This document shows positions 1-64,000 of a DNA stretch of 64,000 nucleotides, in pieces. Under the pieces are notes generated by a model. That model did no database searches and was not told the origin of the DNA. It saw only the letters and a list, made by a program, of their open reading frames with translations. The stretch's first letter is position 1. Each line of letters starts with the position of its first letter. This stretch comes from Chloroflexota bacterium (lineage in GTDB: Bacteria; Chloroflexota; Anaerolineae; Anaerolineales; Villigracilaceae), in assembly GCA_016223135.1 (NCBI GenBank), contig JACRPQ010000016.1, positions 62,001 through 126,000 of the forward strand, written 5' to 3'. Position numbers and translations under genes: made by a program.

Positions 1-1388
1 CGGTTGGCTCGTCGGAGGCAATGGCAAGGGTCCTTCAAATTGTGAAAGATGCCCGCGCTGGTTGGCGGCACGTCGTCCTTGTTGCGTCTGCGCTTTCGGG
101 CGTCACGAACCTGCTTTTAGAGAGCGCCGCTGCCGCCGCGCACGGCGACAGCTCGCAACTACCCAATGCCAAACAAACGCTCGTCGCCAAACACCAAAGC
201 ATCGCTGATATTCTAATCGCCGATGAAACGCGCCGCGCCGCTGTGATGAATGAGATTGACGGACTCGCGCGTTTGTTCGTTGAACTATGTCAAGCCGTCT
301 CGGTGCTTGGCGAGACCACCCCCCGTACATTGGATGCGGCGGCGTCGCTGGGCGAGCGAATGAGCGTGCGCTTGTTGGCTGCCGTATTGGAAAGCGCCGG
401 CATCCCATCCAAATATATCGAAGCCGGAGAAATCATCATCACCGACGATCACTTTCAAGCGGCGCATCCCGATTTTGCTCTGACGACGGAACGGACACGG
501 CGTATCCTGCTTCCGCTGCTTGAACAAGGTCTCACGCCGGTCGTTACCGGTTTCTTAGGCGCTACACGCGAGGGCATTGTCACCACACTGGGACGCGGCG
601 GCAGCGATTACTCTGCCGGCATTTTGGGCGCTGTTTTACCTGCCGATGAGGTATGGATTTGGACCGATGTGGATGGCATCATGACCGCCGACCCGCGCAT
701 CGTCCCGGATGCTCAAACTCTGCCGCAAATTTCTTACAGCGAAATCGCCGAACTGGCTTACTTTGGCGCAAAAGTGCTGCACCCGAAAACCATTCGTCCG
801 CTGGTAGAAGCGGGGATTGGACTGCGCATTTGCAACACCTTCAACCCTCAACATCCCGGCACGCGGCTGGTAGCCAACGGAAAGAACGGCGCCAAATTAC
901 AAAAGGGGGAACAAATCATCAAAGCGGTTACTGCCATTCGTCAACAGCGGCTGGTGACCATTGAAGGGCGCGGTATGTTGGGTGTGCCGGGGGTGGCGGC
1001 GCGCGCCTTTGCGGCGGTGGCATCCACCGGCACCAGCGTTCCACTCATCACACAAGCCTCCTCGGAGCAATCCATTTGCTTCGCCATACCCAGCGAAGCC
1101 TCTCCATCTGTTTTATCAGCGCTCGAAAAAGCCTTTGCGCTCGAACTGGCGCAGCGCGATATTGACCGGATTTGGGCTACGGAAGAAGTTTCCATCATCA
1201 CCGCCGTCGGAGAAGGCACACGGTACACGCCCGGTGTGGCTGGGCGAATTTTCACCCAACTCGGCAGCGCCGAGATCAATGTACTTGCCGTTGCGCATGG
1301 TTCGTCCGATGTCTCCATCAGCATGGTGGTCAACTCTGCCGAAACTGAAAAAGCGGTGCGCGCTTTACATCAACTGATTATCCAGTAA
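1..1388 (+). CDS. lysC: Aspartate kinase, 5' end outside window
   Basis: Aspartokinase phosphorylates L-aspartate as the first step to lysine, threonine and methionine. The frame is open from base 3 and begins VGSSEAMARVL, which continues the family start KFGGTSVGSS, so only about ten residues are missing and the ATG at 21 is internal. Kinase motifs include GRGGSDYSAG (about residue 195) and KVLHPKTI. Two ACT-type regulatory repeats follow from about residue 300 (VTIEGRGMLGVPGVAARAF and IITAVGEGTRYTPGVAGRIF), suggesting end-product feedback. The length fits a monofunctional enzyme of about 465 residues with no homoserine dehydrogenase domain. asd follows 26 bp downstream on the same strand, a normal pathway pair. 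The class (LysC versus ThrA-like monofunctional) is not resolved. Confidence 0.93.
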   Translation, partial: VGSSEAMARVLQIVKDARAGWRHVVLVASALSGVTNLLLESAAAAAHGDSSQLPNAKQTLVAKHQSIADILIADETRRAAVMNEIDGLARLFVELCQAVSVLGETTPRTLDAAASLGERMSVRLLAAVLESAGIPSKYIEAGEIIITDDHFQAAHPDFALTTERTRRILLPLLEQGLTPVVTGFLGATREGIVTTLGRGGSDYSAGILGAVLPADEVWIWTDVDGIMTADPRIVPDAQTLPQISYSEIAELAYFGAKVLHPKTIRPLVEAGIGLRICNTFNPQHPGTRLVANGKNGAKLQKGEQIIKAVTAIRQQRLVTIEGRGMLGVPGVAARAFAAVASTGTSVPLITQASSEQSICFAIPSEASPSVLSALEKAFALELAQRDIDRIWATEEVSIITAVGEGTRYTPGVAGRIFTQLGSAEINVLAVAHGSSDVSISMVVNSAETEKAVRALHQLIIQ

Positions 1389-1414
1389 GCATCTTATTCT
1401 CAAAGGAGCCCCAC

Positions 1415-2467
1415 ATGTATCCCATCCCCGTTGCCATTCTTGGCGCCACCGGCGCAGTCGGTCAGCGTTTTGTATCGCTGCTGGAACAGCACCCCATGTT
1501 CCAGGTCGCAGCGTTGGCAGCCAGCGACCGTTCTGAAGGCAAAACCTATGCCGAAGCCTGCCGATGGATTCTTTCCGACCCCATGCCGGCTTGGGCGCGA
1601 GAAATGACCCTGCTGCCGTGTCACCCCCAAGCCATGCCCGAAGCCAAAATCGTCTTTTCCGCTCTCCCCTCGGAACAAGCCAAAATCGTGGAACCGGCGT
1701 TCGCAGCGGCGGGCTTTGCCGTCTTTTCCAACGCTTCTGCGTTTCGCCGCGAGCCCGATGTGCCGCTCCTGCTTCCCGAAGTCAACGCTGACCATGTTCA
1801 CCTGGTTCGCCATCAACGTCTTGTCCGCGGCTGGAGCGGCTGTATCGTCACCAACCCCAACTGCACCAGCAGCGGTTTGACGGTGGCGCTCAAAGCGTTG
1901 GACAATGCCTTTGGTCTGAAACGCGTTTTTGCAGTTTCGCTCCAAGCGCTTTCCGGCGCCGGCTATCCGGGCGTCCCTTCGCTGGATATTCTCGATAATG
2001 TCATTCCCTATATCAACGGCGAAGAAGAAAAAGTGGAATGGGAACCGCGCAAAATGCTGGGACAATTGAAGGATGGTTCCATTCAGGTCTCAACGGCGGC
2101 GTTTTCCGCTCACACCAATCGCGTGGCGGTTTCGGATGGTCATACCGTTTGCGCCAGCGTGGAATTGAACGAACCCGTCACACCTGCACAAGCCGCCCAT
2201 GTTCTCAGCGCTTATCAGGCTCCAGAAGCAGCGCGCGGCTTGCCATCTGCGCCGGACCCTGTTATCGTCGTGCGTGAAGAATCCGATAGACCTCAACCGC
2301 GCCTTGATCGCTTCACCGGCAAAGGCATGACCACCGTGATTGGAAGGGTGCGCCCCGACCCGCTCTTCACCCTCAAGTTTGTGGTGTTATCCCATAATAC
2401 CATTCGCGGCGCAGCAGGCGGCTCAATTTATAACGCAGAGGTATTGGTGAGGGAACGTTTGCTGTAA
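1415..2467 (+). CDS. asd: Aspartate-semialdehyde dehydrogenase
   Basis: This enzyme reduces L-aspartyl-4-phosphate to aspartate semialdehyde with NADPH, using the product of the preceding kinase. The N-terminus carries the nucleotide-binding motif GATGAVGQRF (residues 10-19). The active-site cysteine lies in TNPNCTSSGL, the form typical of the archaeal/fungal-type enzyme rather than the E. coli type. The 350-residue length is normal. The ATG at 1415 has an AGGAG site about 6 bp upstream. It probably forms an operon with the aspartate kinase gene. Confidence 0.93.
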   Translation: MYPIPVAILGATGAVGQRFVSLLEQHPMFQVAALAASDRSEGKTYAEACRWILSDPMPAWAREMTLLPCHPQAMPEAKIVFSALPSEQAKIVEPAFAAAGFAVFSNASAFRREPDVPLLLPEVNADHVHLVRHQRLVRGWSGCIVTNPNCTSSGLTVALKALDNAFGLKRVFAVSLQALSGAGYPGVPSLDILDNVIPYINGEEEKVEWEPRKMLGQLKDGSIQVSTAAFSAHTNRVAVSDGHTVCASVELNEPVTPAQAAHVLSAYQAPEAARGLPSAPDPVIVVREESDRPQPRLDRFTGKGMTTVIGRVRPDPLFTLKFVVLSHNTIRGAAGGSIYNAEVLVRERLL

Positions 2468-2562
2468 CGCGCCATTCTGTAAACGGTGTATGACTTCCGT
2501 TCAAAAATCGGGTACAATCAGGCAGGTTGAAATTATATATAATTTTAACACGAGGAGACCGA

Positions 2563-4038
2563 ATGCCTGGTTTTACCCCCGGTCGCCGCTGGCAGCCCCC
2601 CTACCTCCCCTTTGAAAAAGAAACGTTTGGCGAGCGCGCGCTGAGAGTGCTTGAATACAGCGTGAAGGGTCCGCTGTTCGGGTGCCGCATGTGCGGAAAC
2701 TGTCTATTACAGGAGACCGCGCTCATTTGCCCGATGGAATGCCCGAAGGGTTTGCGCAACGGTCCGTGCGGCGGCTCGACCTCCGAATACTGCTACGTGG
2801 ACAAAAGCCGTCCGTGCGTGTGGTACAAGATTTATGAGCGGGCGTTCGCTTGGGGGCGTGAAGACTTACTGCTCGAAGTGCTGCCGCCGCTCGATTGGGA
2901 GCAAGTGGGGAAAAATTCGTGGGGCGCCATCTTTCGGAATATCGGCAAAATGGGCGTGAGGAAAGTCTTCAAGGGCCTGCTCTCGAAGGAAACCCGCGCT
3001 CAAACCTGGGATGGGATTTTCCGCCCGGTGCGCCAGCCCGAGTGGTGGAAGGGCGACTCAGAGTATCACCCGCCCGCCTACACCGAACCCGCTTCGGACC
3101 TGGAACGGAGGCTGGTCGCCGGTCAATTTGTCGTCACCTGCGAGATCACGCCTCCCCTCTCCGCCTCCACCGAGAAGTTAGCCCGCAGCGTCGAGAGGGT
3201 CAAGCCGCTGGTTGCCGCCGTCAACTTTACCGATAATCAAGGCGCAAACCCGCGCATGTCATCGTGGGCATGCTGCCAAGTGGCGATGAAGCAGGGCGCG
3301 GAGCCAGTTCTGCAAATGTCGGCGCGCAACCGCTCGCGCGGCAGCCTGCAAAGCGAAATCATCGGCGCGGCGGCGCTGGGCGTGCGCAACGTTCTCTGTG
3401 TGACAGGCGACAGTGCGAAACTCTCCCCATCTCCGCGCGACCAGATGGACATCAACGATTTGGATTCGATTCAAATGCTGTGGATTCTGCGGCGAATGCG
3501 CGACGAGGGACGATACCTGGACGGACGCGAAATCAAGCATCCGCCGATGTTCTTTCTCGGCGCGGCGGCTTCGCCGTTTTCATCCAATCCCAAGTTTCAG
3601 GCATTGCGCGAGCAAAAGAAGGTCAATGCGGGCGCGCAGTTCTTTCAGACCAATCTCATCTTCGATGTGGACGGCATGGAGAGATGGCTGAACGAACTTG
3701 CCAAACGGAATGTGCTGGACAAAGTGTACATTCTGGCGGGAGTGACTGTTGTCAAGAGTTTGAGGATGGCGCAGAGATTATTGGAAATTCCGGGCGTGTA
3801 TCTGCCCAAAGAGGTGTATCACCGTATGGAAGCCGCAGAGCGGGCAGGCAGTGCAGCGGAGGAAGGCATCCAAATTGCGCTGGAGACCATCGCCAAAATC
3901 AAAAGGTACGAGAAACAGGGCATTCACGGCATCCATTTGATGCCCGTCGGTTGGGATGAGGTCATTCCGAGGGTTGTGACGGAAGCGGGGCTGGCGACAA
4001 TGGATGGCGCGGCGGGTGGCGCAGCGCCGCGTCAATGA
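2563..4038 (+). CDS. metF: Methylenetetrahydrofolate reductase with N-terminal MetV-type Cys domain
   Basis: The protein joins a cysteine-rich N-terminal domain (FGCRMCGNC and later CPMECPKG, residues about 40-90) to a MetF-type TIM barrel that starts near residue 185 (VVTCEITPPLS, then VNFTDNQGA). The first domain corresponds to the MetV/MTHFR C-terminal zinc or Fe-S domain family found with acetogen-type reductases. The product should reduce 5,10-methylene-THF to 5-methyl-THF for methionine synthesis or C1 metabolism. I chose the ATG at 2563 because GAGGAG precedes it by 6 bp; a TTG at 2527 is also in frame. It has 491 residues. It converges with the next gene and overlaps it by 7 bp. Acetogen-type versus mycobacterial-type electron donor is unresolved. 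Confidence 0.85.
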   Translation: MPGFTPGRRWQPPYLPFEKETFGERALRVLEYSVKGPLFGCRMCGNCLLQETALICPMECPKGLRNGPCGGSTSEYCYVDKSRPCVWYKIYERAFAWGREDLLLEVLPPLDWEQVGKNSWGAIFRNIGKMGVRKVFKGLLSKETRAQTWDGIFRPVRQPEWWKGDSEYHPPAYTEPASDLERRLVAGQFVVTCEITPPLSASTEKLARSVERVKPLVAAVNFTDNQGANPRMSSWACCQVAMKQGAEPVLQMSARNRSRGSLQSEIIGAAALGVRNVLCVTGDSAKLSPSPRDQMDINDLDSIQMLWILRRMRDEGRYLDGREIKHPPMFFLGAAASPFSSNPKFQALREQKKVNAGAQFFQTNLIFDVDGMERWLNELAKRNVLDKVYILAGVTVVKSLRMAQRLLEIPGVYLPKEVYHRMEAAERAGSAAEEGIQIALETIAKIKRYEKQGIHGIHLMPVGWDEVIPRVVTEAGLATMDGAAGGAAPRQ

Positions 4039-5738
4039 CCTGGCGGTTCCACTTCCAGCCATGCCGTCTGGTAGGGGGCGAGTGAAAACGAAGCATCATG
4101 GAAACGGTTCGTGAGCAGGTCGCGAGCCGTTTTCTTCAGCGGGTTGTGAATTTGAATTTCCTCTGCGGTGACGTTTTGCAGGCAGAGGACTTGCTTGGAG
4201 CCATCGGGGGAGATGCGCCGGAGGGCAAAAACCCGCTTGCCAAAATCAAGGACGTGCTGCTTACCGTGAGGGTGAAACGCGGGCGAGGAGGAACGCGCGG
4301 CAAGCAATTGACGATAACGCGCAAACACGTTTGAACGCAGGGAGTGGGGGTCGGCAAGTTCACGTTCCAGTTCGGCGCGGGTGAATTTTTGGCGGTTGAT
4401 GGTGCGATTCTGTTTGGTGATTTCCACACCTTCACGCCAGTTGCGCGAGCCGAAGAGACTGTGGAAGTAAATCCCCGGCACGCCGAGGAGGGAGAGCATA
4501 ATCGCCTGCGCCGCGAGGAAACGATTGACTTGTAAATCCAGCGGCTCATTCCCATTTGGGTTCGAGAGCGCGTCAAAGTAGTTGATGTTCATCTCGTAGG
4601 GGCTGGTCGAGCCGTCCGCGTTGTGCTTGTAGGAAATCAAGCCGCCGTGCGCGAGGGTCTGCGCGACGAGTGAGTCAATGTCAGCGGAGGATAAGATGCC
4701 TCGGACAGGATTCAGCCCCACCCCGTCGTGTGAAGCGAGGAAGTTGAAAAAGGTCGTTCGGTCAGAGGGAAGCGTCAGAGTCGAAGCCCATCCCGATAAA
4801 ACGCTTGCGTCTCCCGTGCGGAAGGTGTGAAGCGTGAGCGGCGGAAGCGCAAAGTTATAGACCAGCTGCGCTTCGTTTGTCCCATCGCCGAAGTAGGAGA
4901 TGTTGTCAGCATGAGGGACGTTGGTCTCGGTGATGAGGTACACGTGCGGGGCGATCTCATCGAGGACCGCTCGCAGCAGTTGAACGACTTTGTGCGTTTG
5001 CGGCAGGTGGATGCAGGGCGTGCCGATTTCCTTCCAGAGGTAGGCGATGGCGTCGAGGCGGATGAATTGCGCGCCGCGCTCGACGTACATGAGCAGGATG
5101 TCGAGAATTTCCAGAAGGACAGCGGGATTGCGGAAGTTGAGGTCCACCTGGTCGGCGCTGAAGGTCGTCCAGACTTTGCGCTTGCCAGCGGCGGTTTGAA
5201 ATTCGGTGAGCAAAGGCAGCGCGCGCGGACGGACGACTTGTGAGAGATCGGGGTCGCCTTCGACAGTGATAAAGTAGTCTTTGTATGGTGCTTCGTTTTG
5301 CAGAAACTTTTGAAACCATCCGCCCTGCGCGGAGGCATGATTGATGACGCCGTCGAACATCAGCCGAAAGGATTTGCCCAGCCGTTCGATGTCGCTCCAA
5401 CTGCCGAGGGCGGGGTCCACCGCGTGGTAATCTTTGACCGAGAAGCCGTCATCCGAAGACCAGGGATAGAACGGCAGGATGTGAACGCCGCTGACGACGC
5501 CGCGCAGGTGCGTTTCGCAAAACTCCGCCAGCGTTTGGAGGGGCGCTTTGCCGCGCTCTTGTATCTGGTCGCCGTAGGTGATGAGGATCGAATCGCGTTC
5601 CGTCAATGACGAATGCTCTGGCTGGGGGATTCGCCCGCGATAACGGTTTATCAGTTTCTGCAATCGTTGGTTTACAAGAGGAGCAAGTTCAGCGCCGTAT
5701 AGTTCCTGCAGAGTTGTGGTATAAAAAGTTTGCATCAT
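4032..5738 (-). CDS. GH13_18 glycoside phosphorylase (sucrose / glucosylglycerate phosphorylase-like)
   Basis: A 568-residue alpha-amylase-superfamily enzyme. The order HILPFYPWSSDDGF, the nucleophile motif RLDAIAYLWKE, the acid/base motif ITETN and NFLASHDGVG matches subfamily GH13_18, which phosphorolyses sucrose, sucrose 6-phosphate or glucosylglycerate to release glucose 1-phosphate. The divergent neighbours make glucosyl-3-phosphoglycerate, so glucosylglycerate phosphorylase is an attractive reading, but sucrose phosphorylase cannot be excluded from sequence. I prefer the MMQTFYTT start at 5738. A longer frame begins at a GTG at 5786, but those extra residues are encoded by a dispersed cacgaag-type repeat. 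No clear ribosome site is visible at either start. Confidence 0.85.
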   Translation of the reverse strand: MMQTFYTTTLQELYGAELAPLVNQRLQKLINRYRGRIPQPEHSSLTERDSILITYGDQIQERGKAPLQTLAEFCETHLRGVVSGVHILPFYPWSSDDGFSVKDYHAVDPALGSWSDIERLGKSFRLMFDGVINHASAQGGWFQKFLQNEAPYKDYFITVEGDPDLSQVVRPRALPLLTEFQTAAGKRKVWTTFSADQVDLNFRNPAVLLEILDILLMYVERGAQFIRLDAIAYLWKEIGTPCIHLPQTHKVVQLLRAVLDEIAPHVYLITETNVPHADNISYFGDGTNEAQLVYNFALPPLTLHTFRTGDASVLSGWASTLTLPSDRTTFFNFLASHDGVGLNPVRGILSSADIDSLVAQTLAHGGLISYKHNADGSTSPYEMNINYFDALSNPNGNEPLDLQVNRFLAAQAIMLSLLGVPGIYFHSLFGSRNWREGVEITKQNRTINRQKFTRAELERELADPHSLRSNVFARYRQLLAARSSSPAFHPHGKQHVLDFGKRVFALRRISPDGSKQVLCLQNVTAEEIQIHNPLKKTARDLLTNRFHDASFSLAPYQTAWLEVEPPGH

Positions 5739-6093
5739 GCAATTCATTATATGATCGGAAATAAGATGATCTTCCACGAAGGACACGAATTTTCATGAGG
5801 AAAGAAGAGAAATTCAGTAAATCACGAAAACCCCGCATAGATTCTCCAGCGCAAATCAGGCGCTAGAGACCGCCAAATACGCACTTTCGTGGAGTACTGA
5901 AATTCGTGATTTTTCGTGAACTTCGTGGATAAAAAGTTAATTCCGACAAAGTTTATTGTAATACATGATGCTGGGGAACATCTTATCAGCTCACCTTACG
6001 CGGTAGCACGAGATTTATCTCGCGTTTTCAGGCGACATAAATGTCGCCCTACGAAGGAACTGCGTAAGGTGAGTTATCAGCAAGGAGACAAAC
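5739..6093. other. Divergent intergenic region with repeats
   Basis: This 355-bp gap separates the GH13 gene (minus) and a GT4 gene (plus). It contains two stretches of the dispersed cacgaag/cttcgtgg repeat (about 5771-5792 and 5884-5934) and a MITE-like palindromic element (5983-6080). An AAGGAG ribosome site for the plus-strand gene lies at 6082-6087, directly after the MITE copy. An open frame at 5916-6203 looks spurious. No promoter could be assigned with confidence. Confidence 0.6.
5983..6080. mobile_element. 84-bp MITE-like palindromic element with 7-bp target duplication
   Basis: The unit at 5990-6073 has perfect 12-bp terminal inverted repeats (CTCACCTTACGC at 5990-6001, GCGTAAGGTGAG at 6062-6073). 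Inside are two further palindromes, CGAGAT/ATCTCG near 6009-6022 and GGCGACAT/ATGTCGCC near 6031-6048. The heptamer TTATCAG flanks both sides (5983-5989 and 6074-6080) as expected for a target-site duplication. It has no coding capacity, so movement would need a transposase in trans. The right end lies a few bases before the ribosome site of the glycosyltransferase gene. Confidence 0.75.
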
Positions 6094-7434
6094 ATGACGC
6101 CTTCACGAAAAATCGGTTTCATCTCCACTCGCTTTGCAAGCACGGACGGCGTTTCGCTCGAGACGACCAAATGGGCGACCGTCCTCGAACGGCTGGGGCA
6201 TGAGTGCTTTTATTTTTGCGGCGAATGCGACCGTCCGCCGGAAAAGAGTTACATCGTACCCGAAGCCTTTTATCGTCATCCCGAAATTGACGCCATCAAT
6301 CAGGTTGCCTATCAAGGCACATGGGGCAAACTGCACGAAGGACGAAGGCGGCATCCTGAAATCGAAGAATTGCATCGGGATTTCTTCTCGGTGTACATCC
6401 GCCCGGCGCAGGTCACACAGCGCATCCACGAACTGAGGTTCTTCATCAAGGAGGAACTCTATAAATTCGCGCACAAGTTCAAACTCGAGCTGCTCATCGT
6501 CGAGAATGCGCTTGCCATTCCGCTCAATTTGCCGCTGGGACTTGCCATCACCGAGTTCATCGCCGAGACGGGCTATCCCGTCATCGCGCATCATCACGAT
6601 TTCCAGTGGGAACGTCAGCGCTTTATGAACAATTCGGTGCATGATTACATCGCCGCCGCCTTCCCGCCCGACCTGCCATCGGTGCGGCATGTGGTCATCA
6701 ACTCGTTACAGGCGCATCAACTTGCCTGGCGAAAGGGAATCAACTCGATGATTATTCCCAACGTGATGGACTTCGATTCTCCCCCTCCGCCGCTGGATGA
6801 TTACGCAGAAACGGTTCGCGCGGACCTCGGAGTGGCTCCTGACCAATATCTTTTTCTCCAGCCGACGCGCATCATCCCGCGCAAGGGCATCGAACACGCC
6901 ATCGAGCTGACGCGCCGCGTTGGTATGCCGGCAGAACTGGTCATCTCGCATGCGGCGGGAGACGAAGGCACGGATTATGAAAAGCGCGTGCGGGAGTTTG
7001 CCGCCCTGCTGGGCGTAACCGTAAATTTTGAGGCAAGACTCATCGGCGAGAGGCGAGGCGTCACAGCCGATGGGCGCAAAATCTACTCGCTGGGCGACGT
7101 GTACCAACAGGCGGACCTCGTCACCTATCCATCCACCCTGGAGGGCTTCGGCAATGCCTTCCTCGAGGCGATTTACTACAAACGTCCGCTGGTGGTCAAC
7201 AACTATTCCATTTACGAAGCGGACATCAAGCCGAAGGGCTTCAAGGTCATCGAATTCGACGGTTTTATCAGCAATGCGACGCTGGAGGAGACGCGCTACG
7301 TCTTGAAGCACCCCGAAGAAACCGCCAAACATGCCGAACATAACTATGAACTGGCGCGGCGGTATTTTTCCTATTCGATGCTCGAACGACATTTGAGCCT
7401 GCTGCTCTCAGACTGTTTCGGAGAGGCGGTGTAG
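6094..7434 (+). CDS. GT4 glycosyltransferase, possible mannosylglucosylglycerate synthase
   Basis: A 446-residue retaining GT-B enzyme. The N-terminal half begins with an acceptor-side motif IGFISTRFASTDGVSLET. The C-terminal half carries the GT4 donor site: PTRIIPRKGIEHAIEL, then PSTLEGFGNAFLEA with the EX7E-like acidic pair. AAGGAG lies 6 bp upstream of the ATG. It heads a cluster with a second GT4 and glucosyl-3-phosphoglycerate synthase, divergent from a GH13_18 phosphorylase. In this setting a mannosyltransferase acting on glucosylglycerate is plausible, but donor and acceptor are inferred from context only. The stop codon lies inside a 14-bp palindrome. Confidence 0.8.
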   Translation: MTPSRKIGFISTRFASTDGVSLETTKWATVLERLGHECFYFCGECDRPPEKSYIVPEAFYRHPEIDAINQVAYQGTWGKLHEGRRRHPEIEELHRDFFSVYIRPAQVTQRIHELRFFIKEELYKFAHKFKLELLIVENALAIPLNLPLGLAITEFIAETGYPVIAHHHDFQWERQRFMNNSVHDYIAAAFPPDLPSVRHVVINSLQAHQLAWRKGINSMIIPNVMDFDSPPPPLDDYAETVRADLGVAPDQYLFLQPTRIIPRKGIEHAIELTRRVGMPAELVISHAAGDEGTDYEKRVREFAALLGVTVNFEARLIGERRGVTADGRKIYSLGDVYQQADLVTYPSTLEGFGNAFLEAIYYKRPLVVNNYSIYEADIKPKGFKVIEFDGFISNATLEETRYVLKHPEETAKHAEHNYELARRYFSYSMLERHLSLLLSDCFGEAV

Positions 7435-7459
7435 AACAAGTCTGGAGACTTGTTCTACA
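7430..7459. repeat. Perfect 14-bp inverted repeat between GT genes
   Basis: TGTAGAACAAGTCT (7430-7443) and AGACTTGTTCTACA (7446-7459) are separated by GG. The repeat swallows the stop codon of the upstream gene and ends about 8 bp before the AGGAG site of the next gene. It resembles a REP-type dispersed hairpin. It could stabilise the upstream message or lower read-through within the operon. There is no T-run, so it is not a classical terminator. Confidence 0.7.
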
Positions 7460-7477
7460 GACATCAGGAGCAACGGC

Positions 7478-8716
7478 ATGAAGATTGCCTTACTGCACTA
7501 TTCCTCCCCGCCCATTGTGGGAGGCGTGGAAAGCGTCCTTGCGCATCACGCGCGGTTGATGGCGAACGCCGGGCATGAGGTGATTATCCTTGCAGGGCGC
7601 GGCGAGGTCTTCGATGAACGCATCAAAGTGCGCGTCCTGCCGCGTTTGGATTCGCGTCATCCTGAGGTGATGGAGGTCAAGGGCTTCCTCGATGCGGGCA
7701 AACGTACGCCCGCCTTCGAGGAATTGAGAGAGGCGATAAAAAGAGAATTGCTCGCAGAATTGGAAGGCTGCCACGTGCTCATCGCGCACAACGTCGCCTC
7801 GCTGCACAAGAATTTGGCGCTGACTGCCGCGCTGCATGAGGCATATCGCTCCCCCGGTTTTCCCCGTCTCATTCTCTGGCATCACGACCTGGCATGGACG
7901 ACACCGCGCTACCGCCACGAACTGCACGAGGGTTATCCCTGGAATCTATTACGCACGCACTGGGAGGGCGCAACTCAGGTTGTCGTTTCGGAGTTGCGAA
8001 AGCAGGAACTTGCCGAATTGCTTGGCATCTCCAACGGTTCGATTCGCGTCGTCCCCAACGGGGTGGACCTCGAATCCTTCTTCAAACTCGAGCCGCAAAC
8101 CATCGCATTCATCGAACATTTAAAACTGCTGGAGGCAGACCCGTTGTTCCTTTTGCCCGTGCGCCTGACAGCAAGGAAAAACATCGAGCTGGCGCTGCAC
8201 GTCCTCGCCGAACTGCGGAAGGAATATCCCCAAGCCATGCTGCTCGTCACGGGACCTGAAGGTCCGCATAACCCCGCCAACCAAGCCTACAAGAAAAAGT
8301 TGTTGGACCTGCGCGATGCGTTGAAATTGGAAGGCGCGGCGCATTTTCTGGCGGAGGTCACGTCCGAGTTCCTGCCCGATGCGGTGATTGCAGATTTCTA
8401 CCGTCTCGCCGATGCCTTGCTCTTTCCAAGTCAGGAGGAGGGCTTCGGGATTCCCATCATCGAAGCCGCGTTCAGTAAATTGCCCGTCTTCTGCGCAGAT
8501 ATTCCCGTTCTGCGCGAACTGGGCGAGGATGACGTGACGTATTTTGCTCCAGATGCGAATCCGCTTGAGGCGGCGAAGCAGGTTCAGGTCCGGTTGGAAG
8601 CGGAGTCCACGTCCCGCTGGGCGCGCCGCGCGAAACGCGGCTATGCCTGGGAGCAAATCTATTCCCGTCACATCGCACCATTAATCAAAGAGGTGATCAA
8701 TGACAACAGCACATAG
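7478..8716 (+). CDS. GT4 family glycosyltransferase
   Basis: A 412-residue GT-B glycosyltransferase. The N-terminal part has the GT4 acceptor loop PPIVGGVESVLAHHARLM. The donor half has VPNGVDLESF, LTARKNIELALHVLAEL and PSQEEGFGIPIIEAAF, the usual nucleotide-sugar site with its catalytic glutamates. The ATG at 7478 follows AGGAG by about 7 bp. It overlaps the next gene by 17 bp, so the two are probably translationally coupled. Context suggests a role in building a glycosylated glycerate or related solute. Mannosyl versus glucosyl transfer cannot be told. Confidence 0.82.
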   Translation: MKIALLHYSSPPIVGGVESVLAHHARLMANAGHEVIILAGRGEVFDERIKVRVLPRLDSRHPEVMEVKGFLDAGKRTPAFEELREAIKRELLAELEGCHVLIAHNVASLHKNLALTAALHEAYRSPGFPRLILWHHDLAWTTPRYRHELHEGYPWNLLRTHWEGATQVVVSELRKQELAELLGISNGSIRVVPNGVDLESFFKLEPQTIAFIEHLKLLEADPLFLLPVRLTARKNIELALHVLAELRKEYPQAMLLVTGPEGPHNPANQAYKKKLLDLRDALKLEGAAHFLAEVTSEFLPDAVIADFYRLADALLFPSQEEGFGIPIIEAAFSKLPVFCADIPVLRELGEDDVTYFAPDANPLEAAKQVQVRLEAESTSRWARRAKRGYAWEQIYSRHIAPLIKEVINDNST

Positions 8717-10499
8717 AATCAAACTGGCGCTCGTCCCCATCGGGCTGGGAAATGACGGACAGGATGCGTTCCATGCGGCGCGCCTCATCGCCGAGGAAGT
8801 CCTGTTGGTGGGTATTGTGCCAATTGCGCGGGGACAATCCGTAAGCGCAGGCGCGGAACAGGCAAGGGCGGTGCGCAAACAATTGATGTCCATGAGCGGC
8901 GCGAATGTGCGTTTCAAAGCGACGGTCATCGTCTCGCCCGCCGTCTGGAAGGATTTACAAGGCATCATCGCCAACGAGGCGCCCGACCTGCTCGTAATGG
9001 AATGGAAGGATGGGAAGACGCCATGGGGCGACCCGATTGCAAACATTCTGGTCAACCCCGTCTGCAATGTCGCCATTGTGCGCGGAAGCCTGCATAGCAG
9101 ACCCCAACGGACTCTGGTCCCGATTCGCGGCGGACCGTATGCCGAGTTGGCGTTTCAAATTGGAATGAATTTGCGCTCGCAGCAACTGGATGTTTTACAC
9201 ATCACGCTCACCGGCGCGGAAACGGATGCGCCTTTCAAGGGCATGAAATACATCCTCTCGCAAATCCCCGAAGCCAATTTGCGTTCGATGACCACCGACG
9301 ATGCCGTCACCACGATCATCGAGGAATCCCGCCGCTACGACACGGTGGTGCTTGGCGCAACGGCGGGCAAATCCACGGGAGGCGCGATGATTGGACCCGT
9401 CGCCGAAAGACTCTTGAACGAATCATCCGTCAACCTCATCCTCGTCAAGACGCGCCGCCCGATGCTCGAAACCGGGCTGGATGAAAGCGTGGGGGCGAAA
9501 GCGATTTCCATCCTGGTGGACAAATGGTTTGCGGAAAACACTTTCCACGCCGAGGAATTTTCCAATCTCAAGAATTTGCTGGCGCTCAAGGAAAAACAAG
9601 GCAATGTCATCAGCCTGGCGCTCCCCGCTTTGAATGAGGAGGCAACGGTTGGCAAGGTCATCCGCACCATCAAAAGAGAATTGATGGAAAGGTATCCCCT
9701 GCTGGATGAAATCGTCCTGATGGACTCGAACTCCACCGACCGCACGCGCGAGATTGCAAAAGGGCTTGGCGTTCCCGTGTACATCCATCAACGCCTGCTC
9801 CCAGAAATGGGAGCGCGCCCCGGCAAGGGAGAAGCGTTATGGAAGAGTCTGCTCGTCACCAAAGGCGACATCATTGCATGGATTGACACGGACATTATCA
9901 ACATCCATCCGCGCTTCGTCTATGGAGTTATCGGTCCGCTTCTGCTGAACCGTAACATCCAATTCGTGAAGGGTTTTTATCGGCGTCCGTTGAGAATGGG
10001 CGATAAGGTGCAGGCAGGCGGGGGCGGGCGCGTGACCGAACTCACGGCGCGTCCGTTGTTGAATTTGTTCTATCCCGAACTCTCGGGCGTCGTCCAGCCG
10101 CTTTCGGGCGAATATGCCGGACGCCGCGGAGCGCTCGAAAAAGTGCCGTTCGCTTCGGGGTACGGCGTCGAAACCGGCTTGCTGATTGACATCTTCGAGA
10201 GGTTTGGTCTGCGCGCCATCGCACAGGTGGATTTGCTGGAGCGCATCCATCACAATCAGGAACTGGAGGCGCTCAGCAAAATGTCCTTTGCCATCATCCA
10301 GACGGTGCTTCGCAAACTCGAGCCGCGCTTCGAACGTTCCATCATCGAGGAGGTCAACAAAACGATGAAGTTAATCAAGTATGCAAAGGGCGGCTATTAT
10401 CTTGAAGTGGAGGAGATTGCCGAACGCGAACGCCCGCCGATGATTACCGTCCCTGCGTATCGGGAGCGCTTCCACAAACAACATCGTTCCGCTGCGTGA
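8700..10499 (+). CDS. gpgS: UspA-like domains fused to glucosyl-3-phosphoglycerate synthase (GT81)
   Basis: The 599-residue product starts with two UspA-type domains (about residues 1-130 and 135-255, the second ending in GPVAERLLNESSVNLILVKT). A GT81 catalytic domain follows from about residue 305: LPALNEEATVGK, MDSNSTDRTREIA, PGKGEALWKSL, the metal site WIDTDI, and GFYRRPLRMGD with GGGRVTELTARPLL. These match GpgS, which transfers glucose from NDP-glucose to 3-phosphoglycerate. GpgS normally has no USP domain, so the fusion is unusual and may couple synthesis to stress or nucleotide binding. The expected phosphatase GpgP is not in the window. It overlaps the preceding GT4 gene by 17 bp. Confidence 0.85.
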   Translation: MTTAHRIKLALVPIGLGNDGQDAFHAARLIAEEVLLVGIVPIARGQSVSAGAEQARAVRKQLMSMSGANVRFKATVIVSPAVWKDLQGIIANEAPDLLVMEWKDGKTPWGDPIANILVNPVCNVAIVRGSLHSRPQRTLVPIRGGPYAELAFQIGMNLRSQQLDVLHITLTGAETDAPFKGMKYILSQIPEANLRSMTTDDAVTTIIEESRRYDTVVLGATAGKSTGGAMIGPVAERLLNESSVNLILVKTRRPMLETGLDESVGAKAISILVDKWFAENTFHAEEFSNLKNLLALKEKQGNVISLALPALNEEATVGKVIRTIKRELMERYPLLDEIVLMDSNSTDRTREIAKGLGVPVYIHQRLLPEMGARPGKGEALWKSLLVTKGDIIAWIDTDIINIHPRFVYGVIGPLLLNRNIQFVKGFYRRPLRMGDKVQAGGGGRVTELTARPLLNLFYPELSGVVQPLSGEYAGRRGALEKVPFASGYGVETGLLIDIFERFGLRAIAQVDLLERIHHNQELEALSKMSFAIIQTVLRKLEPRFERSIIEEVNKTMKLIKYAKGGYYLEVEEIAERERPPMITVPAYRERFHKQHRSAA

Positions 10500-10689
10500 G
10501 GCGCCTATTCAGATACAAGATAAAAAGACGAGCATCCACGAAGAACACGAAGTACACAAAGAAATTTCAAAAAACTTCGCTAGCCACCCGACACTTTTGT
10601 TTTGGGACGCAGATGAACGCTGATTTACGCTGATTTAAGTTGTTTTTTTCTGCGTTTATCTGCGTTTTTCAGCGTCCCAGTTGAAACCG
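10500..10689. repeat. Intergenic dispersed repeats (cacgaag type and gcagatgaacgctgat type)
   Basis: Between two convergent genes lie a cacgaag-type repeat (about 10528-10566) and a second repeat unit at 10603-10679. The second is bounded by TGGGACGC and its inverse GCGTCCCA and carries internal aacgctgat and tctgcgttt phrases. The cacgaag type resumes around 10700-10740, where it codes for the C-terminus of the next gene. I see no promoter or RNA gene here. Confidence 0.6.
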
Positions 10690-12777
10690 TCAGGTCGCTA
10701 GAAACTTCGTGACCTTTGTGTCCCTTGTGGAAGGAAAGGTTTTTTCAGTGCAGACAAGGTATGGTTTTGAATTGATTTTCAATTCATTTCCTGCCGCTTC
10801 CACCGCGTCATCTTCAAAGCCAAAGAATGTCCAAAACGTGACCTGCGGCTGAACAGCCTCCAGCCTCACGGAGAGGGCGGGTTCTTTGTGACCGTAATAC
10901 TTCGACCGCCAGCCTCTTGTTGAGTTCGGATCGCCGCGGACAACGGAGAAACTGCCGTTTCCTTTGGTCATCCCAACCTGTACCTTGTATCGGCTTTCAC
11001 CCACAGACAATATAACGCCATGATCCTTTTGCTCATGGGGAAAATCGTTGAGCAGCCAATGAAGCGAGTAACGATGCGGCTCATCGGCATCGATAGTGTC
11101 AATCACCAGCCAGCGGTCACCCTCCAGCGCCATGACCGTCCGCTTGTGAGAGACAGGTTTGTAGCCGTCGTGTTCGCCCTGCCAAACGTCCTTGTCATGC
11201 CTGAGAACTTTGCCCTTGCACCAGTTTGTCCACGTAAAGCGGCTGAGCAGCGTCATCTGGTCTTTGCCGTCCACAGTGACGGTGTTATGCACGGACGTGC
11301 GCGCCAGTCCGTTGCGCCAGTGACCTTCGCCGGAGTAGAGGTAGGTGCCTGCGTCAATGGCGATGTTTTGACCGCCCAGCCATAAGTCCACATGGAGTTG
11401 GTCGGCGTGGGAGGGACGGGCGGCAAAGCGCGTGCAGCGGATGAAGGCTTTGCTGTTTGCGCCGCGCAGGAGGTAGATGCCGCCGTGAGGGAAGGAGGTT
11501 TCTCCCTCACCCCTAACCCCTTTCCCGCCGAGAGAGGGAGACTCTGCTGACTCTCTTCTCCCTATGGGAGAAGGGCTGGGGGTGAGGGCTTTTTCACCAC
11601 ACAACCAAAATACATCCTCATCCCATGGACCAGGCTCAAAGAGGCGTTCACCTTTGGTGACGTACCACCCCAATTGCAGCAATGGGCGGTAGTCCGTGAA
11701 GTCGCAGTTGTTGAGGGGTAGGACGAGGGCGCCATCGTTCGAGCCGTAGAGGGGCATTTGTCCTGTTTGGGGTTCGATGAGATGGGCGAGGAATTCGATG
11801 GATTTGGCGACGGAGGTTGTCAAGTGATCGGTAAATGGTAATTGGTAAATTTTGCTTAACTGGATGGCAAACAGGTAAATATGAAGAATAAACCGATGAT
11901 AGTTGAGCGAGTACATCGAGTATGCGCCGTCGGGGAAGATTTGCGCGCGGGCTTCGTGTTCGAGGGAGGCTTTCCCAAAGGCAAGATATTTCGCCGCGTG
12001 TTTCAGTTCAGGGAACAGAAGTCCAACCATCCACAGCGCAAAGGCTTCCGTAACGGCATGGTTGTTATGGGAAGAGACGGCAAAGGAATGGTTGCGATAG
12101 ATGCGCTCGACCTGGGCGGCGAGGTAGAGTTTGAAGCGGGCGAGGCGTTCGGGCGTGGAGGAGGGAGAGGTCAGGAAGGCGCGATAGGCAAACGTCCACG
12201 CCATGAGGCGCAGGGCAATTTCCTGACCGTCCATCCAGTTGGGTCCCGTGTTGGGAGGGTTGTGATGCGCCCAGTCTTCGACCAGAGTCCAGAAGGCTTG
12301 GGGATATTTTTCGTCGCCTGTGGCGGCGTAAGCGCGGACGAGGGTGTAAGCAAAGGAGAAGCGGTTGGGCTCCCAAATGAATTTGATGTCGGCAGCGGTG
12401 TCGTCGGAATACTCAGTCCAGTGTTTATGCGGGGCGATCGTCAAGCCGCTGACAGGGTCCTTGTGCCAGCTGGGCGGAAAGCCTGTTTTGACGAATTGAT
12501 GGGAAAAGTATTTGAGTTCGCCGTTCAAAACCCGCTCCGCTTCTTCGATGGCGGTTTGGGGATTCCAGGAAACCCGCTCTGGCAATTTCGCTTTTCCTTC
12601 GCTCACTCGAGCAGGTTTGTTGGCGATGTACTTTTCATAATCAGCCCACTCCCCCATCGGCATTTGCAGGCGGAGAAGACCAATGCGAAGGCGAAAGGCG
12701 TAGGCAGAGCGAAAGAGCAGCCAGCGCAGACCAAGTTCGCGGTAGAGGGAGGCGAATGTACGGAGGGTTGTCAACAT
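10690..12777 (-). CDS. Heparinase II/III-like polysaccharide lyase
   Basis: A 695-residue protein with an N-terminal alpha/alpha-toroid (WAHHNPPNTGPNWMDGQEIA, SSHNNHAVTEAFALWMVG) and a C-terminal beta-sandwich with the heparinase II/III signature RPSHADQLHVDLWLGGQ, followed by DAGTYLYSGEG. Such enzymes cleave uronate-containing polysaccharides, and close homologues often sit in exopolysaccharide clusters. Neighbouring WecA-like and GT4 genes fit that role. There is no obvious signal peptide. Two parts look repeat-derived: an in-frame Ser/Pro/Gly-rich insert encoded by 11503-11589, and the last 15 or so residues (FPSTRDTKVTKFLAT), which come from the cacgaag-type repeat. Confidence 0.82.
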   Translation of the reverse strand: MLTTLRTFASLYRELGLRWLLFRSAYAFRLRIGLLRLQMPMGEWADYEKYIANKPARVSEGKAKLPERVSWNPQTAIEEAERVLNGELKYFSHQFVKTGFPPSWHKDPVSGLTIAPHKHWTEYSDDTAADIKFIWEPNRFSFAYTLVRAYAATGDEKYPQAFWTLVEDWAHHNPPNTGPNWMDGQEIALRLMAWTFAYRAFLTSPSSTPERLARFKLYLAAQVERIYRNHSFAVSSHNNHAVTEAFALWMVGLLFPELKHAAKYLAFGKASLEHEARAQIFPDGAYSMYSLNYHRFILHIYLFAIQLSKIYQLPFTDHLTTSVAKSIEFLAHLIEPQTGQMPLYGSNDGALVLPLNNCDFTDYRPLLQLGWYVTKGERLFEPGPWDEDVFWLCGEKALTPSPSPIGRRESAESPSLGGKGVRGEGETSFPHGGIYLLRGANSKAFIRCTRFAARPSHADQLHVDLWLGGQNIAIDAGTYLYSGEGHWRNGLARTSVHNTVTVDGKDQMTLLSRFTWTNWCKGKVLRHDKDVWQGEHDGYKPVSHKRTVMALEGDRWLVIDTIDADEPHRYSLHWLLNDFPHEQKDHGVILSVGESRYKVQVGMTKGNGSFSVVRGDPNSTRGWRSKYYGHKEPALSVRLEAVQPQVTFWTFFGFEDDAVEAAGNELKINSKPYLVCTEKTFPSTRDTKVTKFLAT
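11503..11589. repeat. Palindromic dispersed repeat inserted in frame in the lyase gene
   Basis: The plus strand reads a ccctcacccctaaccc arm and later the inverse gggctgggggtgaggg. This is the common bacterial repeat whose translation reads LTPSPSPIGRR and GGKGVRGEG. It adds about 29 residues between the two lyase domains without breaking the frame. It is an independent insertion, unlike the cacgaag repeats. Confidence 0.75.
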
Positions 12778-12815
12778 GGTTTTCTGTAGTCGGTCGAAAA
12801 CGCTTAGAAGCGTAG

Positions 12816-12980
12816 GGCACGTTCTCTAACGTGCCTGGCGGCGTGAGAGAACGCCGAGTATGCACCAAGATTTCTGGAAATTACGAACGACCACCTCACC
12901 GCAAAGAATACAGAGTACACAAAGGTTTGAGAGGCGGAAGTCAAGAATCCTTAGCGCCCTTGGTGTCCTTTGTGTTTAAC
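12816..12980. repeat. Small palindromes and cacgaag-type repeat between minus-strand genes
   Basis: GGCACGTT and AACGTGCC (12816-12835) form an 8-bp hairpin, followed by a second small inverted repeat (ggcgt...acgcc). A cacgaag/acaaagg-type stretch then runs from about 12890 to 12980 and continues into the next gene's 3' end. No terminator with a T-run was seen. Confidence 0.5.
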
Positions 12981-13984
12981 AACGTATTTGCGTGGCGATT
13001 CAGCATATAGTACGTGAGCGGCAGCCCGAAAAGGATGAAGGCAGAAGCAAGTTGGTCTCCATTGCTCCAGGCGGAGGCAAGTCGCAAGGCAACCAGCGTA
13101 AGGACAATGTAGAGGATGCTAACCTGCGCATGGGAATACCCGCCAATCACGAGACGCTGATACAGATGGGTGCGGTGCGCAGCGAAGACATTCTCCCGCC
13201 TGACGGCGCGGCGGATAAAGGTGACGCCGGCGTCCATGATGAACGTCCATAACAGCAGTGTGCCGAGCATGAGCGCATCGCCTTCCTCATCGGAGGCGAG
13301 CAAAGGCATCACCGCAAAGGTGTAACCGAGAAACGTGCTGGCAACATCGCCCATGAAGATTTTGGCGGGCTGCCAGTTGTGAACGAGAAATCCCAAACTG
13401 CTTGCGGCAATTGCCAGCGCAATCCAAAACACAAACGAGTTCGCCAGATAGGCAATGTTTGCCGTGAGCAGCGCCCAGCCCAGCCCCGCCGCAAACGCCA
13501 CGCCGCCCGCCATGCCGTCAATCCCGTCCATGAAGTTGTAGGCGTTGGTCAGACCGACAATCCACAAAAACGTGATGAGGATGCCGGCAGCACCCAATTG
13601 CAATTTGCCAAACAACGGAATGGTGACCGAATCGAAATATCCCAGCGCCGCAATGGACACAGCGGCAACCAGTCCCTGCACCGCAAAGCGGACATGCGGC
13701 GAGAGGGAATGGAGGTCATCGCGCCAGCCGAGAAAGGCGATGACCAGCCCGCAAAGGAGGTAAACCAGGCTGCGCATCCAATCCGCTTCGCTCATGGACC
13801 ATAAGCCTGCTCCCGTCACGAGGAGCACAATCGCCAACCCTCCGCCGCGCGGCGTGGGCAGGGAATGCGAACTGCGTTCGGTGGGACGGTCGAGAATCTG
13901 ACGGCGTTCCGCGTAACGGCGGAGGAGCCACACGCCGAGGCAGGAAAGCAGGGCAAGGATGAAGAAGAAGATGACGGGTGACAT
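12941..13984 (-). CDS. WecA/MraY-family polyprenyl-phosphate sugar-1-phosphate transferase
   Basis: A 347-residue polytopic membrane protein with about ten hydrophobic segments. It has the family motifs FLGWRDDLHSLSP (aspartate-rich loop), NAYNFMDGIDGMAGG and FMGDVASTFLGY. Enzymes of this family load a UDP-linked amino sugar onto undecaprenyl phosphate to start O-antigen, capsule or teichoic acid synthesis; MraY itself is less likely because no mur genes are near. The last eleven residues (NTKDTKGAKDS) are encoded by a dispersed intergenic repeat and are probably not functional. The ATG at 13984 lies only 9 bp after a TACAAT box, so the message may be leaderless. Confidence 0.85.
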   Translation of the reverse strand: MSPVIFFFILALLSCLGVWLLRRYAERRQILDRPTERSSHSLPTPRGGGLAIVLLVTGAGLWSMSEADWMRSLVYLLCGLVIAFLGWRDDLHSLSPHVRFAVQGLVAAVSIAALGYFDSVTIPLFGKLQLGAAGILITFLWIVGLTNAYNFMDGIDGMAGGVAFAAGLGWALLTANIAYLANSFVFWIALAIAASSLGFLVHNWQPAKIFMGDVASTFLGYTFAVMPLLASDEEGDALMLGTLLLWTFIMDAGVTFIRRAVRRENVFAAHRTHLYQRLVIGGYSHAQVSILYIVLTLVALRLASAWSNGDQLASAFILFGLPLTYYMLNRHANTLLNTKDTKGAKDS

Positions 13985-14046
13985 GGAGGCGATTGTAAAC
14001 GAGAATGCGATTCAAAAGATGATGGACAAGACGCCGCTTCACCCGC

Positions 14047-15168
14047 TCAAGCCGATTTCCTGCTTTCCAGCAACTGAGCAATCTCCTCCACATCCAGCGG
14101 CATATCCAAGTCAAACACCTGCCCTTCAGCGGCGCGGAAGAGACGGTCCCAAATGGTGAGTCCCAGCCCCTCCTGCGCCGGCGCGCGGACGAGGATCACG
14201 TCCACGCGCAGAGCGTCGAGGCGGCGCATTTGGTCGAAGAGGCGGCGTCCGATTTGAGGCAGGTCGGTTGCGGATCCCAAGTCGGCAATCTCAAGATTCA
14301 AATCCGTAAAGTGACGAGCGTCTTCTGTCGTGGTCATCACACTTACGCGATACCCCTGCTTTGCCAGCACAGAAGCCAAATCGCGCAGACGAGGGAGGGC
14401 GGCATCCGTCTGACCGGTGAAGAGCAAAAGGGGCGACTTCGGCGAATAATGCTTGACAAGCATACCGGGCGCAGAGATAGGGAGTCCCTCGTCCTCTTTC
14501 ACGTAACGCCTCGCGATTTGCAGATCGGGGATTTGTTGTCGGAGTAGATCAAGCGCGAGACCGCCGTGCCGCAAAACGGTCGGGGGAGAGGCGGTCAGGT
14601 CCAGGATGGTGGATTCGAGCCCGATGGGGCAGTCGCCGCCGTCGAGGATGACGTCCACGTGACCATTGAGGTCTTCCAACACGTGACGGGCGGAGGTGGG
14701 GCTGGGGCGGGTGAAGAGGTTCGCGCTGGGTGCGGCAATCGGCAAGCCGGAGGTCTCGACCAGCGCAAGCGGGATGCGGTGATTCGGCATGCGAACGGCA
14801 ACCGTCTCCAAGCCTGCCGAAACATTCGCAGCCACTTGAGGACTCTTTTTCAACACGAGAGTCAGCGGACCAGGCCAATATATCTGCGCCAGTTCGTATG
14901 CCAAGGGGGGCACATCCCGCGCGACCTGTTCGATTTGCGAGAGGCGGGCGAGATGAACAATGAGCGGGTCATAAAACGGACGTTTTTTGACCTCGAAGAT
15001 GCGCCCCACCGCCACAGGACTGAGGGCGTTGGCACCCAACCCATAGACGGTTTCGGTCGGGAAGGCAACCAACCCATCCGCGCGGAGACGTTCCGCCGCC
15101 TGCGCAATGACCGCCGGGTCGGGATTGTTTGGATCGAGTGTGAAGGTTTGGGTTTTAACGGAGTACAC
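14047..15168 (-). CDS. sua5: L-threonylcarbamoyladenylate synthase with Sua5 domain
   Basis: The 373-residue product has a YrdC/TsaC domain (FPTETVYGLGANA, KKRPFYDPLIVH, AVRMPNH, IAAPSANLFTRPSPT) and a C-terminal Sua5 domain from about residue 240, joined by the linker APGMLVKHYSPKSPL. It makes threonylcarbamoyl-AMP for the t6A37 modification of tRNA. The start is GTG at 15168, 2 bp after the stop of the upstream glycosyltransferase gene, so the two minus-strand genes are probably cotranscribed. Confidence 0.92.
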   Translation of the reverse strand: MYSVKTQTFTLDPNNPDPAVIAQAAERLRADGLVAFPTETVYGLGANALSPVAVGRIFEVKKRPFYDPLIVHLARLSQIEQVARDVPPLAYELAQIYWPGPLTLVLKKSPQVAANVSAGLETVAVRMPNHRIPLALVETSGLPIAAPSANLFTRPSPTSARHVLEDLNGHVDVILDGGDCPIGLESTILDLTASPPTVLRHGGLALDLLRQQIPDLQIARRYVKEDEGLPISAPGMLVKHYSPKSPLLLFTGQTDAALPRLRDLASVLAKQGYRVSVMTTTEDARHFTDLNLEIADLGSATDLPQIGRRLFDQMRRLDALRVDVILVRAPAQEGLGLTIWDRLFRAAEGQVFDLDMPLDVEEIAQLLESRKSA

Positions 15169-15170
15169 GG

Positions 15171-16391
15171 TTAGCCGTCCACCAGCCTGACCAACAGCGC
15201 GAGCGTCTCGTTCAACTTGTCGCGGCGGTCGAGATGTTTCACCAGATATTCGCGGGCATTGCGTCCCATTTGCTGGAGGCGCTGCGAGTCTTTTGACAAT
15301 GCAAGAATGGTCTCTGCCAGCATGGCATCATCGCCCGGCTGGACGAACACCCCCCCGCCCGACTCTTCCATCAGCCGCCGCGAAACGCCGTCAATGACCA
15401 GGACGGTGGCGCGTCCCGCCGCCATGTAGTCGAAGACCTTGTTGGGGTAGGTGGTGCGGAACATGGGGATGTCCTGCAGGATGGCGAGACAGGCATCCGC
15501 CGCGGCGACGACGCGCGGCATGTCTTTTTTGGGGCGCACGCCGGCAAAGAGGACGTTCGAAAGTCCCATGCGCTGCGCTTCCGCTTCCAAACGCGGGCGT
15601 TCCTTCCCGTCGCCGAACAGGACAAAGCGAATCCTTTCCTCGACCTTCAGCCGCTTCGCCGCGCGCAGGAGCGTGTCAATGTCGTTTGCCTGTCCCAGCG
15701 CGCCCGCATACAACACGACGAACTTATCCTGCAGACCCAACTCCGCCCGAATGGAGACGCCGTCCACAGTAGGGTGGAACATGTCCACGTCCGTGCCGTA
15801 GGGGATGTACGTCACTTTGTTCGCCGGCACGCCCTTTGCCAGCATATACTCGCGATAAGCAGGCGAATTGACCAGAATGTGCGTGGCGCGCGCGTACAAA
15901 AACCGCTCCAGCCAGCGCGCCAGCGCAATCACGAGCGGATTCTTCAACACGCCCATGCTCACGCCGAACTCGGGCCACAGGTCGCGCACTTCGAGCAAAA
16001 ACGGCTTGCGCCGCATCCACGCCACGAACCACGCCGAAACCGCCTGAAAGATGGGCGGCGTGGTGCCCATCACCAAATCCACATCGCGCACTTGCAGTGC
16101 GGTCCACACCGAGCTGAACATAAAACTGAAAAACGAAATCACCCGCCAAAAATAACTGCGATGCAGGGCGGGATAAATATACGAACGCAGCACCCGCACG
16201 CCGTCGAAATTCTGCTCGGCGAAAAGTCCCCTTCGCGCCACCGTGCGCTGACCGGTCTGATAATTCAAATCGCTGGCGACGATGACCAGTTCATGTCCGT
16301 GCGATTGCAGGAATTTCGCCATCTCGAAATGGCGGGTGTGTCCGGGTTCTTCGGGCGAGACAAAGGCTTGATTGATTAACAGGATACGCAT
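15171..16391 (-). CDS. GT4 family glycosyltransferase, WcaI/WbuB-like
   Basis: A 406-residue GT-B enzyme beginning MRILLINQAFVSPEEPGHTR and containing YIPYGTDVDMFHP, YAGALGQANDIDTLL and a C-terminal PNKVFDYMAAGRATVLVIDG donor site. The pattern matches GT4 proteins annotated as WcaI or WbuB-like, which act in cell-surface polysaccharide assembly. That role suits the neighbouring WecA-like and heparinase-like genes. TATAAT ends about 10 bp upstream of the ATG, so a leaderless message is possible; no ribosome site is visible. Confidence 0.82.
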   Translation of the reverse strand: MRILLINQAFVSPEEPGHTRHFEMAKFLQSHGHELVIVASDLNYQTGQRTVARRGLFAEQNFDGVRVLRSYIYPALHRSYFWRVISFFSFMFSSVWTALQVRDVDLVMGTTPPIFQAVSAWFVAWMRRKPFLLEVRDLWPEFGVSMGVLKNPLVIALARWLERFLYARATHILVNSPAYREYMLAKGVPANKVTYIPYGTDVDMFHPTVDGVSIRAELGLQDKFVVLYAGALGQANDIDTLLRAAKRLKVEERIRFVLFGDGKERPRLEAEAQRMGLSNVLFAGVRPKKDMPRVVAAADACLAILQDIPMFRTTYPNKVFDYMAAGRATVLVIDGVSRRLMEESGGGVFVQPGDDAMLAETILALSKDSQRLQQMGRNAREYLVKHLDRRDKLNETLALLVRLVDG

Positions 16392-16720
16392 CGGGGGAGG
16401 ATTATAGCATTGGGAGGAGAATCCGCTTCGGGCTTAAGCGGGAAGCGGATCCACATCAAAAAGCCGCGCTTCACGCTGAAACCGTCTCCCCCACCATCCC
16501 ATTGTGCATAAGGCTGGCGATGTTAGAAAACGCCTCATACGCAACGGCGTATTGTGCGCTCTCTGGCGCACTTTTGCAAAAGGTCTAACAAACAAAACTG
16601 GCTACACGCAAATTAAACATCAAAAACTCTCTTCCTTCACGACACTTCCGCAAGGATGGCGTTCTGATAGTCTTTGAGAGTCCAAGCGTATAGAATAAAC
16701 CCGCAGAAAGGAATATAGCC
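16392..16720. other. Divergent intergenic region with hairpins
   Basis: This 329-bp gap separates a minus-strand glycosyltransferase gene and the plus-strand DUF35 gene. It holds one short hairpin (ATCCGCTT at 16421-16428 with AAGCGGAT at 16443-16450) and two adjacent ones: ATACGC/GCGTAT at 16537-16552 and GTGCGC/GCGCAC at 16554-16571, the latter followed by TTTT. No tRNA-like or known riboswitch fold was recognised. The promoter of the DUF35 gene probably lies near 16660-16695, where a TATAGAAT box is visible. Confidence 0.5.
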
Positions 16721-17131
16721 ATGGAAATTCCACGACACTGGAGACTCAAGAAACAACGCTACGGACTGGTTGGCGAGGTCTGCCCTCATTGCGATTACAA
16801 AATCTTCCCCCCGCGCGATGTCTGCCCGAACTGCGGCGACGAAGCCAAGGAACTTTACACCTTCAGCGGCAAAGGCGAGGTTTATTCTTATACGACAGTT
16901 TATGAAGCGCCCGCCGGCTATGACACTGCCGCGCCTTACACGGTCGCTCTGATCAAACTCGAAGAGGGTCCCATGGTCACCGCGCAGTTGACGGATGTGG
17001 ATCATGCAGAAGTGCAAATCGGCATGCCGGTTGAGATGGTCACGCGCAAAATGCGCAACGATGGCGACGAGCGCGGATTGATTGTGTACGGGTATAAGTT
17101 CCGACCTCAAAATTTTGTACCCCAGCAGTAG
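16721..17131 (+). CDS. DUF35 zinc-ribbon / OB-fold protein at the element's left junction
   Basis: A 136-residue protein with an N-terminal rubredoxin-like zinc ribbon (CPHCDYKIFPPRDVCPNCG, about residues 22-40) and a C-terminal OB fold ending IVYGYKFRP. DUF35 proteins bind acyl-CoA and act as scaffolds between thiolase and HMG-CoA synthase, or with other thiolase-fold enzymes. No such partner follows, because a recombinase-bearing element begins at its 3' end. AAGGA lies 8 bp before the ATG. Its last 92 bp are also read on the other strand as the C-terminus of the first recombinase, so this 3' end is the probable integration site. Confidence 0.85.
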   Translation: MEIPRHWRLKKQRYGLVGEVCPHCDYKIFPPRDVCPNCGDEAKELYTFSGKGEVYSYTTVYEAPAGYDTAAPYTVALIKLEEGPMVTAQLTDVDHAEVQIGMPVEMVTRKMRNDGDERGLIVYGYKFRPQNFVPQQ

Positions 17132-18707
17132 AGCCTCCGGACTCAGCATCTTTTCGTAGAATATCGAGAAGATTCAGTCGGATCTGTACAAAAAGATTTC
17201 GGTCTATATCGATATCAACACGCTCAACTAAAGTATCAACAACCCGTTTCTTAAGCACAAAAATATCATGTTGCTCCTCAGGCGTCTGGGGAGCAACAAG
17301 TTTTAACTCCTCAACGCCGGCTCTCAGGTCAGCCAAGAATTCGACCACATTCTCCTCCCAATTATTCAAGGCATTAATATTGATGGTTTCTCCAAGCGTG
17401 GCAAGTTCCTGCTTAAGAGTTACCTCCTGAAAGGTAAGCTGGCTCAGCTGATATTCCATGTCATTGGTGGTAAAAGCACCTTTGCGTGCCTGGGTAATAA
17501 CCCATTGCCGCTCTGTCAGTACCGCTTCCAACTGATTCTCAATTCTTATCCGATCCTGCTCCAATGTGCCCTGGCTTTCCCTGATTTGATTAACTATCTG
17601 TCGCGCCTGACCGAGCAGGTAATCAGGTTTGTCCATCGCAGCACAAACCTTTTGCCAGACAATATCCTCCGCCTTTTTAGCCCCTATGTGCCGCGGGCAA
17701 TTTGGTGAAACCTGGTCCTTATGTGATTGTCCACAATAATAGACTCGAACGGGTGTTTTTCGCCTGATCAACTCACCCTTTCTATTCCTCTTGGACTTGT
17801 TGGTTCTTGCACCCCACTTGTAATTGCAATCACAAAAAAGCTTACCGCCGATCAGGTAATCATATTTGATGCTTCTAATCGGATGTGTCTTTTTGCTCTC
17901 CCGTACACGAAGATACCTTTCATACGTTACTGTATCAATAATGGGTTGAACCGGGATCTGGAAGGATTCACCCTTGCGAGTTTGAATCTTAATGCCATAG
18001 GCATATTCCTTGGCGGCAATCAATACTGCCTGAATACTTGACCTTGCCCATTGCATTCTCCTTGGGATGCTGCTGCCCTTTTGAGGCGCGTTCGCCGCAA
18101 TCAACCGCTTGCGAATTTCCAAAATCGGCACTCCCTCCACATACCAGGCAAAGATCTGCCTGACCCAAAACGCTTCATCCTCAACCACTTCGATGGCATC
18201 CCCAACCCGCATATAGCCGTAGCGGTCCTGCCCGGTATTTGCCTTGCCTGATTTAAGACGGGCTTTTACACCCATCGTCATGCGTTCCTTCATCCCATCC
18301 AGCTCCATTTGTGCAACCCACGCACGAAGCGGAGCAATCTTGGGATCAAAAGTTTCCCTGGCAAGCATGATCTGTATCTTGTGTTCCTGAATGGTCTCCA
18401 ACACCAGAAGCATGGAACGCATACCCCGGTAAAGACGATCTTCACGCCATGCAAGAATGATGTCAAATTCACCCTTGGATGCGTCTCTAAGCATGGACAA
18501 CAACCCGGGGCGGTCGGATCGCGTGCCGGATGGCTCCACCAATTTATTCCGGACACGATATTTTTCAATATCCCGATACACTCCGACTATCTTCAATCCC
18601 TGATCAGCAGCCAATTTCCGACAATCCGCTTCCTGCTCCGCCGGACTTGATTTCTCACCTTGATGTTCAGAAGATGTGCGAACATAAATCACTGCACGTG
18701 GTTTCAT
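17040..18707 (-). CDS. Large serine recombinase 1
   Basis: A 555-residue site-specific recombinase. The resolvase domain begins AVIYVRTSSEHQGEK with the catalytic Ser12, plus DRLYRG and GMKERMTMGVKARL. A recombinase domain follows (DRYGYMRVG, QIFAWYVEGV), then a zinc-ribbon-like part (CDCNY, later C and NCPRH) and a coiled coil around residues 375-440. It would integrate or excise the element by cutting att sites through a 5'-phosphoserine link. GGAG precedes the ATG by 6 bp. It lies 13 bp behind a paralogue in one operon. Its last 30 or so residues are encoded antisense to the DUF35 gene, so they may differ between integrated and excised forms. Confidence 0.92.
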   Translation of the reverse strand: MKPRAVIYVRTSSEHQGEKSSPAEQEADCRKLAADQGLKIVGVYRDIEKYRVRNKLVEPSGTRSDRPGLLSMLRDASKGEFDIILAWREDRLYRGMRSMLLVLETIQEHKIQIMLARETFDPKIAPLRAWVAQMELDGMKERMTMGVKARLKSGKANTGQDRYGYMRVGDAIEVVEDEAFWVRQIFAWYVEGVPILEIRKRLIAANAPQKGSSIPRRMQWARSSIQAVLIAAKEYAYGIKIQTRKGESFQIPVQPIIDTVTYERYLRVRESKKTHPIRSIKYDYLIGGKLFCDCNYKWGARTNKSKRNRKGELIRRKTPVRVYYCGQSHKDQVSPNCPRHIGAKKAEDIVWQKVCAAMDKPDYLLGQARQIVNQIRESQGTLEQDRIRIENQLEAVLTERQWVITQARKGAFTTNDMEYQLSQLTFQEVTLKQELATLGETININALNNWEENVVEFLADLRAGVEELKLVAPQTPEEQHDIFVLKKRVVDTLVERVDIDIDRNLFVQIRLNLLDILRKDAESGGSTAGVQNFEVGTYTRTQSIRARRHRCAFCA

Positions 18708-18720
18708 TGTTATCTCCAGA

Positions 18721-20427
18721 TTACATGCCCTGCATGATCCAATTGGCGCTCACCCGGATATGACCTATCAGCGATTTGAATCCTGTTGTTCTACTGGAAG
18801 GATTTGATCGATTTCCAGTTCCGCCCGTCGGCCACTGTCCACCATTGCTGGAACTGCCGCCATTGCCGGTTGTATTCTCCAAAATGCCCAGCAGATGCAG
18901 GCGAATCGTCACGGTGAACTGGTGATCCCGGTCAACGGAAACTTTTTCCACAAGGGTTTCAATAATCTGGCGTTTCAACTCAACGACTCTTCGCTGTTCA
19001 GCGGGAGCTTCAGGCATGCGATGCAATGCCTGAATGCCCTCCTTCAAATCAGCAAGATATTGCTGAACCTTTCCCTCCCAATCAACCAGCAATTGAGCAT
19101 CAACCGCATCCTGGATGGCATTCAGTTGCTTCTTTAGGTCCACCTCTCTTATGGACATATCCATCAAATGTTGATCCATGTCAGCCTCGGAGATAACCCC
19201 CTTCCTCGCCTGGGTGATCACCCATTGCCGGCCCACGACCAGGTTGTCCAATTCCTTCTCAATGAGTTCCTTGTCGTTCCCGCTTATCAGCGCATCCGTT
19301 TTCAACTCATCGACCAGAATCTTCGCCTGTTCCAGGAGAAGTTCGGGGTGATTGATGGCATTACAAACCTGCCGCCAGACATTTCGATCCGCCTCCGCAT
19401 TTTTTACGTAACGCGGACAATCAGGGGATATAAGTTCGTCGTGCTTGCAAACACAGGTGTAATTGCCCCGAATCCTGCCGACTTCCCATTCGCCATCCCA
19501 TTGATCGCGGGATGATTTCGAGATGCGAATTCCCATCTTGTAACCGCATGGACAGTAAAGCAAACCCCGGATCAGAAAATCAATTTTTGGAACCTGTTGC
19601 GCCGGATGGATATAACTCTCCCTCAACTCCATGAATTTTCGATAGGTATCCATATCCAGAATGGGGATAAGCTTCATTTGAAATTGTTCCCCTTCCCGAC
19701 TCTGGGTTTTGACGCCCCTGGCATAGTCGCCGGCTCCGTGCAGAATTCCCTTAAGGCTGTTGAAAGACCACGGGATTCGACGAATAGCCGTCGTATCCTT
19801 TTGAGGGGCATTTGCCGCGATCAAGCGTCTGCGCATCTCGCGCATCGAAACGCCGGCGATATACCAGGCAAATATCTGCTGGACCCATTTCGCCTCCTCC
19901 GGAACCACTTCGATCTGTTCCCCCACACGGCGATAGCCATACCGATCCTGACCCGAATTCGCCTTGCCAGCCTTGAGACGCGCCTTCACCCCCATCGTCA
20001 TGCGTTCCTTGATATTCTCCAGTTCCACCTGGGCGAGCCAGGCTTTCAAGGGAGCCGTTGCCGGATCAAAGGTTTCCAGCGCCAGCATGATGGTCAGGTT
20101 GTGCTGTTGGATCGTTTCAAGGATCAACAGCATTGCCCGCATGCCGCGATAAAGCCTGTCCTCCCGCCATGCGAGAATGACATCGAACTGATCGTCAGCG
20201 GCATCGCGAAGCATTGCCAGCATCGCAGGGCGGTCATAGCGTGTCCCAGAGGGTTCCACCCATTTGTTTTTGACACGATACCGTTCGATATCGCGATATA
20301 CATTGACAACCACCAGCCCCTGTTGTGCGGCAAACTTCCGGCAATCCGATTCCTGTTCGGCAGGGCTGCATTTTTCGCCCTGTTGTTCGGATGATGTGCG
20401 GACATAAATCACTGCTCTTTTACCCAT
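18721..20427 (-). CDS. Large serine recombinase 2 (tandem paralogue)
   Basis: A 568-residue paralogue of the neighbouring recombinase, with the same order: catalytic Ser12 in VIYVRTSSEQQGEK, DRLYRG, GQDRYGYRRVG, a zinc-binding CPCGYKMG segment with later cysteines, and a coiled coil. It ends in a Gly/Ser-rich tail. The start at 20427 is chosen because GGAG lies 6 bp upstream; an in-frame codon four residues earlier has no such site. It precedes recombinase 1 in the operon. The pair may act as a heteromer, as CcrA and CcrB do in SCCmec, or one may serve integration and the other excision; sequence alone does not decide. Confidence 0.92.
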   Translation of the reverse strand: MGKRAVIYVRTSSEQQGEKCSPAEQESDCRKFAAQQGLVVVNVYRDIERYRVKNKWVEPSGTRYDRPAMLAMLRDAADDQFDVILAWREDRLYRGMRAMLLILETIQQHNLTIMLALETFDPATAPLKAWLAQVELENIKERMTMGVKARLKAGKANSGQDRYGYRRVGEQIEVVPEEAKWVQQIFAWYIAGVSMREMRRRLIAANAPQKDTTAIRRIPWSFNSLKGILHGAGDYARGVKTQSREGEQFQMKLIPILDMDTYRKFMELRESYIHPAQQVPKIDFLIRGLLYCPCGYKMGIRISKSSRDQWDGEWEVGRIRGNYTCVCKHDELISPDCPRYVKNAEADRNVWRQVCNAINHPELLLEQAKILVDELKTDALISGNDKELIEKELDNLVVGRQWVITQARKGVISEADMDQHLMDMSIREVDLKKQLNAIQDAVDAQLLVDWEGKVQQYLADLKEGIQALHRMPEAPAEQRRVVELKRQIIETLVEKVSVDRDHQFTVTIRLHLLGILENTTGNGGSSSNGGQWPTGGTGNRSNPSSRTTGFKSLIGHIRVSANWIMQGM

Positions 20428-20517
20428 AGAAAACTCCAAAAAGTTTTGTTATTTGTTTTGTTTCGATACCTGAAGGGATCATGGCTGGCTGGATCCCTTT
20501 AGGTCATTCCTGAACTG

Positions 20518-20772
20518 CTATAGTTGCAACTTGACCAATGCCTCCCGGAAAAGCTGGTCGCCCAACACCTGGGCCTGCTCCTCCCGGGTCAACCCCAATC
20601 TGGCAGTGACATCAAAAAGAAGCAGCCCAACCGAGGCGGGAACATTGATCAGGCTGTCCCCTTCCGCAGCCTGCTCCCATTCCTGGCGCAGCACGGAGAG
20701 ATTTGCGAGAGTTGACGCCCGGTCTGGCATGACCACCCGGGCGGCTTTACGAGTCAAAAATTGAACATCCAT
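20518..20772 (-). CDS. Small acidic protein, first gene of the recombinase operon
   Basis: The 84-residue product (MDVQFLTRKAARVVMPDRAS...) is not a family I recognise. It looks helical and carries LTREEQAQVLGDQLF, which could be a helix-turn-helix. AGGAG lies 7 bp before the ATG. It is the first gene after a structured leader and is followed about 90 bp later by recombinase 2, so a role as accessory or directionality factor is possible but only inferred from position. Confidence 0.65.
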   Translation of the reverse strand: MDVQFLTRKAARVVMPDRASTLANLSVLRQEWEQAAEGDSLINVPASVGLLLFDVTARLGLTREEQAQVLGDQLFREALVKLQL

Positions 20773-20789
20773 AGGTTGTCTCCTTGTTT

Positions 20790-20851
20790 GGGCGTTTCAC
20801 TTCCCCCAGCCGGAAAGCAAAACGCCCCGATGGAATCCCACCAGGGCGTTT
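20790..20851 (-). promoter_or_regulatory. Structured leader with two mutually exclusive hairpins
   Basis: In the minus-strand leader of the recombinase operon three segments can pair in two ways. Segment A (AAACGCCC, complement of 20844-20851) pairs with B (GGGCGTTT, complement of 20820-20827), and B can instead pair with C (AAACGCCC, complement of 20790-20797). The A:B hairpin is followed by a short T-run. The B:C hairpin ends about 5 bp before the AGGAG site. This is the layout of an attenuator or RNA switch. No ligand or leader peptide is visible. Confidence 0.5.
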
Positions 20852-20952
20852 GCAGAGGCTATAATACGAATAGCCCGCCTACCGCTGATATCGGTGGGTT
20901 GGGTCAGGGCGTGTATCGTGTTCCAGCACTTTACGCGCCCGTTATTCGGTGC

Positions 20953-20980
20953 AAATACATTTTACCAGTAAAATGTATTT
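20953..20980. promoter_or_regulatory. Perfect 12-bp inverted repeat, possible operator
   Basis: AAATACATTTTA (20953-20964) and TAAAATGTATTT (20969-20980) are perfect inverse copies around CCAG. The site lies between the excisionase-like gene and the recombinase operon leader. It could bind a dimeric repressor or the excisionase-like protein, or end transcription from the gene at 21015-21227. The plus strand continues with a run of T, but no plus-strand gene precedes it. Confidence 0.5.
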
Positions 20981-21014
20981 TTAACAAGCAAACAACGGAT
21001 CGTGTAAAAAGGAT

Positions 21015-21227
21015 TTATTTTTTGATCACTTTGGGACCATGCCGCCTATCGTCGGATTTTTCCGCAGTTTTCAGATAGGACAGCAGGGACTTTTTGCTGA
21101 TTGCCCAGACCGGACCAAATTTATGGGCAACCACCTTCCCCGCTCGAACAATGATGCGCAGATATTCGGCATGATAACCGCTTACTTTCGCCGCCTGTTG
21201 GATTGTCAGCCATTCGTCATCAGTCAT
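21015..21227 (-). CDS. Excisionase-like / MerR-type HTH protein
   Basis: A 70-residue protein beginning MTDDEWLTIQQAAKVSGYHAEYLRIIVRAGKV, the pattern of a winged helix-turn-helix of the excisionase (HTH_17) type, with a basic C-terminal tail (KSDDRRHGPKVIKK). Such small proteins bend att DNA or set recombination direction, or act as repressors. Its position just upstream of the recombinase operon favours a recombination directionality factor. The role is inferred from fold and place. Confidence 0.75.
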   Translation of the reverse strand: MTDDEWLTIQQAAKVSGYHAEYLRIIVRAGKVVAHKFGPVWAISKKSLLSYLKTAEKSDDRRHGPKVIKK

Positions 21228-21339
21228 TATTTGCGCTCCAACAGGGAATTATACCTGTCGTTCACAGCGAGGGATACGCCCAGTGTATTAAATTTTCAAT
21301 TGAGACAAACCATGCAAAGCCTCCAATCATTATCATTCG

Positions 21340-21537
21340 CTATTCATCGCGACGTACAACAGCCTTCTTCTTTTTTCGTGGTTGATGAACCTGCTGATCC
21401 GGTTTTGGATCCAGCGGTTCCGTCTTTTCATCCGCAGCCTGCCGGCGCAATCGAACTTTTCGACCATACTCTGCGATTGCCCTGAACATCAGTCGCAGGG
21501 CAATGCGATCTGCATCCAATGGAGGAGTGTTTTCCAA
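21340..21537 (-). CDS. Small basic hypothetical protein with TTG start
   Basis: A 65-residue protein (LENTPPLDADRIALRLMFRAIAEYGRKVRLRR...) with a strongly basic tail ending KPDQQVHQPRKKKKAVVRRDE. The start is TTG at 21537, supported by GGAGG 8 bp upstream. I do not recognise a family. The helical N-terminal half and basic tail suggest a DNA- or RNA-binding accessory protein of the element. Confidence 0.6.
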   Translation of the reverse strand: MENTPPLDADRIALRLMFRAIAEYGRKVRLRRQAADEKTEPLDPKPDQQVHQPRKKKKAVVRRDE

Positions 21538-21816
21538 GATCAGTCCTCCCGCATATTTATTTTCATTTTCATCATCACATTACTTCCTCTTCATTCAATG
21601 TTGTACTTCCCCACTGTTTTACAAGGCGAGAGTCAAGTTTGAGTTCAGTATGTTTGATAATTTGATTATGAAAATTCAGATCCACTGTCAAAATCAAATG
21701 CGATTAACCATCGGAGCATCTATTTCCTATAAATAATGTCCTATTTATCGAATTTCAAAAATGTAAGCAATTTTTATCTTCTTTGTGAAATTTATCTCAG
21801 GTAGAATCCTCGCCCC
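21538..21816. other. AT-rich divergent control region
   Basis: This 279-bp gap separates a minus-strand and a plus-strand gene and is clearly more AT-rich than its surroundings. A TAGAAT box ends about 9 bp before the ATG at 21817, so that message may be leaderless. No strong inverted repeat or known RNA was seen. Confidence 0.45.
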
Positions 21817-22485
21817 ATGAAACTTTATTCCTTGATTCGAGCCAATAAATATGGTTCACCCAAAAAAATGATCCTGATTGTCCTGCTCAAGATTGCCCTC
21901 ATAGGTATTTTGCTGCATATCACCTGGTCTTATGACAACCTCGAAACCGGGCTGGGCACCGCAATGGCGCAAGTCGCCATCATGTATCATGTGGTCCTGC
22001 TGATGATATTGGTCACGGTTGGAGTTGGTCTCGGTCTTTGGATCGACCAGTTGATCCGTTTGAAGAAATCCATCTTCCATCATCCGCAAAAAGGAAGCTG
22101 GACCGAGGCGTTCATGAATCTGTGGGGCTATGAATTGAAGGAAAAGGAAGTGGTGCAAATCCAAACCACTCCCCCTGAACCACAGATGATCGAACCCTTT
22201 GACCTCTTCAACATGCCGGCTCGACGCGGTCGCAAACCCACTTTTCCCCTGGAGCGCTGGCTCCCCATTGCCATGAAGTGGGAAAATCGCGACCCGATGC
22301 GCGATGCCTTCACGCTTGGGGAATTGATCGCCGAGCATCTGGGAACCAATTCAGACGGCTCCCCGATTGTCTCCGAACAAACCTACTACAGTGTCTGGCG
22401 GCAGCGCGCGATTGATGAAATCCGCCGCCGGGCAAAGGCGAAAAAGTCCGCCCGCATACAGGAGCGCGAAAAAGAAATCGCGTAA
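21817..22485 (+). CDS. Two-TM membrane protein with C-terminal basic helical domain
   Basis: A 222-residue protein of unknown function. Two hydrophobic segments lie at about residues 18-36 (MILIVLLKIALIGILLHIT) and 51-76. A cytoplasmic part contains RRGRKPTFPLERW, an AT-hook-like sequence, then a helical domain with QTYYSVWRQRAIDEIRRRAK that could be a helix-turn-helix. A membrane-anchored DNA-binding protein is one reading. It stands alone before the partition operon, separated by a strong terminator. Confidence 0.65.
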   Translation: MKLYSLIRANKYGSPKKMILIVLLKIALIGILLHITWSYDNLETGLGTAMAQVAIMYHVVLLMILVTVGVGLGLWIDQLIRLKKSIFHHPQKGSWTEAFMNLWGYELKEKEVVQIQTTPPEPQMIEPFDLFNMPARRGRKPTFPLERWLPIAMKWENRDPMRDAFTLGELIAEHLGTNSDGSPIVSEQTYYSVWRQRAIDEIRRRAKAKKSARIQEREKEIA

Positions 22486-22708
22486 GCAAGGCAACTGCAA
22501 GTTCAATTCAGGGAGGAAGCAAACTGGAACCCATACGTCAGGATATTTCCTGAAAAGCGTTTCCAATCATTTTGGATTCAAATTTTCCAAAACAATACAA
22601 CCAGTCACATTGGCGATTCACGCCACTCAACCATTTAATTTTTGCATTTATGAATTTCCGTAGAATTCCCATAAATCAAACTGGGTAATTCCTTGACTCA
22701 CGCCTGAT

Positions 22709-22748
22709 AAAAGAGCCGTCACTGTACGGCTCTTTTATTTTTTTCACA
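22709..22748 (+). terminator. Intrinsic terminator just ahead of the par operon
   Basis: AAAAGAGCCGT (22709-22719) and ACGGCTCTTTT (22726-22736) form a perfect 11-bp stem with a 6-nt loop, followed by a T-rich run. It lies only about 10 bp before the ribosome site of the next gene. It can end the upstream message, but it may also work as an attenuator within the leader of the par operon. Confidence 0.85.
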
Positions 22749-22758
22749 CGAGGTGAAC

Positions 22759-22974
22759 ATGGCGAAAGTCATCATCCATTTGCGGGATTACGAACTGACC
22801 GCGCTGAACGATCTGGCGCAGCGTGAGTACCGCGCTCCCAAGGCTCAGGCAGCCTTGATCATCCGCAGGGAACTGCAAAAGCTGGGCATGATCCCGGTCG
22901 AAACACCCATTCCAACCCAATCCGACATCCACCCTGTGGATGAACCAAACCAGTTGGAAATGAAAGGAGGGTAA
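22759..22974 (+). CDS. Small ribbon-helix-helix-like protein
   Basis: A 71-residue protein beginning MAKVIIHLRDYELTALNDLAQREYRAPKAQAALIIRREL, which fits a ribbon-helix-helix fold with one strand and two helices, followed by a proline-rich tail. The ATG at 22759 is preferred, with GAGG 5 bp upstream; a GTG at 22753 is also open. It is first in the partition operon and may autoregulate it. The call rests on predicted fold only. Confidence 0.6.
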   Translation: MAKVIIHLRDYELTALNDLAQREYRAPKAQAALIIRRELQKLGMIPVETPIPTQSDIHPVDEPNQLEMKGG

Positions 22975-22977
22975 ATC

Positions 22978-23073
22978 ATGATTGCAGGAATTCTTTCCGG
23001 TGTGGCAACCTGCTTCGGCCCTATCGCAGTGGGGCTGATCATCGTTCTGCTGGTGATCGCGTTTCTCCGCTAA
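22978..23073 (+). CDS. 31-residue single-TM small protein
   Basis: A short frame MIAGILSGVATCFGPIAVGL followed by IIVLLVIAFLR codes for a nearly wholly hydrophobic peptide with one membrane span. A strong AAGGAGG site lies 7 bp upstream and overlaps the end of the previous gene, and parA starts 29 bp later. It is too short for routine calling, but the ribosome site and tight spacing support translation. Its function is unknown. Confidence 0.6.
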   Translation: MIAGILSGVATCFGPIAVGLIIVLLVIAFLR

Positions 23074-23102
23074 TCCATAACCCATTCGAGGAAATCCATC
23101 TT

Positions 23103-23873
23103 ATGTCCACCAAAGTTATTTGCATTGCCAATCAAAAGGGCGGGGTCGGCAAAACCACCACCGCCGTTTCCCTTGCCCACGGTCTTTCCCAAAAGGGCCG
23201 GCGCGTTCTGCTGATCGATCTGGACCCACAGGGACAATCCGCCACCGCCCTGGGACGCAACCCCGAGCCCGGCGCGTTTTATCTGCTCACAATGGGAAGC
23301 ACCCCCCAGGAGACCACCTTTGTGCAGTCGTGGGTGCGTTTTTCCGGACGGGAGGGATTGTATTTATTACCGGGTGACCAGCAGACAATGGCAGCCCAGA
23401 CCGTGCTCAACGCGCAGGATAAACCCATCTCCGCCATCCGCCAATCGATCCAACGCTTCTTCAAGGATGGACTTCATTACATCCTCTTCGATACGGCGCC
23501 CAGTGTGGGCGGTATCCAGGAACGTGCGGTCTGGGCCTCTGACCTGGTGATCGTGCCAACTGCCACCGAGTTCCTTTCTGCAGACGGCGTCTCGAAGGTG
23601 CTGCTCATGATGAGTGTGCTTCAGGAAAAGAAAAACTGGCGCGGAAATCTATTGGGCATCCTGCCGACCTTCTTCGACGAACAAACCCGCGAGAGCAAAG
23701 CCACAATGGAAACCCTAATGGAACGGTTTGATACGAGTGTCCTGCCGCCCATCCATCGCTCCACACTGCTCAGAGAATGCGCCGCCGAAGGCAAGACGAT
23801 CTTTGAAATGGACGAACTATGTCGCGCCGCGAAGCAGTATCAGGCGCTGACCCAGCATGTGATGAAGTTCTAG
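23103..23873 (+). CDS. parA: ParA/Soj-type partition ATPase
   Basis: A 256-residue deviant Walker A ATPase with KGGVGKTT (residues 11-18), LIDLDPQGQSATALG and the later motif ILFDTAPSVGG. ParA proteins move DNA by forming ATP-dependent nucleoid-bound gradients with a centromere-binding partner. The gene stands in an operon with a duplicated-domain protein 8 bp downstream. No ParB of the classical HTH type is present. A partition system suggests that the element has an extrachromosomal, plasmid-like phase. Confidence 0.92.
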   Translation: MSTKVICIANQKGGVGKTTTAVSLAHGLSQKGRRVLLIDLDPQGQSATALGRNPEPGAFYLLTMGSTPQETTFVQSWVRFSGREGLYLLPGDQQTMAAQTVLNAQDKPISAIRQSIQRFFKDGLHYILFDTAPSVGGIQERAVWASDLVIVPTATEFLSADGVSKVLLMMSVLQEKKNWRGNLLGILPTFFDEQTRESKATMETLMERFDTSVLPPIHRSTLLRECAAEGKTIFEMDELCRAAKQYQALTQHVMKF

Positions 23874-23881
23874 GAGTGGAT

Positions 23882-24484
23882 ATGACCGGAAGACGCGACC
23901 CCTTTGACAAGACCGAAACACCCAACCCCGTTCAACCACCCAGCCTCTATGACTCGCTGCGTGTGGCAGCGCCGCGCAAGCGCAACCGTCAGTGGGAAAA
24001 ACAGCAACAGAGCCGCAAGGTGGTCTATCGCGGCATCGATCCCAAACTGGCATTGAAAGTCAAGGCAATAGCCGACGACCTGCTGGTTCCCTCAGGTGAG
24101 GTGGCGTGTGTGGTGCTCGACTACGCCCTGCGTTCCTATGAACGCGGGGATTTCGATCTCCATCCCCGACCCAATCCGGAACGCATGCGCATGACTCTCT
24201 TCCCACGAAGCGACTCCTCACATTCGTTCAACAGACCTCAACGTACTGCCAAACATAAACGACCGGAGGCCTTGTGGAAGGTCATCACCACCTGGCGCGG
24301 CTTCCCGCCCGAACTCAAACAGGAACTGGCGGCGCTGGCCTCCGAGGATGGCTTGCATGTACCCATCGGGGAATTGATCACAGCCCTGCTGCGCTTTGGT
24401 CTGAAAGCCTATGAAACAGGATTGTTGAGGCTGGAACCCAAACCGAAATCCACCACATTCACTTTAGCGCACAAAGGCAAATGA
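23882..24484 (+). CDS. Tandem ribbon-helix-helix-like protein, putative ParA partner
   Basis: A 200-residue protein with two related segments of about 45 residues. The first (about 46-90) contains YRGIDPKLALKVKAIADDL and ends in YALRSYERGDF. The second (about 140-184) contains RGFPPELKQELAALASEDG and ends in FGLKAYETGLL. Each looks like a strand-helix-helix unit, so the protein may be a pseudo-dimeric RHH DNA-binding factor. AGGAG lies 5 bp before the ATG. Directly behind parA it is the natural candidate for the centromere-binding partner. No named family is recognised. Confidence 0.65.
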   Translation: MTGRRDPFDKTETPNPVQPPSLYDSLRVAAPRKRNRQWEKQQQSRKVVYRGIDPKLALKVKAIADDLLVPSGEVACVVLDYALRSYERGDFDLHPRPNPERMRMTLFPRSDSSHSFNRPQRTAKHKRPEALWKVITTWRGFPPELKQELAALASEDGLHVPIGELITALLRFGLKAYETGLLRLEPKPKSTTFTLAHKGK

Positions 24485-24531
24485 TGAAGTTCCACCAAAA
24501 AAAACTTTTTCAATGGAATGAGATGAGGGAC

Positions 24532-24560
24532 GCAGGCGGCATGGACAACGTGCCGCCTGC
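24532..24560. promoter_or_regulatory. 10-bp inverted repeat upstream of the initiator gene
   Basis: GCAGGCGGCA (24532-24541) and TGCCGCCTGC (24551-24560) flank a 9-base loop. It is the main feature of the 199-bp gap between the ParA-partner and initiator genes. It could be an operator, a partition site or an RNA hairpin; there is no T-run. Confidence 0.45.
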
Positions 24561-24683
24561 ATCCTGTCCACGCGCCGCCCACACATCCGCCTGCACTGCC
24601 GCCTACGTCGAACGCTCAGGAAGGGCTGAGGCGAAAGAAATCCACCATGAACGGTCTGGGAGACCCAGGCTTGTTTTACGGGG

Positions 24684-26648
24684 ATGTTCGGCATGAGCGA
24701 TCTTCAACAAGCCTGGAGTTCCGTGCTGGCTCAATTGCAGTTGGACATGCCGCGCGCCTCGTATGAAACCTGGGTGCTCGGCACGCAAGCCCTGGAATTG
24801 AAAAACGATGTGCTGCTTGTTTCCACACGCAATGCCTATGCCCGTGACTGGTTGGAGTCGCGTCTGACCAGCACAGTCCAACGATTGCTGGTTGGGATTT
24901 TGAATCGTTCCGTCTCTGTGAAGTTCGTTGTTGGCGATGAGTCACAGGAAGAGATGGAGATGGAAACCGAAGCGGATGAGATGGAAGAATCGGAATTAAA
25001 CATCGAGCCTGTGCAGTGGCTGGATTACGACCGCATCGTCCAGCCGCACAAGCAGGTCGTGGTGAAAGGCTATCTGCGAAGACTGGGGATGGAGATCGGA
25101 CCGAAGGCGGTCTGGTTGTATGTTGGCTTCCATCAAGCGGCATGGCGGGTGCAGGATCAGAATGGTCCATCTGGAAAGCCGCTATACAGCCGTGAGGTGA
25201 TGCGTTTCAGCGCCATGAGCAACGGTGCCTTCTGGCGATTGTTGAAACACGCCGGCATTCAAGCACACCTGACCGGACTCGTGCAACGGGTCGATTCACA
25301 GGATGCGCGCCGCTTCCGGCGTGGACGGGACGGACGCCCGCATCGCGCACCGATCCGTTACCAGGTCTGCATGACCCCGCGCCTGACACGCGCTGACGCC
25401 ACGGCGGTGCATCTGCGATTGAAAGCCTTGATCGAAAAACACAGTTCCACCACCAGCGCCTTACAGGAAATGCTGGCAGTCGAAGATGTCATGGAACTCC
25501 TCGATCCGTTGGACGTGAAGTTATCCCATCCCCCATTGAACACGGTGATGGATATGGTGAAGCTGGAAACAGGTGAAAAGTTTTCAGGTGAAAACTTTTC
25601 ACCTGAAATCGAGCGTCTGGCGCAGGAACTGCATCGCAGGATCATCAACTGCCTCGGTGACATCCACATCCCGCACTACTTCATCACGGAAACCATCCAC
25701 CGCTACAACCTGACGCCCGCGCAGGCCTGGTTGATCACGGTCGCGCGCGATATGGCATTCATCAATGCCCGCACCGGCGAACGCCGGGATGTGGTGACGT
25801 TCAAACGCGGGTATCAGGAGATGGCGGAGTTGATCGGCTCCACCCGTTACAAGACCGTGCAAGCCTGGCTCCATCTGCATTGGACTTCGCAACAACGCGG
25901 GGGCAACCTCTCCCGCTTTCTGCAGGAAATCGACCTGCCTGATTCAAAGACCTACGCCGACCTGCGCGTGGAGTCGATGTCGCGTGCCTTTCGGGTATTG
26001 CTGGACGAACCGCTGGACGCAGATGGGAGGAATAAGGTGGACGCAAATGGGAGTCATATGGCAGACGCAGATGGGAGTAATAGCTGGACGCAAATGGGAG
26101 CATTAGCAGACGCAAATGGGAGTCATATGGTGGACGCAAATGGGAGTGATTTAAACTCTTTTAAACACCCCTTAAACACCGACAAGAAAAACACTTCCAC
26201 CACCCAGCACGCCTGCGGCGAAAAAAATCCGGCGGAGGCGGTCGCTCCTGATTTTTGGGAACTCGAAGCTCTTCTGCAACAGAATGATGTGCATCCCAAA
26301 GTCCAAAAGGAACTGCTCGAAGTTCAAGCCTCCGTGCATGCCTTTGTCTCGTGGGTGCTGTATGTCGCCAGCCCGCAAAGTGGGAATCTTTCCGATCCCC
26401 TGGGCTATGCCATCAGCCGATTGCGCGAGCATCCCCTGCGTGAAGCGCGCGGAGTCTTTCGCCAATTCGCCGACCTGACACCGAAGGAGTTGCTGGCGTT
26501 GATCGACTCCACCCCCACGGGGGGCTATGAACTGCCCACAAAAATTGAACATCCCCTCGCGCACGCCTGGAAAAAGGCGATGGGTTCCAACAATCCAAGG
26601 CTCCCCATTGTGCGCGAAATCCTCTTTGGCGAAGGAGCCAGTGAATAA
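24684..26648 (+). CDS. Replication initiator with DnaA-N-like domain and internal iterons
   Basis: A 654-residue protein. Residues about 8-70 (WSSVLAQLQLDMPRASYETW, then VLLVSTRNAYARDWLESRL) match DnaA domain I, which contacts the replicative helicase. An acidic linker is followed by regions resembling replication-initiator winged helices (EVMRFSAMSNGAFWRLLKHA and FKRGYQEMAELIGSTRYKTV). Residues about 445-488 are a low-complexity DADG/DANGSHM stretch encoded by six DNA iterons, so the gene probably contains the origin, as phage lambda O does. There is no AAA+ domain. A second ATG at 24693 is also possible. It follows the par genes and precedes a zinc-binding protein. Confidence 0.75.
   Translation: MFGMSDLQQAWSSVLAQLQLDMPRASYETWVLGTQALELKNDVLLVSTRNAYARDWLESRLTSTVQRLLVGILNRSVSVKFVVGDESQEEMEMETEADEMEESELNIEPVQWLDYDRIVQPHKQVVVKGYLRRLGMEIGPKAVWLYVGFHQAAWRVQDQNGPSGKPLYSREVMRFSAMSNGAFWRLLKHAGIQAHLTGLVQRVDSQDARRFRRGRDGRPHRAPIRYQVCMTPRLTRADATAVHLRLKALIEKHSSTTSALQEMLAVEDVMELLDPLDVKLSHPPLNTVMDMVKLETGEKFSGENFSPEIERLAQELHRRIINCLGDIHIPHYFITETIHRYNLTPAQAWLITVARDMAFINARTGERRDVVTFKRGYQEMAELIGSTRYKTVQAWLHLHWTSQQRGGNLSRFLQEIDLPDSKTYADLRVESMSRAFRVLLDEPLDADGRNKVDANGSHMADADGSNSWTQMGALADANGSHMVDANGSDLNSFKHPLNTDKKNTSTTQHACGEKNPAEAVAPDFWELEALLQQNDVHPKVQKELLEVQASVHAFVSWVLYVASPQSGNLSDPLGYAISRLREHPLREARGVFRQFADLTPKELLALIDSTPTGGYELPTKIEHPLAHAWKKAMGSNNPRLPIVREILFGEGASE
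25570..25605. repeat. Perfect 16-bp inverted repeat inside the initiator gene
   Basis: CAGGTGAAAAGTTTTC (25570-25585) and its exact inverse (25590-25605) flank AGGT. The motif AGGTGAAAA is also directly repeated. It codes for TGEKFSGENFSPE within the initiator. Such a long perfect palindrome in coding DNA suggests selection at DNA level, for example as a replication structure or protein site. Confidence 0.75.
26016..26177. other. Putative replication origin: six iterons plus AT-rich TTAAAC repeats
   Basis: Six copies of GACGCARATGGGAG start at 26016, 26040, 26064, 26087, 26109 and 26133, spaced 22-24 bp, close to two helical turns. Spacings of 23 and 22 shift the reading frame, so copy 4 is translated differently; conservation is therefore of DNA, not protein. 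Directly after the last iteron, TTAAAC occurs at 26151, 26161 and 26172, a 10-11 bp phase in AT-rich DNA, as expected for a melting region. The whole lies within the initiator gene. Confidence 0.75.
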
Positions 26649-26649
26649 C

Positions 26650-27780
26650 ATGCAACTACAGTTTCTGATCACCTCCGAACAACGCGCCTCCGGCGCCATG
26701 TTCATGGAGTCGTTGAACGACACCGTCCTGGCGTTCATCTATCCCACGGATGGCAGGCGGACCTTCCATACCTTCTTCTGCCCGCCCATGCGCATCATTG
26801 CGCTCGGCGCGGATGGACAGGTGGTGTTCGATGAAGTCATCACCCAATGGCGCTGGGTGAAGTTGCCCATTTGCCGGTACGTGATCGAGACCGGACCGAA
26901 GGTGGACTATCGCCCGTATCTCCAGACGGTCTTATCCGTTGCGCCGGACCTGCCGCAGCTGGGCTCAATGGATCCAAGCCTGCGCATGGACAGTTTGTTG
27001 TTTGCATTGCTGGCGGAAGCCGTCGCCGACATCCGCCGTATTCGCGACGCCCATCGCGGTGAGGTGCGCCCCGAAATCCAACGACACCGGTTCGAAGCCT
27101 GGGAACGCGGGCAGATCGTGAGTTCCGCCGGGTTCCTCCTGGATTTTTCGCGTGTCTGGAATCTGCCGGATGGCGCGGTGAAGTTATCCTACTCCGTCCT
27201 GAAAGCGGAGGAACCATATCTCGATGAGATCGTGGCAGCCTCCGTCGCCGGCATCCCCTGGCGGCACGAGTTTCCCAATCACTGTATGCGTTGCGGCAAG
27301 TCCGCTTCCTGGCGACCGATCCTCAATCCCACACCGAACGCACCAGTGGAAATTCTGTGGCGTTACCAGCGACCGGAAAACGCCATCCCGATCTGTCATC
27401 ACTGCACTGAAACCTTGAACCTGTTGCGGGATGAGTCGTTGCAACTTGATCTGGTCTGGGGACTTTGGGGCCCGCGCTTCGAAGCCTTTTGGGCATGGCA
27501 TCGCGCAAGGAAGAACAACCGCTTGCCGAGGGATTGGGACATGTACGCCCATCCGCTCTGGCCATGGGAATTTGGCGGCGAAAGCTGGGAAAGCGGCAGC
27601 GGCGCTTTGAGATTTGCCGAACCGCGACCACCTCATCAGGTCATCCGGGATGAACAACACATGCAAGCCTTGCGCCGTGGGTTGTACAGCAAAAAATTTC
27701 GCGGGCGACAGCCGGGCGAGACCCCCTTGCAGAAGTTATTAGACTTCCGGCTCGATATTCTACAAGGAGAACCTCGATGA
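26650..27780 (+). CDS. Hypothetical protein with CxxC zinc-finger pair
   Basis: A 376-residue protein of no family known to me. It has two CxxC pairs, CMRCGKSASW near residue 213 and CHHCTE near residue 245, likely forming one zinc site, and a Trp-rich C-terminal part (WGLWGPRFEAFWAW). The first 70 residues look beta-rich. There is no signal peptide or membrane segment. The ATG at 26650 lies just after the initiator stop; a GTG at 26641 in the same frame sits closer to AAGGAG and may be the true start. It overlaps the next gene by 4 bp (ATGA), so it is in the initiator-TadC-LCP operon. Confidence 0.6.
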   Translation: MQLQFLITSEQRASGAMFMESLNDTVLAFIYPTDGRRTFHTFFCPPMRIIALGADGQVVFDEVITQWRWVKLPICRYVIETGPKVDYRPYLQTVLSVAPDLPQLGSMDPSLRMDSLLFALLAEAVADIRRIRDAHRGEVRPEIQRHRFEAWERGQIVSSAGFLLDFSRVWNLPDGAVKLSYSVLKAEEPYLDEIVAASVAGIPWRHEFPNHCMRCGKSASWRPILNPTPNAPVEILWRYQRPENAIPICHHCTETLNLLRDESLQLDLVWGLWGPRFEAFWAWHRARKNNRLPRDWDMYAHPLWPWEFGGESWESGSGALRFAEPRPPHQVIRDEQHMQALRRGLYSKKFRGRQPGETPLQKLLDFRLDILQGEPR

Positions 27781-28658
27781 CCTTTTTTGCCTTTCTCGGC
27801 GCGCTTAGTTTGAGCGTGCTCGCATTTGAACTGCTGAACGTGTTCCAGAATGCCTTCAGCACCTTTGGCGGTAATCGCCTGAGCCAATACACTTCACAAC
27901 CCCAAGCCAAACGGCGTTCCACCTGGGAGGCTTTGTTGGTGGCAGTATTGCCTGGACGCTTCGATCCGGATCAGGCAAAGAACATGGGGGATGTGATCAG
28001 CCTGCTTCGTCGTGCCGGCTATCCCTACGACACCCCCGGTGAATTCTATGCCGTGGCGATCCGCGATTTCTCGACCTTCCTGCTCGTGGGCGGGATGTTG
28101 GCGGGCGCTTTAGCTGCCATGAACATCATTGTTGCCGCGCCGGTGATCGCCATGATCTTCATTCTGCTTGGACTGCGCCGACCCTATGTACGCTTGAAGA
28201 CTCTGGCAAAGAAACGCGCTGAGTCGCTGCGCAATAACATGTTGATCGGTTTATCTGTGTTGAGTTCGTTGTTGTCCTCTGGTGTGGGTGTGCAGGAAGC
28301 CTTGCGCCGCGCCTCGACTGTGGGTGGTCCGTTTTGTAATCTATTGGGTTTACTGGTGGCACGTATGGAAGTGGAGGACTTTACCAAAGCCATTGATGTC
28401 ACACGCGCCCACCTGCCTGATCCGAAGGATGTGGAGGCAAATCTCTTCCTGCGCGACATCTATGACTTCTTCGCCAACAATCGTCCGGTCTTGTCCAGCG
28501 TGCAGGGTTTGCAGGAGTCGGTACATCGTTCCGTGGTGGAGTCCACTGAAGAACGCGCGGCTTTGGTGCGCCAGCGCGCCGGCTTGTTTGGTGTGATGGC
28601 AGTGTTGGGTTTGGTGTTGGCGATCATCGCGCCGTTTATGGGTTCGGGATTGATGTAA
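27777..28658 (+). CDS. TadC-like type II secretion F-domain membrane protein
   Basis: A 293-residue inner-membrane protein with hydrophobic segments near the N-terminus, in the middle (TFLLVGGMLAGALAAMNIIV and a second directly after) and at the end (FGVMAVLGLVLAIIAPFMG). The cytoplasmic helical part SSLLSSGVGVQEALRRAS fits the GspF/TadC family, the platform of type IV pilus and Tad machines. A full Tad system also needs the ATPase TadA and the second platform protein TadB; neither is in the window. It overlaps both neighbours by a few bases. Confidence 0.7.
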   Translation: MTFFAFLGALSLSVLAFELLNVFQNAFSTFGGNRLSQYTSQPQAKRRSTWEALLVAVLPGRFDPDQAKNMGDVISLLRRAGYPYDTPGEFYAVAIRDFSTFLLVGGMLAGALAAMNIIVAAPVIAMIFILLGLRRPYVRLKTLAKKRAESLRNNMLIGLSVLSSLLSSGVGVQEALRRASTVGGPFCNLLGLLVARMEVEDFTKAIDVTRAHLPDPKDVEANLFLRDIYDFFANNRPVLSSVQGLQESVHRSVVESTEERAALVRQRAGLFGVMAVLGLVLAIIAPFMGSGLM

Positions 28659-30106
28659 TGCCAGGTTCACGAACTCCGAATATGTATCATCCCTTCTGGC
28701 GTTCACTTGCCTACTGGATCTTCGTCACAGCGGCTATGCTCGCTGCGTTTTTCATCGTCCGCAAACTGACTCTCTGTTGGACCCTGACTGCCCTGCCTGG
28801 TGTACCACCTGCAGAGTGCGCCTTCCAAAACCAGTCATCTTCCGATCTGCCGGCGCTGCCCGATCCTGCTACTGCAAACAATCTTCCAGTCGAATTATCC
28901 GCACCGGAAATGGAATTGCCCAAATGGGACGGCGCCAGCCGGATCAACATCGCTTTCTTTGGTTTGCGTGGCGACGATGGACAAGGGGAAGGCTGCCCGA
29001 CCTGCACCGATACGATCATGGTTTTGACCGTGGACCCCGTCACAAAAACTGCCGGCATGTTGTCCATCCCACGTGATATGTGGGTCAACATTCCCGGCGC
29101 AGGATACAGCCGCATCAACACCGCTTGGGCAATTGGCGAGAATGCCAAACTTCCAGGCGGTGGACCACAACTTGCAATGCAGACCGTCTCGCAATTCATC
29201 GGCGTGCCAATTCATTACTATGTGCAGGTGGATTTTGGGACGTTTGTGTCGTTCATCAATCTGATCGGCGGCATCGATGTGTATGTCGAGGAACGTATGG
29301 TGCTCGATCCGCTCGGCGCGGGACAGGATCATTTTGTATTGAAGCCGGGAGATTATCGCCACCTGACCGGACCGCGCGCCCTGGCATATGCACGCTGCCG
29401 GCATGAATCACAGGGCTGTTCGGGCGGGGATGTGGGTCGTGCCAAACGCCAGCAACAGGTCATCCTTGCGATCCGTGACAAGGTACTGGAAGGGGAAACC
29501 TTTGCTACCTTGATTACCCAGGCACCGCAGTTGTATGCAGAATTTTCATCAGGCATCCACACCAACCTGTCACTGGAGGATGCAATCCAACTGGCAGTGT
29601 TGGCGAAAGACATTCGGGTGGATGACATCAAGAGAGGCGTGATCGATTCGACGATGGCGAACCCGGCGGATACAACCATCAACGGTGTGCAGGCAAACGT
29701 CCTGCGTCCAGTCCCGGATCTTATTCGCATCCTGAGGGATGAAATCTTTGTCCCAGGCGGTCCACTTAGCCCAATGGCGCAAGGTGATCCAGTGGCGCTG
29801 ATGCAATCTGATCAGGCGAAGGTCAGGATTATCAATAACACCTATACTGCCGGTTTGGAGCAACGCACAGCCACCCTCCTGACCGCGCAAGGTATGCAGG
29901 TGGTGGAATATGGCGTGCCAACCGGCGCATCAAACACCACGAAAATAATTCTTTACTCTTCAAAGTTATATGCCCTGCGGTATTTGACGGAACTCCTTGG
30001 GGTGGGAAGTCAGCAGATCACCATCCAGCCTAATCCAGCGTCCACAGTGGATATGGAGATCCGACTTGGAGAGGATTGGGTAGGCAGAGTCCCGAGCGGG
30101 TATTAG
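28658..30106 (+). CDS. LytR-CpsA-Psr (LCP) family protein
   Basis: A 482-residue membrane-anchored protein: one transmembrane segment at about residues 19-37, then the LCP domain (TDTIMVLTVDPVTKTAGMLSIPRDMWVNIPG, conserved Asp and Arg residues; RALAYARCRHE), and a C-terminal LytR_C domain from about residue 385 (VRIINNTYTAGLEQRTATLL). LCP enzymes transfer polyprenyl-linked glycopolymers to the cell wall. Here it is coupled to a TadC-like gene (TAATG overlap) in an element, so a role in anchoring surface structures is only a guess. It is the last backbone gene before the cargo. Confidence 0.88.
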   Translation: MPGSRTPNMYHPFWRSLAYWIFVTAAMLAAFFIVRKLTLCWTLTALPGVPPAECAFQNQSSSDLPALPDPATANNLPVELSAPEMELPKWDGASRINIAFFGLRGDDGQGEGCPTCTDTIMVLTVDPVTKTAGMLSIPRDMWVNIPGAGYSRINTAWAIGENAKLPGGGPQLAMQTVSQFIGVPIHYYVQVDFGTFVSFINLIGGIDVYVEERMVLDPLGAGQDHFVLKPGDYRHLTGPRALAYARCRHESQGCSGGDVGRAKRQQQVILAIRDKVLEGETFATLITQAPQLYAEFSSGIHTNLSLEDAIQLAVLAKDIRVDDIKRGVIDSTMANPADTTINGVQANVLRPVPDLIRILRDEIFVPGGPLSPMAQGDPVALMQSDQAKVRIINNTYTAGLEQRTATLLTAQGMQVVEYGVPTGASNTTKIILYSSKLYALRYLTELLGVGSQQITIQPNPASTVDMEIRLGEDWVGRVPSGY

Positions 30107-30130
30107 CCCATCCACTGGTTCTAAAAACAA

Positions 30131-30156
30131 AAACGCCCCGTATCCGTCGGAGCGTT
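30131..30156 (+). terminator. Weak hairpin after the LCP gene
   Basis: AACGCCCCG and CGGAGCGTT form a 9-base stem with one mismatch about 30 bp after the LCP stop. It resembles the hairpin in the recombinase leader (AAACGCCC/GGGCGTTT). There is no T-run, so termination would be partial. Confidence 0.4.
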
Positions 30157-30198
30157 CGAAGGGAGAAATTCAAAGCCCATTTTTATTTGAGAAAATGC

Positions 30199-30249
30199 TT
30201 GACTTTTAATTATTCCTGTTCTAAAATACAATTTAGATTAGACTAAATT
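30199..30249 (+). promoter_or_regulatory. Sigma-70-type promoter with DtxR/MntR-type operator
   Basis: TTGACT (30199-30204) and TAAAAT (30222-30227) are separated by 17 bp. Directly downstream, AATTTAG (30230-30236) and CTAAATT (30243-30249) form a perfect inverted repeat around ATTAGA. This resembles the DtxR/IdeR/MntR operator pattern TTAG-N6-CTAA. A repressor bound there would cover the start of transcription. The operon it controls encodes a DtxR-family regulator, so metal-dependent autoregulation is likely. Confidence 0.75.
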
Positions 30250-30278
30250 TATCGGCTTTATCTGTATTGGAGGCATGT

Positions 30279-31313
30279 ATGAAAAACCAACTAAGTCGGC
30301 GGGATTTCCTGAAACTGGGGGCTTTTGGTGTGATCGGGGCTGGAGGCGCAACTGCCATCATGCAGTCCAAAGGTAAATCCCACTCACGCCATAACCTCCC
30401 TCCCATGCAAGACATGGATCATGGGGGCGGTGTCATTCCTGGTACGGGGGATGTGGACTATGAAAAAAACGGCTTTAATCCGGGAGACATACTCACTGAC
30501 TTCGACTATGGAAAAGTATCCATTCTTCCCGATGGCAGAACCCTGCGTGAATATGAAATCACGGTCATCAACAAGAACATAGAAGTTGTGCCTGGCATCG
30601 AATACCCCGCCTGGACGTATAACGGGCGCATTCCGGGACCGACCATTCGTTGTACGGAAGGCGACTTGATCCGCATCACGATGACCAACGGAAGCAACCA
30701 TCCTCATAGCATGCACTTTCACGGTTTCCACCCGGGCAACATGGATGGCGTGCCCGGTTCGGGACCAGGCGGATATGTCGAACCCGGCGACAGTTTTACC
30801 TACGAGTTTGATGCGGAGCCATTCGGTCTGCATCTCTATCATTGTCATGTCTTTCCGCTGGCGCGCCATATTGCCAAGGGTTTATATGGCACGTTCATTG
30901 TGGATCCCAAGGAAGGTCGCTCACCCGTGGATCGTGAAATGGTCATGGTCATGAGCGGCTTCGATGTGGATTTCGATGATGTCAACGATTTCTATGCCGT
31001 CAATGCCATTCCCTTTTACTATCAGAATCATCCGATCCAGATCAAAGTCGGCGAGAAGATCCGCATCTATCTTGTGAACATCCTGGAATTTGATCTGCTC
31101 AATTCCTTCCACCTGCATGCCAATTTCTTCCATTACTACCCAACAGGTACCAGCCTGACCCCCTCCGAGTTCACGGACACGATCATTCAAGGTCAAGCCC
31201 AACGCGGGATACTGGAGTTCTCATACAAATATCCCGGCATGTACATGTTTCATGCTCACGTAACCGAATTTGCCGAATTGGGCTGGAACGGCATGTTCGA
31301 AGTAACCGAATAG
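30279..31313 (+). CDS. Tat-exported two-domain multicopper oxidase
   Basis: A 344-residue protein with a twin-arginine signal (SRRDFLKLGAFGVIGAGG) and a His/Met-rich linker (MQDMDHGGG). Copper-site motifs are HSMHFHG, HLYHCHVFPLARH, SFHLHANFFHYYP and MFHAHVTEFAELGW; the length fits a two-domain oxidase that trimerises. Such enzymes oxidise Cu(I), Fe(II), Mn(II) or organic substrates outside the membrane. The substrate is not determined by sequence. GGAGG lies 6 bp before the ATG. Co-transcription with a ZIP transporter and a DtxR-type regulator suggests iron or manganese handling rather than copper alone. Confidence 0.88.
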   Translation: MKNQLSRRDFLKLGAFGVIGAGGATAIMQSKGKSHSRHNLPPMQDMDHGGGVIPGTGDVDYEKNGFNPGDILTDFDYGKVSILPDGRTLREYEITVINKNIEVVPGIEYPAWTYNGRIPGPTIRCTEGDLIRITMTNGSNHPHSMHFHGFHPGNMDGVPGSGPGGYVEPGDSFTYEFDAEPFGLHLYHCHVFPLARHIAKGLYGTFIVDPKEGRSPVDREMVMVMSGFDVDFDDVNDFYAVNAIPFYYQNHPIQIKVGEKIRIYLVNILEFDLLNSFHLHANFFHYYPTGTSLTPSEFTDTIIQGQAQRGILEFSYKYPGMYMFHAHVTEFAELGWNGMFEVTE

Positions 31314-31327
31314 TTTAGAGGTATGTC

Positions 31328-32509
31328 ATGACTCAAAGTCCATCCAATCGCTTCACCTTCCGGACCTTTATCCTGCTGCTCATCCCGATCATTCTTCTCG
31401 TCGGCGTGATCGTCCTCTTCCTTTCCACAGGGGGAGGATTGAATCTCGACTCTGCCGCGCCGGTTGAGAATCTGGATATCGAGCGGTATGTTCTCAAACA
31501 AGGCAGCATCGAATTGCAGGTGCGCAACACGAGTCCGGAGGAAATTACCATCGCCCAGGTCATTGTGAATGATGCGGTCATGCCATTCGAGGTGTATCCA
31601 GATGCAGTCGTCCCTCGATTGGAGCGTGCCACCATTACCATCGCTTATCCGTGGTCGTATGGTGAGGCATATGGCTTGATCATCTTTACCGGAAATGCCA
31701 TTCCCTTCACAGTGGACATCCCGGTTGCGTTCGAAACGCCTCAACCGGACACCGCCACCTTCTGGGGATTCACACTCATCGGTTTGTATGTCGGCGTAAT
31801 CCCGGTCTTTCTGGGAATCTTCTGGTTTCCGGCGTTGCGACAAATGGGACGCCGGACCATGACCTTCCTGATGGCGGCAACGGCGGGTCTGCTGGTCTTT
31901 CTTGGGCTGGACACGGTCGCAGAAGCGCTGGAGTTTGCCGGGAAGATCCCTTCCTCCTTTCAGGGGATCGGCTTGATCGGAATCGGTGGAGTGGCAACCT
32001 TCCTGTTGTTGGAGGCGATCTCGAAACGCCAGTCTGAAATCACCGGCAACGAAGCGGATAAGCGGCTGGCTATCGCCTTTGTGATCGCGGTCGGCATCGG
32101 CATTCACAACCTTGGAGAAGGGCTGGCAATAGGCGCTGCTTATAACGTCGGCGAAATTGCTCTGGGCACTTTCCTGGTGGTGGGTTTCATCATCCAGAAC
32201 ATTACTGAAGGATTGGGCATCATTGCGCCAGTCCTGCGTGATAGACCCGGGGTCGGCAGGCTCGCGATCATGGGGTTGGTCGGTGGAGCGCCTGCCATTC
32301 TGGGAGCCTGGATCGGAGGATACACCCCCTCGCCCTTCCTGACGGTGCTATTCCTTGCCATCGGCGCAGGCGCGATCTTCCAGGTGATCTACGAAATCGC
32401 CAAACTGATTCAAAAGGATACACAGCGTGAAGCCATGCCAATGATCGTCTTTAGCGGAGTCTTGACCGGTATGATGATGTTGTGGGTCACCGGGTTGTTG
32501 ATCAAATAG
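31328..32509 (+). CDS. ZIP-family metal permease with extracytoplasmic N-terminal domain
   Basis: A 393-residue membrane protein. After one N-terminal transmembrane segment there is an extra beta-rich domain (about residues 45-140) not usual in ZIP proteins. The ZIP core follows, with the metal-site helices GIGIHNLGEGLAIGAAYNVG and FIIQNITEGLGIIAPVL. ZIP proteins move divalent metals into the cytoplasm. GAGG precedes the ATG by 7 bp and the gene lies 14 bp after the oxidase gene. The extra domain may deliver metal from the oxidase; this is inference from the operon. Confidence 0.85.
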   Translation: MTQSPSNRFTFRTFILLLIPIILLVGVIVLFLSTGGGLNLDSAAPVENLDIERYVLKQGSIELQVRNTSPEEITIAQVIVNDAVMPFEVYPDAVVPRLERATITIAYPWSYGEAYGLIIFTGNAIPFTVDIPVAFETPQPDTATFWGFTLIGLYVGVIPVFLGIFWFPALRQMGRRTMTFLMAATAGLLVFLGLDTVAEALEFAGKIPSSFQGIGLIGIGGVATFLLLEAISKRQSEITGNEADKRLAIAFVIAVGIGIHNLGEGLAIGAAYNVGEIALGTFLVVGFIIQNITEGLGIIAPVLRDRPGVGRLAIMGLVGGAPAILGAWIGGYTPSPFLTVLFLAIGAGAIFQVIYEIAKLIQKDTQREAMPMIVFSGVLTGMMMLWVTGLLIK

Positions 32510-32519
32510 GAGCCTTCCA

Positions 32520-33191
32520 ATGGAATCGTCTCTGACCATATCCATTCAGGATTACCTGAAACATATTTACGAGTTGACGGAAGGCGGAGAGAATGCCAGT
32601 ACGAATCACCTTTCCGAACGGCTTAACGTCAAGCCGGCATCCGTGACGAACATGGTGCAAAAACTTGCCGCCGCGCAACCCGCCCTGGTCGAATACCAAA
32701 AGCATCAGGGGGTCACGCTGACCAAAGAGGGCAGGAAAGCTGCTTTGGAGGTTATCCGGCATCATCGTCTCCTGGAAGCCTGGCTGGTGCAGACACTGGG
32801 CTATTCGTGGGATGAAGTCCATGAGGAGGCAGAACGCCTTGAGCATGTTATTTCGGAGGATTTTGAACGGCGGATGGCGGCAGCAATGGGACATCCCCTG
32901 CGCGACCCGCACGGGGAGTTGATTCCCACCGCCGATCTGGTCATGCCATTGGAGGATTCAACCCCTCTCTCTGCCCTGCGCCCGAAACAAAAGGCGAAGA
33001 TCCAATGTGTAAAGAATGCAGACGCGGAATTGCTCCGCCATCTTGAAGGTCTTGGACTCCTTCCCGGCGCGCAGATCGTGATCATGGATTATTCATCGTT
33101 CGATCACAACCTGACCGTGAAGTCCGGTGCAAAGGTCAGCGTTCTTGGACTAAATATTACCGGCAAGATATTTGTTGACTATCCTGATTAA
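32520..33191 (+). CDS. DtxR/MntR-family metal-dependent repressor
   Basis: A 223-residue protein with the DtxR winged helix (QDYLKHIYELTEGGENASTN, SVTNMVQKLAAAQP), a dimerisation domain (HHRLLEAWLVQTLGYSWDEVHEEAERLEHV with the metal-binding His and Glu residues) and a C-terminal FeoA/SH3-like domain (residues about 145-222). It should repress with Fe(II) or Mn(II) bound. The matching operator lies upstream of the first gene of the same operon (30230-30249). Confidence 0.92.
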   Translation: MESSLTISIQDYLKHIYELTEGGENASTNHLSERLNVKPASVTNMVQKLAAAQPALVEYQKHQGVTLTKEGRKAALEVIRHHRLLEAWLVQTLGYSWDEVHEEAERLEHVISEDFERRMAAAMGHPLRDPHGELIPTADLVMPLEDSTPLSALRPKQKAKIQCVKNADAELLRHLEGLGLLPGAQIVIMDYSSFDHNLTVKSGAKVSVLGLNITGKIFVDYPD

Positions 33192-33200
33192 GAGAGTTGT

Positions 33201-33593
33201 ATGTTGAAGAAAAGTATTTTCCTTTTAATATTGGTTTTCCTGTCAGCCTGTCAGTCCGGCGGACCGTCCACCAAACTCACAGTGGAGTTGAGCGATTTTG
33301 CAATTACCCCCAATCAACTGTCCGTGCCAGCCGGTGCAGAAATCCAGATCAAGGTTGTCAACAATGGCACCGTGGAGCATAACTTCTATATCATGCAATA
33401 TGGCGTGGATGTCGGTGATATGTTTGATGAAGAGGATATTGCCAATGCGTACTGGGAGGTGGATGCCCAACCAGACGAGAGTGTGGAATTAAGTTTCACA
33501 GCGCCCGACCAACCGGGTACCTACCAGATTGTCTGTGGGATGCCAGGGCATTTGCAGGCAGGCATGGTTGGAACGCTCGAAGTTGTCAAATAG
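33201..33593 (+). CDS. Cupredoxin lipoprotein
   Basis: A 130-residue lipoprotein with the lipobox LSAC (Cys17). A plastocyanin/azurin-type fold is indicated by copper ligands His in VEHNFY and Cys-His-Met in CGMPGHLQAGM. It probably carries electrons to or from the multicopper oxidase encoded at the start of the operon. The cupredoxin core is short. The gene lies 9 bp after the regulator and ends the operon at a strong terminator. Confidence 0.88.
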   Translation: MLKKSIFLLILVFLSACQSGGPSTKLTVELSDFAITPNQLSVPAGAEIQIKVVNNGTVEHNFYIMQYGVDVGDMFDEEDIANAYWEVDAQPDESVELSFTAPDQPGTYQIVCGMPGHLQAGMVGTLEVVK

Positions 33594-33612
33594 AGATATC
33601 TGAAAGTTCAAC

Positions 33613-33650
33613 AAAGACGGGAGAGCAAAACTCTCCCGTCTTTATTTTAT
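33613..33650. terminator. Bidirectional intrinsic terminator
   Basis: AAAGACGGGAGAG (33613-33625) pairs perfectly with CTCTCCCGTCTTT (33631-33643), with a 5-base loop and T-rich flanks on the plus strand and an A-rich start that serves the minus strand. It lies between the convergent cupredoxin and rhodanese genes. Confidence 0.9.
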
Positions 33651-33662
33651 GTTCCTTGATGC

Positions 33663-34091
33663 CTATGGCTGGCTCTCCAACATGAGACCAGCCTCTTGCC
33701 AGGCGGTTGTGCCTCCCTCCAGCATCCAGACATTTGTGTATCCCTGGACTAATAGTGTAGCAACCGCTTTTTTTGCCATGCCGGATGTCAGGCAGTAGAC
33801 AAGGATCTTAGCATCCTTATCGGCTGGTAATTTATCCGTGTTTTGTTCGATCTGATCATACGCCAGACGAACATCCGTATCCGGGATGTCTCCCTCCCAA
33901 GGGGTATGAACATTGATCATGGTGAAATCCTTGTCTTCCAGCATGGTCTGTAATTCCTGCACAGATACCACTCGATAAGGAATGCCATTCATTTCAGCCT
34001 GGATACCGATCTGTTCCTGTGGCTGGCAGGCCACAAGCGAAAACAAACCGATGCCAATCAGTACCAGGCATACATTTAATCGTGCAAACAT
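33663..34091 (-). CDS. Rhodanese-like lipoprotein
   Basis: A 142-residue protein with a lipoprotein signal (LVAC, Cys about 21) and one rhodanese domain (MINVHTPWEGDIPDTDVRL; active-site loop VYCLTSGMAKKAV; WMLEGGTTAWQEAGL). Single-domain rhodaneses carry sulfur as a persulfide or bind thiols in the envelope. The start at 34091 is chosen for AGGAG 6 bp upstream; an ATG at 34121 in the same frame overlaps the stop of the upstream rhodanese as ATGA, which would couple the two. Confidence 0.85.
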   Translation of the reverse strand: MFARLNVCLVLIGIGLFSLVACQPQEQIGIQAEMNGIPYRVVSVQELQTMLEDKDFTMINVHTPWEGDIPDTDVRLAYDQIEQNTDKLPADKDAKILVYCLTSGMAKKAVATLLVQGYTNVWMLEGGTTAWQEAGLMLESQP

Positions 34092-34117
34092 TGCGTCTCC
34101 TAATGTGTTTCTTTCTT

Positions 34118-34588
34118 TCATGGCTCGACGGGATAACCGGCAGTCATCCAGGCTTCAAAACCGCCGAGCATTGGGGTAACCTTACTGAAGTCATTTTCAA
34201 GCAGTATGGACGCCGCACGGGCGCTCGATTCTTCGCTTGGTCAGGTACAGTAGGTAATGATCCATTGTGCTTTATCCAACTCCGCCAGACGCGTTTCAAG
34301 TTCGGCAAGTGGAATGTTGATCGCACCGGCAACATGGGCGGCTTGATACGCTTCCACGGAACGTACATCCACTACGATAGCGGCGCCTTCCTCCAACGCA
34401 GCCTTGGCGTCGGGCAGGCTTACACGTGGAATATCCGGGTACGTCTCCTCTTCATGGGATGTAACAGACGTCGGGGTGGCGGGAACGTTTTGATTTGCCC
34501 ACAGGATCGCGGCGGCAATCAATAGGAGTCCGCCGCCAAGTGCGAGAAAGAGCGGAACAGGGGACTTTTGATTCTTTCTTTTCTTCAT
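34118..34588 (-). CDS. Membrane-anchored rhodanese with in-frame TGA (candidate selenoprotein)
   Basis: Read through TGA at 34241-34243, the frame codes 156 residues: an N-terminal membrane anchor (VPLFLALGGGLLLIAAAILW), rhodanese CDC25-like start VVDVRSVEAYQAAHVAGAINIP, then ITYCT-(TGA)-PSEESSARAAS, and a normal end MLGGFEAWMTAGYPVEP. Family members have YCxCPxExxSARA, so the TGA replaces exactly the second cysteine. No other disruption occurs, and the final TGA overlaps the next ATG (ATGA). This favours selenocysteine over decay, though a nonsense mutation or sequencing error is possible. A small stem with G in the loop lies about 17 nt after the TGA. No sel genes are in the window. GGAG precedes the ATG by 5 bp. 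Confidence 0.7.
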
Positions 34589-34689
34589 CTAAACTCCATA
34601 AGTAACTCGGGCTAAAGTTAAACCATCGATGTGACCTTTACGGACATCGAAGGGGACGCTGTAATCAAGCGAAATATACGGTTGAAAGC

Positions 34690-34980
34690 TTAAGCGATGG
34701 GGGGACGTAAAATGGGAAAGGCGCGTTCCAATGAATGCAAATTGATCCGTATATTCACTTGCTGTATGATTTCATGGTTCGGATCTGTTGGGCACGGCGC
34801 AGAATGAATTCCTGTTTGCAACTGACATATCAGGCAAAGATCCAGGTTGGTTGCCCTGGCATCTTCCTGTGACTGTGACAAGCATTCGCACAGGGATGCG
34901 GCTGGAAACAAATGTGCAGACAACCCCACCAGAAGAAAAGCCAGTGTCACAATCAGGAGAACACGATGAGATCCATTCAT
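34690..34980 (-). CDS. Small secreted or membrane protein, Cys-containing
   Basis: A 96-residue protein with an N-terminal hydrophobic signal or anchor (VLLIVTLAFLLVGLSAHLF) followed by CECL and CLIC pairs that could bind metal. I do not recognise a family. No ribosome site is seen at the ATG. Its setting among copper accessory genes suggests an envelope role in metal handling. A second small secreted protein of this kind occurs at 41725-41985, but the two are not clearly related. Confidence 0.5.
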   Translation of the reverse strand: MNGSHRVLLIVTLAFLLVGLSAHLFPAASLCECLSQSQEDARATNLDLCLICQLQTGIHSAPCPTDPNHEIIQQVNIRINLHSLERAFPILRPPIA

Positions 34981-34988
34981 ACTTTACA

Positions 34989-35036
34989 ATGAGATTGCCT
35001 TCCGAAGGAACATTATACTTTGGACGGCAATCTCAA
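34989..35036. terminator. Inverted repeat downstream of the PCuAC gene
   Basis: GAGATTGCC and GGCAATCTC bracket a 25- to 30-base loop that itself contains TTCCGAAGGAA. The structure lies just after the PCuAC stop on the minus strand. It lacks a T-run and may be a weak terminator or message-stabilising hairpin. Confidence 0.4.
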
Positions 35037-35050
35037 AGATGAAAGTTTGT

Positions 35051-35482
35051 TTAGGGTTCGCGTATCGGAACTTCGATTGTCCAGTCTCCTGCTTTTTCAA
35101 AGTTAAGTGTCATGGTAATCGTGTCGCCAACCTTCAAATCCTGCGTCAAACCAACGAGCATGACGTGCAAGCCGCCAGGCTTGAAAATGATCTCCTGTTG
35201 CGCAGGGATAGGCAAAGCCTCCTGCATTTGCATGGACATCACGCCATTGTCATCCATCATACTCATGTGTACCTCGGCAGCAGATGCGACGTCCGTGCTG
35301 GCGCTGAGCAATGTATCATCCGCGTCGGTCGCATTACTGATAATGAAATATACCGCGCCGTTATTGCCCGAAGCGGCAGGGCGAGCCCAGGCATCCATTA
35401 CCTTGAATTCACCCGACCTTGCACATCCACTGACCAACAATGTTGCCAGCAGGATTGTAGAAATCAAAAGTTTGTTTTTCAT
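35051..35482 (-). CDS. PCu(A)C copper chaperone lipoprotein
   Basis: A 143-residue DUF461 protein with a lipobox (LVSGC, Cys20) and the copper site: H and M in AEVHMSMM, and HVM in GGLHVMLVGL, the H-M-X10-M-X21-H-X-M pattern. Such proteins hold Cu(I) in the periplasm or outer face of the membrane and hand it to the CuA site of cytochrome oxidase, often with SCO. A SCO gene lies about 1.5 kb upstream in the same orientation. AAGGA lies 6 bp before the ATG. Confidence 0.92.
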   Translation of the reverse strand: MKNKLLISTILLATLLVSGCARSGEFKVMDAWARPAASGNNGAVYFIISNATDADDTLLSASTDVASAAEVHMSMMDDNGVMSMQMQEALPIPAQQEIIFKPGGLHVMLVGLTQDLKVGDTITMTLNFEKAGDWTIEVPIREP

Positions 35483-35602
35483 ATGTGTCCTTCTTGAAAA
35501 TAGAATTTGACTTTCATCGTCTGCTTTGAACCTTTGGTTCGCAGCAAGATGCCTGGATAAACCAGTATTGTTCAGTCGTTTTTTTTGTCAATGACAACCT
35601 CA

Positions 35603-36289
35603 TCAAGGCGACATCCCCTCATGATTCGTTTCTTTCGGTTCGTCCATTACAGGCGGAAACCCTTTACGAGCCAGAAGGTCCTGCATGGCGGCAATTTCGC
35701 TTGTTTGTGCATTGACGATGGATTGTGCTAATGCCAACACTTCGGGGCTTTTGGCGCTCTCCAGCGCCGCCTCCCCCATGAGCACTCCACCACGGTGGTG
35801 GACAATCATCAATTGCAGGAATAATCCATCGGCTTTCACACCCTGCAATTCGCGTAATTCATTCAACTGCACCTGGGTGGCCATCCCAGGCATTCCACCA
35901 TTGACCGGCATGTCCATCCACATCATAGCCGGGTCGGTGCTGGCAATTGGATATTGCCATACGGCCAGCCACCCCTGCATCTGACCAATCTGCGCTTGTT
36001 GTGTCAGCATAATGTCCAGGGCAAGCTGTCGCATTTCCGGGTCTTCTGTCCGGTCACGAAGCAGTGTAGCCATATCCACAGCTTGTGCGTGGTGCATCAT
36101 CATGTCCCTGGCAAAGCCTGCCTCAGGAGAGTTTTCGCCAGGCGCAGAGGACTGCCGTGTGCCCAGCCAGAAGGCAAGCACTGCCACACTCACCAACAAT
36201 ACAGCGAATGATAAGAGCATGAGAACATCTAACTTGTGCACCGCGCGGGGCAAGGACGTCTCAGGCTGTAATTCTTCGGTCATCATCAT
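35603..36289 (-). CDS. DUF305 membrane-anchored protein
   Basis: A 228-residue protein with one transmembrane segment (about residues 20-42) and two DUF305 halves: ARDMMMHHAQAVDMATLL and LQLMIVHHRGGVLMGEAAL. The paired His and Met residues of this ferritin-like four-helix fold can bind copper, and the family is frequent in metal-resistance loci. The start is the first of three ATG codons at 36289, with AGGAG 3-7 bp upstream. It follows the DUF3105 gene by 5 bp. Confidence 0.88.
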   Translation of the reverse strand: MMMTEELQPETSLPRAVHKLDVLMLLSFAVLLVSVAVLAFWLGTRQSSAPGENSPEAGFARDMMMHHAQAVDMATLLRDRTEDPEMRQLALDIMLTQQAQIGQMQGWLAVWQYPIASTDPAMMWMDMPVNGGMPGMATQVQLNELRELQGVKADGLFLQLMIVHHRGGVLMGEAALESAKSPEVLALAQSIVNAQTSEIAAMQDLLARKGFPPVMDEPKETNHEGMSP

Positions 36290-36294
36290 GTCTC

Positions 36295-36891
36295 CTAGCC
36301 TGGTTGCCCCACTCCACCCGTGCAAGGTGCTCCAGGCTCAGGTCCTTGTGGGCTCAGTTCGTATTGTTCAATAAAGTCCTTTATCCTGGGATCATCAGCC
36401 TGCTCCACCTGAAGTTGGTATCCCCAGGCGGAAATTACAATCGGGCTGGGCAGATCAGGGTATGGACTCAGCAAGCGAAAACCGCTTTGACGGGTGAGTG
36501 CCTGTAATGTCCGAACTTCCAAGTCAGGCAGGTCAGGTCGATAGGTGATCCAGACCGCGCCATGTTCAAGGGAGTGAACTCCATTTTCATTCGCGATGGT
36601 CTCGGTATACACACCACAATTTTGCCAGACAGGATTGTGGGCTCCCCCAACAGGCGGAGTCTGGTCGTAACTTACGGTTTCACTGACATGATCCCGGCTA
36701 AGAGCGGTGTATTCCGTAACTCCCTCGATCTGTTGTTTTCCCTGCTCCCTGGCGTTGAACATGAGAAAAATCGCGATAATCGCCGCGAATGCCAAACTGC
36801 CGGAGATGATGCCATTACGCAACTTCAGGCGGCGTTCCGCTTGGCGTGCTACCTTTTTTGTGGAAATGGATTTCTTGTTTTTGGGTTGCAT
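36295..36891 (-). CDS. DUF3105 membrane protein
   Basis: A 198-residue protein with a basic N-terminus, one transmembrane segment (GIISGSLAFAAIIAIFLMF) and an extracytoplasmic DUF3105 domain (SYDQTPPVGGAHNPVWQNCGVY, then SLEHGAVWITYRPDL). The conserved His and Cys residues suggest a metal site; the function of the family is not established to my knowledge. The ATG at 36891 is favoured by GAGG 6-7 bp upstream over one at 36909. It is operonic with the DUF305 gene. Confidence 0.85.
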   Translation of the reverse strand: MQPKNKKSISTKKVARQAERRLKLRNGIISGSLAFAAIIAIFLMFNAREQGKQQIEGVTEYTALSRDHVSETVSYDQTPPVGGAHNPVWQNCGVYTETIANENGVHSLEHGAVWITYRPDLPDLEVRTLQALTRQSGFRLLSPYPDLPSPIVISAWGYQLQVEQADDPRIKDFIEQYELSPQGPEPGAPCTGGVGQPG

Positions 36892-36944
36892 CGGGGTCCT
36901 CTTAATCATTTAACTTTAAGATTGTATTACCAGACCGAAGATTG

Positions 36945-37556
36945 CTATTTTGAATCTTTCAAGATCTGTCGAATATCATCTGCAATCTCTGTGGCAGTCG
37001 TACCATACGGGAAGGTCATGAACAGACTGCCACTCTGATTCAGAACATACACACTTGCCGTGTGGCTTACCAGATAACCAGCTGCGCTATCTGATTCCTG
37101 CTTCTCAACAAAAACTCCCAACTCCTTCCAGATTGAAGCAAGCGCTGTCATATCGCCACTCAGTCCTATGAATTCAGGATTGAATCGCGCGGCATATTCA
37201 GCAACTTTATCAGGCGTATCACGGTCCGGGTCGGCGGTAATCATCACGAAACGAACCTTTTGCGCATCCTCCCCCAGGTTATCATTGACCTGTTTGAAGG
37301 TTGCCAGGGTGACAGGACAAACATCGGGACAACTGGTGTATCCAAAAAATAGCAATACGATTTTGCCTTTTTGTTCGCTCAGACGAAACACTTCTTCGTT
37401 GGCAGTCTGGAGGGAAAAGTCTGTCACAGGCAAAGGAGGGTTGATCACCGTGCCGTGAAAGGAATAAGGTTTTCTGAAGACCAATTCCACAAGCATCGTC
37501 AGCCCAATGACTGCTGTCGCGATCAACAGCACAAAATACGGATTCTTCTTAATCAT
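36945..37556 (-). CDS. SCO1/SenC-family copper chaperone
   Basis: A 203-residue thioredoxin-fold protein with an N-terminal anchor, FFGYTSCPDVCPVTLATF (copper-binding CxxxC) and the third ligand His in VSHTASVYVLN. SCO proteins load or reduce the CuA site of cytochrome c oxidase. AGAGAG precedes the ATG by 4 bp. It overlaps the upstream small membrane protein by 8 bp and is last in the ATPase-ZIP-methyltransferase operon. Confidence 0.93.
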   Translation of the reverse strand: MIKKNPYFVLLIATAVIGLTMLVELVFRKPYSFHGTVINPPLPVTDFSLQTANEEVFRLSEQKGKIVLLFFGYTSCPDVCPVTLATFKQVNDNLGEDAQKVRFVMITADPDRDTPDKVAEYAARFNPEFIGLSGDMTALASIWKELGVFVEKQESDSAAGYLVSHTASVYVLNQSGSLFMTFPYGTTATEIADDIRQILKDSK

Positions 37557-37884
37557 GTTTCTCTCTTTTATCCATTAATTTTCTCGCGCCAAACATCCCA
37601 AGCCCAAGAGCTGGCGCGGCAAGCAGGAACAAGATATATCCATGACCCTGCCACGCCAGTACGATGCCTGCGATAAGCATGAGCAGGCTAAGGGTGACCA
37701 TTGAGATTGCCAGACCTCCCTCCACATGAACTGTATCAAACCCAAATATGGCGACGGAAAGCAGGCTGATCCCCGACAATATCATCACCACAACATCCAC
37801 GGAGTGCGGCAAAATTCCTGGGATCGGAACGAGCACATACAGCCCAAACCCGACAAGCAAGACAATCCAATGCCACTTAATCAA
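37549..37884 (-). CDS. Four-TM small membrane protein
   Basis: A 111-residue hydrophobic protein with about four spans (IVLLVGFGLYVLVPIPGIL and others) and a charged C-terminus (ARKLMDKREKHD). The family is not recognised. It starts with TTG at 37884, which overlaps the stop of the upstream gene (TTGA), and overlaps SCO by 8 bp, so its translation is coupled to both. Confidence 0.65.
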   Translation of the reverse strand: MIKWHWIVLLVGFGLYVLVPIPGILPHSVDVVVMILSGISLLSVAIFGFDTVHVEGGLAISMVTLSLLMLIAGIVLAWQGHGYILFLLAAPALGLGMFGARKLMDKREKHD

Positions 37885-38546
37885 TGTTGGTACCCATTCG
37901 TGTTATCAATGTTTTTCTCCTTCGCTTTGAATTTCAAATGTGGCAGGAACCTTGGTACCCGTGCCGCGTAGACTTGCCACTCCGCGCCGAATCTCTCTTC
38001 CAGCGAACTCTCTTCGCGCCGTGCTCGACGAGAGAACGAAGGCACGGTCATTATCAACAACACCAACGGCGTCCATGTGAGATATGTCAACAGGATTCCG
38101 AACATCACCAGCCAGTAGCCGAGATACATGGGATGGCGGATGAAACCGTATGGTCCGCGCTGGACCAGGCGATGCCTCTCCTGCAACGGTGCGGACGAAC
38201 CTGTGCTCACACCATACATCGCGCCTAATGCCCGGCGAGCCCACAGCGTGAGAAACAGCCCGACGAGAAAGATGATCAGCCCAAAGGGACGCGCGAGCGA
38301 TATTACAGGTTCGGGCATTCGCAATGGAAGAGGAATCCACAGCAGAAATCCAAACCAGATAAAAAAGGCAATCGCCGCAAATCCGAGGATGACCTGCGCC
38401 CAGGCAGGCAAGGCAAACCAACCGCTCGAAATCAAACGCGGCGCATCCAGGTGATGGATACTGCCCAGCCAACTCATAACGACGGCAAGACCCAGGGCAG
38501 TTGCGCCCATGACAATAATCAAGTTCGTAACGGCTTCGAGATCCAT
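37881..38546 (-). CDS. Isoprenylcysteine/phospholipid methyltransferase-like membrane protein
   Basis: A 221-residue integral membrane protein with about five spans and the ICMT/PEMT-type SAM site: VQRGPYGFIRHPMYLGYWLV and EESSLEERFGAEWQVYAARVPRFLP. Bacterial members are common in metal loci; their methyl acceptor is unknown. It lies 12 bp after the ZIP gene. Similar proteins occur at 42290-42892 (intact) and 48678-48794 (remnant). Confidence 0.82.
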   Translation of the reverse strand: MDLEAVTNLIIVMGATALGLAVVMSWLGSIHHLDAPRLISSGWFALPAWAQVILGFAAIAFFIWFGFLLWIPLPLRMPEPVISLARPFGLIIFLVGLFLTLWARRALGAMYGVSTGSSAPLQERHRLVQRGPYGFIRHPMYLGYWLVMFGILLTYLTWTPLVLLIMTVPSFSRRARREESSLEERFGAEWQVYAARVPRFLPHLKFKAKEKNIDNTNGYQH

Positions 38547-38558
38547 CGGATGGTTGAA

Positions 38559-39284
38559 TCAACTCAACAATTCAAGCAGGAAGACTGCCAGAAAGCCGAC
38601 AAAAAAAGCGGAGGTCAACAGCGGATTTTCCGCCACCTCATGGGCTTCGGTAAGTAATTCCTCCGTCACCAGGAAGAGCAACGCCGCCGCACCGAAGGCA
38701 ATCACACCCGCAAGCAAAGCCCCGCTTATCAGTGAAAGCGCCGCGCTGCCTGCCACAGCGCCAAAGATAAACAATCCCGATAAGGCAATGATGCTGGAAA
38801 GTATCCGACCGCGCGATATCCTGCCTTGTTTGAGTTCCAGCGCAACCGCCAGACCAAGCGAGATTAATTCGAATGCCAGCGCAACGGTCAATAGAATGCC
38901 TTGCTTTGCGCCCGCCGCAAAGCCGATGCCCAGCATCAAACCATCCACGACGATATCCACAGCAGTCGCGACGATCAAACTTCCCGAAGCTGTTTCGCTT
39001 TTTTCGAGATTCTTCTTCGCCCTTGTTTCGCTCCACAAGCGGACCCCGAGCATGGCGGCTGTCCCCAGGGTGAATCCAACCGCCGTTGCCAGAACAGAAT
39101 GTTCGTGAACGAGATCGGGCAGGAACTCGACTGCGACAACGGCAAACACCACGCCCGCTGCGAAATGCATTAAGGCGCTGCGCGTGTTCTCGCCAGGTAC
39201 GCGCAAGGTAGCCCATATTCCCGCGAGTGTCATCGTTGCGGCAGGGATCAAAGCATAACCAAGAAGTTGGAAGTAGTTAATCAT
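38559..39284 (-). CDS. ZIP-family metal transporter
   Basis: A 241-residue membrane protein with eight predicted spans and ZIP-type helices: ALMHFAAGVVFAVVAVEFLP, TAVDIVVDGLMLGIGFAAG and AFELISLGLAVALELKQG. The His of the classical HNxxEG motif is replaced in these helices (VDIVVDG), so metal specificity or direction may differ. The ATG lies 3 bp after the P1B ATPase stop, implying a joint role in metal traffic. Confidence 0.78.
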   Translation of the reverse strand: MINYFQLLGYALIPAATMTLAGIWATLRVPGENTRSALMHFAAGVVFAVVAVEFLPDLVHEHSVLATAVGFTLGTAAMLGVRLWSETRAKKNLEKSETASGSLIVATAVDIVVDGLMLGIGFAAGAKQGILLTVALAFELISLGLAVALELKQGRISRGRILSSIIALSGLFIFGAVAGSAALSLISGALLAGVIAFGAAALLFLVTEELLTEAHEVAENPLLTSAFFVGFLAVFLLELLS

Positions 39285-39287
39285 CGT

Positions 39288-41636
39288 TTATGCCGCCAGA
39301 TGTTTTTCCTTATACCCCAACAACCTCAACGCATTCGCAACGACAACCAGTGTACTGCCCTCATGAAAGACAATCGCAATTCCGATGCTGACGATGCCTG
39401 TCAGGGAGGTGACGATGAGTAAGGCAATTACACCCAGCGAGATAAAAAGGTTTTGCACAATGATGTTGCGCGTGGCGCGACCCAATCCTACTGCAAAAGG
39501 CAACTTGCTCAGGTCATCGCCCATCAAGGCGACATCGGCGGTCTCCAGTGCTACGTCAGTGCCCGCGCCGCCCATCGCAATGCCGACCGTGGCATTTGCG
39601 AGTGCGGGCGCATCGTTCACACCGTCACCGATCATGGCAACCTGACCATACTCCTTCACCAAATCACGGATAACGGTCAGTTTATCTGCAGGCATGAGGT
39701 CGGCGCGATATTCGGTCAAGCCGATTTCTTTCGCAATGGCAGAAGCCGAGCGCGTATTGTCGCCTGTCAGCATGATGGTATGAGCAACACCCGTTTGCTT
39801 GAGGGCTTTCATCGTTGGGGCGGCTTCGTGGCGCAATGTATCGGCGAGAGCAATCAAACCAATCACGGTTTTATCCTCTGCGATCCACATCAGGGTCTTG
39901 CCTGATTGTTGCAAGGTATCTGCTTTTTGAAGCGCATCAGCGGGAATCGTCACCATTGCCTCATCCATTAATTTGCGATTGCCGATCCAGATCGTTTTGC
40001 CGTTCGAGACGGCGCGCAGACCGCGTCCCGTCAGCGACTCGACTTCGTCCATGACGGAAACGGGCAGACTCTGAGCCGAACGGACGACTGCCTGTGCAAG
40101 CGGATGGGCGGAACGAGACTCCGCTCCCGCAACAAGCGACACCACATCATCTTCTTTCCACCCCGAGTCTGGGAACACGACCAAATCCGTCACCTCAGGC
40201 CGACCATGAGTCACCGTGCCTGTTTTATCGAAGGCGATGGCTTTGAGGCGACCGAGATTTTCGAGATGCGCTCCGCCCTTGACCAGCACGCCGTTACGCG
40301 CAGCTTGCGCCACACCTGCAAGGATCGTGGCAGGCGTGCCAAGCGCGAGGGCGCAGGGGGATGCCGCGACGAGGAGGGTCATGGCGCGAAGAAATGATTC
40401 GTGGAAAGGGAAGCCAAGCAACGGAGGCACGATAATGACCAACGCTGTAACGATCAACACGGCGGGAACAAAGACGCGCTCGAACTTTTCGACCGTTTGC
40501 TGGGTGGGTGATTTTTGCGCCTGCGCCTCTTCCACCATTTTCATGACACGCGCAAGCGTGGAGTCTTTGGCAAGCCGTGTCACTTTTACTTCCAACGCGC
40601 CTTCGCCGTTGACCGTGCTGGCAAATACTTGATCGCCCGGAACTTTATCCACCGGGAGAGATTCGCCTGTGACCGAGGCTTGATCCACGCCAGAGTTTCC
40701 TATCAGGATGACGCCATCCACAGGAATACGCACACCAGGGCGGACAATCACAACATCTTCCAATTGCAGGGATTCGACGGGAAGTTCCTGCTCTTTTCCA
40801 TCACGGCGGACAAGAGCGGTCTTCGGTGCGAGGTCTGCCAACGCGCGTACAGCAGCGCGGGCGCGGTCGAGGGCGCGTTCCTCCAGCGCGTGACCGAGGC
40901 TAAAAAGAAAGAGAAGTAGCGCGCCTTCGGCAAACTCGCCGAGGAACGCCGCGCCGAGCGCCGCCATGACCATCAGCAAGTCGGTGTCGAAATGTTTCTC
41001 TTTGATCGCGTGCCAGGCGTGTTGCGAAATATCCCAACCGCCGAAGACATATCCGCCAATATAGAGCGTAGTTGCGATCCATGCGGGCAGACCGAAAAAG
41101 GTTTCCCCAAGCCAGCCGATTATTAGGAGCAATCCTGCTGTGAGACTGAATACAATTTCACGATTCTCTTTATACCAACTGCGGAATCCTTCTGCGGGAA
41201 TTTCATAGCCCAGGGATTGAACGCGCTTTTCAATGGCAGGACGGTCCACCTTATGCTTGTCATATTCCACGCGCAAACTTGCGGCGGCATAGTTGACATT
41301 TACTGCCAGTACGCCGTCCATGCGACCAAGACCATGTTCGATGACCGTCACGCAGTCCGAACAATCCATGCCCTCGATGGGCGTGAAAAGGTGATGGTAA
41401 CGGTTGGCAATTCCCGCGCCTGCACGCTGTGCCAATCGCTTCACCTGTTCGAGGGTCAGCAGGTTGGGATCGTAATGCAGGCACAGATCCACGGGCGTTT
41501 TCTCGCGCTCGAGATGGGCGCGCAGGATGCCCCTTTGATTCTGCAGAGAGACTTCGAGACGGTTGAGGCATTCATCCTGCTCATCCTTCACATTGGGCAA
41601 AAGCAGGGGTATTTCCAATTCGATTGTTTTTTCCAT
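39288..41636 (-). CDS. P1B-type heavy-metal ATPase 1
   Basis: A 782-residue transporter. The N-terminal HMA domain has GMDCSDCVTVIEHGL. The transport core has SPCALALGTPATI (P1B metal motif SPC), phosphorylation site DKTGTVTHG, TGES, MLTGDN and GDGVNDAPALA. The SPC motif is shared by zinc/cadmium/lead (ZntA/CadA) ATPases; copper pumps have CPC, so zinc, cadmium or lead export is most likely. The ATG at 41636 is chosen for AAAGGA 8 bp upstream; a start at 41654 is less likely. It heads an operon with a ZIP protein. Confidence 0.92.
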   Translation of the reverse strand: MEKTIELEIPLLLPNVKDEQDECLNRLEVSLQNQRGILRAHLEREKTPVDLCLHYDPNLLTLEQVKRLAQRAGAGIANRYHHLFTPIEGMDCSDCVTVIEHGLGRMDGVLAVNVNYAAASLRVEYDKHKVDRPAIEKRVQSLGYEIPAEGFRSWYKENREIVFSLTAGLLLIIGWLGETFFGLPAWIATTLYIGGYVFGGWDISQHAWHAIKEKHFDTDLLMVMAALGAAFLGEFAEGALLLFLFSLGHALEERALDRARAAVRALADLAPKTALVRRDGKEQELPVESLQLEDVVIVRPGVRIPVDGVILIGNSGVDQASVTGESLPVDKVPGDQVFASTVNGEGALEVKVTRLAKDSTLARVMKMVEEAQAQKSPTQQTVEKFERVFVPAVLIVTALVIIVPPLLGFPFHESFLRAMTLLVAASPCALALGTPATILAGVAQAARNGVLVKGGAHLENLGRLKAIAFDKTGTVTHGRPEVTDLVVFPDSGWKEDDVVSLVAGAESRSAHPLAQAVVRSAQSLPVSVMDEVESLTGRGLRAVSNGKTIWIGNRKLMDEAMVTIPADALQKADTLQQSGKTLMWIAEDKTVIGLIALADTLRHEAAPTMKALKQTGVAHTIMLTGDNTRSASAIAKEIGLTEYRADLMPADKLTVIRDLVKEYGQVAMIGDGVNDAPALANATVGIAMGGAGTDVALETADVALMGDDLSKLPFAVGLGRATRNIIVQNLFISLGVIALLIVTSLTGIVSIGIAIVFHEGSTLVVVANALRLLGYKEKHLAA

Positions 41637-41680
41637 AAGGTATGTCCTTTTCAACTAGCAGGTACGGGAAATGGTTAATA

Positions 41681-41704
41681 GCCCTCGCCTTGAAAAGGCA
41701 GGGC
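41681..41704. terminator. Hairpin before the P1B ATPase gene
   Basis: GCCCT-c-GCCTT and AAGGC-AGGGC pair with one bulged base. It lies between the small secreted-protein gene and the ATPase gene on the minus strand. A clear T-run is missing, so it may be a weak terminator or leader structure. Confidence 0.4.
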
Positions 41705-41724
41705 AACAGACTGAAAGGTCAAAA

Positions 41725-41985
41725 TTAAACTGTTGGTGGGTGGGAAATATTTTCGTGCAAACACCAGGGAATAATCTGATCCGGCGTTGGCATTACGGAA
41801 ACATCAGGTTTGGTTTGTGATGACTTGGGCTGTTCTGGCAGGAGAATGCCGGCATGGATGACACAGACCGACTCACTGGAAGCGTGAGCCGTGATTTTGG
41901 CAGTGTTCACCCAATGCCCTGCCATCCCGATCAGGATCAGGAGGAGCAGGAGGGTTAGCACAACTCGTTGAATGGTGTTCTTCAT
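41725..41985 (-). CDS. Small secreted protein of the ArsR operon
   Basis: An 86-residue protein with an N-terminal hydrophobic signal or anchor (VVLTLLLLLILIGMAGHW) and two cysteines. I do not recognise a family. It begins just after the stop of the zinc-type ArsR regulator with no clear ribosome site, so translation is probably coupled. It may be an envelope metal-binding protein. Confidence 0.5.
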   Translation of the reverse strand: MKNTIQRVVLTLLLLLILIGMAGHWVNTAKITAHASSESVCVIHAGILLPEQPKSSQTKPDVSVMPTPDQIIPWCLHENISHPPTV

Positions 41986-41987
41986 AA

Positions 41988-42287
41988 TTAACCATGCAGG
42001 ACGTGATCAAGTCCGCGCTTGAACAGTTCGATCACATGATCGTCATCGAGACAAACGAATACATTACGTCCCTGTTTGCGGGTGCGAATAAGCCGCTTGT
42101 CACGCAGTCCACGCAACTGATGCGAGACCGCGGACTTGGTCAGCCCCAGGCGCTCCACAAGTTCACTGACGCCAACTTCTCCATTCAGCAAAGCGCTGAT
42201 AATGAGAATGCGCGTCGGGTCGCTCAACGCATCGAACAGGTTGGCGAGATCGGAGGCGACTGCAGGGGTGACCTTATCCTTTGCCAC
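41988..42287 (-). CDS. ArsR/SmtB-family zinc-type metal sensor
   Basis: A 99-residue winged-helix repressor (DALSDPTRILIISALL; LTKSAVSHQLRGLRDKRLI). The C-terminal alpha-5 helix has D-D-H, ten residues, H, two residues, H (DDHVIELFKRGLDHVLH), the alpha-5 zinc site of SmtB/CzrA. It lacks the CVC arsenic site. Start codon is GTG, 2 bp after the upstream methyltransferase-like gene. The likely operator is at 42904-42929, ahead of that gene. Confidence 0.92.
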   Translation of the reverse strand: MAKDKVTPAVASDLANLFDALSDPTRILIISALLNGEVGVSELVERLGLTKSAVSHQLRGLRDKRLIRTRKQGRNVFVCLDDDHVIELFKRGLDHVLHG

Positions 42288-42289
42288 GA

Positions 42290-42892
42290 TTAGATCCAGC
42301 GGCGAACACTCATCTGGTACTTGCGGTAGTCCTCGCCATATTTCTCTGTGAGGAATGCTTCCTCCAGCCGCACTTGAACATGGATCAGGACAAAACCAAG
42401 TACGGTAACGGTCAGGGTGGCTGCAGTGGGCAATAACAATAGCAGCCCCACCAGCATAATCAGCATCCCCAGGAAGATGGGATTGCGCGAAACGCCGAAC
42501 AAGCCATGCTGAACCAGAGTGGATTTGCTTTCTTCGTCAATGCCGATCCGCCACGAGTCGCCCATTTGGATTTGGGCGACCAACACCCAGATCAAAGCCA
42601 ATATGAGCAATATGATCCCGATGATCATCAGCACGGAGGAATTCATCCATGTGATTGGGGACAGCCAGTGATAGTACCCTTCCAGGAAGGAAAACACGAA
42701 CACGATCAGCGCGGTGGCGATCAGGGTCAGGCGGAATAGTTTGCCAACGAAGTCATGAACGGTATCGCCATTGCCAAGTTTGTAGGGGTTGATGCCTGTT
42801 CGTTTCCAGGCAATATACGAGCGCCAGAACATGGCGAGTCCAAAGAACAGCAGGAAGTAAACGGGGAGAAAGATTTTCAAGAAGGTATCCAT
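42290..42892 (-). CDS. Isoprenylcysteine methyltransferase-like membrane protein
   Basis: A 200-residue protein with about five spans and the SAM-site motifs LVQHGLFGVSRNPIFLGML and LEEAFLTEKYGEDYRKYQMSVRRWI. As in other metal loci the substrate is unknown. The start at 42892 is chosen for a GAG 6 bp upstream; 42898 is also possible. The gene is the first of an operon with the zinc-type ArsR, and the operator lies just upstream. Confidence 0.8.
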   Translation of the reverse strand: MDTFLKIFLPVYFLLFFGLAMFWRSYIAWKRTGINPYKLGNGDTVHDFVGKLFRLTLIATALIVFVFSFLEGYYHWLSPITWMNSSVLMIIGIILLILALIWVLVAQIQMGDSWRIGIDEESKSTLVQHGLFGVSRNPIFLGMLIMLVGLLLLLPTAATLTVTVLGFVLIHVQVRLEEAFLTEKYGEDYRKYQMSVRRWI

Positions 42893-42903
42893 AGACATCT
42901 CTA

Positions 42904-42929
42904 AATAGTTGAATAGTTGCTCAACTATT
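42904..42929 (-). promoter_or_regulatory. Putative ArsR-family operator
   Basis: AATAGTTG occurs twice in tandem (42904-42911, 42912-42919) and is followed by the inverse CAACTATT (42922-42929). Arms ATAGTTGA (42905) and TCAACTAT (42921) fit the ArsR/SmtB operator style. It lies 12 bp upstream of the methyltransferase-like start codon and serves the operon encoding the zinc-type ArsR. Confidence 0.65.
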
Positions 42930-42958
42930 TGCAATCATACCCCCTGCTTGAAGATTCG

Positions 42959-44413
42959 TCAAGATGGCAGGGTGAACCCAAACGTTGTTCCCTGCCCTGA
43001 CTGACTTTCCGCCCGTACTTTCCCGCCGTGCGCCTCTACTAATTGTTTTACAATCGCCAGCCCAATCCCCGATCCGCCGCTGGCGCGTGAACGGGATTTG
43101 TCAGCGCGATAGAAGCGGTCAAAGACAAAGGGCAGATCATCAGGTGGAATGCCCTCACCTGTATCAGATACCGTGATGAGGAGGCTCTGGGTTTTATCGT
43201 TTCTGCATGTCACTGTAACCCGTCCCCCTGCAGGTGTGTGACGCAAAGCATTACTGAGCAGATTGCGAATTACCTGGGCGATACGATCCGCATCCACACT
43301 AATAGATGGCAAGTTGGGCGCAAGTTCCAATGCGAGTTCAATCTGGCTGGATTGTGCCTGCAAACGGAACGGCTCGACTGCCCGCATAATGAGTTCAGCG
43401 GGATCGATCTTCACGCGTTCCAGCTTCAATTGACCCGCTTCCGCCAGCGAAAGCAATCTTAAATCCGAAACGAGACGAGTCAATAATGCTGCTTCATCCC
43501 GCAGTGTAGCAATTTCTTGTGGACTGGCGGGCAGGACTCCATCCAACATGGCTTCCAGATTCCCCTGAATCACCGTAAGCGGAGTGCGCAGTTCATGGGC
43601 GACATCCGCGATCAGATTGCGGCGCAATTCTTCATGTTGTGCAAGCGAGTCCGCCATTTGATTGAATGCAGTTGCCAGCACGCCGATTTCATCCTGCGCT
43701 TGTGTCGGAATACGTTGATGCAAATCTCCCGCCGCGATTTTTTGAGCGGCGGAGGTTAGTCGTTGTATAGGCGCAACGATATGAAAGAAAAGCAATGAGC
43801 CAAGCAGCAACGCAACAACCGCGGCGATGATACCCGCCCACCATGTGGACCGATTGACCGATGAGACAAATTCCCCAGCGGGGCTGGTTGCATTTGGACT
43901 CGCATAAACAGGCAGAAGCGTTCCCACCTGCTGATTTCCTGCAATGACAGGCACACCTGCTGCTAAATCCGCTGATGAAAGACTCTTTCCAACATCCTGC
44001 GCGGCGCTATCGGCGATAATCGTCCCCTGCGCGTCGGCAAGCAGGAGACGCAATCCCATCATGTTCCAGGGATTGGAGGCAGAACCCATCATATCGCCGC
44101 CCATTTCCATTCCATTTCCTTCCTGCCACATGCCCCAGTTGTCCTCTCCCATCATCCCCATGCCATCATTCATCATGGATGTTCCCCAGGGATTATTGAG
44201 CAAGTTCTCCACACCCTGCCAATTCCCCTGACGACTGTAATACTGGGCAAGAGTGGGGGCAAGTTGCTGCGCAAACACCCGTCCATTTTGATCGATGTAT
44301 TGGCTGAATTGTGTCTGCGTCGAACGGCTGACCAGGTAGGTGTCAATGCCGCCGCCGACCACAACCACCAATAAAAATGCACCCATTAGCTTGAGCCACA
44401 AACTACGCATCAT
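42959..44413 (-). CDS. Sensor histidine kinase with Met-rich extracytoplasmic domain
   Basis: A 484-residue two-span kinase. Residues about 80-119 of the sensor domain contain 12 methionines (MMNDGMGMM, GMEMGGDMMG, WNMMG) and look like a Cu(I)/Ag(I) binding region. HAMP follows the second span; the phosphorylated His is in DVAHELRTPLT; ATP motifs are NLLSNAL, DTGEGIPP and GSGIGLAIV. The gene overlaps the regulator gene by 11 bp, and GGAG lies 7 bp upstream of the first of two ATGs. Copper sensing is inferred from the Met region and neighbours. Confidence 0.88.
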   Translation of the reverse strand: MMRSLWLKLMGAFLLVVVVGGGIDTYLVSRSTQTQFSQYIDQNGRVFAQQLAPTLAQYYSRQGNWQGVENLLNNPWGTSMMNDGMGMMGEDNWGMWQEGNGMEMGGDMMGSASNPWNMMGLRLLLADAQGTIIADSAAQDVGKSLSSADLAAGVPVIAGNQQVGTLLPVYASPNATSPAGEFVSSVNRSTWWAGIIAAVVALLLGSLLFFHIVAPIQRLTSAAQKIAAGDLHQRIPTQAQDEIGVLATAFNQMADSLAQHEELRRNLIADVAHELRTPLTVIQGNLEAMLDGVLPASPQEIATLRDEAALLTRLVSDLRLLSLAEAGQLKLERVKIDPAELIMRAVEPFRLQAQSSQIELALELAPNLPSISVDADRIAQVIRNLLSNALRHTPAGGRVTVTCRNDKTQSLLITVSDTGEGIPPDDLPFVFDRFYRADKSRSRASGGSGIGLAIVKQLVEAHGGKVRAESQSGQGTTFGFTLPS

Positions 44414-45101
44414 GGCGAAACTCCGCAGAAAACCGATAACCCACACCGAACACTGTTTCAATGAAGCGCGGCGCGCGGGCGTCGTCACCCAGTTTGGCGC
44501 GCAAGTTTTTGATGTGCTGATCCATCACACGCTCATACCCTTCATAAGCCACACCCTGTGCGGCTTCGACCAACTGTAATCGGGTGAATGCCTGCCCTGG
44601 ATGACGCATGAACGCGGCAAGAATCTCGAATTCGGTTGGAGTCAGATCGAGGAGCTGGTCATCCTTGGTCGCGGTATGCGCTTCGAGGTCCAGAACGAGT
44701 GTATCGGCGCGCAGGATGGGCGGCGGCTGCACCTGTCCACGACTTCGCCGCAGCACAACGCGTACACGCGCTGTTACCTCACGTGGACTAAACGGCTTGG
44801 TGACGTAATCATCCGCGCCCAATTCCAGCCCGATCAGTTTATCGCTCTCCTCACTGCGGGCAGTAAGCATGATGATAGGTGTATCCGTTTCGCGGCGGAT
44901 CTGGCGGCAGACCTCCCAGCCGTCCACGTGCGGAAGGTGCAAATCCAGGATGACAAGATCGGGCTTTTCATGCCGAAAGGCTGGCATTGCCTGTGCGCCA
45001 TCAGAGATGATGACAACCTGGTAGCCAGCCTGTTCGAGATACAACCGCAAGGTGCGGGTGATTTGCGCTTCGTCTTCAACGACCAAGATTTTGTCTGCCA
45101 A
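44403..45101 (-). CDS. OmpR-family response regulator
   Basis: A 232-residue regulator: receiver domain with acidic residues in VVEDE, phospho-acceptor Asp in LVILDLHLPHVDGWE, and Lys in YVTKPFSPRE; then an OmpR-type winged helix (LDLTPTEFEILAAFMRHPG, MDQHIKNLRAKLGDD). No ATG is available; TTG at 45101 lies 7 bp after GGAG, another TTG at 45107 is closer. It pairs with the Met-rich kinase directly downstream. Confidence 0.92.
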   Translation of the reverse strand: MADKILVVEDEAQITRTLRLYLEQAGYQVVIISDGAQAMPAFRHEKPDLVILDLHLPHVDGWEVCRQIRRETDTPIIMLTARSEESDKLIGLELGADDYVTKPFSPREVTARVRVVLRRSRGQVQPPPILRADTLVLDLEAHTATKDDQLLDLTPTEFEILAAFMRHPGQAFTRLQLVEAAQGVAYEGYERVMDQHIKNLRAKLGDDARAPRFIETVFGVGYRFSAEFRHDA

Positions 45102-45128
45102 AACCAATCTCCTGCTATTCGAGCATGC

Positions 45129-45443
45129 CTAGGAAGGGGAAGACTGCTTTTGCGTTAGTGTGCGTACCAGCCAAAAAATGCCTCCGACGATGAGCGCAAG
45201 CACGCCAAGTGGAACGAGCCACATGAACGCCATGCCGAGAAATCCAAAAGGCATTCCCCAACCGCCCATCATCATCGGCATGTACCCGCGATAACCCATC
45301 ATGTTTCCGTAGCCGTTCCAGCCGTCACAGCCATAACCATAGGCGGAATTGTTCCATCCAAAGGGCATGAACATGCCGCCAACCAAGCCAAGAGCAAACA
45401 GGGCGACTACGCCGATCACGATCCAGAGTGCAATATTTTTCAT
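45129..45443 (-). CDS. Gly/Tyr/Met-rich small membrane protein
   Basis: A 104-residue protein with two spans (IALWIVIGVVALFALGLVGG and FMWLVPLGVLALIVGGIFW) around a loop rich in Gly, Tyr, Trp and Met (GYMPMMMGGWGMPF). The Met run may bind Cu(I). AAGGAG lies 9 bp before the ATG. It is placed just upstream of the two-component genes and after the cytochrome-like gene. Confidence 0.7.
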   Translation of the reverse strand: MKNIALWIVIGVVALFALGLVGGMFMPFGWNNSAYGYGCDGWNGYGNMMGYRGYMPMMMGGWGMPFGFLGMAFMWLVPLGVLALIVGGIFWLVRTLTQKQSSPS

Positions 45444-45480
45444 TGTATCATCTCCTTATTGTTGTTGATTTTTGAAATGG

Positions 45481-46227
45481 TTAGTTGTTTTGAGCGCCCG
45501 CTGCGATCCAATCCAAAATGGTTTGGATTTCTGCTGGAGTGAGGGGCGCGCTGCGGAAAGGCATGTAGCCGCTGTACACGTAGTAAGCAAGGCGGCTGTT
45601 GTAGACATCGCCAGGGATAATGACTGCGCCACTGGCGCCGCCTTTCAGTGCGTTCTCATATGTATCGAGATACAAGCCGTTCGTCCCGCCGTGACAGGCG
45701 ACACATCGCGCTACAAAGATGGGCTGAACGTTATCTCTGAATGAAATGGATATTGAGGGAGTGGGAGAAGTCGGTGAACTGTTTGGCACAGTCGGCGTAA
45801 GGTTCCAGTTAGGGTTAGCCTGCCAGCCACTGCCATTTCCGTTCATCATGCCGCCATGCATACCACTCCAGTTATTGTCGTTCCAATCGTGCATCATGCC
45901 CCAGCCTTGTTGTCCCTGTTGTGAGTAGTTCGGATTCGTCATCCAACCATGCTCCCATTCTCCCTCTGGACTCATCATCCACCAGCCTGGTCTCCACTGT
46001 CCCTGCGGAGGAATGGCGGGCGGTGTCGCTTGTGGAATGGATGTTGCTTGGAATTGTTGCGGAACTATCGTCGGTTGAATCTGTTGTGGAACGAATGTCG
46101 GTTGGGCAAATTGTTGCACTGGGGCGCTGATGGCGCGCATCTGTGTGATGAAAGTTCCTGCCATGAACCCGCCCACCAGTACGGTTCCAGCCGCGACCAG
46201 TCCGAGAAGGATTTTTACGAATTTCAT
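45481..46227 (-). CDS. Secreted Gln/Pro/Trp/Met-rich protein with c-type heme motif
   Basis: A 248-residue exported protein: N-terminal signal or anchor (ILLGLVAAGTVLVGGFMAG), a low-complexity middle rich in Gln, Pro, Trp, Gly and Met (WWMMSPEGEWEHGWM, MHGGMMNGNGSGW), and a C-terminal cytochrome-c-like domain with RCVACHGG. The heme motif is CxxCH and a later Met may be the axial ligand (YMPFRSAPLTPAEIQ). The true start is ATG 46227 with GGAG 8-9 bp upstream; the frame is open far longer. Its role may be copper-coupled electron transfer; this is inference. Confidence 0.8.
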   Translation of the reverse strand: MKFVKILLGLVAAGTVLVGGFMAGTFITQMRAISAPVQQFAQPTFVPQQIQPTIVPQQFQATSIPQATPPAIPPQGQWRPGWWMMSPEGEWEHGWMTNPNYSQQGQQGWGMMHDWNDNNWSGMHGGMMNGNGSGWQANPNWNLTPTVPNSSPTSPTPSISISFRDNVQPIFVARCVACHGGTNGLYLDTYENALKGGASGAVIIPGDVYNSRLAYYVYSGYMPFRSAPLTPAEIQTILDWIAAGAQNN

Positions 46228-46316
46228 GGGGCATCTCCTGTTTGTGAAGTTACGCACAGGATAATCCCCAGATATATAGAAGTTGTGTAGAACAAGTGAA
46301 AAAGCCGTATAAATCC

Positions 46317-46370
46317 TTGACAGTTTCTCCTCTCGGGGTAAAATATCATTAAGTACTGATATAATGATAT
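46317..46370 (+). promoter_or_regulatory. Promoter and ArsR operator for the CmtR-like gene
   Basis: TTGACA (46317-46322) and TAAAAT (46339-46344) are spaced 16 bp. ATATCATTA (46343-46351) and TAATGATAT (46362-46370) form a perfect 9-bp inverted repeat overlapping the -10 box and the start site, immediately before the regulator gene. This is a fitting autoregulatory operator for the adjacent ArsR-family protein. Confidence 0.75.
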
Positions 46371-46378
46371 GAGGAACT

Positions 46379-46732
46379 ATGATTATGATCTCTGCACCTT
46401 CCAAAACCGACCTCCAAGCCAAACTATTCCGCGGCTTCGGCGATCCGTCTCGTCTGGGAATTCTCGATGCGCTACGCAATGGCCCACTCACGGTGAGCGA
46501 AATCGTCGAGGCGACCGGCCTCTCGCAGCCTAATGTCTCGAACCATCTGGGCTGTTTGCGCGACTGCGGCCTTGTGGTCGCTGAGCAGGAGGGCCGCTAT
46601 GTCACCTATCATTTGAGCGATGATCGAGTGGGTGAACTGTTGGCTCTGGCTGAATCGCTTCTGGCGGATGTCGCGCGCGGGGTCTATGAATGTACTCGTT
46701 ACAACATCCCGCGGACAGAAAGTCGCAAGTAG
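46379..46732 (+). CDS. CmtR-like ArsR-family Cd/Pb sensor
   Basis: A 117-residue winged-helix repressor (GDPSRLGILDALRNGPLTV; SQPNVSNHLGCLRDCGLV). The recognition helix carries CxxxC, and a further cysteine occurs in YECTRY near residue 104. Mycobacterial CmtR binds Cd(II)/Pb(II) with Cys57, Cys61 and Cys102, the same arrangement. GAGGA lies 5 bp before the ATG. LspA and a CadA-like ATPase downstream fit cadmium/lead resistance. Confidence 0.88.
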   Translation: MIMISAPSKTDLQAKLFRGFGDPSRLGILDALRNGPLTVSEIVEATGLSQPNVSNHLGCLRDCGLVVAEQEGRYVTYHLSDDRVGELLALAESLLADVARGVYECTRYNIPRTESRK

Positions 46733-46734
46733 AT

Positions 46735-47235
46735 ATGAAACTGCAACTTCGTTTTCTCATTGCACTACTTATTGCTCTTGCAGTTGATGGGCTGACCAAA
46801 ACCTGGGCCGAAAGGACTCTGTCGCTTTATACCCCCATCCCTCTCATCGGACAATTCTTTCGTTTGACGTTGGGCTACAACACAGGTGTGGCATTTGGAT
46901 TGTTCGCGAATGGCGGGATTGGACCACTGATACTCACGGGACTCATCATTATCGTCCTGGCAGTTTGGATGGTGCGCGCGCTGCGTGCGGGTGAGATTCC
47001 GCCTGTTGCAGCCTTTCCCATTGGGATGATTCTCGGTGGCGCAGTAGCCAACTTTGTAGATCGCCTACCCGATGGCCGCGTCACAGACTTTCTGGATATG
47101 GGCTGGAGCGCGGCTCGCTGGCCGACTTTCAACCTGGCAGATGGTTTTATCGTGCTCGGCGTCTCTCTCTTGATGCTGACAATTTCCAAACAAAGCCGCG
47201 ATGATGCTCTTGTGGGTGAAGAATCTTTCACATGA
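46735..47235 (+). CDS. lspA: Signal peptidase II, possibly of lead-resistance type
   Basis: A 166-residue lipoprotein signal peptidase with four spans and the motifs YNTGVAFGLF, GGAVANFVDRL and FNLADGFIVLG; the catalytic Asps are those of NFVDR and FNLAD. The start at 46735, directly after the regulator stop, is preferred to an upstream in-frame ATG within the regulator gene. Lead-resistance operons (pbr) carry such an LspA-like protein, and placement after a Cd/Pb sensor suggests the same role rather than housekeeping. Confidence 0.9.
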   Translation: MKLQLRFLIALLIALAVDGLTKTWAERTLSLYTPIPLIGQFFRLTLGYNTGVAFGLFANGGIGPLILTGLIIIVLAVWMVRALRAGEIPPVAAFPIGMILGGAVANFVDRLPDGRVTDFLDMGWSAARWPTFNLADGFIVLGVSLLMLTISKQSRDDALVGEESFT

Positions 47236-47327
47236 CGGGGTCGAGAATGAAAGTGGGCCAAGTCCCGCCGATTGTTTGTTGGTTATCAAAACAATTTTAC
47301 GATTTTATCTGATAAGGAGAATAGAAC

Positions 47328-48008
47328 ATGAACGATGATCGCACCAACTATATTCCTGCCCTGCGATATGAATGGCTGACTGGTCTCTATGACACTGTGA
47401 TGGACAAGTTAATGCATGAAACTGAGTTCAAGCAAGCTCTTGTTCGTCAGGCTCGGCTTGCTAAAAATCATCGCGTTCTGGATTTGGGTTGCGGAACAGC
47501 AACACTTACGCTCATCATCAAGCAATCTTTCCCCAATACGGAAGTGACTGGCTTGGATGGTGATCCCAAGGCCCTTGGAATCGCGAAAGAGAAGATTTCC
47601 AGATCTGGTCTAAACATTACTCTCGACGAAGGTATGGCATTTGATCTGCCATATCCCGACAACTCGTTTGATCGTGTGTTTTCTGGTTTGCTCTTCCATC
47701 ACCTGACGCGTGAGGATAAGGAGCGCACTTTAAAAGAAGTATATCGAGTCCTGCGACCTGGCGGTGAATTACATGTAGCAGACTGGGGAAAGGCAAATAG
47801 TGTGAAAATGCGGCTGGCTTTCTTTCTGGTGCAATTTTTGGACGGTTTCAGTACAACTTCTGACAACGTGAATGGGCTGCTGCCGGTGTTTTTTAACAAA
47901 GCTGATTTTCAGGATGTCACGGAGACGGCTCGATATGCAACGATTTTCGGCACTATGTCGCTGTACAAATCCAGAAAGCCCGCTCATTCGTTCATGACTG
48001 CTACATGA
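47328..48008 (+). CDS. Class I SAM-dependent methyltransferase
   Basis: A 226-residue Rossmann-fold methyltransferase with SAM motifs VLDLGCGTATLTLII, GLDGDPKAL, DLPYPDNSFDRVFSGLLFHHL and EVYRVLRPGGELHVADWG. The substrate is unknown; sequence type resembles UbiE/COQ5-like enzymes. AAGGAG lies 8 bp before the ATG. It is the third gene behind the CmtR-like regulator. Confidence 0.85.
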   Translation: MNDDRTNYIPALRYEWLTGLYDTVMDKLMHETEFKQALVRQARLAKNHRVLDLGCGTATLTLIIKQSFPNTEVTGLDGDPKALGIAKEKISRSGLNITLDEGMAFDLPYPDNSFDRVFSGLLFHHLTREDKERTLKEVYRVLRPGGELHVADWGKANSVKMRLAFFLVQFLDGFSTTSDNVNGLLPVFFNKADFQDVTETARYATIFGTMSLYKSRKPAHSFMTAT

Positions 48009-48045
48009 AACGGACAGGACGTTTCTTGCCACGGAGATCAGCCCA

Positions 48046-48681
48046 ATGACATTCTACATTGTCATCAGTCTACTTCTAGTGGTTTTAGTGTTGGCGAACC
48101 TGTGGTGGCGGTGGGTAAGCCGTCGCCACTCCATGCCCTGTCCGACTTTCTTTGCCGGGGCATTGGAAAGCCCATTAATGAACTGGCTGATAAGCACACA
48201 GACAACCCTGGATCGCATTGGGCTGCGACCGGGACAGCGCGTATTGGAAGTGGGCCCTGGCCCGGGCCGGCTGCTCATCCCTGCCGCCCGGCGAGTGCTG
48301 CCCGGCGGCGAAGTTATCGGCTTGGACATCCAGCCTGGAATGATTGAACGGCTCAAAGCGCGTGCAGCACAGGCTGGCGTGTCGAACCTGACGCCAATCC
48401 TGGGCGATGCAACGCAATCGCATTTTCCGCCAGATTATTTTGACGTGATTTATTTCTGCACCGTGTTGGGCGAAATCCCAGACCGGGCAGCAGCGCTGCA
48501 TCAATGCCAAGCGGCGCTAAAACCCGGTGGTCTGCTTTCGATCACGGAAATCTTCCCCGACCCGCACTATCAATCGCGAACGACGGTGCAGCGGTTGGCA
48601 GAGTCGGTGGGCTTTCAACTGCAAGCCATACATGGATCATGGTACTTTTTCACGGCGAACTTTGTGAAAGCATATGTGTGA
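48046..48681 (+). CDS. Membrane-anchored SAM-dependent methyltransferase
   Basis: A 211-residue protein with an N-terminal membrane anchor (FYIVISLLLVVLVLANLWW) and a methyltransferase domain (VLEVGPGPGRLLIPAAR, GLDIQPGMIERL, FDVIYFCTVLGEIPD, ALKPGGLLSITEI). The substrate is unknown. Its stop overlaps the start of an ICMT-type gene remnant, which suggests a past deletion at this junction. Confidence 0.82.
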   Translation: MTFYIVISLLLVVLVLANLWWRWVSRRHSMPCPTFFAGALESPLMNWLISTQTTLDRIGLRPGQRVLEVGPGPGRLLIPAARRVLPGGEVIGLDIQPGMIERLKARAAQAGVSNLTPILGDATQSHFPPDYFDVIYFCTVLGEIPDRAAALHQCQAALKPGGLLSITEIFPDPHYQSRTTVQRLAESVGFQLQAIHGSWYFFTANFVKAYV

Positions 48682-48794
48682 TCGTTCTCCTCCGCATCCA
48701 GCGTGAAGAGCGCGCGATGATCGAAAAATTCGGCGACGCGTATCGCGAGTATATGAAGAGGACGGGGCGCTTCTTGCCGCGAGTGATACGTTGA
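48678..48794 (+). pseudogene. C-terminal remnant of an isoprenylcysteine methyltransferase-like gene
   Basis: The frame from GTG 48678 gives LRIQREERAMIEKFGDAYRE then YMKRTGRFLPRVIR, the exact C-terminal signature of ICMT-like enzymes, with no SAM-binding or membrane part in front. It is what is left after a deletion or recombination that joined it to the preceding methyltransferase stop. Expression as a 38-residue peptide is unlikely. Confidence 0.7.
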
Positions 48795-48862
48795 AAGGCG
48801 GCCATGTTCAACGGCCAATGATGTCGAAAGTTAAAACTCAAATTGGAAACAAGTCAGGAGAC

Positions 48863-50230
48863 ATGACTTTGAGCGAGAATACTCTACAGTTGTTGCTCGA
48901 CGTGCGCAAAGCCAGACAGCAAGGGCCGGCTACGATAAAGCAGCGGCAGCGCAAACGCCTTGCCGAGATGGTGGCCTATGCACGTGCCAACTCACCCTAC
49001 TATCGCGAGCTTTACAAAGGCTTGCCTGAGCGGGTCGAGGATCCAACCTTGCTGCCGATCACCGACAAGAAGAAGCTGATGGCGCGTTTTGACGACTGGG
49101 TCACCGACCATGAGGTGACGCTTGAGAAGGCTCGTCACTTCGTTGAAAACCCCAATCTGTTCGGAAAGCAATTTTTGGGCAAGTACCTTGTAGTAACAAC
49201 GTCTGGAACTACCGGGACTCACGGTATCTTTCTTGCAGACAGGCGATCCCTTTCCGTGGTCGGGCCACTCTTCTTAAACATGTTGCACGCCTGGCTCGGT
49301 GTCCGCAACATCCTCCGGATCATCACCGCCGGCGGACGCATCGGATTAGTTCTTGCAATGGGCACTCCAACCGCCACCGGCGTCGGCATTAGTTACTTCG
49401 GTGCGCGGCTCGGCAGAATGTTATGTCCCCTGTCGGTACGCGCTCCCCTATCTGATCTTGTGGCTGAACTCAACACATTTCAGCCCCTCATTCTCGTAAG
49501 TTATGGGACTGTAATGAAATTGCTTGCCAACGAACAAGAATCCGGCCGTCTGCACATCAAGCCGGTACTGATTATCGTGACAGCTGAAGGACTGGCTCTG
49601 AACGAATATGACCGCATTGCCAGTGTGTTCAACGCCAAAGTTGGTAATATGTATGCTTCCTCTGAGTGCCCTTTCATGAGTTATAGCTGCGAACACGGAT
49701 GGCTGCACGTCAATAGCGACTGGGTGGTGCTCGAGCCGGTTGATGCTGACTACCAGCCTGTGCCGCCCGGTATACAATCGTACACGGTTCTCGTCAGCAA
49801 CCTCGCCAACCGGGTGCAACCGATCCTGCGCTACGACCTCGGCGACAGCGTCCTGGAGCGCCCCGATCCTTGCCCGTGCGGGAACCCGCTGCCTGCGATC
49901 CGCGTGCAAGGTCGCGCCGCTGATATGCTTGTCTTTCCTACGGATCATGGTGAACGGATTACGGTTCCGCCGCTGCTGTTCGGCACCTCGATTTATCACA
50001 TCCCAGGCATCGAGCAGTTCCAGGTCTTGCAGACCGCGCCGTTGAGCCTGCGCGTGCGCCTGCGCCTGGCACATGACTCCGAGCCGAATCGCGTGTGGGA
50101 TGCGGTGCATACCGAGATCACATGCCTGCTCGCCAACCATAAGCTCAATCACGTTACACTCGAGCACGCCGATGAACCGCCGGAGCAAACGCCAGGCGGC
50201 AAGTACCGCGAGGTAATTTCGTTACGTTAA
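48863..50230 (+). CDS. Phenylacetate-CoA ligase-like adenylate-forming enzyme
   Basis: A protein of about 455 residues related to PaaK/CapK. It has ANSPYYRELYKGLP, the ATP loop VVTTSGTTGTHG, the acidic motif NMYASSECPFMS and RYDLGDSVL, then a C-terminal lid with RVQGRAADML. These activate carboxylic acids as acyl-AMP and may load CoA. The substrate is unknown, and its link with metal resistance is unclear. The start is uncertain: ATG 48863 has a close AGGAG; ATGs at 48821 and 48824 and the open frame from 48791 are alternatives. Confidence 0.8.
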   Translation: MTLSENTLQLLLDVRKARQQGPATIKQRQRKRLAEMVAYARANSPYYRELYKGLPERVEDPTLLPITDKKKLMARFDDWVTDHEVTLEKARHFVENPNLFGKQFLGKYLVVTTSGTTGTHGIFLADRRSLSVVGPLFLNMLHAWLGVRNILRIITAGGRIGLVLAMGTPTATGVGISYFGARLGRMLCPLSVRAPLSDLVAELNTFQPLILVSYGTVMKLLANEQESGRLHIKPVLIIVTAEGLALNEYDRIASVFNAKVGNMYASSECPFMSYSCEHGWLHVNSDWVVLEPVDADYQPVPPGIQSYTVLVSNLANRVQPILRYDLGDSVLERPDPCPCGNPLPAIRVQGRAADMLVFPTDHGERITVPPLLFGTSIYHIPGIEQFQVLQTAPLSLRVRLRLAHDSEPNRVWDAVHTEITCLLANHKLNHVTLEHADEPPEQTPGGKYREVISLR

Positions 50231-50286
50231 GTAGAGCACTTGTTGCTCCGTTAGATTTACACATTTACCTGCATAGGAGTAAACCA

Positions 50287-52413
50287 ATGAACACCAAACA
50301 ACTCGAACTTCGTGTCGCCAACCTTGATTGCGAACATGACGCCGCCGCCATTGAGCGCGGCCTGCAAGGCTTTCCCGGCATTGCCGAACTGAAAATCTAT
50401 CCTAAGTCCGCCAAGGTAGCGATCACATATGATCCTGCCTCCACCAAGCCCGAAGCGGTGAAAGAAAAACTGGAATCACTCGGCTTCCCTCCGCAGAAGG
50501 GGATGGAGATGGCAGAACAACCAAAGCCCTGGCGTAACCCCAAGGTATTAACATCAGTTGCGTCAGGTGTGTTTCTGTTAATTGGCTGGTTACTTGGGCT
50601 GGCAGGTGTACCCGCAATTTTCTCAACCGTCGTCTACATCGCGGCGATTCTGATTGGCGGATACTATTTCGGACGTGAAGCGATTGAAGAACTGATCTTC
50701 GAGCGTGAAATTGGCATTGAGTTGCTAATGAGCACAGCGGCTGTCGTTGCTACGATCATGGGTCTGGCAGGCGAAGGCGCGATGCTGGTATTCCTCTATT
50801 CGATCAGCGAAGCTGCCGAAGGTTATACCGAAGAGAAAACGCGCGCTGCCATCAAGGCGTTGATGGATCTCGCACCAAAAGTTGCGCTTGTGCGCCGCGG
50901 TGGAGTCGAGCGCGAAATCCCTGTGCAAGAACTGGAAGTTGGTGATGTGTTCATCGTCAAGCCAGGAGAGGCGATGGCAACGGATGGCGAGATTCTTGTT
51001 GGTGCTTCCAGTGTTAATCAGGCGCCAGTCACCGGTGAAAGCGTGCCTGTGGAAAAACAGCCCGGCGATCCTGTGTTCGCCGGTAGCATCAACGGCGAGG
51101 GTGCGCTGGAAGTACGCGCCACCAAGACCTTTGCCGATAACACGATCAGCCGCATCATCCATATGGTTGAGGAAGCCCAGGAAAAGAAGGGCAAGAGCCA
51201 AAGGTTCATTGAAAGATTCGGCGCGCGCTACAGCCCCGCTGTGCTTGCGATTGGAATTCTAATTGCGATTGTGCCGCCGCTATTTTTCAGCGCGGATTGG
51301 GTCACTTGGATTACGCGCGCAACTGTATTCATAGTGGCAGCCGCTCCATGCGCGCTCGTCATTTCCATCCCCATCACTTTGGTGGCTTCCTTGGGTACTG
51401 GCGCGCGGCAGGGAGTGCTCATCAAAGGCGGCGTGTATGTCGAGGAACTGGCGAAAGTCAAGGTAGTGGCGCTGGACAAAACCGGGACGCTGACCCGCGG
51501 CGAGCCGGAAGTGACGGATGTGGTTCTGCTGCGCCAGGACGCGGATCGAATGGCGAGCTCACAGCAGGAATTGCTGGCGTTGGCGGCGGGCATCGAGCGG
51601 CGCAGCGGCCACCCGCTGGCGCAAGCCATTGTCCGGTATGCGGAGGACCAGGGTATTCAGCCATCTGAATTGGCAGACTTCCGCTCACTGACCGGTGCCG
51701 GAGCTTCTGCCAGGCTCGACGGACGCACGATCTATGTCGGCAGTCCAGATATGTTCCACTCCCGCTTCAACGTTGCACTTGACAGCGTATGGGAAGATAT
51801 CAACCAGCTTCAAAGCCAGGGCAAAACAGTGGTGGTGCTGGGTGATGAAGAAGCTCCCTGGGGCCTGATCGCCATCCGCGATAACATCCGTCCCAATGCG
51901 GCGAAGGCGATTGATGCCATCCACACGGCAGGTGTGGAAAAAGTGGTGATGCTGACGGGGGACAACGAACGTACTGCCCAGGCGATTGCGCGTGAACTGG
52001 GTATTGACGAAATCTACGCTGATCTGAAACCGGAAGACAAAGTAACGAAGGTGCGCGAACTTGCTGAGTGTTACGGACACGTGGCGATGGTCGGCGATGG
52101 CGTGAATGACGCTCCTGCACTCGCTGAGGCAACAGTGGGAATTGCAATGGGTGCGGCGGGAACAGATGTGGCGCTCGAAACCGCTGACGTGGCATTGATG
52201 GCGGACGATCTCGAAAAATTGGCGTATGCGCTCAAGCTGGCAAAACGCAACCAATCGGTGGTGAACCAGAACCTGGCGCTGTCGGCCATCGTGATCGGCG
52301 CGCTAGTCATCGGCGCGATTGCAGGTGTCTTTTCATTGCCGATTGCGGTGCTGGGACACGAGATCAGCGAATTTATCGTCATTGGAAGTGGGTTGCGGAT
52401 GTTACGCGCTTGA
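50287..52413 (+). CDS. P1B-type heavy-metal ATPase 2
   Basis: A 708-residue transporter with an N-terminal HMA-like domain in which the metal motif is VANLDCEHDAAAIE (one Cys, no CxxC). The core has TGES, APCALVISIPITLV (APC in place of the usual CPC or SPC), DKTGTLTRG, MLTGDN and GDGVNDAPALA. APC is seen in some zinc/cadmium/lead/cobalt ATPases. With the CmtR-like sensor and LspA upstream, cadmium or lead export is the favoured role. AGGAG lies 7-8 bp before the ATG. Confidence 0.92.
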   Translation: MNTKQLELRVANLDCEHDAAAIERGLQGFPGIAELKIYPKSAKVAITYDPASTKPEAVKEKLESLGFPPQKGMEMAEQPKPWRNPKVLTSVASGVFLLIGWLLGLAGVPAIFSTVVYIAAILIGGYYFGREAIEELIFEREIGIELLMSTAAVVATIMGLAGEGAMLVFLYSISEAAEGYTEEKTRAAIKALMDLAPKVALVRRGGVEREIPVQELEVGDVFIVKPGEAMATDGEILVGASSVNQAPVTGESVPVEKQPGDPVFAGSINGEGALEVRATKTFADNTISRIIHMVEEAQEKKGKSQRFIERFGARYSPAVLAIGILIAIVPPLFFSADWVTWITRATVFIVAAAPCALVISIPITLVASLGTGARQGVLIKGGVYVEELAKVKVVALDKTGTLTRGEPEVTDVVLLRQDADRMASSQQELLALAAGIERRSGHPLAQAIVRYAEDQGIQPSELADFRSLTGAGASARLDGRTIYVGSPDMFHSRFNVALDSVWEDINQLQSQGKTVVVLGDEEAPWGLIAIRDNIRPNAAKAIDAIHTAGVEKVVMLTGDNERTAQAIARELGIDEIYADLKPEDKVTKVRELAECYGHVAMVGDGVNDAPALAEATVGIAMGAAGTDVALETADVALMADDLEKLAYALKLAKRNQSVVNQNLALSAIVIGALVIGAIAGVFSLPIAVLGHEISEFIVIGSGLRMLRA

Positions 52414-52425
52414 GGAGTTAGAGCA

Positions 52426-53190
52426 ATGGAGACAAGTACTTTAGAGGTCGTGAAACGTAAGAAATCTGGCGCAGTGATCGCCAATCGCATAGTTTATTGG
52501 TTGAGCCGGAATTGGTTACTAGTTTTTAGCCTGGTCTGGGGTCTTGTGATTGGGCTGCCTTGGCTCGCACCGGTGTTCATGAAGCTAGGCTGGACAGGCG
52601 CAGCAAAGTTAATTTATCTGATTTATGCGCTGGAATGTCATCAACTTCCGGAGCGATCTTACTTTCTATTCGGGCCAAAGATGACCTATTCACTCGCAGA
52701 AATTCAAGCAGCCTGGCAGCCAACCAATAATCCGCTGATCTTGCGCCAGTTTTTGGGTAACCAGCAGATGGGCTGGAAAGTGGCCTGGTGTGAGCGAACT
52801 ACGTGGTGGTATGGGAGCATATGGGTTACCGCGCTCACATATAGCTATATTCGTAGACGGTTACCCACCCTTACTTTTCGGGCCCTTCTCTTGTCAGCAT
52901 TGCCTATGGCATTGGATGGTGGCACGCACTTCATCAGTGACATTATTGACTTTGGCAACAGTTTCCGTGACAACAATGCCTGGCTTGCCACACTGACCAA
53001 TCACATTTTCCCAGCCACATTCTATGCAGGCGATGCATCAGGTTCTTTCAACTTGTGGATGCGGTTAATTACTGGCGTGATATTCGGAATCGGTATCGTT
53101 TGGTTCTCGTTTCCGCAAGTGGAAGTTACCATGAATGATCTAGCCCAAAGGATTGAACTCAAATTTCAGAAAGCGGGTCTACTTCTGTGA
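52426..53190 (+). CDS. DUF2085 membrane protein
   Basis: A 254-residue protein with about five spans and the DUF2085 signature cysteines in ALECHQLPERSYFLFG and VAWCERTTWWYG. The function is unknown; the conserved Cys-His motifs could bind a metal. It starts 12 bp after the ATPase gene, so both are probably one transcript, and it is the last cargo gene before the pilin region. Confidence 0.82.
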   Translation: METSTLEVVKRKKSGAVIANRIVYWLSRNWLLVFSLVWGLVIGLPWLAPVFMKLGWTGAAKLIYLIYALECHQLPERSYFLFGPKMTYSLAEIQAAWQPTNNPLILRQFLGNQQMGWKVAWCERTTWWYGSIWVTALTYSYIRRRLPTLTFRALLLSALPMALDGGTHFISDIIDFGNSFRDNNAWLATLTNHIFPATFYAGDASGSFNLWMRLITGVIFGIGIVWFSFPQVEVTMNDLAQRIELKFQKAGLLL

Positions 53191-53392
53191 TCGTTGCAGC
53201 AACACAATCGCCGATATTGTCATCATAGAAATTCAGCGAGATTGTTGAAGCAGGAATAGAAACCAGGCATTTAGAAGTACATAAACTTTCATACGTAAAC
53301 GACACACCACAACCTCCCCCAGGCGCGAATCAATATATTTCGGCTGGCAGAAACTTCTGTCAGCCGATTTTTTATTTCAAAAAGGAGATTCC
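53191..53392. other. Gap between cargo and pilin genes
   Basis: The 202-bp stretch contains no gene. It ends in a strong terminator (53340-53376) whose last T-run lies just before the AGGAG site of flp. The rest shows nothing recognisable; a 13-bp identity with the region near 60584 (cgaatcaatatat) is chance-level. Confidence 0.55.
53340..53376 (+). terminator. Terminator or attenuator directly before flp
   Basis: TCGGCTGGCAGAA (53340-53352) pairs with TTCTGTCAGCCGA (53355-53367) with one G-T wobble, followed by a run of T. It lies 10 bp before AGGAG of the pilin gene. It may end cargo transcription or regulate the pilin operon by attenuation, as the similar terminator before the par operon may. 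Confidence 0.85.
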
Positions 53393-53572
53393 ATGTTCAC
53401 TTTGTTCAAACGTTTCGTCCGCGAAGAGGATGGTCAGGACTTTGCCGAATACGCCCTGATCCTGGGCGCCATCGGTTTGGTCGCGATTGCCGTGATCGCC
53501 CGCTATCGCAACGAACTGATCGCCGCCTTCGAAGCCGGCATCGAAGCCCTGCGCATGGCGCGAGGCGGATAG
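53393..53572 (+). CDS. flp: Flp/Fap-type pilin
   Basis: A 59-residue peptide too short for many callers. It has a basic start (MFTLFKRFVREEDGQDFAEY), the Flp signature ending in Glu-Tyr followed by the hydrophobic helix ALILGAIGLVAIAVIARY. A prepilin peptidase of TadV type would cut before the conserved segment. AGGAG lies 7 bp upstream. TadE-like genes follow 2 bp downstream. It is the major-pilin candidate of a Tad-like pilus. Confidence 0.85.
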   Translation: MFTLFKRFVREEDGQDFAEYALILGAIGLVAIAVIARYRNELIAAFEAGIEALRMARGG

Positions 53573-53574
53573 AG

Positions 53575-53967
53575 ATGTTCCGCTGGAAGGAAAAGGGGCA
53601 AACGATGGCAGAGTTCGCCCTGGTCATGCCGATTCTAATTCTGCTTATGTTCGGCATGACCTTTGCCGCGTTCTATGCCTTCCGTTCCGCCTCCACGGAT
53701 TGGGGCGTGTTCATCACGGGTGTCGCTTCCGGTTCATACAACACACCGGCGACCGAACATGCCCGTGACAATGTCTTATGGCCCGATCTCGCGGACCGGA
53801 TCAATGCCGGGCAGACCGGTCCGCGTCAGGTGCGTTCGTTGATCAGTGTGGAGGACTCACGGGATTGGATCTTTGGCATTCGCCTGATCGAAGCGCAACG
53901 GGCCGAGACCAACTTTCGCCTTTGGCGCTTCTATCCCGGCCCGCCCCCTGCTGGAGGGTTCGAATGA
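53575..53967 (+). CDS. TadE-like pseudopilin
   Basis: A 130-residue protein with the TadE motif GQTMAEFALVMPILILLMFG at the N-terminus and one membrane helix, followed by an extracytoplasmic part without cysteine. TadE-like proteins are minor pilins of Tad systems. The gene overlaps the next one by 4 bp (ATGA). Confidence 0.85.
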   Translation: MFRWKEKGQTMAEFALVMPILILLMFGMTFAAFYAFRSASTDWGVFITGVASGSYNTPATEHARDNVLWPDLADRINAGQTGPRQVRSLISVEDSRDWIFGIRLIEAQRAETNFRLWRFYPGPPPAGGFE

Positions 53968-54392
53968 AAACCCCGTACCGAAAAGGCGAACGCGGACAAG
54001 CCTTGGCAGAAACGGCTTTGTTCGCAATGCTGGCAGTCATTATGGCATTCGGTTTGCTGGCATGGATCCCAACGCATCGGGCTCGCACCGCGGCGACTGC
54101 AGCTGCCTATGCCTGTTCACAGTTCCTGTCGCAATCGCCTGATCCCGCACGCGCCCGAAATAATGCGGTGAATGTCGCCTGGCAAACCCTGAATGCGGAT
54201 TGGTCCGCATCAGCGGGCGTGCAATATCGGGTGCAGGTCTCGCCGCCCAGTGGACCGGGAGAGCCGGGTCAGTGTCTGGTCTCGTTTCAAGCGCCGACCT
54301 TGTTCGACGGTCTACTGAGTTTGAGTGAAAGCGGATGGAACAGTGAGTGGTTCATCTCGCGCTCGGAGACCTGGAAGGCAAAGTGGCGATGA
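53964..54392 (+). CDS. TadE/TadF-like pseudopilin
   Basis: A 142-residue protein with basic start and signature ERGQALAETALFAMLAVIMA, one membrane helix and a globular tail. The true start is ATG 53964, overlapping the previous stop. It belongs to the chain of overlapping pilus genes. TadE and TadF are not separable here. Confidence 0.8.
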   Translation: MKTPYRKGERGQALAETALFAMLAVIMAFGLLAWIPTHRARTAATAAAYACSQFLSQSPDPARARNNAVNVAWQTLNADWSASAGVQYRVQVSPPSGPGEPGQCLVSFQAPTLFDGLLSLSESGWNSEWFISRSETWKAKWR

Positions 54393-54805
54393 AGATCAAA
54401 CTCAAAGAACGCGGACAATCTGTCGCCTTGTTCGCCATCCTGATGCCCATCATGTCGCTCTTTCTGTTGGGCATCCTCGATTACATGGTGACCAATGCGC
54501 GCGTGATGGAGACCGTGGCAGCCGCTGACCTTGCCGCCCATGCCGGCGCACAGGAGATCACAGTCTTGCCGGATGGGACGATCACTGCAACCACTGCCGG
54601 CAACGGAATTGCCGCTGCCTACTTCAATTCACAGCGACCGGGGTCCGCACACCTCAACTCCGTTTCCTGTGGGCGACATCAAGGGCGTCCAGCCTGCTAT
54701 GTCACTGCTCAAGTTCAATCGGCGGGGTACTTGTTCCCCGCCCGCTGGGTGACCGTGCGCGCCATTGGATATCTGGCGCATGGCGTGACCCGCGAAGATC
54801 AATAA
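54389..54805 (+). CDS. TadG-like pseudopilin
   Basis: A 138-residue protein with KERGQSVALFAILMPIMSLF, the N-terminal membrane helix seen in TadG (putative Flp pilus-assembly) proteins, then an extracytoplasmic domain with two cysteines. It lacks the von Willebrand domain of full TadG. ATG 54389 overlaps the upstream stop (ATGA). Confidence 0.75.
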   Translation: MKIKLKERGQSVALFAILMPIMSLFLLGILDYMVTNARVMETVAAADLAAHAGAQEITVLPDGTITATTAGNGIAAAYFNSQRPGSAHLNSVSCGRHQGRPACYVTAQVQSAGYLFPARWVTVRAIGYLAHGVTREDQ

Positions 54806-54820
54806 TTTTTTTGGAGAAGA

Positions 54821-55837
54821 ATGAATTCGCTATGGAAAACAATCCTGGATGGATTGACCTATAAAGACCTTGCCGGGAAACGGCAACCCCGCATTTACAC
54901 CGTTGTCACCGGGCTGATCCTATTATTGCTGTTCGTGGCTGGAGGGATGGCAGGCTTGAATCGCTATCTATTGATGAGCCGTGTACAAGCCACCCCGGAA
55001 GCAGTCACCCTCCCGACACAGACAATGGAACCAGTGGCTACGGAAACCATTGTGACCAGCCCATCGGGTGGCGTTGATTCGTTTGGCTGCCCAACCGATT
55101 CGTCGGAGTGGTCCTTTACACCGACCATGATCAGCGAGAATTATCAGATTATCCAGCCTGCCTGTGTCTATCAAGGTTTGGAGAAAAGCATTGCCTGGGC
55201 GTTGGCAGTCCGTGAAGGATACAGCCGCGCCGAAGCCACTGAGCTGCTTGGGTTCACAGAGATGCCCATGCGCCAGATGGAAACTGTCACCCTGCCCAGG
55301 GATGCAAACGATCTTGTGGATGTACCGGTCAGTTTCATCCCACCCAATCCCGATTTCAAGGAGTGGCGTTTGAATGCCAACGGTGAAGCCGCAGTCACGT
55401 ATGCCTTGCGCGGATGTTTTGAGACATCCTCGGTCAAAGGCAATCGTGTCGAGATCTGGGGCGGTGAATATCCCGTGATCTGTCTGGTGGTGGAGGATGC
55501 CGAGAACACTCACATCCTCTATGCGTTGAATGATCACATGTACATATCGCCTGCCACGCCCATGCGTTCCTTTCTGCTCTTTGGATATCTGGGCGATGGG
55601 CAGTGGGTCTGGCTGGGCACACAGACGGAACCCAAATTGGAGATCACCGACGCAAAGGAAAATGCCAGCGACCGTCTAACCGTGGCAACCTTGTACGACT
55701 CCCAACCCTGGGATGCCAAGTGGCTGAGTAACACTTGGCATCTTGACATGCAACCGCTGCCGGAAAACTGGCAGTCTCTCACGGATGAAAACGAGAAGCA
55801 GTATATCCTCTCCGTGTTATCGGGAGCCGCGCCATGA
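54821..55837 (+). CDS. Membrane-anchored extracytoplasmic protein, unknown
   Basis: A 338-residue protein with one span (about residues 25-47) and a large exterior part containing six cysteines, likely disulfide-linked (SFGCPTD, IQPACVYQG, ALRGCFE, VICLVVED). I do not recognise a family. GGAG lies 5 bp upstream. The operon position suggests a pilus-associated or adhesin-like role, without direct evidence. Confidence 0.65.
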   Translation: MNSLWKTILDGLTYKDLAGKRQPRIYTVVTGLILLLLFVAGGMAGLNRYLLMSRVQATPEAVTLPTQTMEPVATETIVTSPSGGVDSFGCPTDSSEWSFTPTMISENYQIIQPACVYQGLEKSIAWALAVREGYSRAEATELLGFTEMPMRQMETVTLPRDANDLVDVPVSFIPPNPDFKEWRLNANGEAAVTYALRGCFETSSVKGNRVEIWGGEYPVICLVVEDAENTHILYALNDHMYISPATPMRSFLLFGYLGDGQWVWLGTQTEPKLEITDAKENASDRLTVATLYDSQPWDAKWLSNTWHLDMQPLPENWQSLTDENEKQYILSVLSGAAP

Positions 55838-57036
55838 AACGCGCCAGTCTATTTCTTCTGCTGATCGTCCTACTCTCCGTTCAACCTTTATCCGTCCTGG
55901 CACAGTCTGCCCCATCCTGTTCCTTTCAACCGGATGGAAGCATCATCTGCACCACAGGTGGAGGAAATGAAGGCGGCGGAGAGGAAGGCGGTGGAAATAA
56001 CAATAACAACAATAGCGGTGGCGCTTGCACACCCGGCAATCATCTGGCATTCCAAGTCGTTGAATATTATTCGGAAAGCAGTTCCTGCAAGGTGTTTCCC
56101 ATCCGGGTGGATAACTGCACCGGGCAGGTCCTGCATATCATCGAGCAACCGGCAGTCATGCCTTGTGAACTGCCCAATACCACACCGCCTCAACATCCCT
56201 GTACATCGTTCTCTGTGACGGCTGGCGGTATCACCTGTACCAACAACGGCTGGAACGTAAGTGCGCGTGTTACATTTCCCGAGATCTATCTGGATGTGCG
56301 CCCATATCCTGCGACTCTTGTTCGCTGGCCTACCGTTGTCCGCAATGGCGGTATGCCTGAATCCTCCGGATCAGGTGGCGTGAACTATATTCCCAATGGC
56401 GGCGGATCGCCCAGTCATCCACAGGTGGGCGACTGGCAAAATCTACGCCTGATTCTGACCTTGCGACCTGCTGGTCCCATGTTTGTGACTCTGCCTCTAG
56501 TTGGAGACCTGATGTTATCCAATGGCGCAAGCCAAACCATTCAATGGGAAGTACCATCCCATCCGGCTGTGGGAGCGACCACCCTCGCAGGGAGTGTCAG
56601 TGGACTGGATGAACTGCCTGGGGACATGCCCCTGTTCGTTGGCAACGGACGCGCTCCGTACAAGTTGTTCTGGGAGTTGCGTTATCAGGAATATGAAGCC
56701 ATCGAGGGCTGTCTTGCCGGTCCGAATGGCAACGGTAATTACAACTGCGGCGGCGGAACCGGACATCGTGGCATCACTGGGTATGAATGGAAAACACATT
56801 CCAGCGGAGGCGAGATTCCCCCATCTGCCGTGGCAAATCTACCTGCCGCAAGGATGGCGGATATCAACAACGATGGTACGCCGGACGCCTATTGGGATAC
56901 CAACCTAACCCTGCGACGCATGGATGATGCCGGCAGTATCAGCAATCCTCAATACCAGCGTTCCTGGAATTGGGGCGGGATCATCTATTGGGCAGTGCGC
57001 GAAGGGCAGGGGCAGATTGGCTGGCCGGGACAGTAA
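55834..57036 (+). CDS. Secreted Gly/Asn-rich protein, unknown
   Basis: A 400-residue protein with a cleavable signal peptide (ASLFLLLIVLLSVQPLSVLA), a Gly/Glu/Asn-rich linker (GGGNEGGGEEGGGNNNNNNS) and a large beta-rich part with several Cys pairs. No family was recognised. ATGA overlap with the upstream gene and the pilin operon point to a secreted tip or adhesin protein, which is a guess. It converges with the polymerase gene, 4 bp apart. Confidence 0.7.
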   Translation: MKRASLFLLLIVLLSVQPLSVLAQSAPSCSFQPDGSIICTTGGGNEGGGEEGGGNNNNNNSGGACTPGNHLAFQVVEYYSESSSCKVFPIRVDNCTGQVLHIIEQPAVMPCELPNTTPPQHPCTSFSVTAGGITCTNNGWNVSARVTFPEIYLDVRPYPATLVRWPTVVRNGGMPESSGSGGVNYIPNGGGSPSHPQVGDWQNLRLILTLRPAGPMFVTLPLVGDLMLSNGASQTIQWEVPSHPAVGATTLAGSVSGLDELPGDMPLFVGNGRAPYKLFWELRYQEYEAIEGCLAGPNGNGNYNCGGGTGHRGITGYEWKTHSSGGEIPPSAVANLPAARMADINNDGTPDAYWDTNLTLRRMDDAGSISNPQYQRSWNWGGIIYWAVREGQGQIGWPGQ

Positions 57037-57040
57037 CCAT

Positions 57041-59179
57041 TCATAACAATCGTTCCGGCATAAGCAAAGGCTTGCACGGATCAATCACTGTTTGGATCGC
57101 ACGATCCAAAAGCTTGTAATAACGCTTTGTGTCCAACTTTCCGGAGTCCAATGCCTCCTCCAATTCCCAGGCATGGACTCCGGTTCCATTTCGGGCAAAC
57201 AGGAATTCCAGCGATTGACCGGGAGCGAACTGCCTGCCATGCGCTTGCAACTGCAAGGCGGCATGCGCAGCTGGAGAGGGAGTCTTATATGCTTCAATTG
57301 TCTGACTTAACCTTTGACGGATAACCAATTCATCCAATGGAACACGACCAATTCTGAGTTCACGTTTTGCATCTTCCATCAAATTCATAACATCTGGAAC
57401 GCGGTTGGCAAATTCACGCGGAGTATTCGCACGTGCCAGAATTTCCAACGCCTTCAATTGAATCTTTCTCACCCACAGGGTCGTGTCCCTTCGACGCAAC
57501 TCGATGCCGCGATATTTGAGCGTGCCATCCTGAAAGGCACCAAAGTATTGGTTGGGCACAGGCACACGTGCATCCCGCTTGGAAGCCAGGAATGCGACCC
57601 ACTTGAAGACTCCCTCCAATGCAATGGGGATGCCTGTTTTTTCCTCGATGGCATTCATAAGGGGCGTAAAGTCGGACGGCTTGTGAAACCCCTCCTGCTG
57701 GACGAACAAACAATCCACGTACATATGTAAAACCGTGAACCCCATATCTTCTGCCACCTCCTTGGCTTGCAGCATCAATTCGCGGCTCATGGCAGTCACA
57801 GCTTCATGCGACTCGATCTTTCCAAAACGGGCATTCTTGTATCCCAAATACCCAAAGCACACCACCAACAACCATTTAAGCGCTGATGCTCGTGCCTTGA
57901 GGATTTCCACTCTGCAATCCCGTGGATCGAGATCGGACAAAATGTTCTTAAGCATCAAGCGCTTTTCCAACAGGAGGCGCAGGGTTTTGGGAATCAGACC
58001 TTCGGGTGCATCTTCCAGACCAACTGTCTCCGGCGATATATTATGTTTGACCATGATTGCGGGGTACATGGAAGAGAAATCGATCTGGGCCACATTCCCA
58101 TGCAGTCCGATGATGGGCTGATAGATCAGCCCGCCATGATCGGCACGGATCAATTCCGCCAGAGTCTTCCTGCCCTCGACTTGTTGTTTTTGTAAGGGAA
58201 CCATGATGTTGTTTCGCAAGGCGGTGAGCATCTGCATGGCAGTGATCCCCGCGCCGGGAGATTTACGTGCCATCTCCTGCACACCGATACCTGTGACGCG
58301 TGCCTGTTCCATCGCACCTTCCAATCCGTACTCGCCGAAAGACATCGCATTCTTGCGGTCGATGTGCCAGCGCCCAAACAGATGCGCCTGCGCCCCGCGA
58401 TAGGTGACCTGACCATAGGCAAAATAACTGTTTGCCTTTCGGGTCAGTACCGTTCTCTCCCGATCCCGATTTAGGTTCAATTCGATCCCGGTTTCCTCGG
58501 ACCATTGGATCAACAGCGGAAACAACCAGGTATCGCCGTAATCCGTCAGGATCAGGTCGGGGTCGATGCGCTGCAGGTCGGCTTTCAAGCCAATCAGGAA
58601 TGGTCTTGGAGATTCCAGCGAGAGGCTGTATTCCCGTTGGTTGTATTTCACATGCAGTTGTTTGGGTTTCCGAACAGCAGGATTGCATTCCGGGGCAAGA
58701 GTCAGAATACGCAGGGGCATGGGCGTGGGATCGATCTCCCACGGTGAGGATAAAGGTTCAATGGTCTGCACCCATTCTCCATTCAGTATTACACGGCAGC
58801 GTCCCAGCAGGTGGGTATTCGTTTGTGCAATGAAACGCAGGGTGATGGGAATATCTACATCGTAATAATCCAAGGAAGGAAATTGCCGTTGCAGGTCCGC
58901 GAATAGTTTTTGGATATTTGCCGGATCAGGAGTGGTGACTGCCATCACATCCCGTTCGCCAAGAAAGAGATCGCGGCGGGCGGTTCGTTCCAGCCTAACG
59001 TTCTTCTCCCTCAGATATTTCCACGCCTGCCGCAGCAGGAAGAAATCCCCCGCCACGTAGAGCGTGATGTTGAAATCCATGCGCAAATGCAGACGCTCCC
59101 CATCCTCCGCCAATACCCAAAGCGTAATGCCATCCTCTTCCGCAAATACATCCAAGAGCCAACCAATTACCTCGGTCAT
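57041..59179 (-). CDS. Family B DNA polymerase with divergent catalytic motifs
   Basis: A 712-residue polymerase. Motif A is intact (QIDFSSMYPAIM, Asp367), and motif B is K435-WLLVVCFGYLGYKNAR. Motif C reads Y487-V-D-C-L, so the second Asp of the normal YxDTD is lost and Cys/Leu follow the first Asp. The exonuclease region is also altered: Exo I, usually FDIE, reads LRILTLAPE, and only part of Exo II (DYGDTW) is recognisable. Polymerisation may be weak, altered or regulated, and proofreading is probably absent. It may replicate or repair the element, with two small genes upstream in the same operon. Confidence 0.85.
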   Translation of the reverse strand: MTEVIGWLLDVFAEEDGITLWVLAEDGERLHLRMDFNITLYVAGDFFLLRQAWKYLREKNVRLERTARRDLFLGERDVMAVTTPDPANIQKLFADLQRQFPSLDYYDVDIPITLRFIAQTNTHLLGRCRVILNGEWVQTIEPLSSPWEIDPTPMPLRILTLAPECNPAVRKPKQLHVKYNQREYSLSLESPRPFLIGLKADLQRIDPDLILTDYGDTWLFPLLIQWSEETGIELNLNRDRERTVLTRKANSYFAYGQVTYRGAQAHLFGRWHIDRKNAMSFGEYGLEGAMEQARVTGIGVQEMARKSPGAGITAMQMLTALRNNIMVPLQKQQVEGRKTLAELIRADHGGLIYQPIIGLHGNVAQIDFSSMYPAIMVKHNISPETVGLEDAPEGLIPKTLRLLLEKRLMLKNILSDLDPRDCRVEILKARASALKWLLVVCFGYLGYKNARFGKIESHEAVTAMSRELMLQAKEVAEDMGFTVLHMYVDCLFVQQEGFHKPSDFTPLMNAIEEKTGIPIALEGVFKWVAFLASKRDARVPVPNQYFGAFQDGTLKYRGIELRRRDTTLWVRKIQLKALEILARANTPREFANRVPDVMNLMEDAKRELRIGRVPLDELVIRQRLSQTIEAYKTPSPAAHAALQLQAHGRQFAPGQSLEFLFARNGTGVHAWELEEALDSGKLDTKRYYKLLDRAIQTVIDPCKPLLMPERLL

Positions 59180-59191
59180 GTTTCGACACGC

Positions 59192-59458
59192 TCAACCCGA
59201 GTTCTTCTTAATCAGTTCTTCGACCTTTTGTTCAAGAACAGCGATTTCCTTTGACTGTTCCAACAACATGGCAAGCAAAGCAGATTCAAATGGCAACAGC
59301 GACTCAGCCTGTCCGATGGCAGCAATATGCCGACGCGCGGCGGCAAAGAGACCATCGAAGATATACTGATCACTGCGGCGCAAGGTGCGTCGAAATGCCG
59401 ACAGGTTGGCTTCGGTTTCGTTTAGTAACTGGGTGATGGTGACGAGAGTACGACCCAT
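59192..59458 (-). CDS. Small coiled-coil protein beside PolB
   Basis: An 88-residue helical protein (MGRTLVTITQLLNETEANLSAF ...) with a heptad-rich C-terminus (LEQSKEIAVLEQKVEELIKK). No family was recognised. It lies between the polymerase and the P-loop-less protein with 12-bp and 5-bp gaps, and may bridge or oligomerise polymerase-associated proteins. Confidence 0.65.
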   Translation of the reverse strand: MGRTLVTITQLLNETEANLSAFRRTLRRSDQYIFDGLFAAARRHIAAIGQAESLLPFESALLAMLLEQSKEIAVLEQKVEELIKKNSG

Positions 59459-59463
59459 ATCAT

Positions 59464-59994
59464 TCAGAAGAGCGACGGTTGGGTGGGTCCGCAGACAGGT
59501 GCTTCCTTGATCATCACTTCATCTGCTTGCGCGCAGACCTGCTCAAGCAGAAAAGCACGTTCCTCCGCCAAAGGTGGTGCAAGAGTCAGGACGACTGGTC
59601 CAGAGATTACGAGGCGTTGGATTTGGCCCAGACAGGATTTCAATAGCCGATGGGCTTCATAGGTTGGTACATGATCGTCATAGAAGGTATTCAATAGATC
59701 CAGAATCACACAAGGTTGATTACGAGACGAAGTGGAGCACAACAAAGTGTTCATCTCATAGCAGGTGAAGGCACGACGGCTGAATAACCGATTGGCAGCA
59801 CTTGAAATATCCACCGTTTTTCTGCGCAGGAATGTGGCAACCTGATATGGTCGATAGCGATTGCCTCCATCTAGGATTGTGACTACCCCGCGCAGGCCCA
59901 GTTCGGCAATTAGAGTCATGCTTTCAGTACGTGCGGCGTCTGGTGCGTAGACCACAATTAGCTTGCCGGTTTTGAGAACGGGAAGGATGTCCAT
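59464..59994 (-). CDS. RecA-fold-like protein without Walker A
   Basis: A 176-residue protein with alternating strands and helices that resembles part of a RecA-type ATPase core. TGKLIVVYAPDAARTES lacks a GxxxxGKT P-loop; PCVILDLLNTFYDD could be the Walker B-like strand; a late hydrophobic strand (RLVISGPVVLTLAPP) is like the core sheet. I read it as a degenerate RecA/RadB-like recombination or replication factor next to a polymerase. The fold call is tentative. Confidence 0.5.
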   Translation of the reverse strand: MDILPVLKTGKLIVVYAPDAARTESMTLIAELGLRGVVTILDGGNRYRPYQVATFLRRKTVDISSAANRLFSRRAFTCYEMNTLLCSTSSRNQPCVILDLLNTFYDDHVPTYEAHRLLKSCLGQIQRLVISGPVVLTLAPPLAEERAFLLEQVCAQADEVMIKEAPVCGPTQPSLF

Positions 59995-60099
59995 GCCGAC
60001 AGAATACAACCTTCCCTTCTTATAAGACAGCCCCCACCTGGGTGTCAGATGGGGGTGTTTTGGGGGTACTGGATTTGGGGGGAGGGTCGGAGGATGGGT

Positions 60100-60519
60100 C
60101 TATCTCTGCCGTTCCCACTCGTTGAAATCCCAATGGGAGAACAGAGCACGCAGATCATTGCGCTTGTTAATATTAAACTTGCGGAATACGGACGAGATGC
60201 GGTCCTTGACGGTATCCGGGGAAATGCTCAAACGGGCGGCGATCTGGCGGTTGGTATACCCCAGGCACACGAGCGCAGTCACGTCCCGTTCACGGGGTGA
60301 GAGGGATTCCCACCTGTCCCACAACCTCTCATTGGCGGTGTATTGTGTCAGACCTGCGGCCAGGATATCGGGGATCAAATCATGTTCAGGACGGCCTTCG
60401 TCAGAGGATAGGGTGGAAAGCGTGACTTGCAGGCTTTCACTCGCATCAAAATGGTAGGTTCGAGGACCGGGCGTTGGACGCAGGCCTATCAGGTACAGAA
60501 GACGATCCCAGATAGACAT
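60100..60519 (-). CDS. LuxR-type HTH regulator
   Basis: A 139-residue protein with a GerE/LuxR DNA-binding domain (LSPRERDVTALVCLGYTNRQIAARLSIS...DTVKDRISSVFRKFNI) and a short unrelated N-terminal part without receiver domain. It is probably a small activator of element genes. A TATAAT box ends 8 bp before the ATG, so the message is likely leaderless. A 14-bp LexA-like palindrome lies in its promoter. Confidence 0.88.
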   Translation of the reverse strand: MSIWDRLLYLIGLRPTPGPRTYHFDASESLQVTLSTLSSDEGRPEHDLIPDILAAGLTQYTANERLWDRWESLSPRERDVTALVCLGYTNRQIAARLSISPDTVKDRISSVFRKFNINKRNDLRALFSHWDFNEWERQR

Positions 60520-60527
60520 ACAAAAGG

Positions 60528-60561
60528 ATTATAGTAGAACAAATGTTCTTTAGTCAAGAAC
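60528..60561 (-). promoter_or_regulatory. Promoter with SOS-box-like palindrome
   Basis: On the minus strand TTGACT (complement of 60552-60557) and TATAAT (complement of 60528-60533) are 18 bp apart. Between them AGAAC-AAAT-GTTCT (60536-60549) fits the GAAC-N4-GTTC pattern of LexA in Firmicutes and Actinobacteria. A second inverted repeat, GTTCTT/AAGAAC (60545-60561), overlaps it. A DNA-damage signal or LuxR autoregulation could act here. Confidence 0.6.
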
Positions 60562-60694
60562 AATGACTGACACTTGTCAACCCGAATCAATATATCATCA
60601 AGGAGTGCAGGTTTTCCCTTCGGGCTAATTTAGGATGTGCATTGGCGATATATCCTCCATCACATTCCAAAATCCAATCCAGTGTTCAAGAATA

Positions 60695-61840
60695 TCACTG
60701 GTGCAGTTGTGTATCGAGTATTGCATTGTCGATATATCCGCGTTTCTTCATACCAAACAATAACCGCGTCACACCCCAACGCCTCATCAATTCATAGGCG
60801 AGCAAAGTCAACCCTATGGCGACCAAAACGATCAATGGATACTTCACCGCCACAGGCGCATCGAGTTGGATCACGAAATATCCTGTCACCACGCTGAATG
60901 TCATATGCAGCAGATAGAATGGCATGGCAGCTGCGCTTGCATATTGCAAGGCTCCGTTCGTGAAGTTCAAGAAGCGATGTCCCAACCCAAGTGTCGCCAG
61001 CGTCAGCATCCAGCGTCCCAACTGGTATGTAAATCCCAGAACCATCCATTGCGGTGTCCATTGGGTAAAATTTCTGATCGGGAAAATGATGTTGATCGCG
61101 GTTTCAGCCACGCCATATGCCAGCGCAATCCACGTCAACTTATCAATGGATTTTTGAAAACGCATATCGCTCGCAAAGACAAATCCAAAAAAGAAGATCA
61201 GGAAGTAATACAACGGATTCATATCCCCAAGGATTCCCGTCGCGGCGGCAAGTGTCAATGGGATGCCGAGCACGGTCAGACTCAGGGGTGTTTGTATCGC
61301 TCTTCCCAATCTTTCGATTATGCTTCTGCCTCTTTCTGTCCGCAACCATTGGAAGATGGGAAGCCCAACCAAAGAAAAGACAAATAGAAAGAGAATGAAC
61401 CACAGATGCGCAGGCGTGAATGTTCCATTCATTCCGTCCAGTTGATTCAAGTCAATTTGGAAGAAACCAGCGTAGCCTTCTTGTAGTGAGAGAGCATTGC
61501 TGTGTTGGAGGTAAATCGTGAACGGGACATACGTCAAAATGCCAAAGACGAGCGGAAGAAATAACCGCATAGATCGCTCACTGATGTATTCCCCCGCCGA
61601 GCGATGACCGAGCGCAAACCAGGTCGCCGCTCCTGAGATCATGAATAACATGGGCATGTGCCACATGTGGATAAAGCCCGTCACTTCAGCCAGCACGCGG
61701 CTGTTGACCGTATCCCTGATGTACATGATGGTGAATGGGTCGAATACAAAGATCAATGCCACGTGAAAGGGGACAAGCAATAACACGCCCAGCACACGCA
61801 ACCAGTCAAGGTCGTAACGACGTTCGGATGTTGATGTCAT
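60695..61840 (-). CDS. Acyltransferase 3 family membrane protein
   Basis: A 381-residue membrane protein with about ten spans. It begins RRYDLDWLRVLGVLLLVPFHVA, the acyltransferase 3 signature (conserved His in FHVA). Members O-acylate sugars or other envelope molecules. GGAG lies 8 bp before the ATG at 61840; the frame is open further upstream without a ribosome site. Whether it belongs to the element or the chromosome is not known. Confidence 0.85.
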   Translation of the reverse strand: MTSTSERRYDLDWLRVLGVLLLVPFHVALIFVFDPFTIMYIRDTVNSRVLAEVTGFIHMWHMPMLFMISGAATWFALGHRSAGEYISERSMRLFLPLVFGILTYVPFTIYLQHSNALSLQEGYAGFFQIDLNQLDGMNGTFTPAHLWFILFLFVFSLVGLPIFQWLRTERGRSIIERLGRAIQTPLSLTVLGIPLTLAAATGILGDMNPLYYFLIFFFGFVFASDMRFQKSIDKLTWIALAYGVAETAINIIFPIRNFTQWTPQWMVLGFTYQLGRWMLTLATLGLGHRFLNFTNGALQYASAAAMPFYLLHMTFSVVTGYFVIQLDAPVAVKYPLIVLVAIGLTLLAYELMRRWGVTRLLFGMKKRGYIDNAILDTQLHQ

Positions 61841-61861
61841 GGTGGTAACTCCTATATATAT

Positions 61862-61895
61862 GTCATTGCGAGCGCAAAAACGCCCTCGCAATGAC
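61862..61895. repeat. Dispersed palindromic repeat (gtcattgcgag type)
   Basis: GTCATTGCGAG (61862-61872) and CTCGCAATGAC (61885-61895) are perfect 11-bp inverse arms. This motif is a common bacterial REP-like repeat. It lies in the gap between the acyltransferase and methyltransferase genes, 6 bp before the methyltransferase stop. Confidence 0.7.
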
Positions 61896-61901
61896 GTATA
61901 C

Positions 61902-62585
61902 TTATACTGGCACTGCCTCAATCGAATGGAACATGCCAAGTATGTTACGCTTGCTTTTCACTATCTTGATGCCCGCTGATTGGATCAACTCCAAGGGGTC
62001 TTGATTCCAGCGGCAACCTGCATGGTCTTCGTAATGCTGGTATTCATGGCGGTCCTGATACCTGGCAAGCCACGGCATGGAACTATGACCATGCTCGAGA
62101 AGCAGGATCAAGCCGTTCGGTCGGCAGATGCGTTTGATCTCCTGTAGTGCTTTGACTGGATTCGGAAATGTACAGGTGGACAAGGTCGAGACCACAGTGT
62201 CGAAAGTCGCATCGGGGAATTCAAGATGTTCGGCATCCATCACTGCAAAGTTTACGCTCAGTTCGTTTTGGGTTGCGGTCTTACGCGCGACTTCCAGCAT
62301 CCTGGGGCTTAAGTCCACTGCGGTGATGTCACTGCCAACTGGGAGCAGGGGAATGTTCGAGCCGATTCCACATGCCACTTCCAAAATTTTCCCATTTGCT
62401 TTTGAAAGTAGATTCTTTTTCAGCCGCGCCACACCTAGGATGTGCTGGTCGAACCATGTCTTTTTCTCGTATTGATCGGCGATCTCATCGTAGGCGTTTT
62501 GTATTTGGGTTGCCGTTAACTTGACGCTGAGAGGGATGCGTTGGGGTTTGCAGGTCTTTCCTTCGTGTGTTGCCATCGTTTTCAT
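61902..62585 (-). CDS. Class I SAM-dependent methyltransferase
   Basis: A 227-residue enzyme with ILEVACGIGSNIPLL, AVDLSPRMLEVARK, LEFPDATFDTVVSTLSTCTFP and ICRPNGLILLLEHGHSS. It resembles METTL7/UbiE-like methyltransferases; the substrate is unknown. GGAG lies 6-7 bp before the ATG. A divergent TetR gene begins 133 bp upstream, and a likely operator lies at 62603-62619, so TetR control is probable. Confidence 0.85.
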   Translation of the reverse strand: MKTMATHEGKTCKPQRIPLSVKLTATQIQNAYDEIADQYEKKTWFDQHILGVARLKKNLLSKANGKILEVACGIGSNIPLLPVGSDITAVDLSPRMLEVARKTATQNELSVNFAVMDAEHLEFPDATFDTVVSTLSTCTFPNPVKALQEIKRICRPNGLILLLEHGHSSMPWLARYQDRHEYQHYEDHAGCRWNQDPLELIQSAGIKIVKSKRNILGMFHSIEAVPV

Positions 62586-62602
62586 GATTGCTCCTTTTTG
62601 TT

Positions 62603-62709
62603 ATACTGTGTAACAGTATGTGCATTGTAGCCAGCCTGATAAGCAAGTCAATTGCGGATGTGGTGCTGATGTAACATAAGTTATAGAAAGCCGTGTTTTG
62701 TAACAAAAC
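62603..62709. promoter_or_regulatory. Two inverted repeats, likely TetR operators
   Basis: ATACTG/CAGTAT (62603-62608, 62614-62619) and GTTTTG/CAAAAC (62695-62700, 62704-62709) share the core TGTAACA. They lie in the divergent gap, one next to the methyltransferase start and one 10 bp before the TetR start. They suggest joint control of both genes. Confidence 0.6.
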
Positions 62710-62718
62710 TGGATAACC

Positions 62719-63330
62719 ATGCCAAGAAAATCATCCCCCGTAAACATTGACCCGCGCGTCAAACGTACACGCCGCTTATTGCGCGACGCGCTGGTTTCAT
62801 TGATCCTAAAGAAAGACTTCGCCTCCATCACGATCAGGGAGATCACGGAACGCGCCGAGGTGGCTTACATCACGTTCTATCGACATTACGAGAGTCTCGA
62901 TCAGTTATTGATGGAAGTGCTGGATGAAGGGTTGGCAGAGTTGATGACCCACATCGAGACGCTGGCGAAACAGTCCGATACATCCGCCCTTGAAACAGAA
63001 GGTCGTCTCATCTTCGAATACATCGAGCAGAAAGCCGATCTCTTCCGCATCCTGCTCAAAAGCCAGAGTGTGACACGTGTCCGCAGGAAGGTTGTGCGAA
63101 ACATTTCTACTGTTTTCCAAAAGTCCTGCGTGCCGTTGGAAAGACTGGGAAATCAAACGACGATTGAAATTGCATCGAATCACATCGCCACGTCTTTACT
63201 GTCTTTGATCGAGTGGTGGCTGGAAAATAACATGAAACCCACCCCAACGGAGATGGGAAAGGTTTACAAGAGTATGATCATCGATTCAACGGTGGGGGCG
63301 GTGAGTTCATTGTCGGCCATGAAGAAATAA
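62719..63330 (+). CDS. TetR/AcrR-family regulator
   Basis: A 203-residue repressor with the TetR N-terminal HTH (RRLLRDALVSLILKKDFASITIREITERAEVAYITFYRHYESLDQLL, residues about 18-62) and a C-terminal ligand-binding domain ending in SLIEWWLENNMKPTPTEMG. The ligand is unknown. It is divergent to the methyltransferase gene and shares its control region. Confidence 0.92.
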   Translation: MPRKSSPVNIDPRVKRTRRLLRDALVSLILKKDFASITIREITERAEVAYITFYRHYESLDQLLMEVLDEGLAELMTHIETLAKQSDTSALETEGRLIFEYIEQKADLFRILLKSQSVTRVRRKVVRNISTVFQKSCVPLERLGNQTTIEIASNHIATSLLSLIEWWLENNMKPTPTEMGKVYKSMIIDSTVGAVSSLSAMKK

Positions 63331-63431
63331 CGATCTCATAGCTTGAATAAAACGCCCTTATTGCTTAAAGAATTGACCCATCTGCATTGATATATTACAA
63401 TATTCTAAATATCTAATATAAATAGGGCCCC

Positions 63432-63752
63432 ATGACAGATCGAAGTTTATACAAGATTCACGCGAATATTTGTCACACCTTAGCCAATCCCAAACGGTTG
63501 GAGATTATAGACAGGCTCCGAAATCGCGAAATGTCCGTTACTGAACTCGCTGGAGCCTTGGAAATCAGCCAATCCAATCTTTCGCAACATCTGGCACTGA
63601 TGCGCGAACGAGGTATTCTGATAACCAGGCGTAAGGGGTTGAATGTCTATTATGCCTTGAGTAACCCAAAAATCATTCAGGCATGTGATTTGATGCGGCA
63701 GGTATTGCTGGAACATCTGGAGACTGATGTTAAATTGGCACGGAAAAAATAA
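63432..63752 (+). CDS. ArsR-family regulator beside DsrE
   Basis: A 106-residue winged-helix protein (HANICHTLANPKRLEIIDRLRNREMSVTELA; SQSNLSQHLALMRERGIL). It has Cys in NICHTLANP and ACDLMRQ, which might sense sulfur species as in SqrR/BigR-type regulators, but lacks a CVC or alpha-5 zinc site. The DsrE gene starts 20 bp downstream. An AT-rich stretch with inverted ATATTA/TAATAT (about 63392-63419) upstream may be the operator. Confidence 0.85.
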   Translation: MTDRSLYKIHANICHTLANPKRLEIIDRLRNREMSVTELAGALEISQSNLSQHLALMRERGILITRRKGLNVYYALSNPKIIQACDLMRQVLLEHLETDVKLARKK

Positions 63753-63772
63753 ACCTACCAGGAGATCATGTA

Positions 63773-64000
63773 ATGACTGAATACCTACTTATTATCAACG
63801 ATGGTCCTTATGGAAATGAACGCCCATACAATGCTCTACGCTTGGCGATGAACCTTGCCAAGCGCGAAGCAACCCATGTCCGCGTTTTTCTGATGGGTGA
63901 TGGCGTACAATGCGCCATCAAGGGACAGGAAACTCTGCAGGGGTACTACAACATTGAGCGTATGTTCACCGCCGTACTGCGCGGCGGCGAAGTAGCAACC
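63773..64000 (+). CDS. DsrE/TusD-like protein, 3' end outside window
   Basis: The first 76 residues of a DsrE-fold protein: MTEYLLIINDGPYGNERPYN, then LMNLAKREATHVRVFLMGDG and CAIKGQETLQGYYNIE. DsrE-type proteins bind or transfer sulfur through a conserved cysteine (often in a later part of the sequence). AGGAG lies 8 bp before the ATG. It is co-directional with the ArsR regulator and probably regulated by it. The window ends within the gene. Confidence 0.85.
   Translation, partial: MTEYLLIINDGPYGNERPYNALRLAMNLAKREATHVRVFLMGDGVQCAIKGQETLQGYYNIERMFTAVLRGGEVAT

Follow-up and report, generated by a model that had tools for sequence, protein, structure and literature searches.

What does a pair of universal stress protein (USP) domains do when fused to a glycosyltransferase, and what do the genes beside that fusion make? 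The question is raised by a locus within a 64,000-nucleotide stretch of Chloroflexota DNA, the whole of which is called the window here. The first-pass annotation described a GT81 enzyme fused to two UspA-like domains and clustered with two GT4 enzymes and a GH13_18 phosphorylase, and four such genes do indeed lie in positions 4032-10499. The phosphorylase ORF (4032..5786) is on the minus strand; after a divergent intergenic region (5787..6093), the plus strand carries the glycosyltransferase genes GT4a (6094..7434) and GT4b (7478..8716) and then the 599-residue USP-USP-GpgS fusion (8700..10499), whose first 17 nt are shared with the end of GT4b. A simple scan of 5700-6150, around the divergent region, found no sigma-70-like site.

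With a glucosyl-3-phosphoglycerate synthase (GpgS), two GT4 enzymes and a phosphorylase suited to glucosylglycerate (GG) all found together, synthesis and recycling of GG is the best reading of the locus. Its enzyme families, catalytic residues and gene linkage are plain from the DNA, and the full reading, comprising synthesis, phosphorolytic recycling, probable extension by GT4 enzymes and a regulatory or scaffolding USP module, is given a probability of about two in three. The GT81 domain would transfer glucose from an NDP-glucose to 3-phosphoglycerate, producing glucosyl-3-phosphoglycerate, from which a phosphatase, probably one that many relatives encode behind GpgS and that is absent here, would release GG. 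One or both GT4 enzymes would then add sugar to GG, or to its phosphate, yielding for example mannosyl-GG, glucosyl-GG or another di- or oligosaccharide glycerate. The GH13_18 enzyme, encoded divergently, would convert GG to glucose 1-phosphate and glycerate, removing or recycling the solute, while the tandem USP module would tune or oligomerise the synthase on a cellular signal. The donor, the final product, the occurrence of GG as a free solute, and the regulation with its signal are what we infer from these components.

The C-terminal domain of the fusion (residues ~269-588; 9504..10463, plus strand) is a GT81 GpgS by sequence homology, structural alignment and catalytic residues. The NCBIfam GpgS model NF010496 scores 387.7 bits over residues 273-584 (cut-off 262), a phmmer search of PDB sequences reaches glucosyl-3-phosphoglycerate synthase chain 7p5l at E 6.8e-72, and VIA-align places GpgS/MpgS structures on the GT81 part at Z 32-35. 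Residues of Mycobacterium tuberculosis GpgS were mapped to the fusion through PDB sequence alignments, with the functional roles of the matching residues taken from the M. tuberculosis structure paper (PMC2581804). E313, K376, D396/D398, V445-T446, Y488, E491, R515, H517 and N519 are invariant in all 56 aligned fusions, as is PLSGE (467-471), window protein included, save for S469, which is nearly so. As the same paper describes them, DxD, RVT and PLSGE supply donor and acceptor residues, and PLSGE in GpgS favors glucose over mannose.

The GH13_18 enzyme is predicted from its sequence to fit glucosylglycerate phosphorylase (GGaP). It is identical at 255 of 568 aligned positions (45%) to E. coli YcjM, an annotated glucosylglycerate phosphorylase, and since the YcjM alignment begins at Met18 of the long ORF, the true start likely lies there, at ~5735. 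Both criteria given for glucosylglycerate phosphorylases in PMC7178133, a (T/S)ETN motif and a loop-A Glu, have counterparts here: the window enzyme has TETN, and (T/S)ETN is found in all 50 members of its neighborhood cluster, while the loop-A Glu is shared with YcjM. The corresponding position is Gln in the two best solved relatives, one of them named sucrose phosphorylase; the sucrose phosphorylase model TIGR03852 scores the window enzyme at 212 bits, below its cut-off of 334.

The fusion is widespread. By a count made by eye, about 117 of 400 sampled Chloroflexota genomes, from many families, carry it, and within the genus of the window genome the fusion query was matched in 17 of 18 genomes (in one, G410, by the GT81 part only). 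A one-off fusion can be dismissed, as the same fusion recurs across the phylum, and so can a frameshift or assembly artefact, because relatives have the same architecture in many other assemblies. A genome_contigs search gave 233 relatives, from which 80 named loci were kept; 78 bear Chloroflexota names (the cultured Flexilinea flocculi, L048, is a carrier), and two are labelled as a Deltaproteobacteria (L068) and an Acidobacteria (L086) MAG. Protein searches of plasmid records matched 13, none over 80% of the query. The suggestion that the USP fusion is novel thus fails if taken to mean a single genome; no description of a USP-GpgS fusion was found in the literature searched, which comprised titles and abstract openings, with few subscription papers covered, and this is no proof that none has been published.

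Among the 80 named loci, GT4b is found in 77 (called directly upstream of USP-GpgS in 75), GT4a in 61 and GGaP, at >=45% identity, in 55. Where the locus has 10 kb on both sides, nine lack GT4a and eight lack GGaP; all three partners are absent from L051 and L086. Fourteen of the 80 also encode an MGH1/GH63-group protein, and the one member scanned scores 104 bits against the glucosylglycerate hydrolase model (cut-off 550). Farther afield, a motif scan of 18 of the 20 distant regions (L134 and L136 left out; N-termini approximate) found GGRVTE and PL[SA]GE in 17 of the 18 fusions, the exception being L142, with neither GGRVTE nor PLSGE/PLAGE. Because six of the 20 distant regions have no partner at all and L142 is without the GT81 motifs, not every USP-GpgS fusion need do the same job.

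The two GT4 enzymes probably extend GG, and it is on the nature of the extension that other pathways must be weighed. GpgS is a key enzyme of the mycobacterial methylglucose lipopolysaccharide pathway (PMC2581804), and GG might likewise serve here as primer of a GG-capped intracellular polysaccharide that the adjoining GT4s lengthen. GT4b, the most constant neighbor, would suit such a role, its nearest model being the MSMEG_0565 family glycosyltransferase (94 bits; cut-off 260). A primer is nevertheless improbable: two kinds of GG-breakdown-type enzyme recur in the locus, which suits a free solute, and, as a weak further point, the five neighbor proteins scanned against Pfam included no methyltransferase or acyltransferase. 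GT4a is homologous along its full length to the mannosylglucosylglycerate synthase (MggS) model NF041101, its residues 6-434 matching model positions 2-427 of 431, but at 219.9 bits it falls far below the equivalog cut-off of 640 and is therefore regarded as MggS-like and not filed as MggS. The first-pass annotation had proposed synthesis and recycling of "(mannosyl)glucosylglycerate". The GpgS score and the likeness to YcjM support synthesis and recycling; the GT4a score leaves the mannosyl part tentative.

The phosphatase step bears on a second alternative. A histidine phosphatase gene is present in 33 of the 80 named loci; in 31 it starts <=40 nt from the GpgS stop, and in 26 it overlaps that stop by 4 nt (mechanical ORF calls). 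It is possible that this enzyme is the glucosyl-3-phosphoglycerate phosphatase, GpgP. When one such protein was compared with solved structures, the mycobacterial glucosyl-3-phosphoglycerate phosphatase 4pz9 ranked third (E 1.5e-27), behind 1ebb and 1h2e, and two that were scanned gave 140-154 bits with the alpha-ribazole phosphatase model (cut-off 162.9); with those better matches and that near approach to another family's cut-off, the candidacy derives mainly from position. The window locus has no counterpart: the 190-nt gap after GpgS, inspected by eye in three frames, has no phosphatase frame or remnant. Elsewhere the window genome encodes five histidine phosphatases with a mean identity of 30-35% to the neighborhood family (median within the family, 49%), and no close orthologue was found among them. 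A HAD-type phosphatase (MPGP) was also considered and set aside, the genome having no match to TIGR01486. The search for GpgP that had been advised thus yields a candidate directly behind GpgS in relatives, and in the window genome only distant histidine phosphatases away from the locus; there, a phosphatase other than the neighborhood type could complete GG synthesis.

Petrotoga mobilis reportedly has two routes to mannosylglucosylglycerate. By a phosphorylated route, GT4a would act on glucosyl-3-phosphoglycerate and a phosphatase would act late, which would explain how GpgP could be dispensable at the window locus. The full-length match of GT4a to MggS fits this, as does the finding of a family-level phosphatase (52-100% identity to the L036 protein) in only four of the 18 genus genomes, compared with 17 for the fusion query, a comparison weakened by the incompleteness (80-99%) of some of these genomes. 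We regard the route as rather doubtful, given the GT4a shortfall against the MggS cut-off and the mannosidase that GGaP would presumably need before mannosylglucosylglycerate could be degraded.

Universal stress proteins are ubiquitous, but for most of them neither the ligand nor the output is known. In the window protein two USP-fold domains precede GpgS on the plus strand: the first at residues ~7-128 (8718..9083), placed by model secondary structure and VIA-align rows covering ~2-254, and the second at ~137-250 (9108..9449), placed by Pfam Usp and VIA-align. Against the whole protein Usp PF00582 scores 29.0 bits (cut-off 24), with its best stretch at 202-250 and no single stretch above the cut-off alone; restricting the scan to residues 1-263 raises the score to 33.6 bits, and the Pfam model does not reach the first domain. 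The N-terminal regions of all 45 fusions scanned match Usp at E<=0.01. That there are two domains follows from the AlphaFold2 model of residues 1-263 (pLDDT 90.3, pTM 0.88), which VIA-align superimposes over 220-243 residues on tandem USPs and cotransporter C-terminal domains at Z ~13-19.

ATP binding through the canonical motif is unlikely. G-X2-G-X9-G(S/T) occurs in none of 56 near-relative fusions, the window protein having a degenerate G219-x2-A222-x9-G232-P233 in its second domain, and in two of 18 distant fusions, where it is located in the first domain. A stand-alone USP locus of the same genome, L001, has the ATP motif in one frame. Binding of c-di-AMP through the KdpD motif was likewise rejected: SXS-X20-FTAXY, the c-di-AMP-binding USP motif of KdpD (PMC4686210), is in none of the 56 and 18 fusions scanned. 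The host genome encodes a diadenylate cyclase domain.

Might the module, then, be a passive leftover, or a mere solubility or dimerisation element with no signal input? The missing ATP motif would agree with this, as would the lower mean column identity of the USP part (47%, 45 sequences) compared with the whole protein (63%, 56 sequences). We consider it unlikely, however, since the fusion is kept in so many genomes and families and since the second-domain stretch R143-G144-G145-P146-x-A148-E149-L150 varies little or not at all among aligned fusions, which suggests a kept site there. Most likely, the module answers a cellular signal by regulating the synthase or making it oligomerise; stress control of GpgS would be supposed from the USP fold alone. 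As a more specific and quite tentative idea, a cotransporter-type tandem USP might set osmolyte synthesis allosterically, at its committed enzyme, through a ligand, possibly a nucleotide, c-di-AMP or 3-phosphoglycerate, bound at a new site near R143-G-G-P-x-A-E-L. Control of solute production would then act on the protein itself, through the type of module that governs ion cotransport; in the literature scope given above, nothing was found on a cotransporter/USP relation. With the USP pair fixed to an easily assayed enzyme, the fusion should offer a direct read-out of what such a module senses, and many Chloroflexota would gain a probable glycerate-type osmolyte whose synthesis and recycling are encoded in one locus.

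Each part of the locus can be set beside a known system. Mycobacterial and actinobacterial GpgS (3e25, 7p5l and others) align over ~261-595 at 43-49% identity and share DxD, GGRVTE and PLSGE with the Chloroflexota fusion, but the solved chains, of 326-387 residues, have their best stretches on fusion residues 274-543 only, the matches in Nocardia, Nonomuraea and Tsukamurella plasmid records start at fusion residue 263-280, and neither group has the USP module. The 2-O-glucosylglycerate phosphorylase YcjM (EC 2.4.1.352) has the TETN and loop-A Glu of the window enzyme, yet in E. coli K-12 it belongs to a ycjM-ycjU region without GpgS, whereas the window phosphorylase shares a locus with a USP-fused synthase. 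GT4a matches nearly the whole MggS model and differs from MggS in its far lower score. The KdpD c-di-AMP-binding USP domain (7ji4) aligns with the second USP domain (Z 11.4 over 115 residues), although its motif is absent from the fusions scanned. The whole tandem module finds its likeness in the tandem USPs 3loq and 3ab7 and in the C-terminal domains of SLC12 cation-chloride cotransporters (KCC, NKCC1, NCC; prokaryotic 3g40), at only 10-20% identity; in those systems the module is free or attached to a transporter, whereas in the Chloroflexota fusion it is attached to a glycosyltransferase.

Window positions 4032-10499, part of a Chloroflexota genome, hold four genes: a GH13_18 protein on the minus strand (4032-5786), followed on the plus strand by GT4a (6094-7434, MggS-like), GT4b (7478-8716) and the fusion (8700-10499). 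The last encodes a 599-residue protein in which two N-terminal universal stress protein (USP) domains are joined to a C-terminal GT81 glucosyl-3-phosphoglycerate synthase (GpgS), and its gene overlaps that of GT4b by 17 nt. Family membership and linkage suggest the enzyme steps of a pathway in which the GpgS domain would form glucosyl-3-phosphoglycerate, a phosphatase would convert this to glucosylglycerate (GG), the GT4 enzymes would probably lengthen GG, and the phosphorylase would degrade GG to glucose 1-phosphate and glycerate; the final product, its solute role and its regulation are inferred. The convergent neighbor of the GH13 gene, overlapping it by 7 nt at the 3' ends, is methylenetetrahydrofolate reductase (2527-4038), a single protein with a DUF5981 region (44-125) and then the MTHFR domain (193-487). 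Downstream of the fusion, on the opposite strand, positions 10690-16391 encode a heparinase II/III-like protein, an MraY/WecA-like transferase (a call made by eye only) and a GT4 protein, resembling a portion of a surface polysaccharide region. By fusion protein, the nearest named relative is Anaerolinea sp. isolate TT109_57_62 (92% identity), followed by Chloroflexi bacterium CFX6 and an Anaerolineales MAG (83-84%).

NCBIfam NF010496 matches fusion residues 273-584 with 387.7 bits (cut-off 262), and a sequence comparison with solved structures finds mycobacterial GpgS chains and the Rubrobacter enzyme, the best stretches covering residues 274-543. Mapping through alignments to the solved chains, the equivalents of M. 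tuberculosis GpgS Glu54, Lys114, Asp134/Asp136, Val186/Thr187, Tyr229, Glu232, Arg256, His258 and Asn260 are invariant across the window protein and 55 aligned relatives. The PLSGE loop, linked in a structural study of the M. tuberculosis enzyme to discrimination against mannose (PMC2581804), is likewise invariant across the 56 fusions, save for its nearly invariant Ser. An AlphaFold2 model of the whole fusion (mean pLDDT 83.2) places its C-terminal half with GpgS/MpgS entries at Z 32-35; the pTM of 0.58 makes the relative placing of the two halves uncertain.

The window phosphorylase shares 45% identity (568 aligned positions) with E. coli YcjM, which is annotated as glucosylglycerate phosphorylase. 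According to a review (PMC7178133), a TETN motif and a loop-A Glu separate this enzyme from sucrose phosphorylase; both are present here, and (T/S)ETN occurs in all 50 members of the phosphorylase neighborhood cluster. Against the NCBIfam sucrose phosphorylase model the protein scores 212 bits, under the cut-off of 334.

For the phosphatase step the evidence comes from relatives. A histidine phosphatase gene, its family named from one or two scanned members, is found in 33 of 80 named fusion loci; in 31 of these it starts no more than 40 nt from the GpgS stop, and in 26 it overlaps that stop by 4 nt. It matches the solved mycobacterial glucosyl-3-phosphoglycerate phosphatase (GpgP) 4pz9 at E 1.5e-27; since two solved entries named only "phosphatase" outscore 4pz9 and the protein lies near the alpha-ribazole phosphatase cut-off, the GpgP name rests mainly on position. 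The window's own genome has five histidine-phosphatase matches, with mean identities to the neighborhood family of 30-35% versus a median of 49% within it. In the genus, a close orthologue (83-100%) adjoins GpgS in 3 of 18 genomes, and one further genome carries a match of 52% on a different contig.

The same 80 loci, kept of 233 relatives, show how constant the other partners are: at 45% identity or more, 77 carry GT4b, 61 GT4a and 55 the phosphorylase, with many of the absences falling close to contig ends. Among loci with 10 kb on either side, nine are without GT4a and eight without the phosphorylase, and two loci (L051 and L086) are without all three. By mechanical ORF calls, GT4b is immediately upstream of the fusion in 75/80. 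Recurrent extra neighbors, whose families were named from one or two scanned members each, include an MGH1/GH63-group protein (14/80). A second, remoter MGH1-like protein (L058:2997-5414 and similar ORFs; 10/80, one member scanned) is about 660-920 aa by ORF call and in some relatives is encoded upstream of the fusion, at a distance of about 4.4-5.5 kb; PF22422 has a single match in the window's genome, away from the locus (C19:82987). Genes of cyclic-di-AMP receptor type (10/80, e.g., L063:10242-10601) and P-II-like genes (9/80, e.g., L061:13633-13995; one member of each scanned) follow the fusion in relatives at distances of about 0-8 kb downstream, a possible hint of an osmotic second-messenger link.

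Of twenty distant regions, hand-picked from remoter genomes of the phylum, 14 contain GT4b (36-48% identity), 4 the phosphorylase, 4 the phosphatase and 5 a GH63-type protein (at least 49%); six contain none of the four. One of the six, L142, encodes at 8013-9824 a distant USP-USP-GT2/GT81-like fusion without the GT81 acceptor (GGRVTE) and PLSGE/PLAGE motifs, which perhaps catalyzes a different reaction. Regions L145 and L146, from two distant families of the phylum, place the fusion beside a second GT81-like protein of divergent sequence (L145:9862-11103 and L146:6682-8148; 52-53 bits on NF010496, below cut-off), and GT4b was not found there.

The USP-GpgS fusion is common to many members of the phylum. 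Searching a sample of 400 of its genomes with the 599-aa protein (E<=0.001) gave some match in 311, many weak and to parts of the query; USP and GT81 are joined in about 117, the window's genome included (rows counted by eye). In 11 of these rows the alignment starts only at residue 95-119, and four rows have their start in the opening bases of a contig. One of the matches listed appears to be a separate GpgS (genome G217, contig C993; open frame of 309 aa). Of the 18 genomes in the genus, 17 yield a match at E<=1e-50; in two it is a fragment, and one of these (G410) shows the GT81 part only. Outside the phylum the search covered plasmid records, and 13 match: in three actinobacterial records the alignment begins at residue 263-280, two haloarchaeal records, one with an amino acid permease and one with a USP, match the USP half, and the remaining eight are weak partial glycosyltransferase matches.

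The tandem USP is most likely a regulatory or oligomerizing module. Pfam finds one Usp stretch in the window fusion (29.0 bits; cut-off 24) and a Usp match in all 45 N-termini scanned; among five distant fusions, four reach 63-83 bits and one 38. By motif scan, the USP ATP motif is in none of 56 near-relative fusions and in 2 of 18 distant ones. In the second domain G219 (56/56) and G232 (54/56) are kept, the middle Gly of the ATP motif is not, and its Ser/Thr position is most commonly Pro (36/56); the domain's start, R143-G144-G145-P146-x-A148-E149-L150, is invariant or nearly so. No KdpD c-di-AMP motif was found in the fusions scanned, and the window's genome encodes a diadenylate cyclase domain.

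Modelled separately (pLDDT 90.3), the module aligns whole with the C-terminal domains of the cotransporters KCC, NKCC1 and NCC, with the prokaryotic cation-chloride cotransporter domain 3g40 and with tandem USPs, at Z of about 13-19 and 10-20% identity; for the cotransporters this likeness is one of fold, not proof of a common signal. Among the open-access papers listed by literature searches, no title or abstract opening describes a tandem USP joined to GpgS. The separate parts of the locus are of known kinds; its new element appears to be the attachment of a tandem USP to GpgS.
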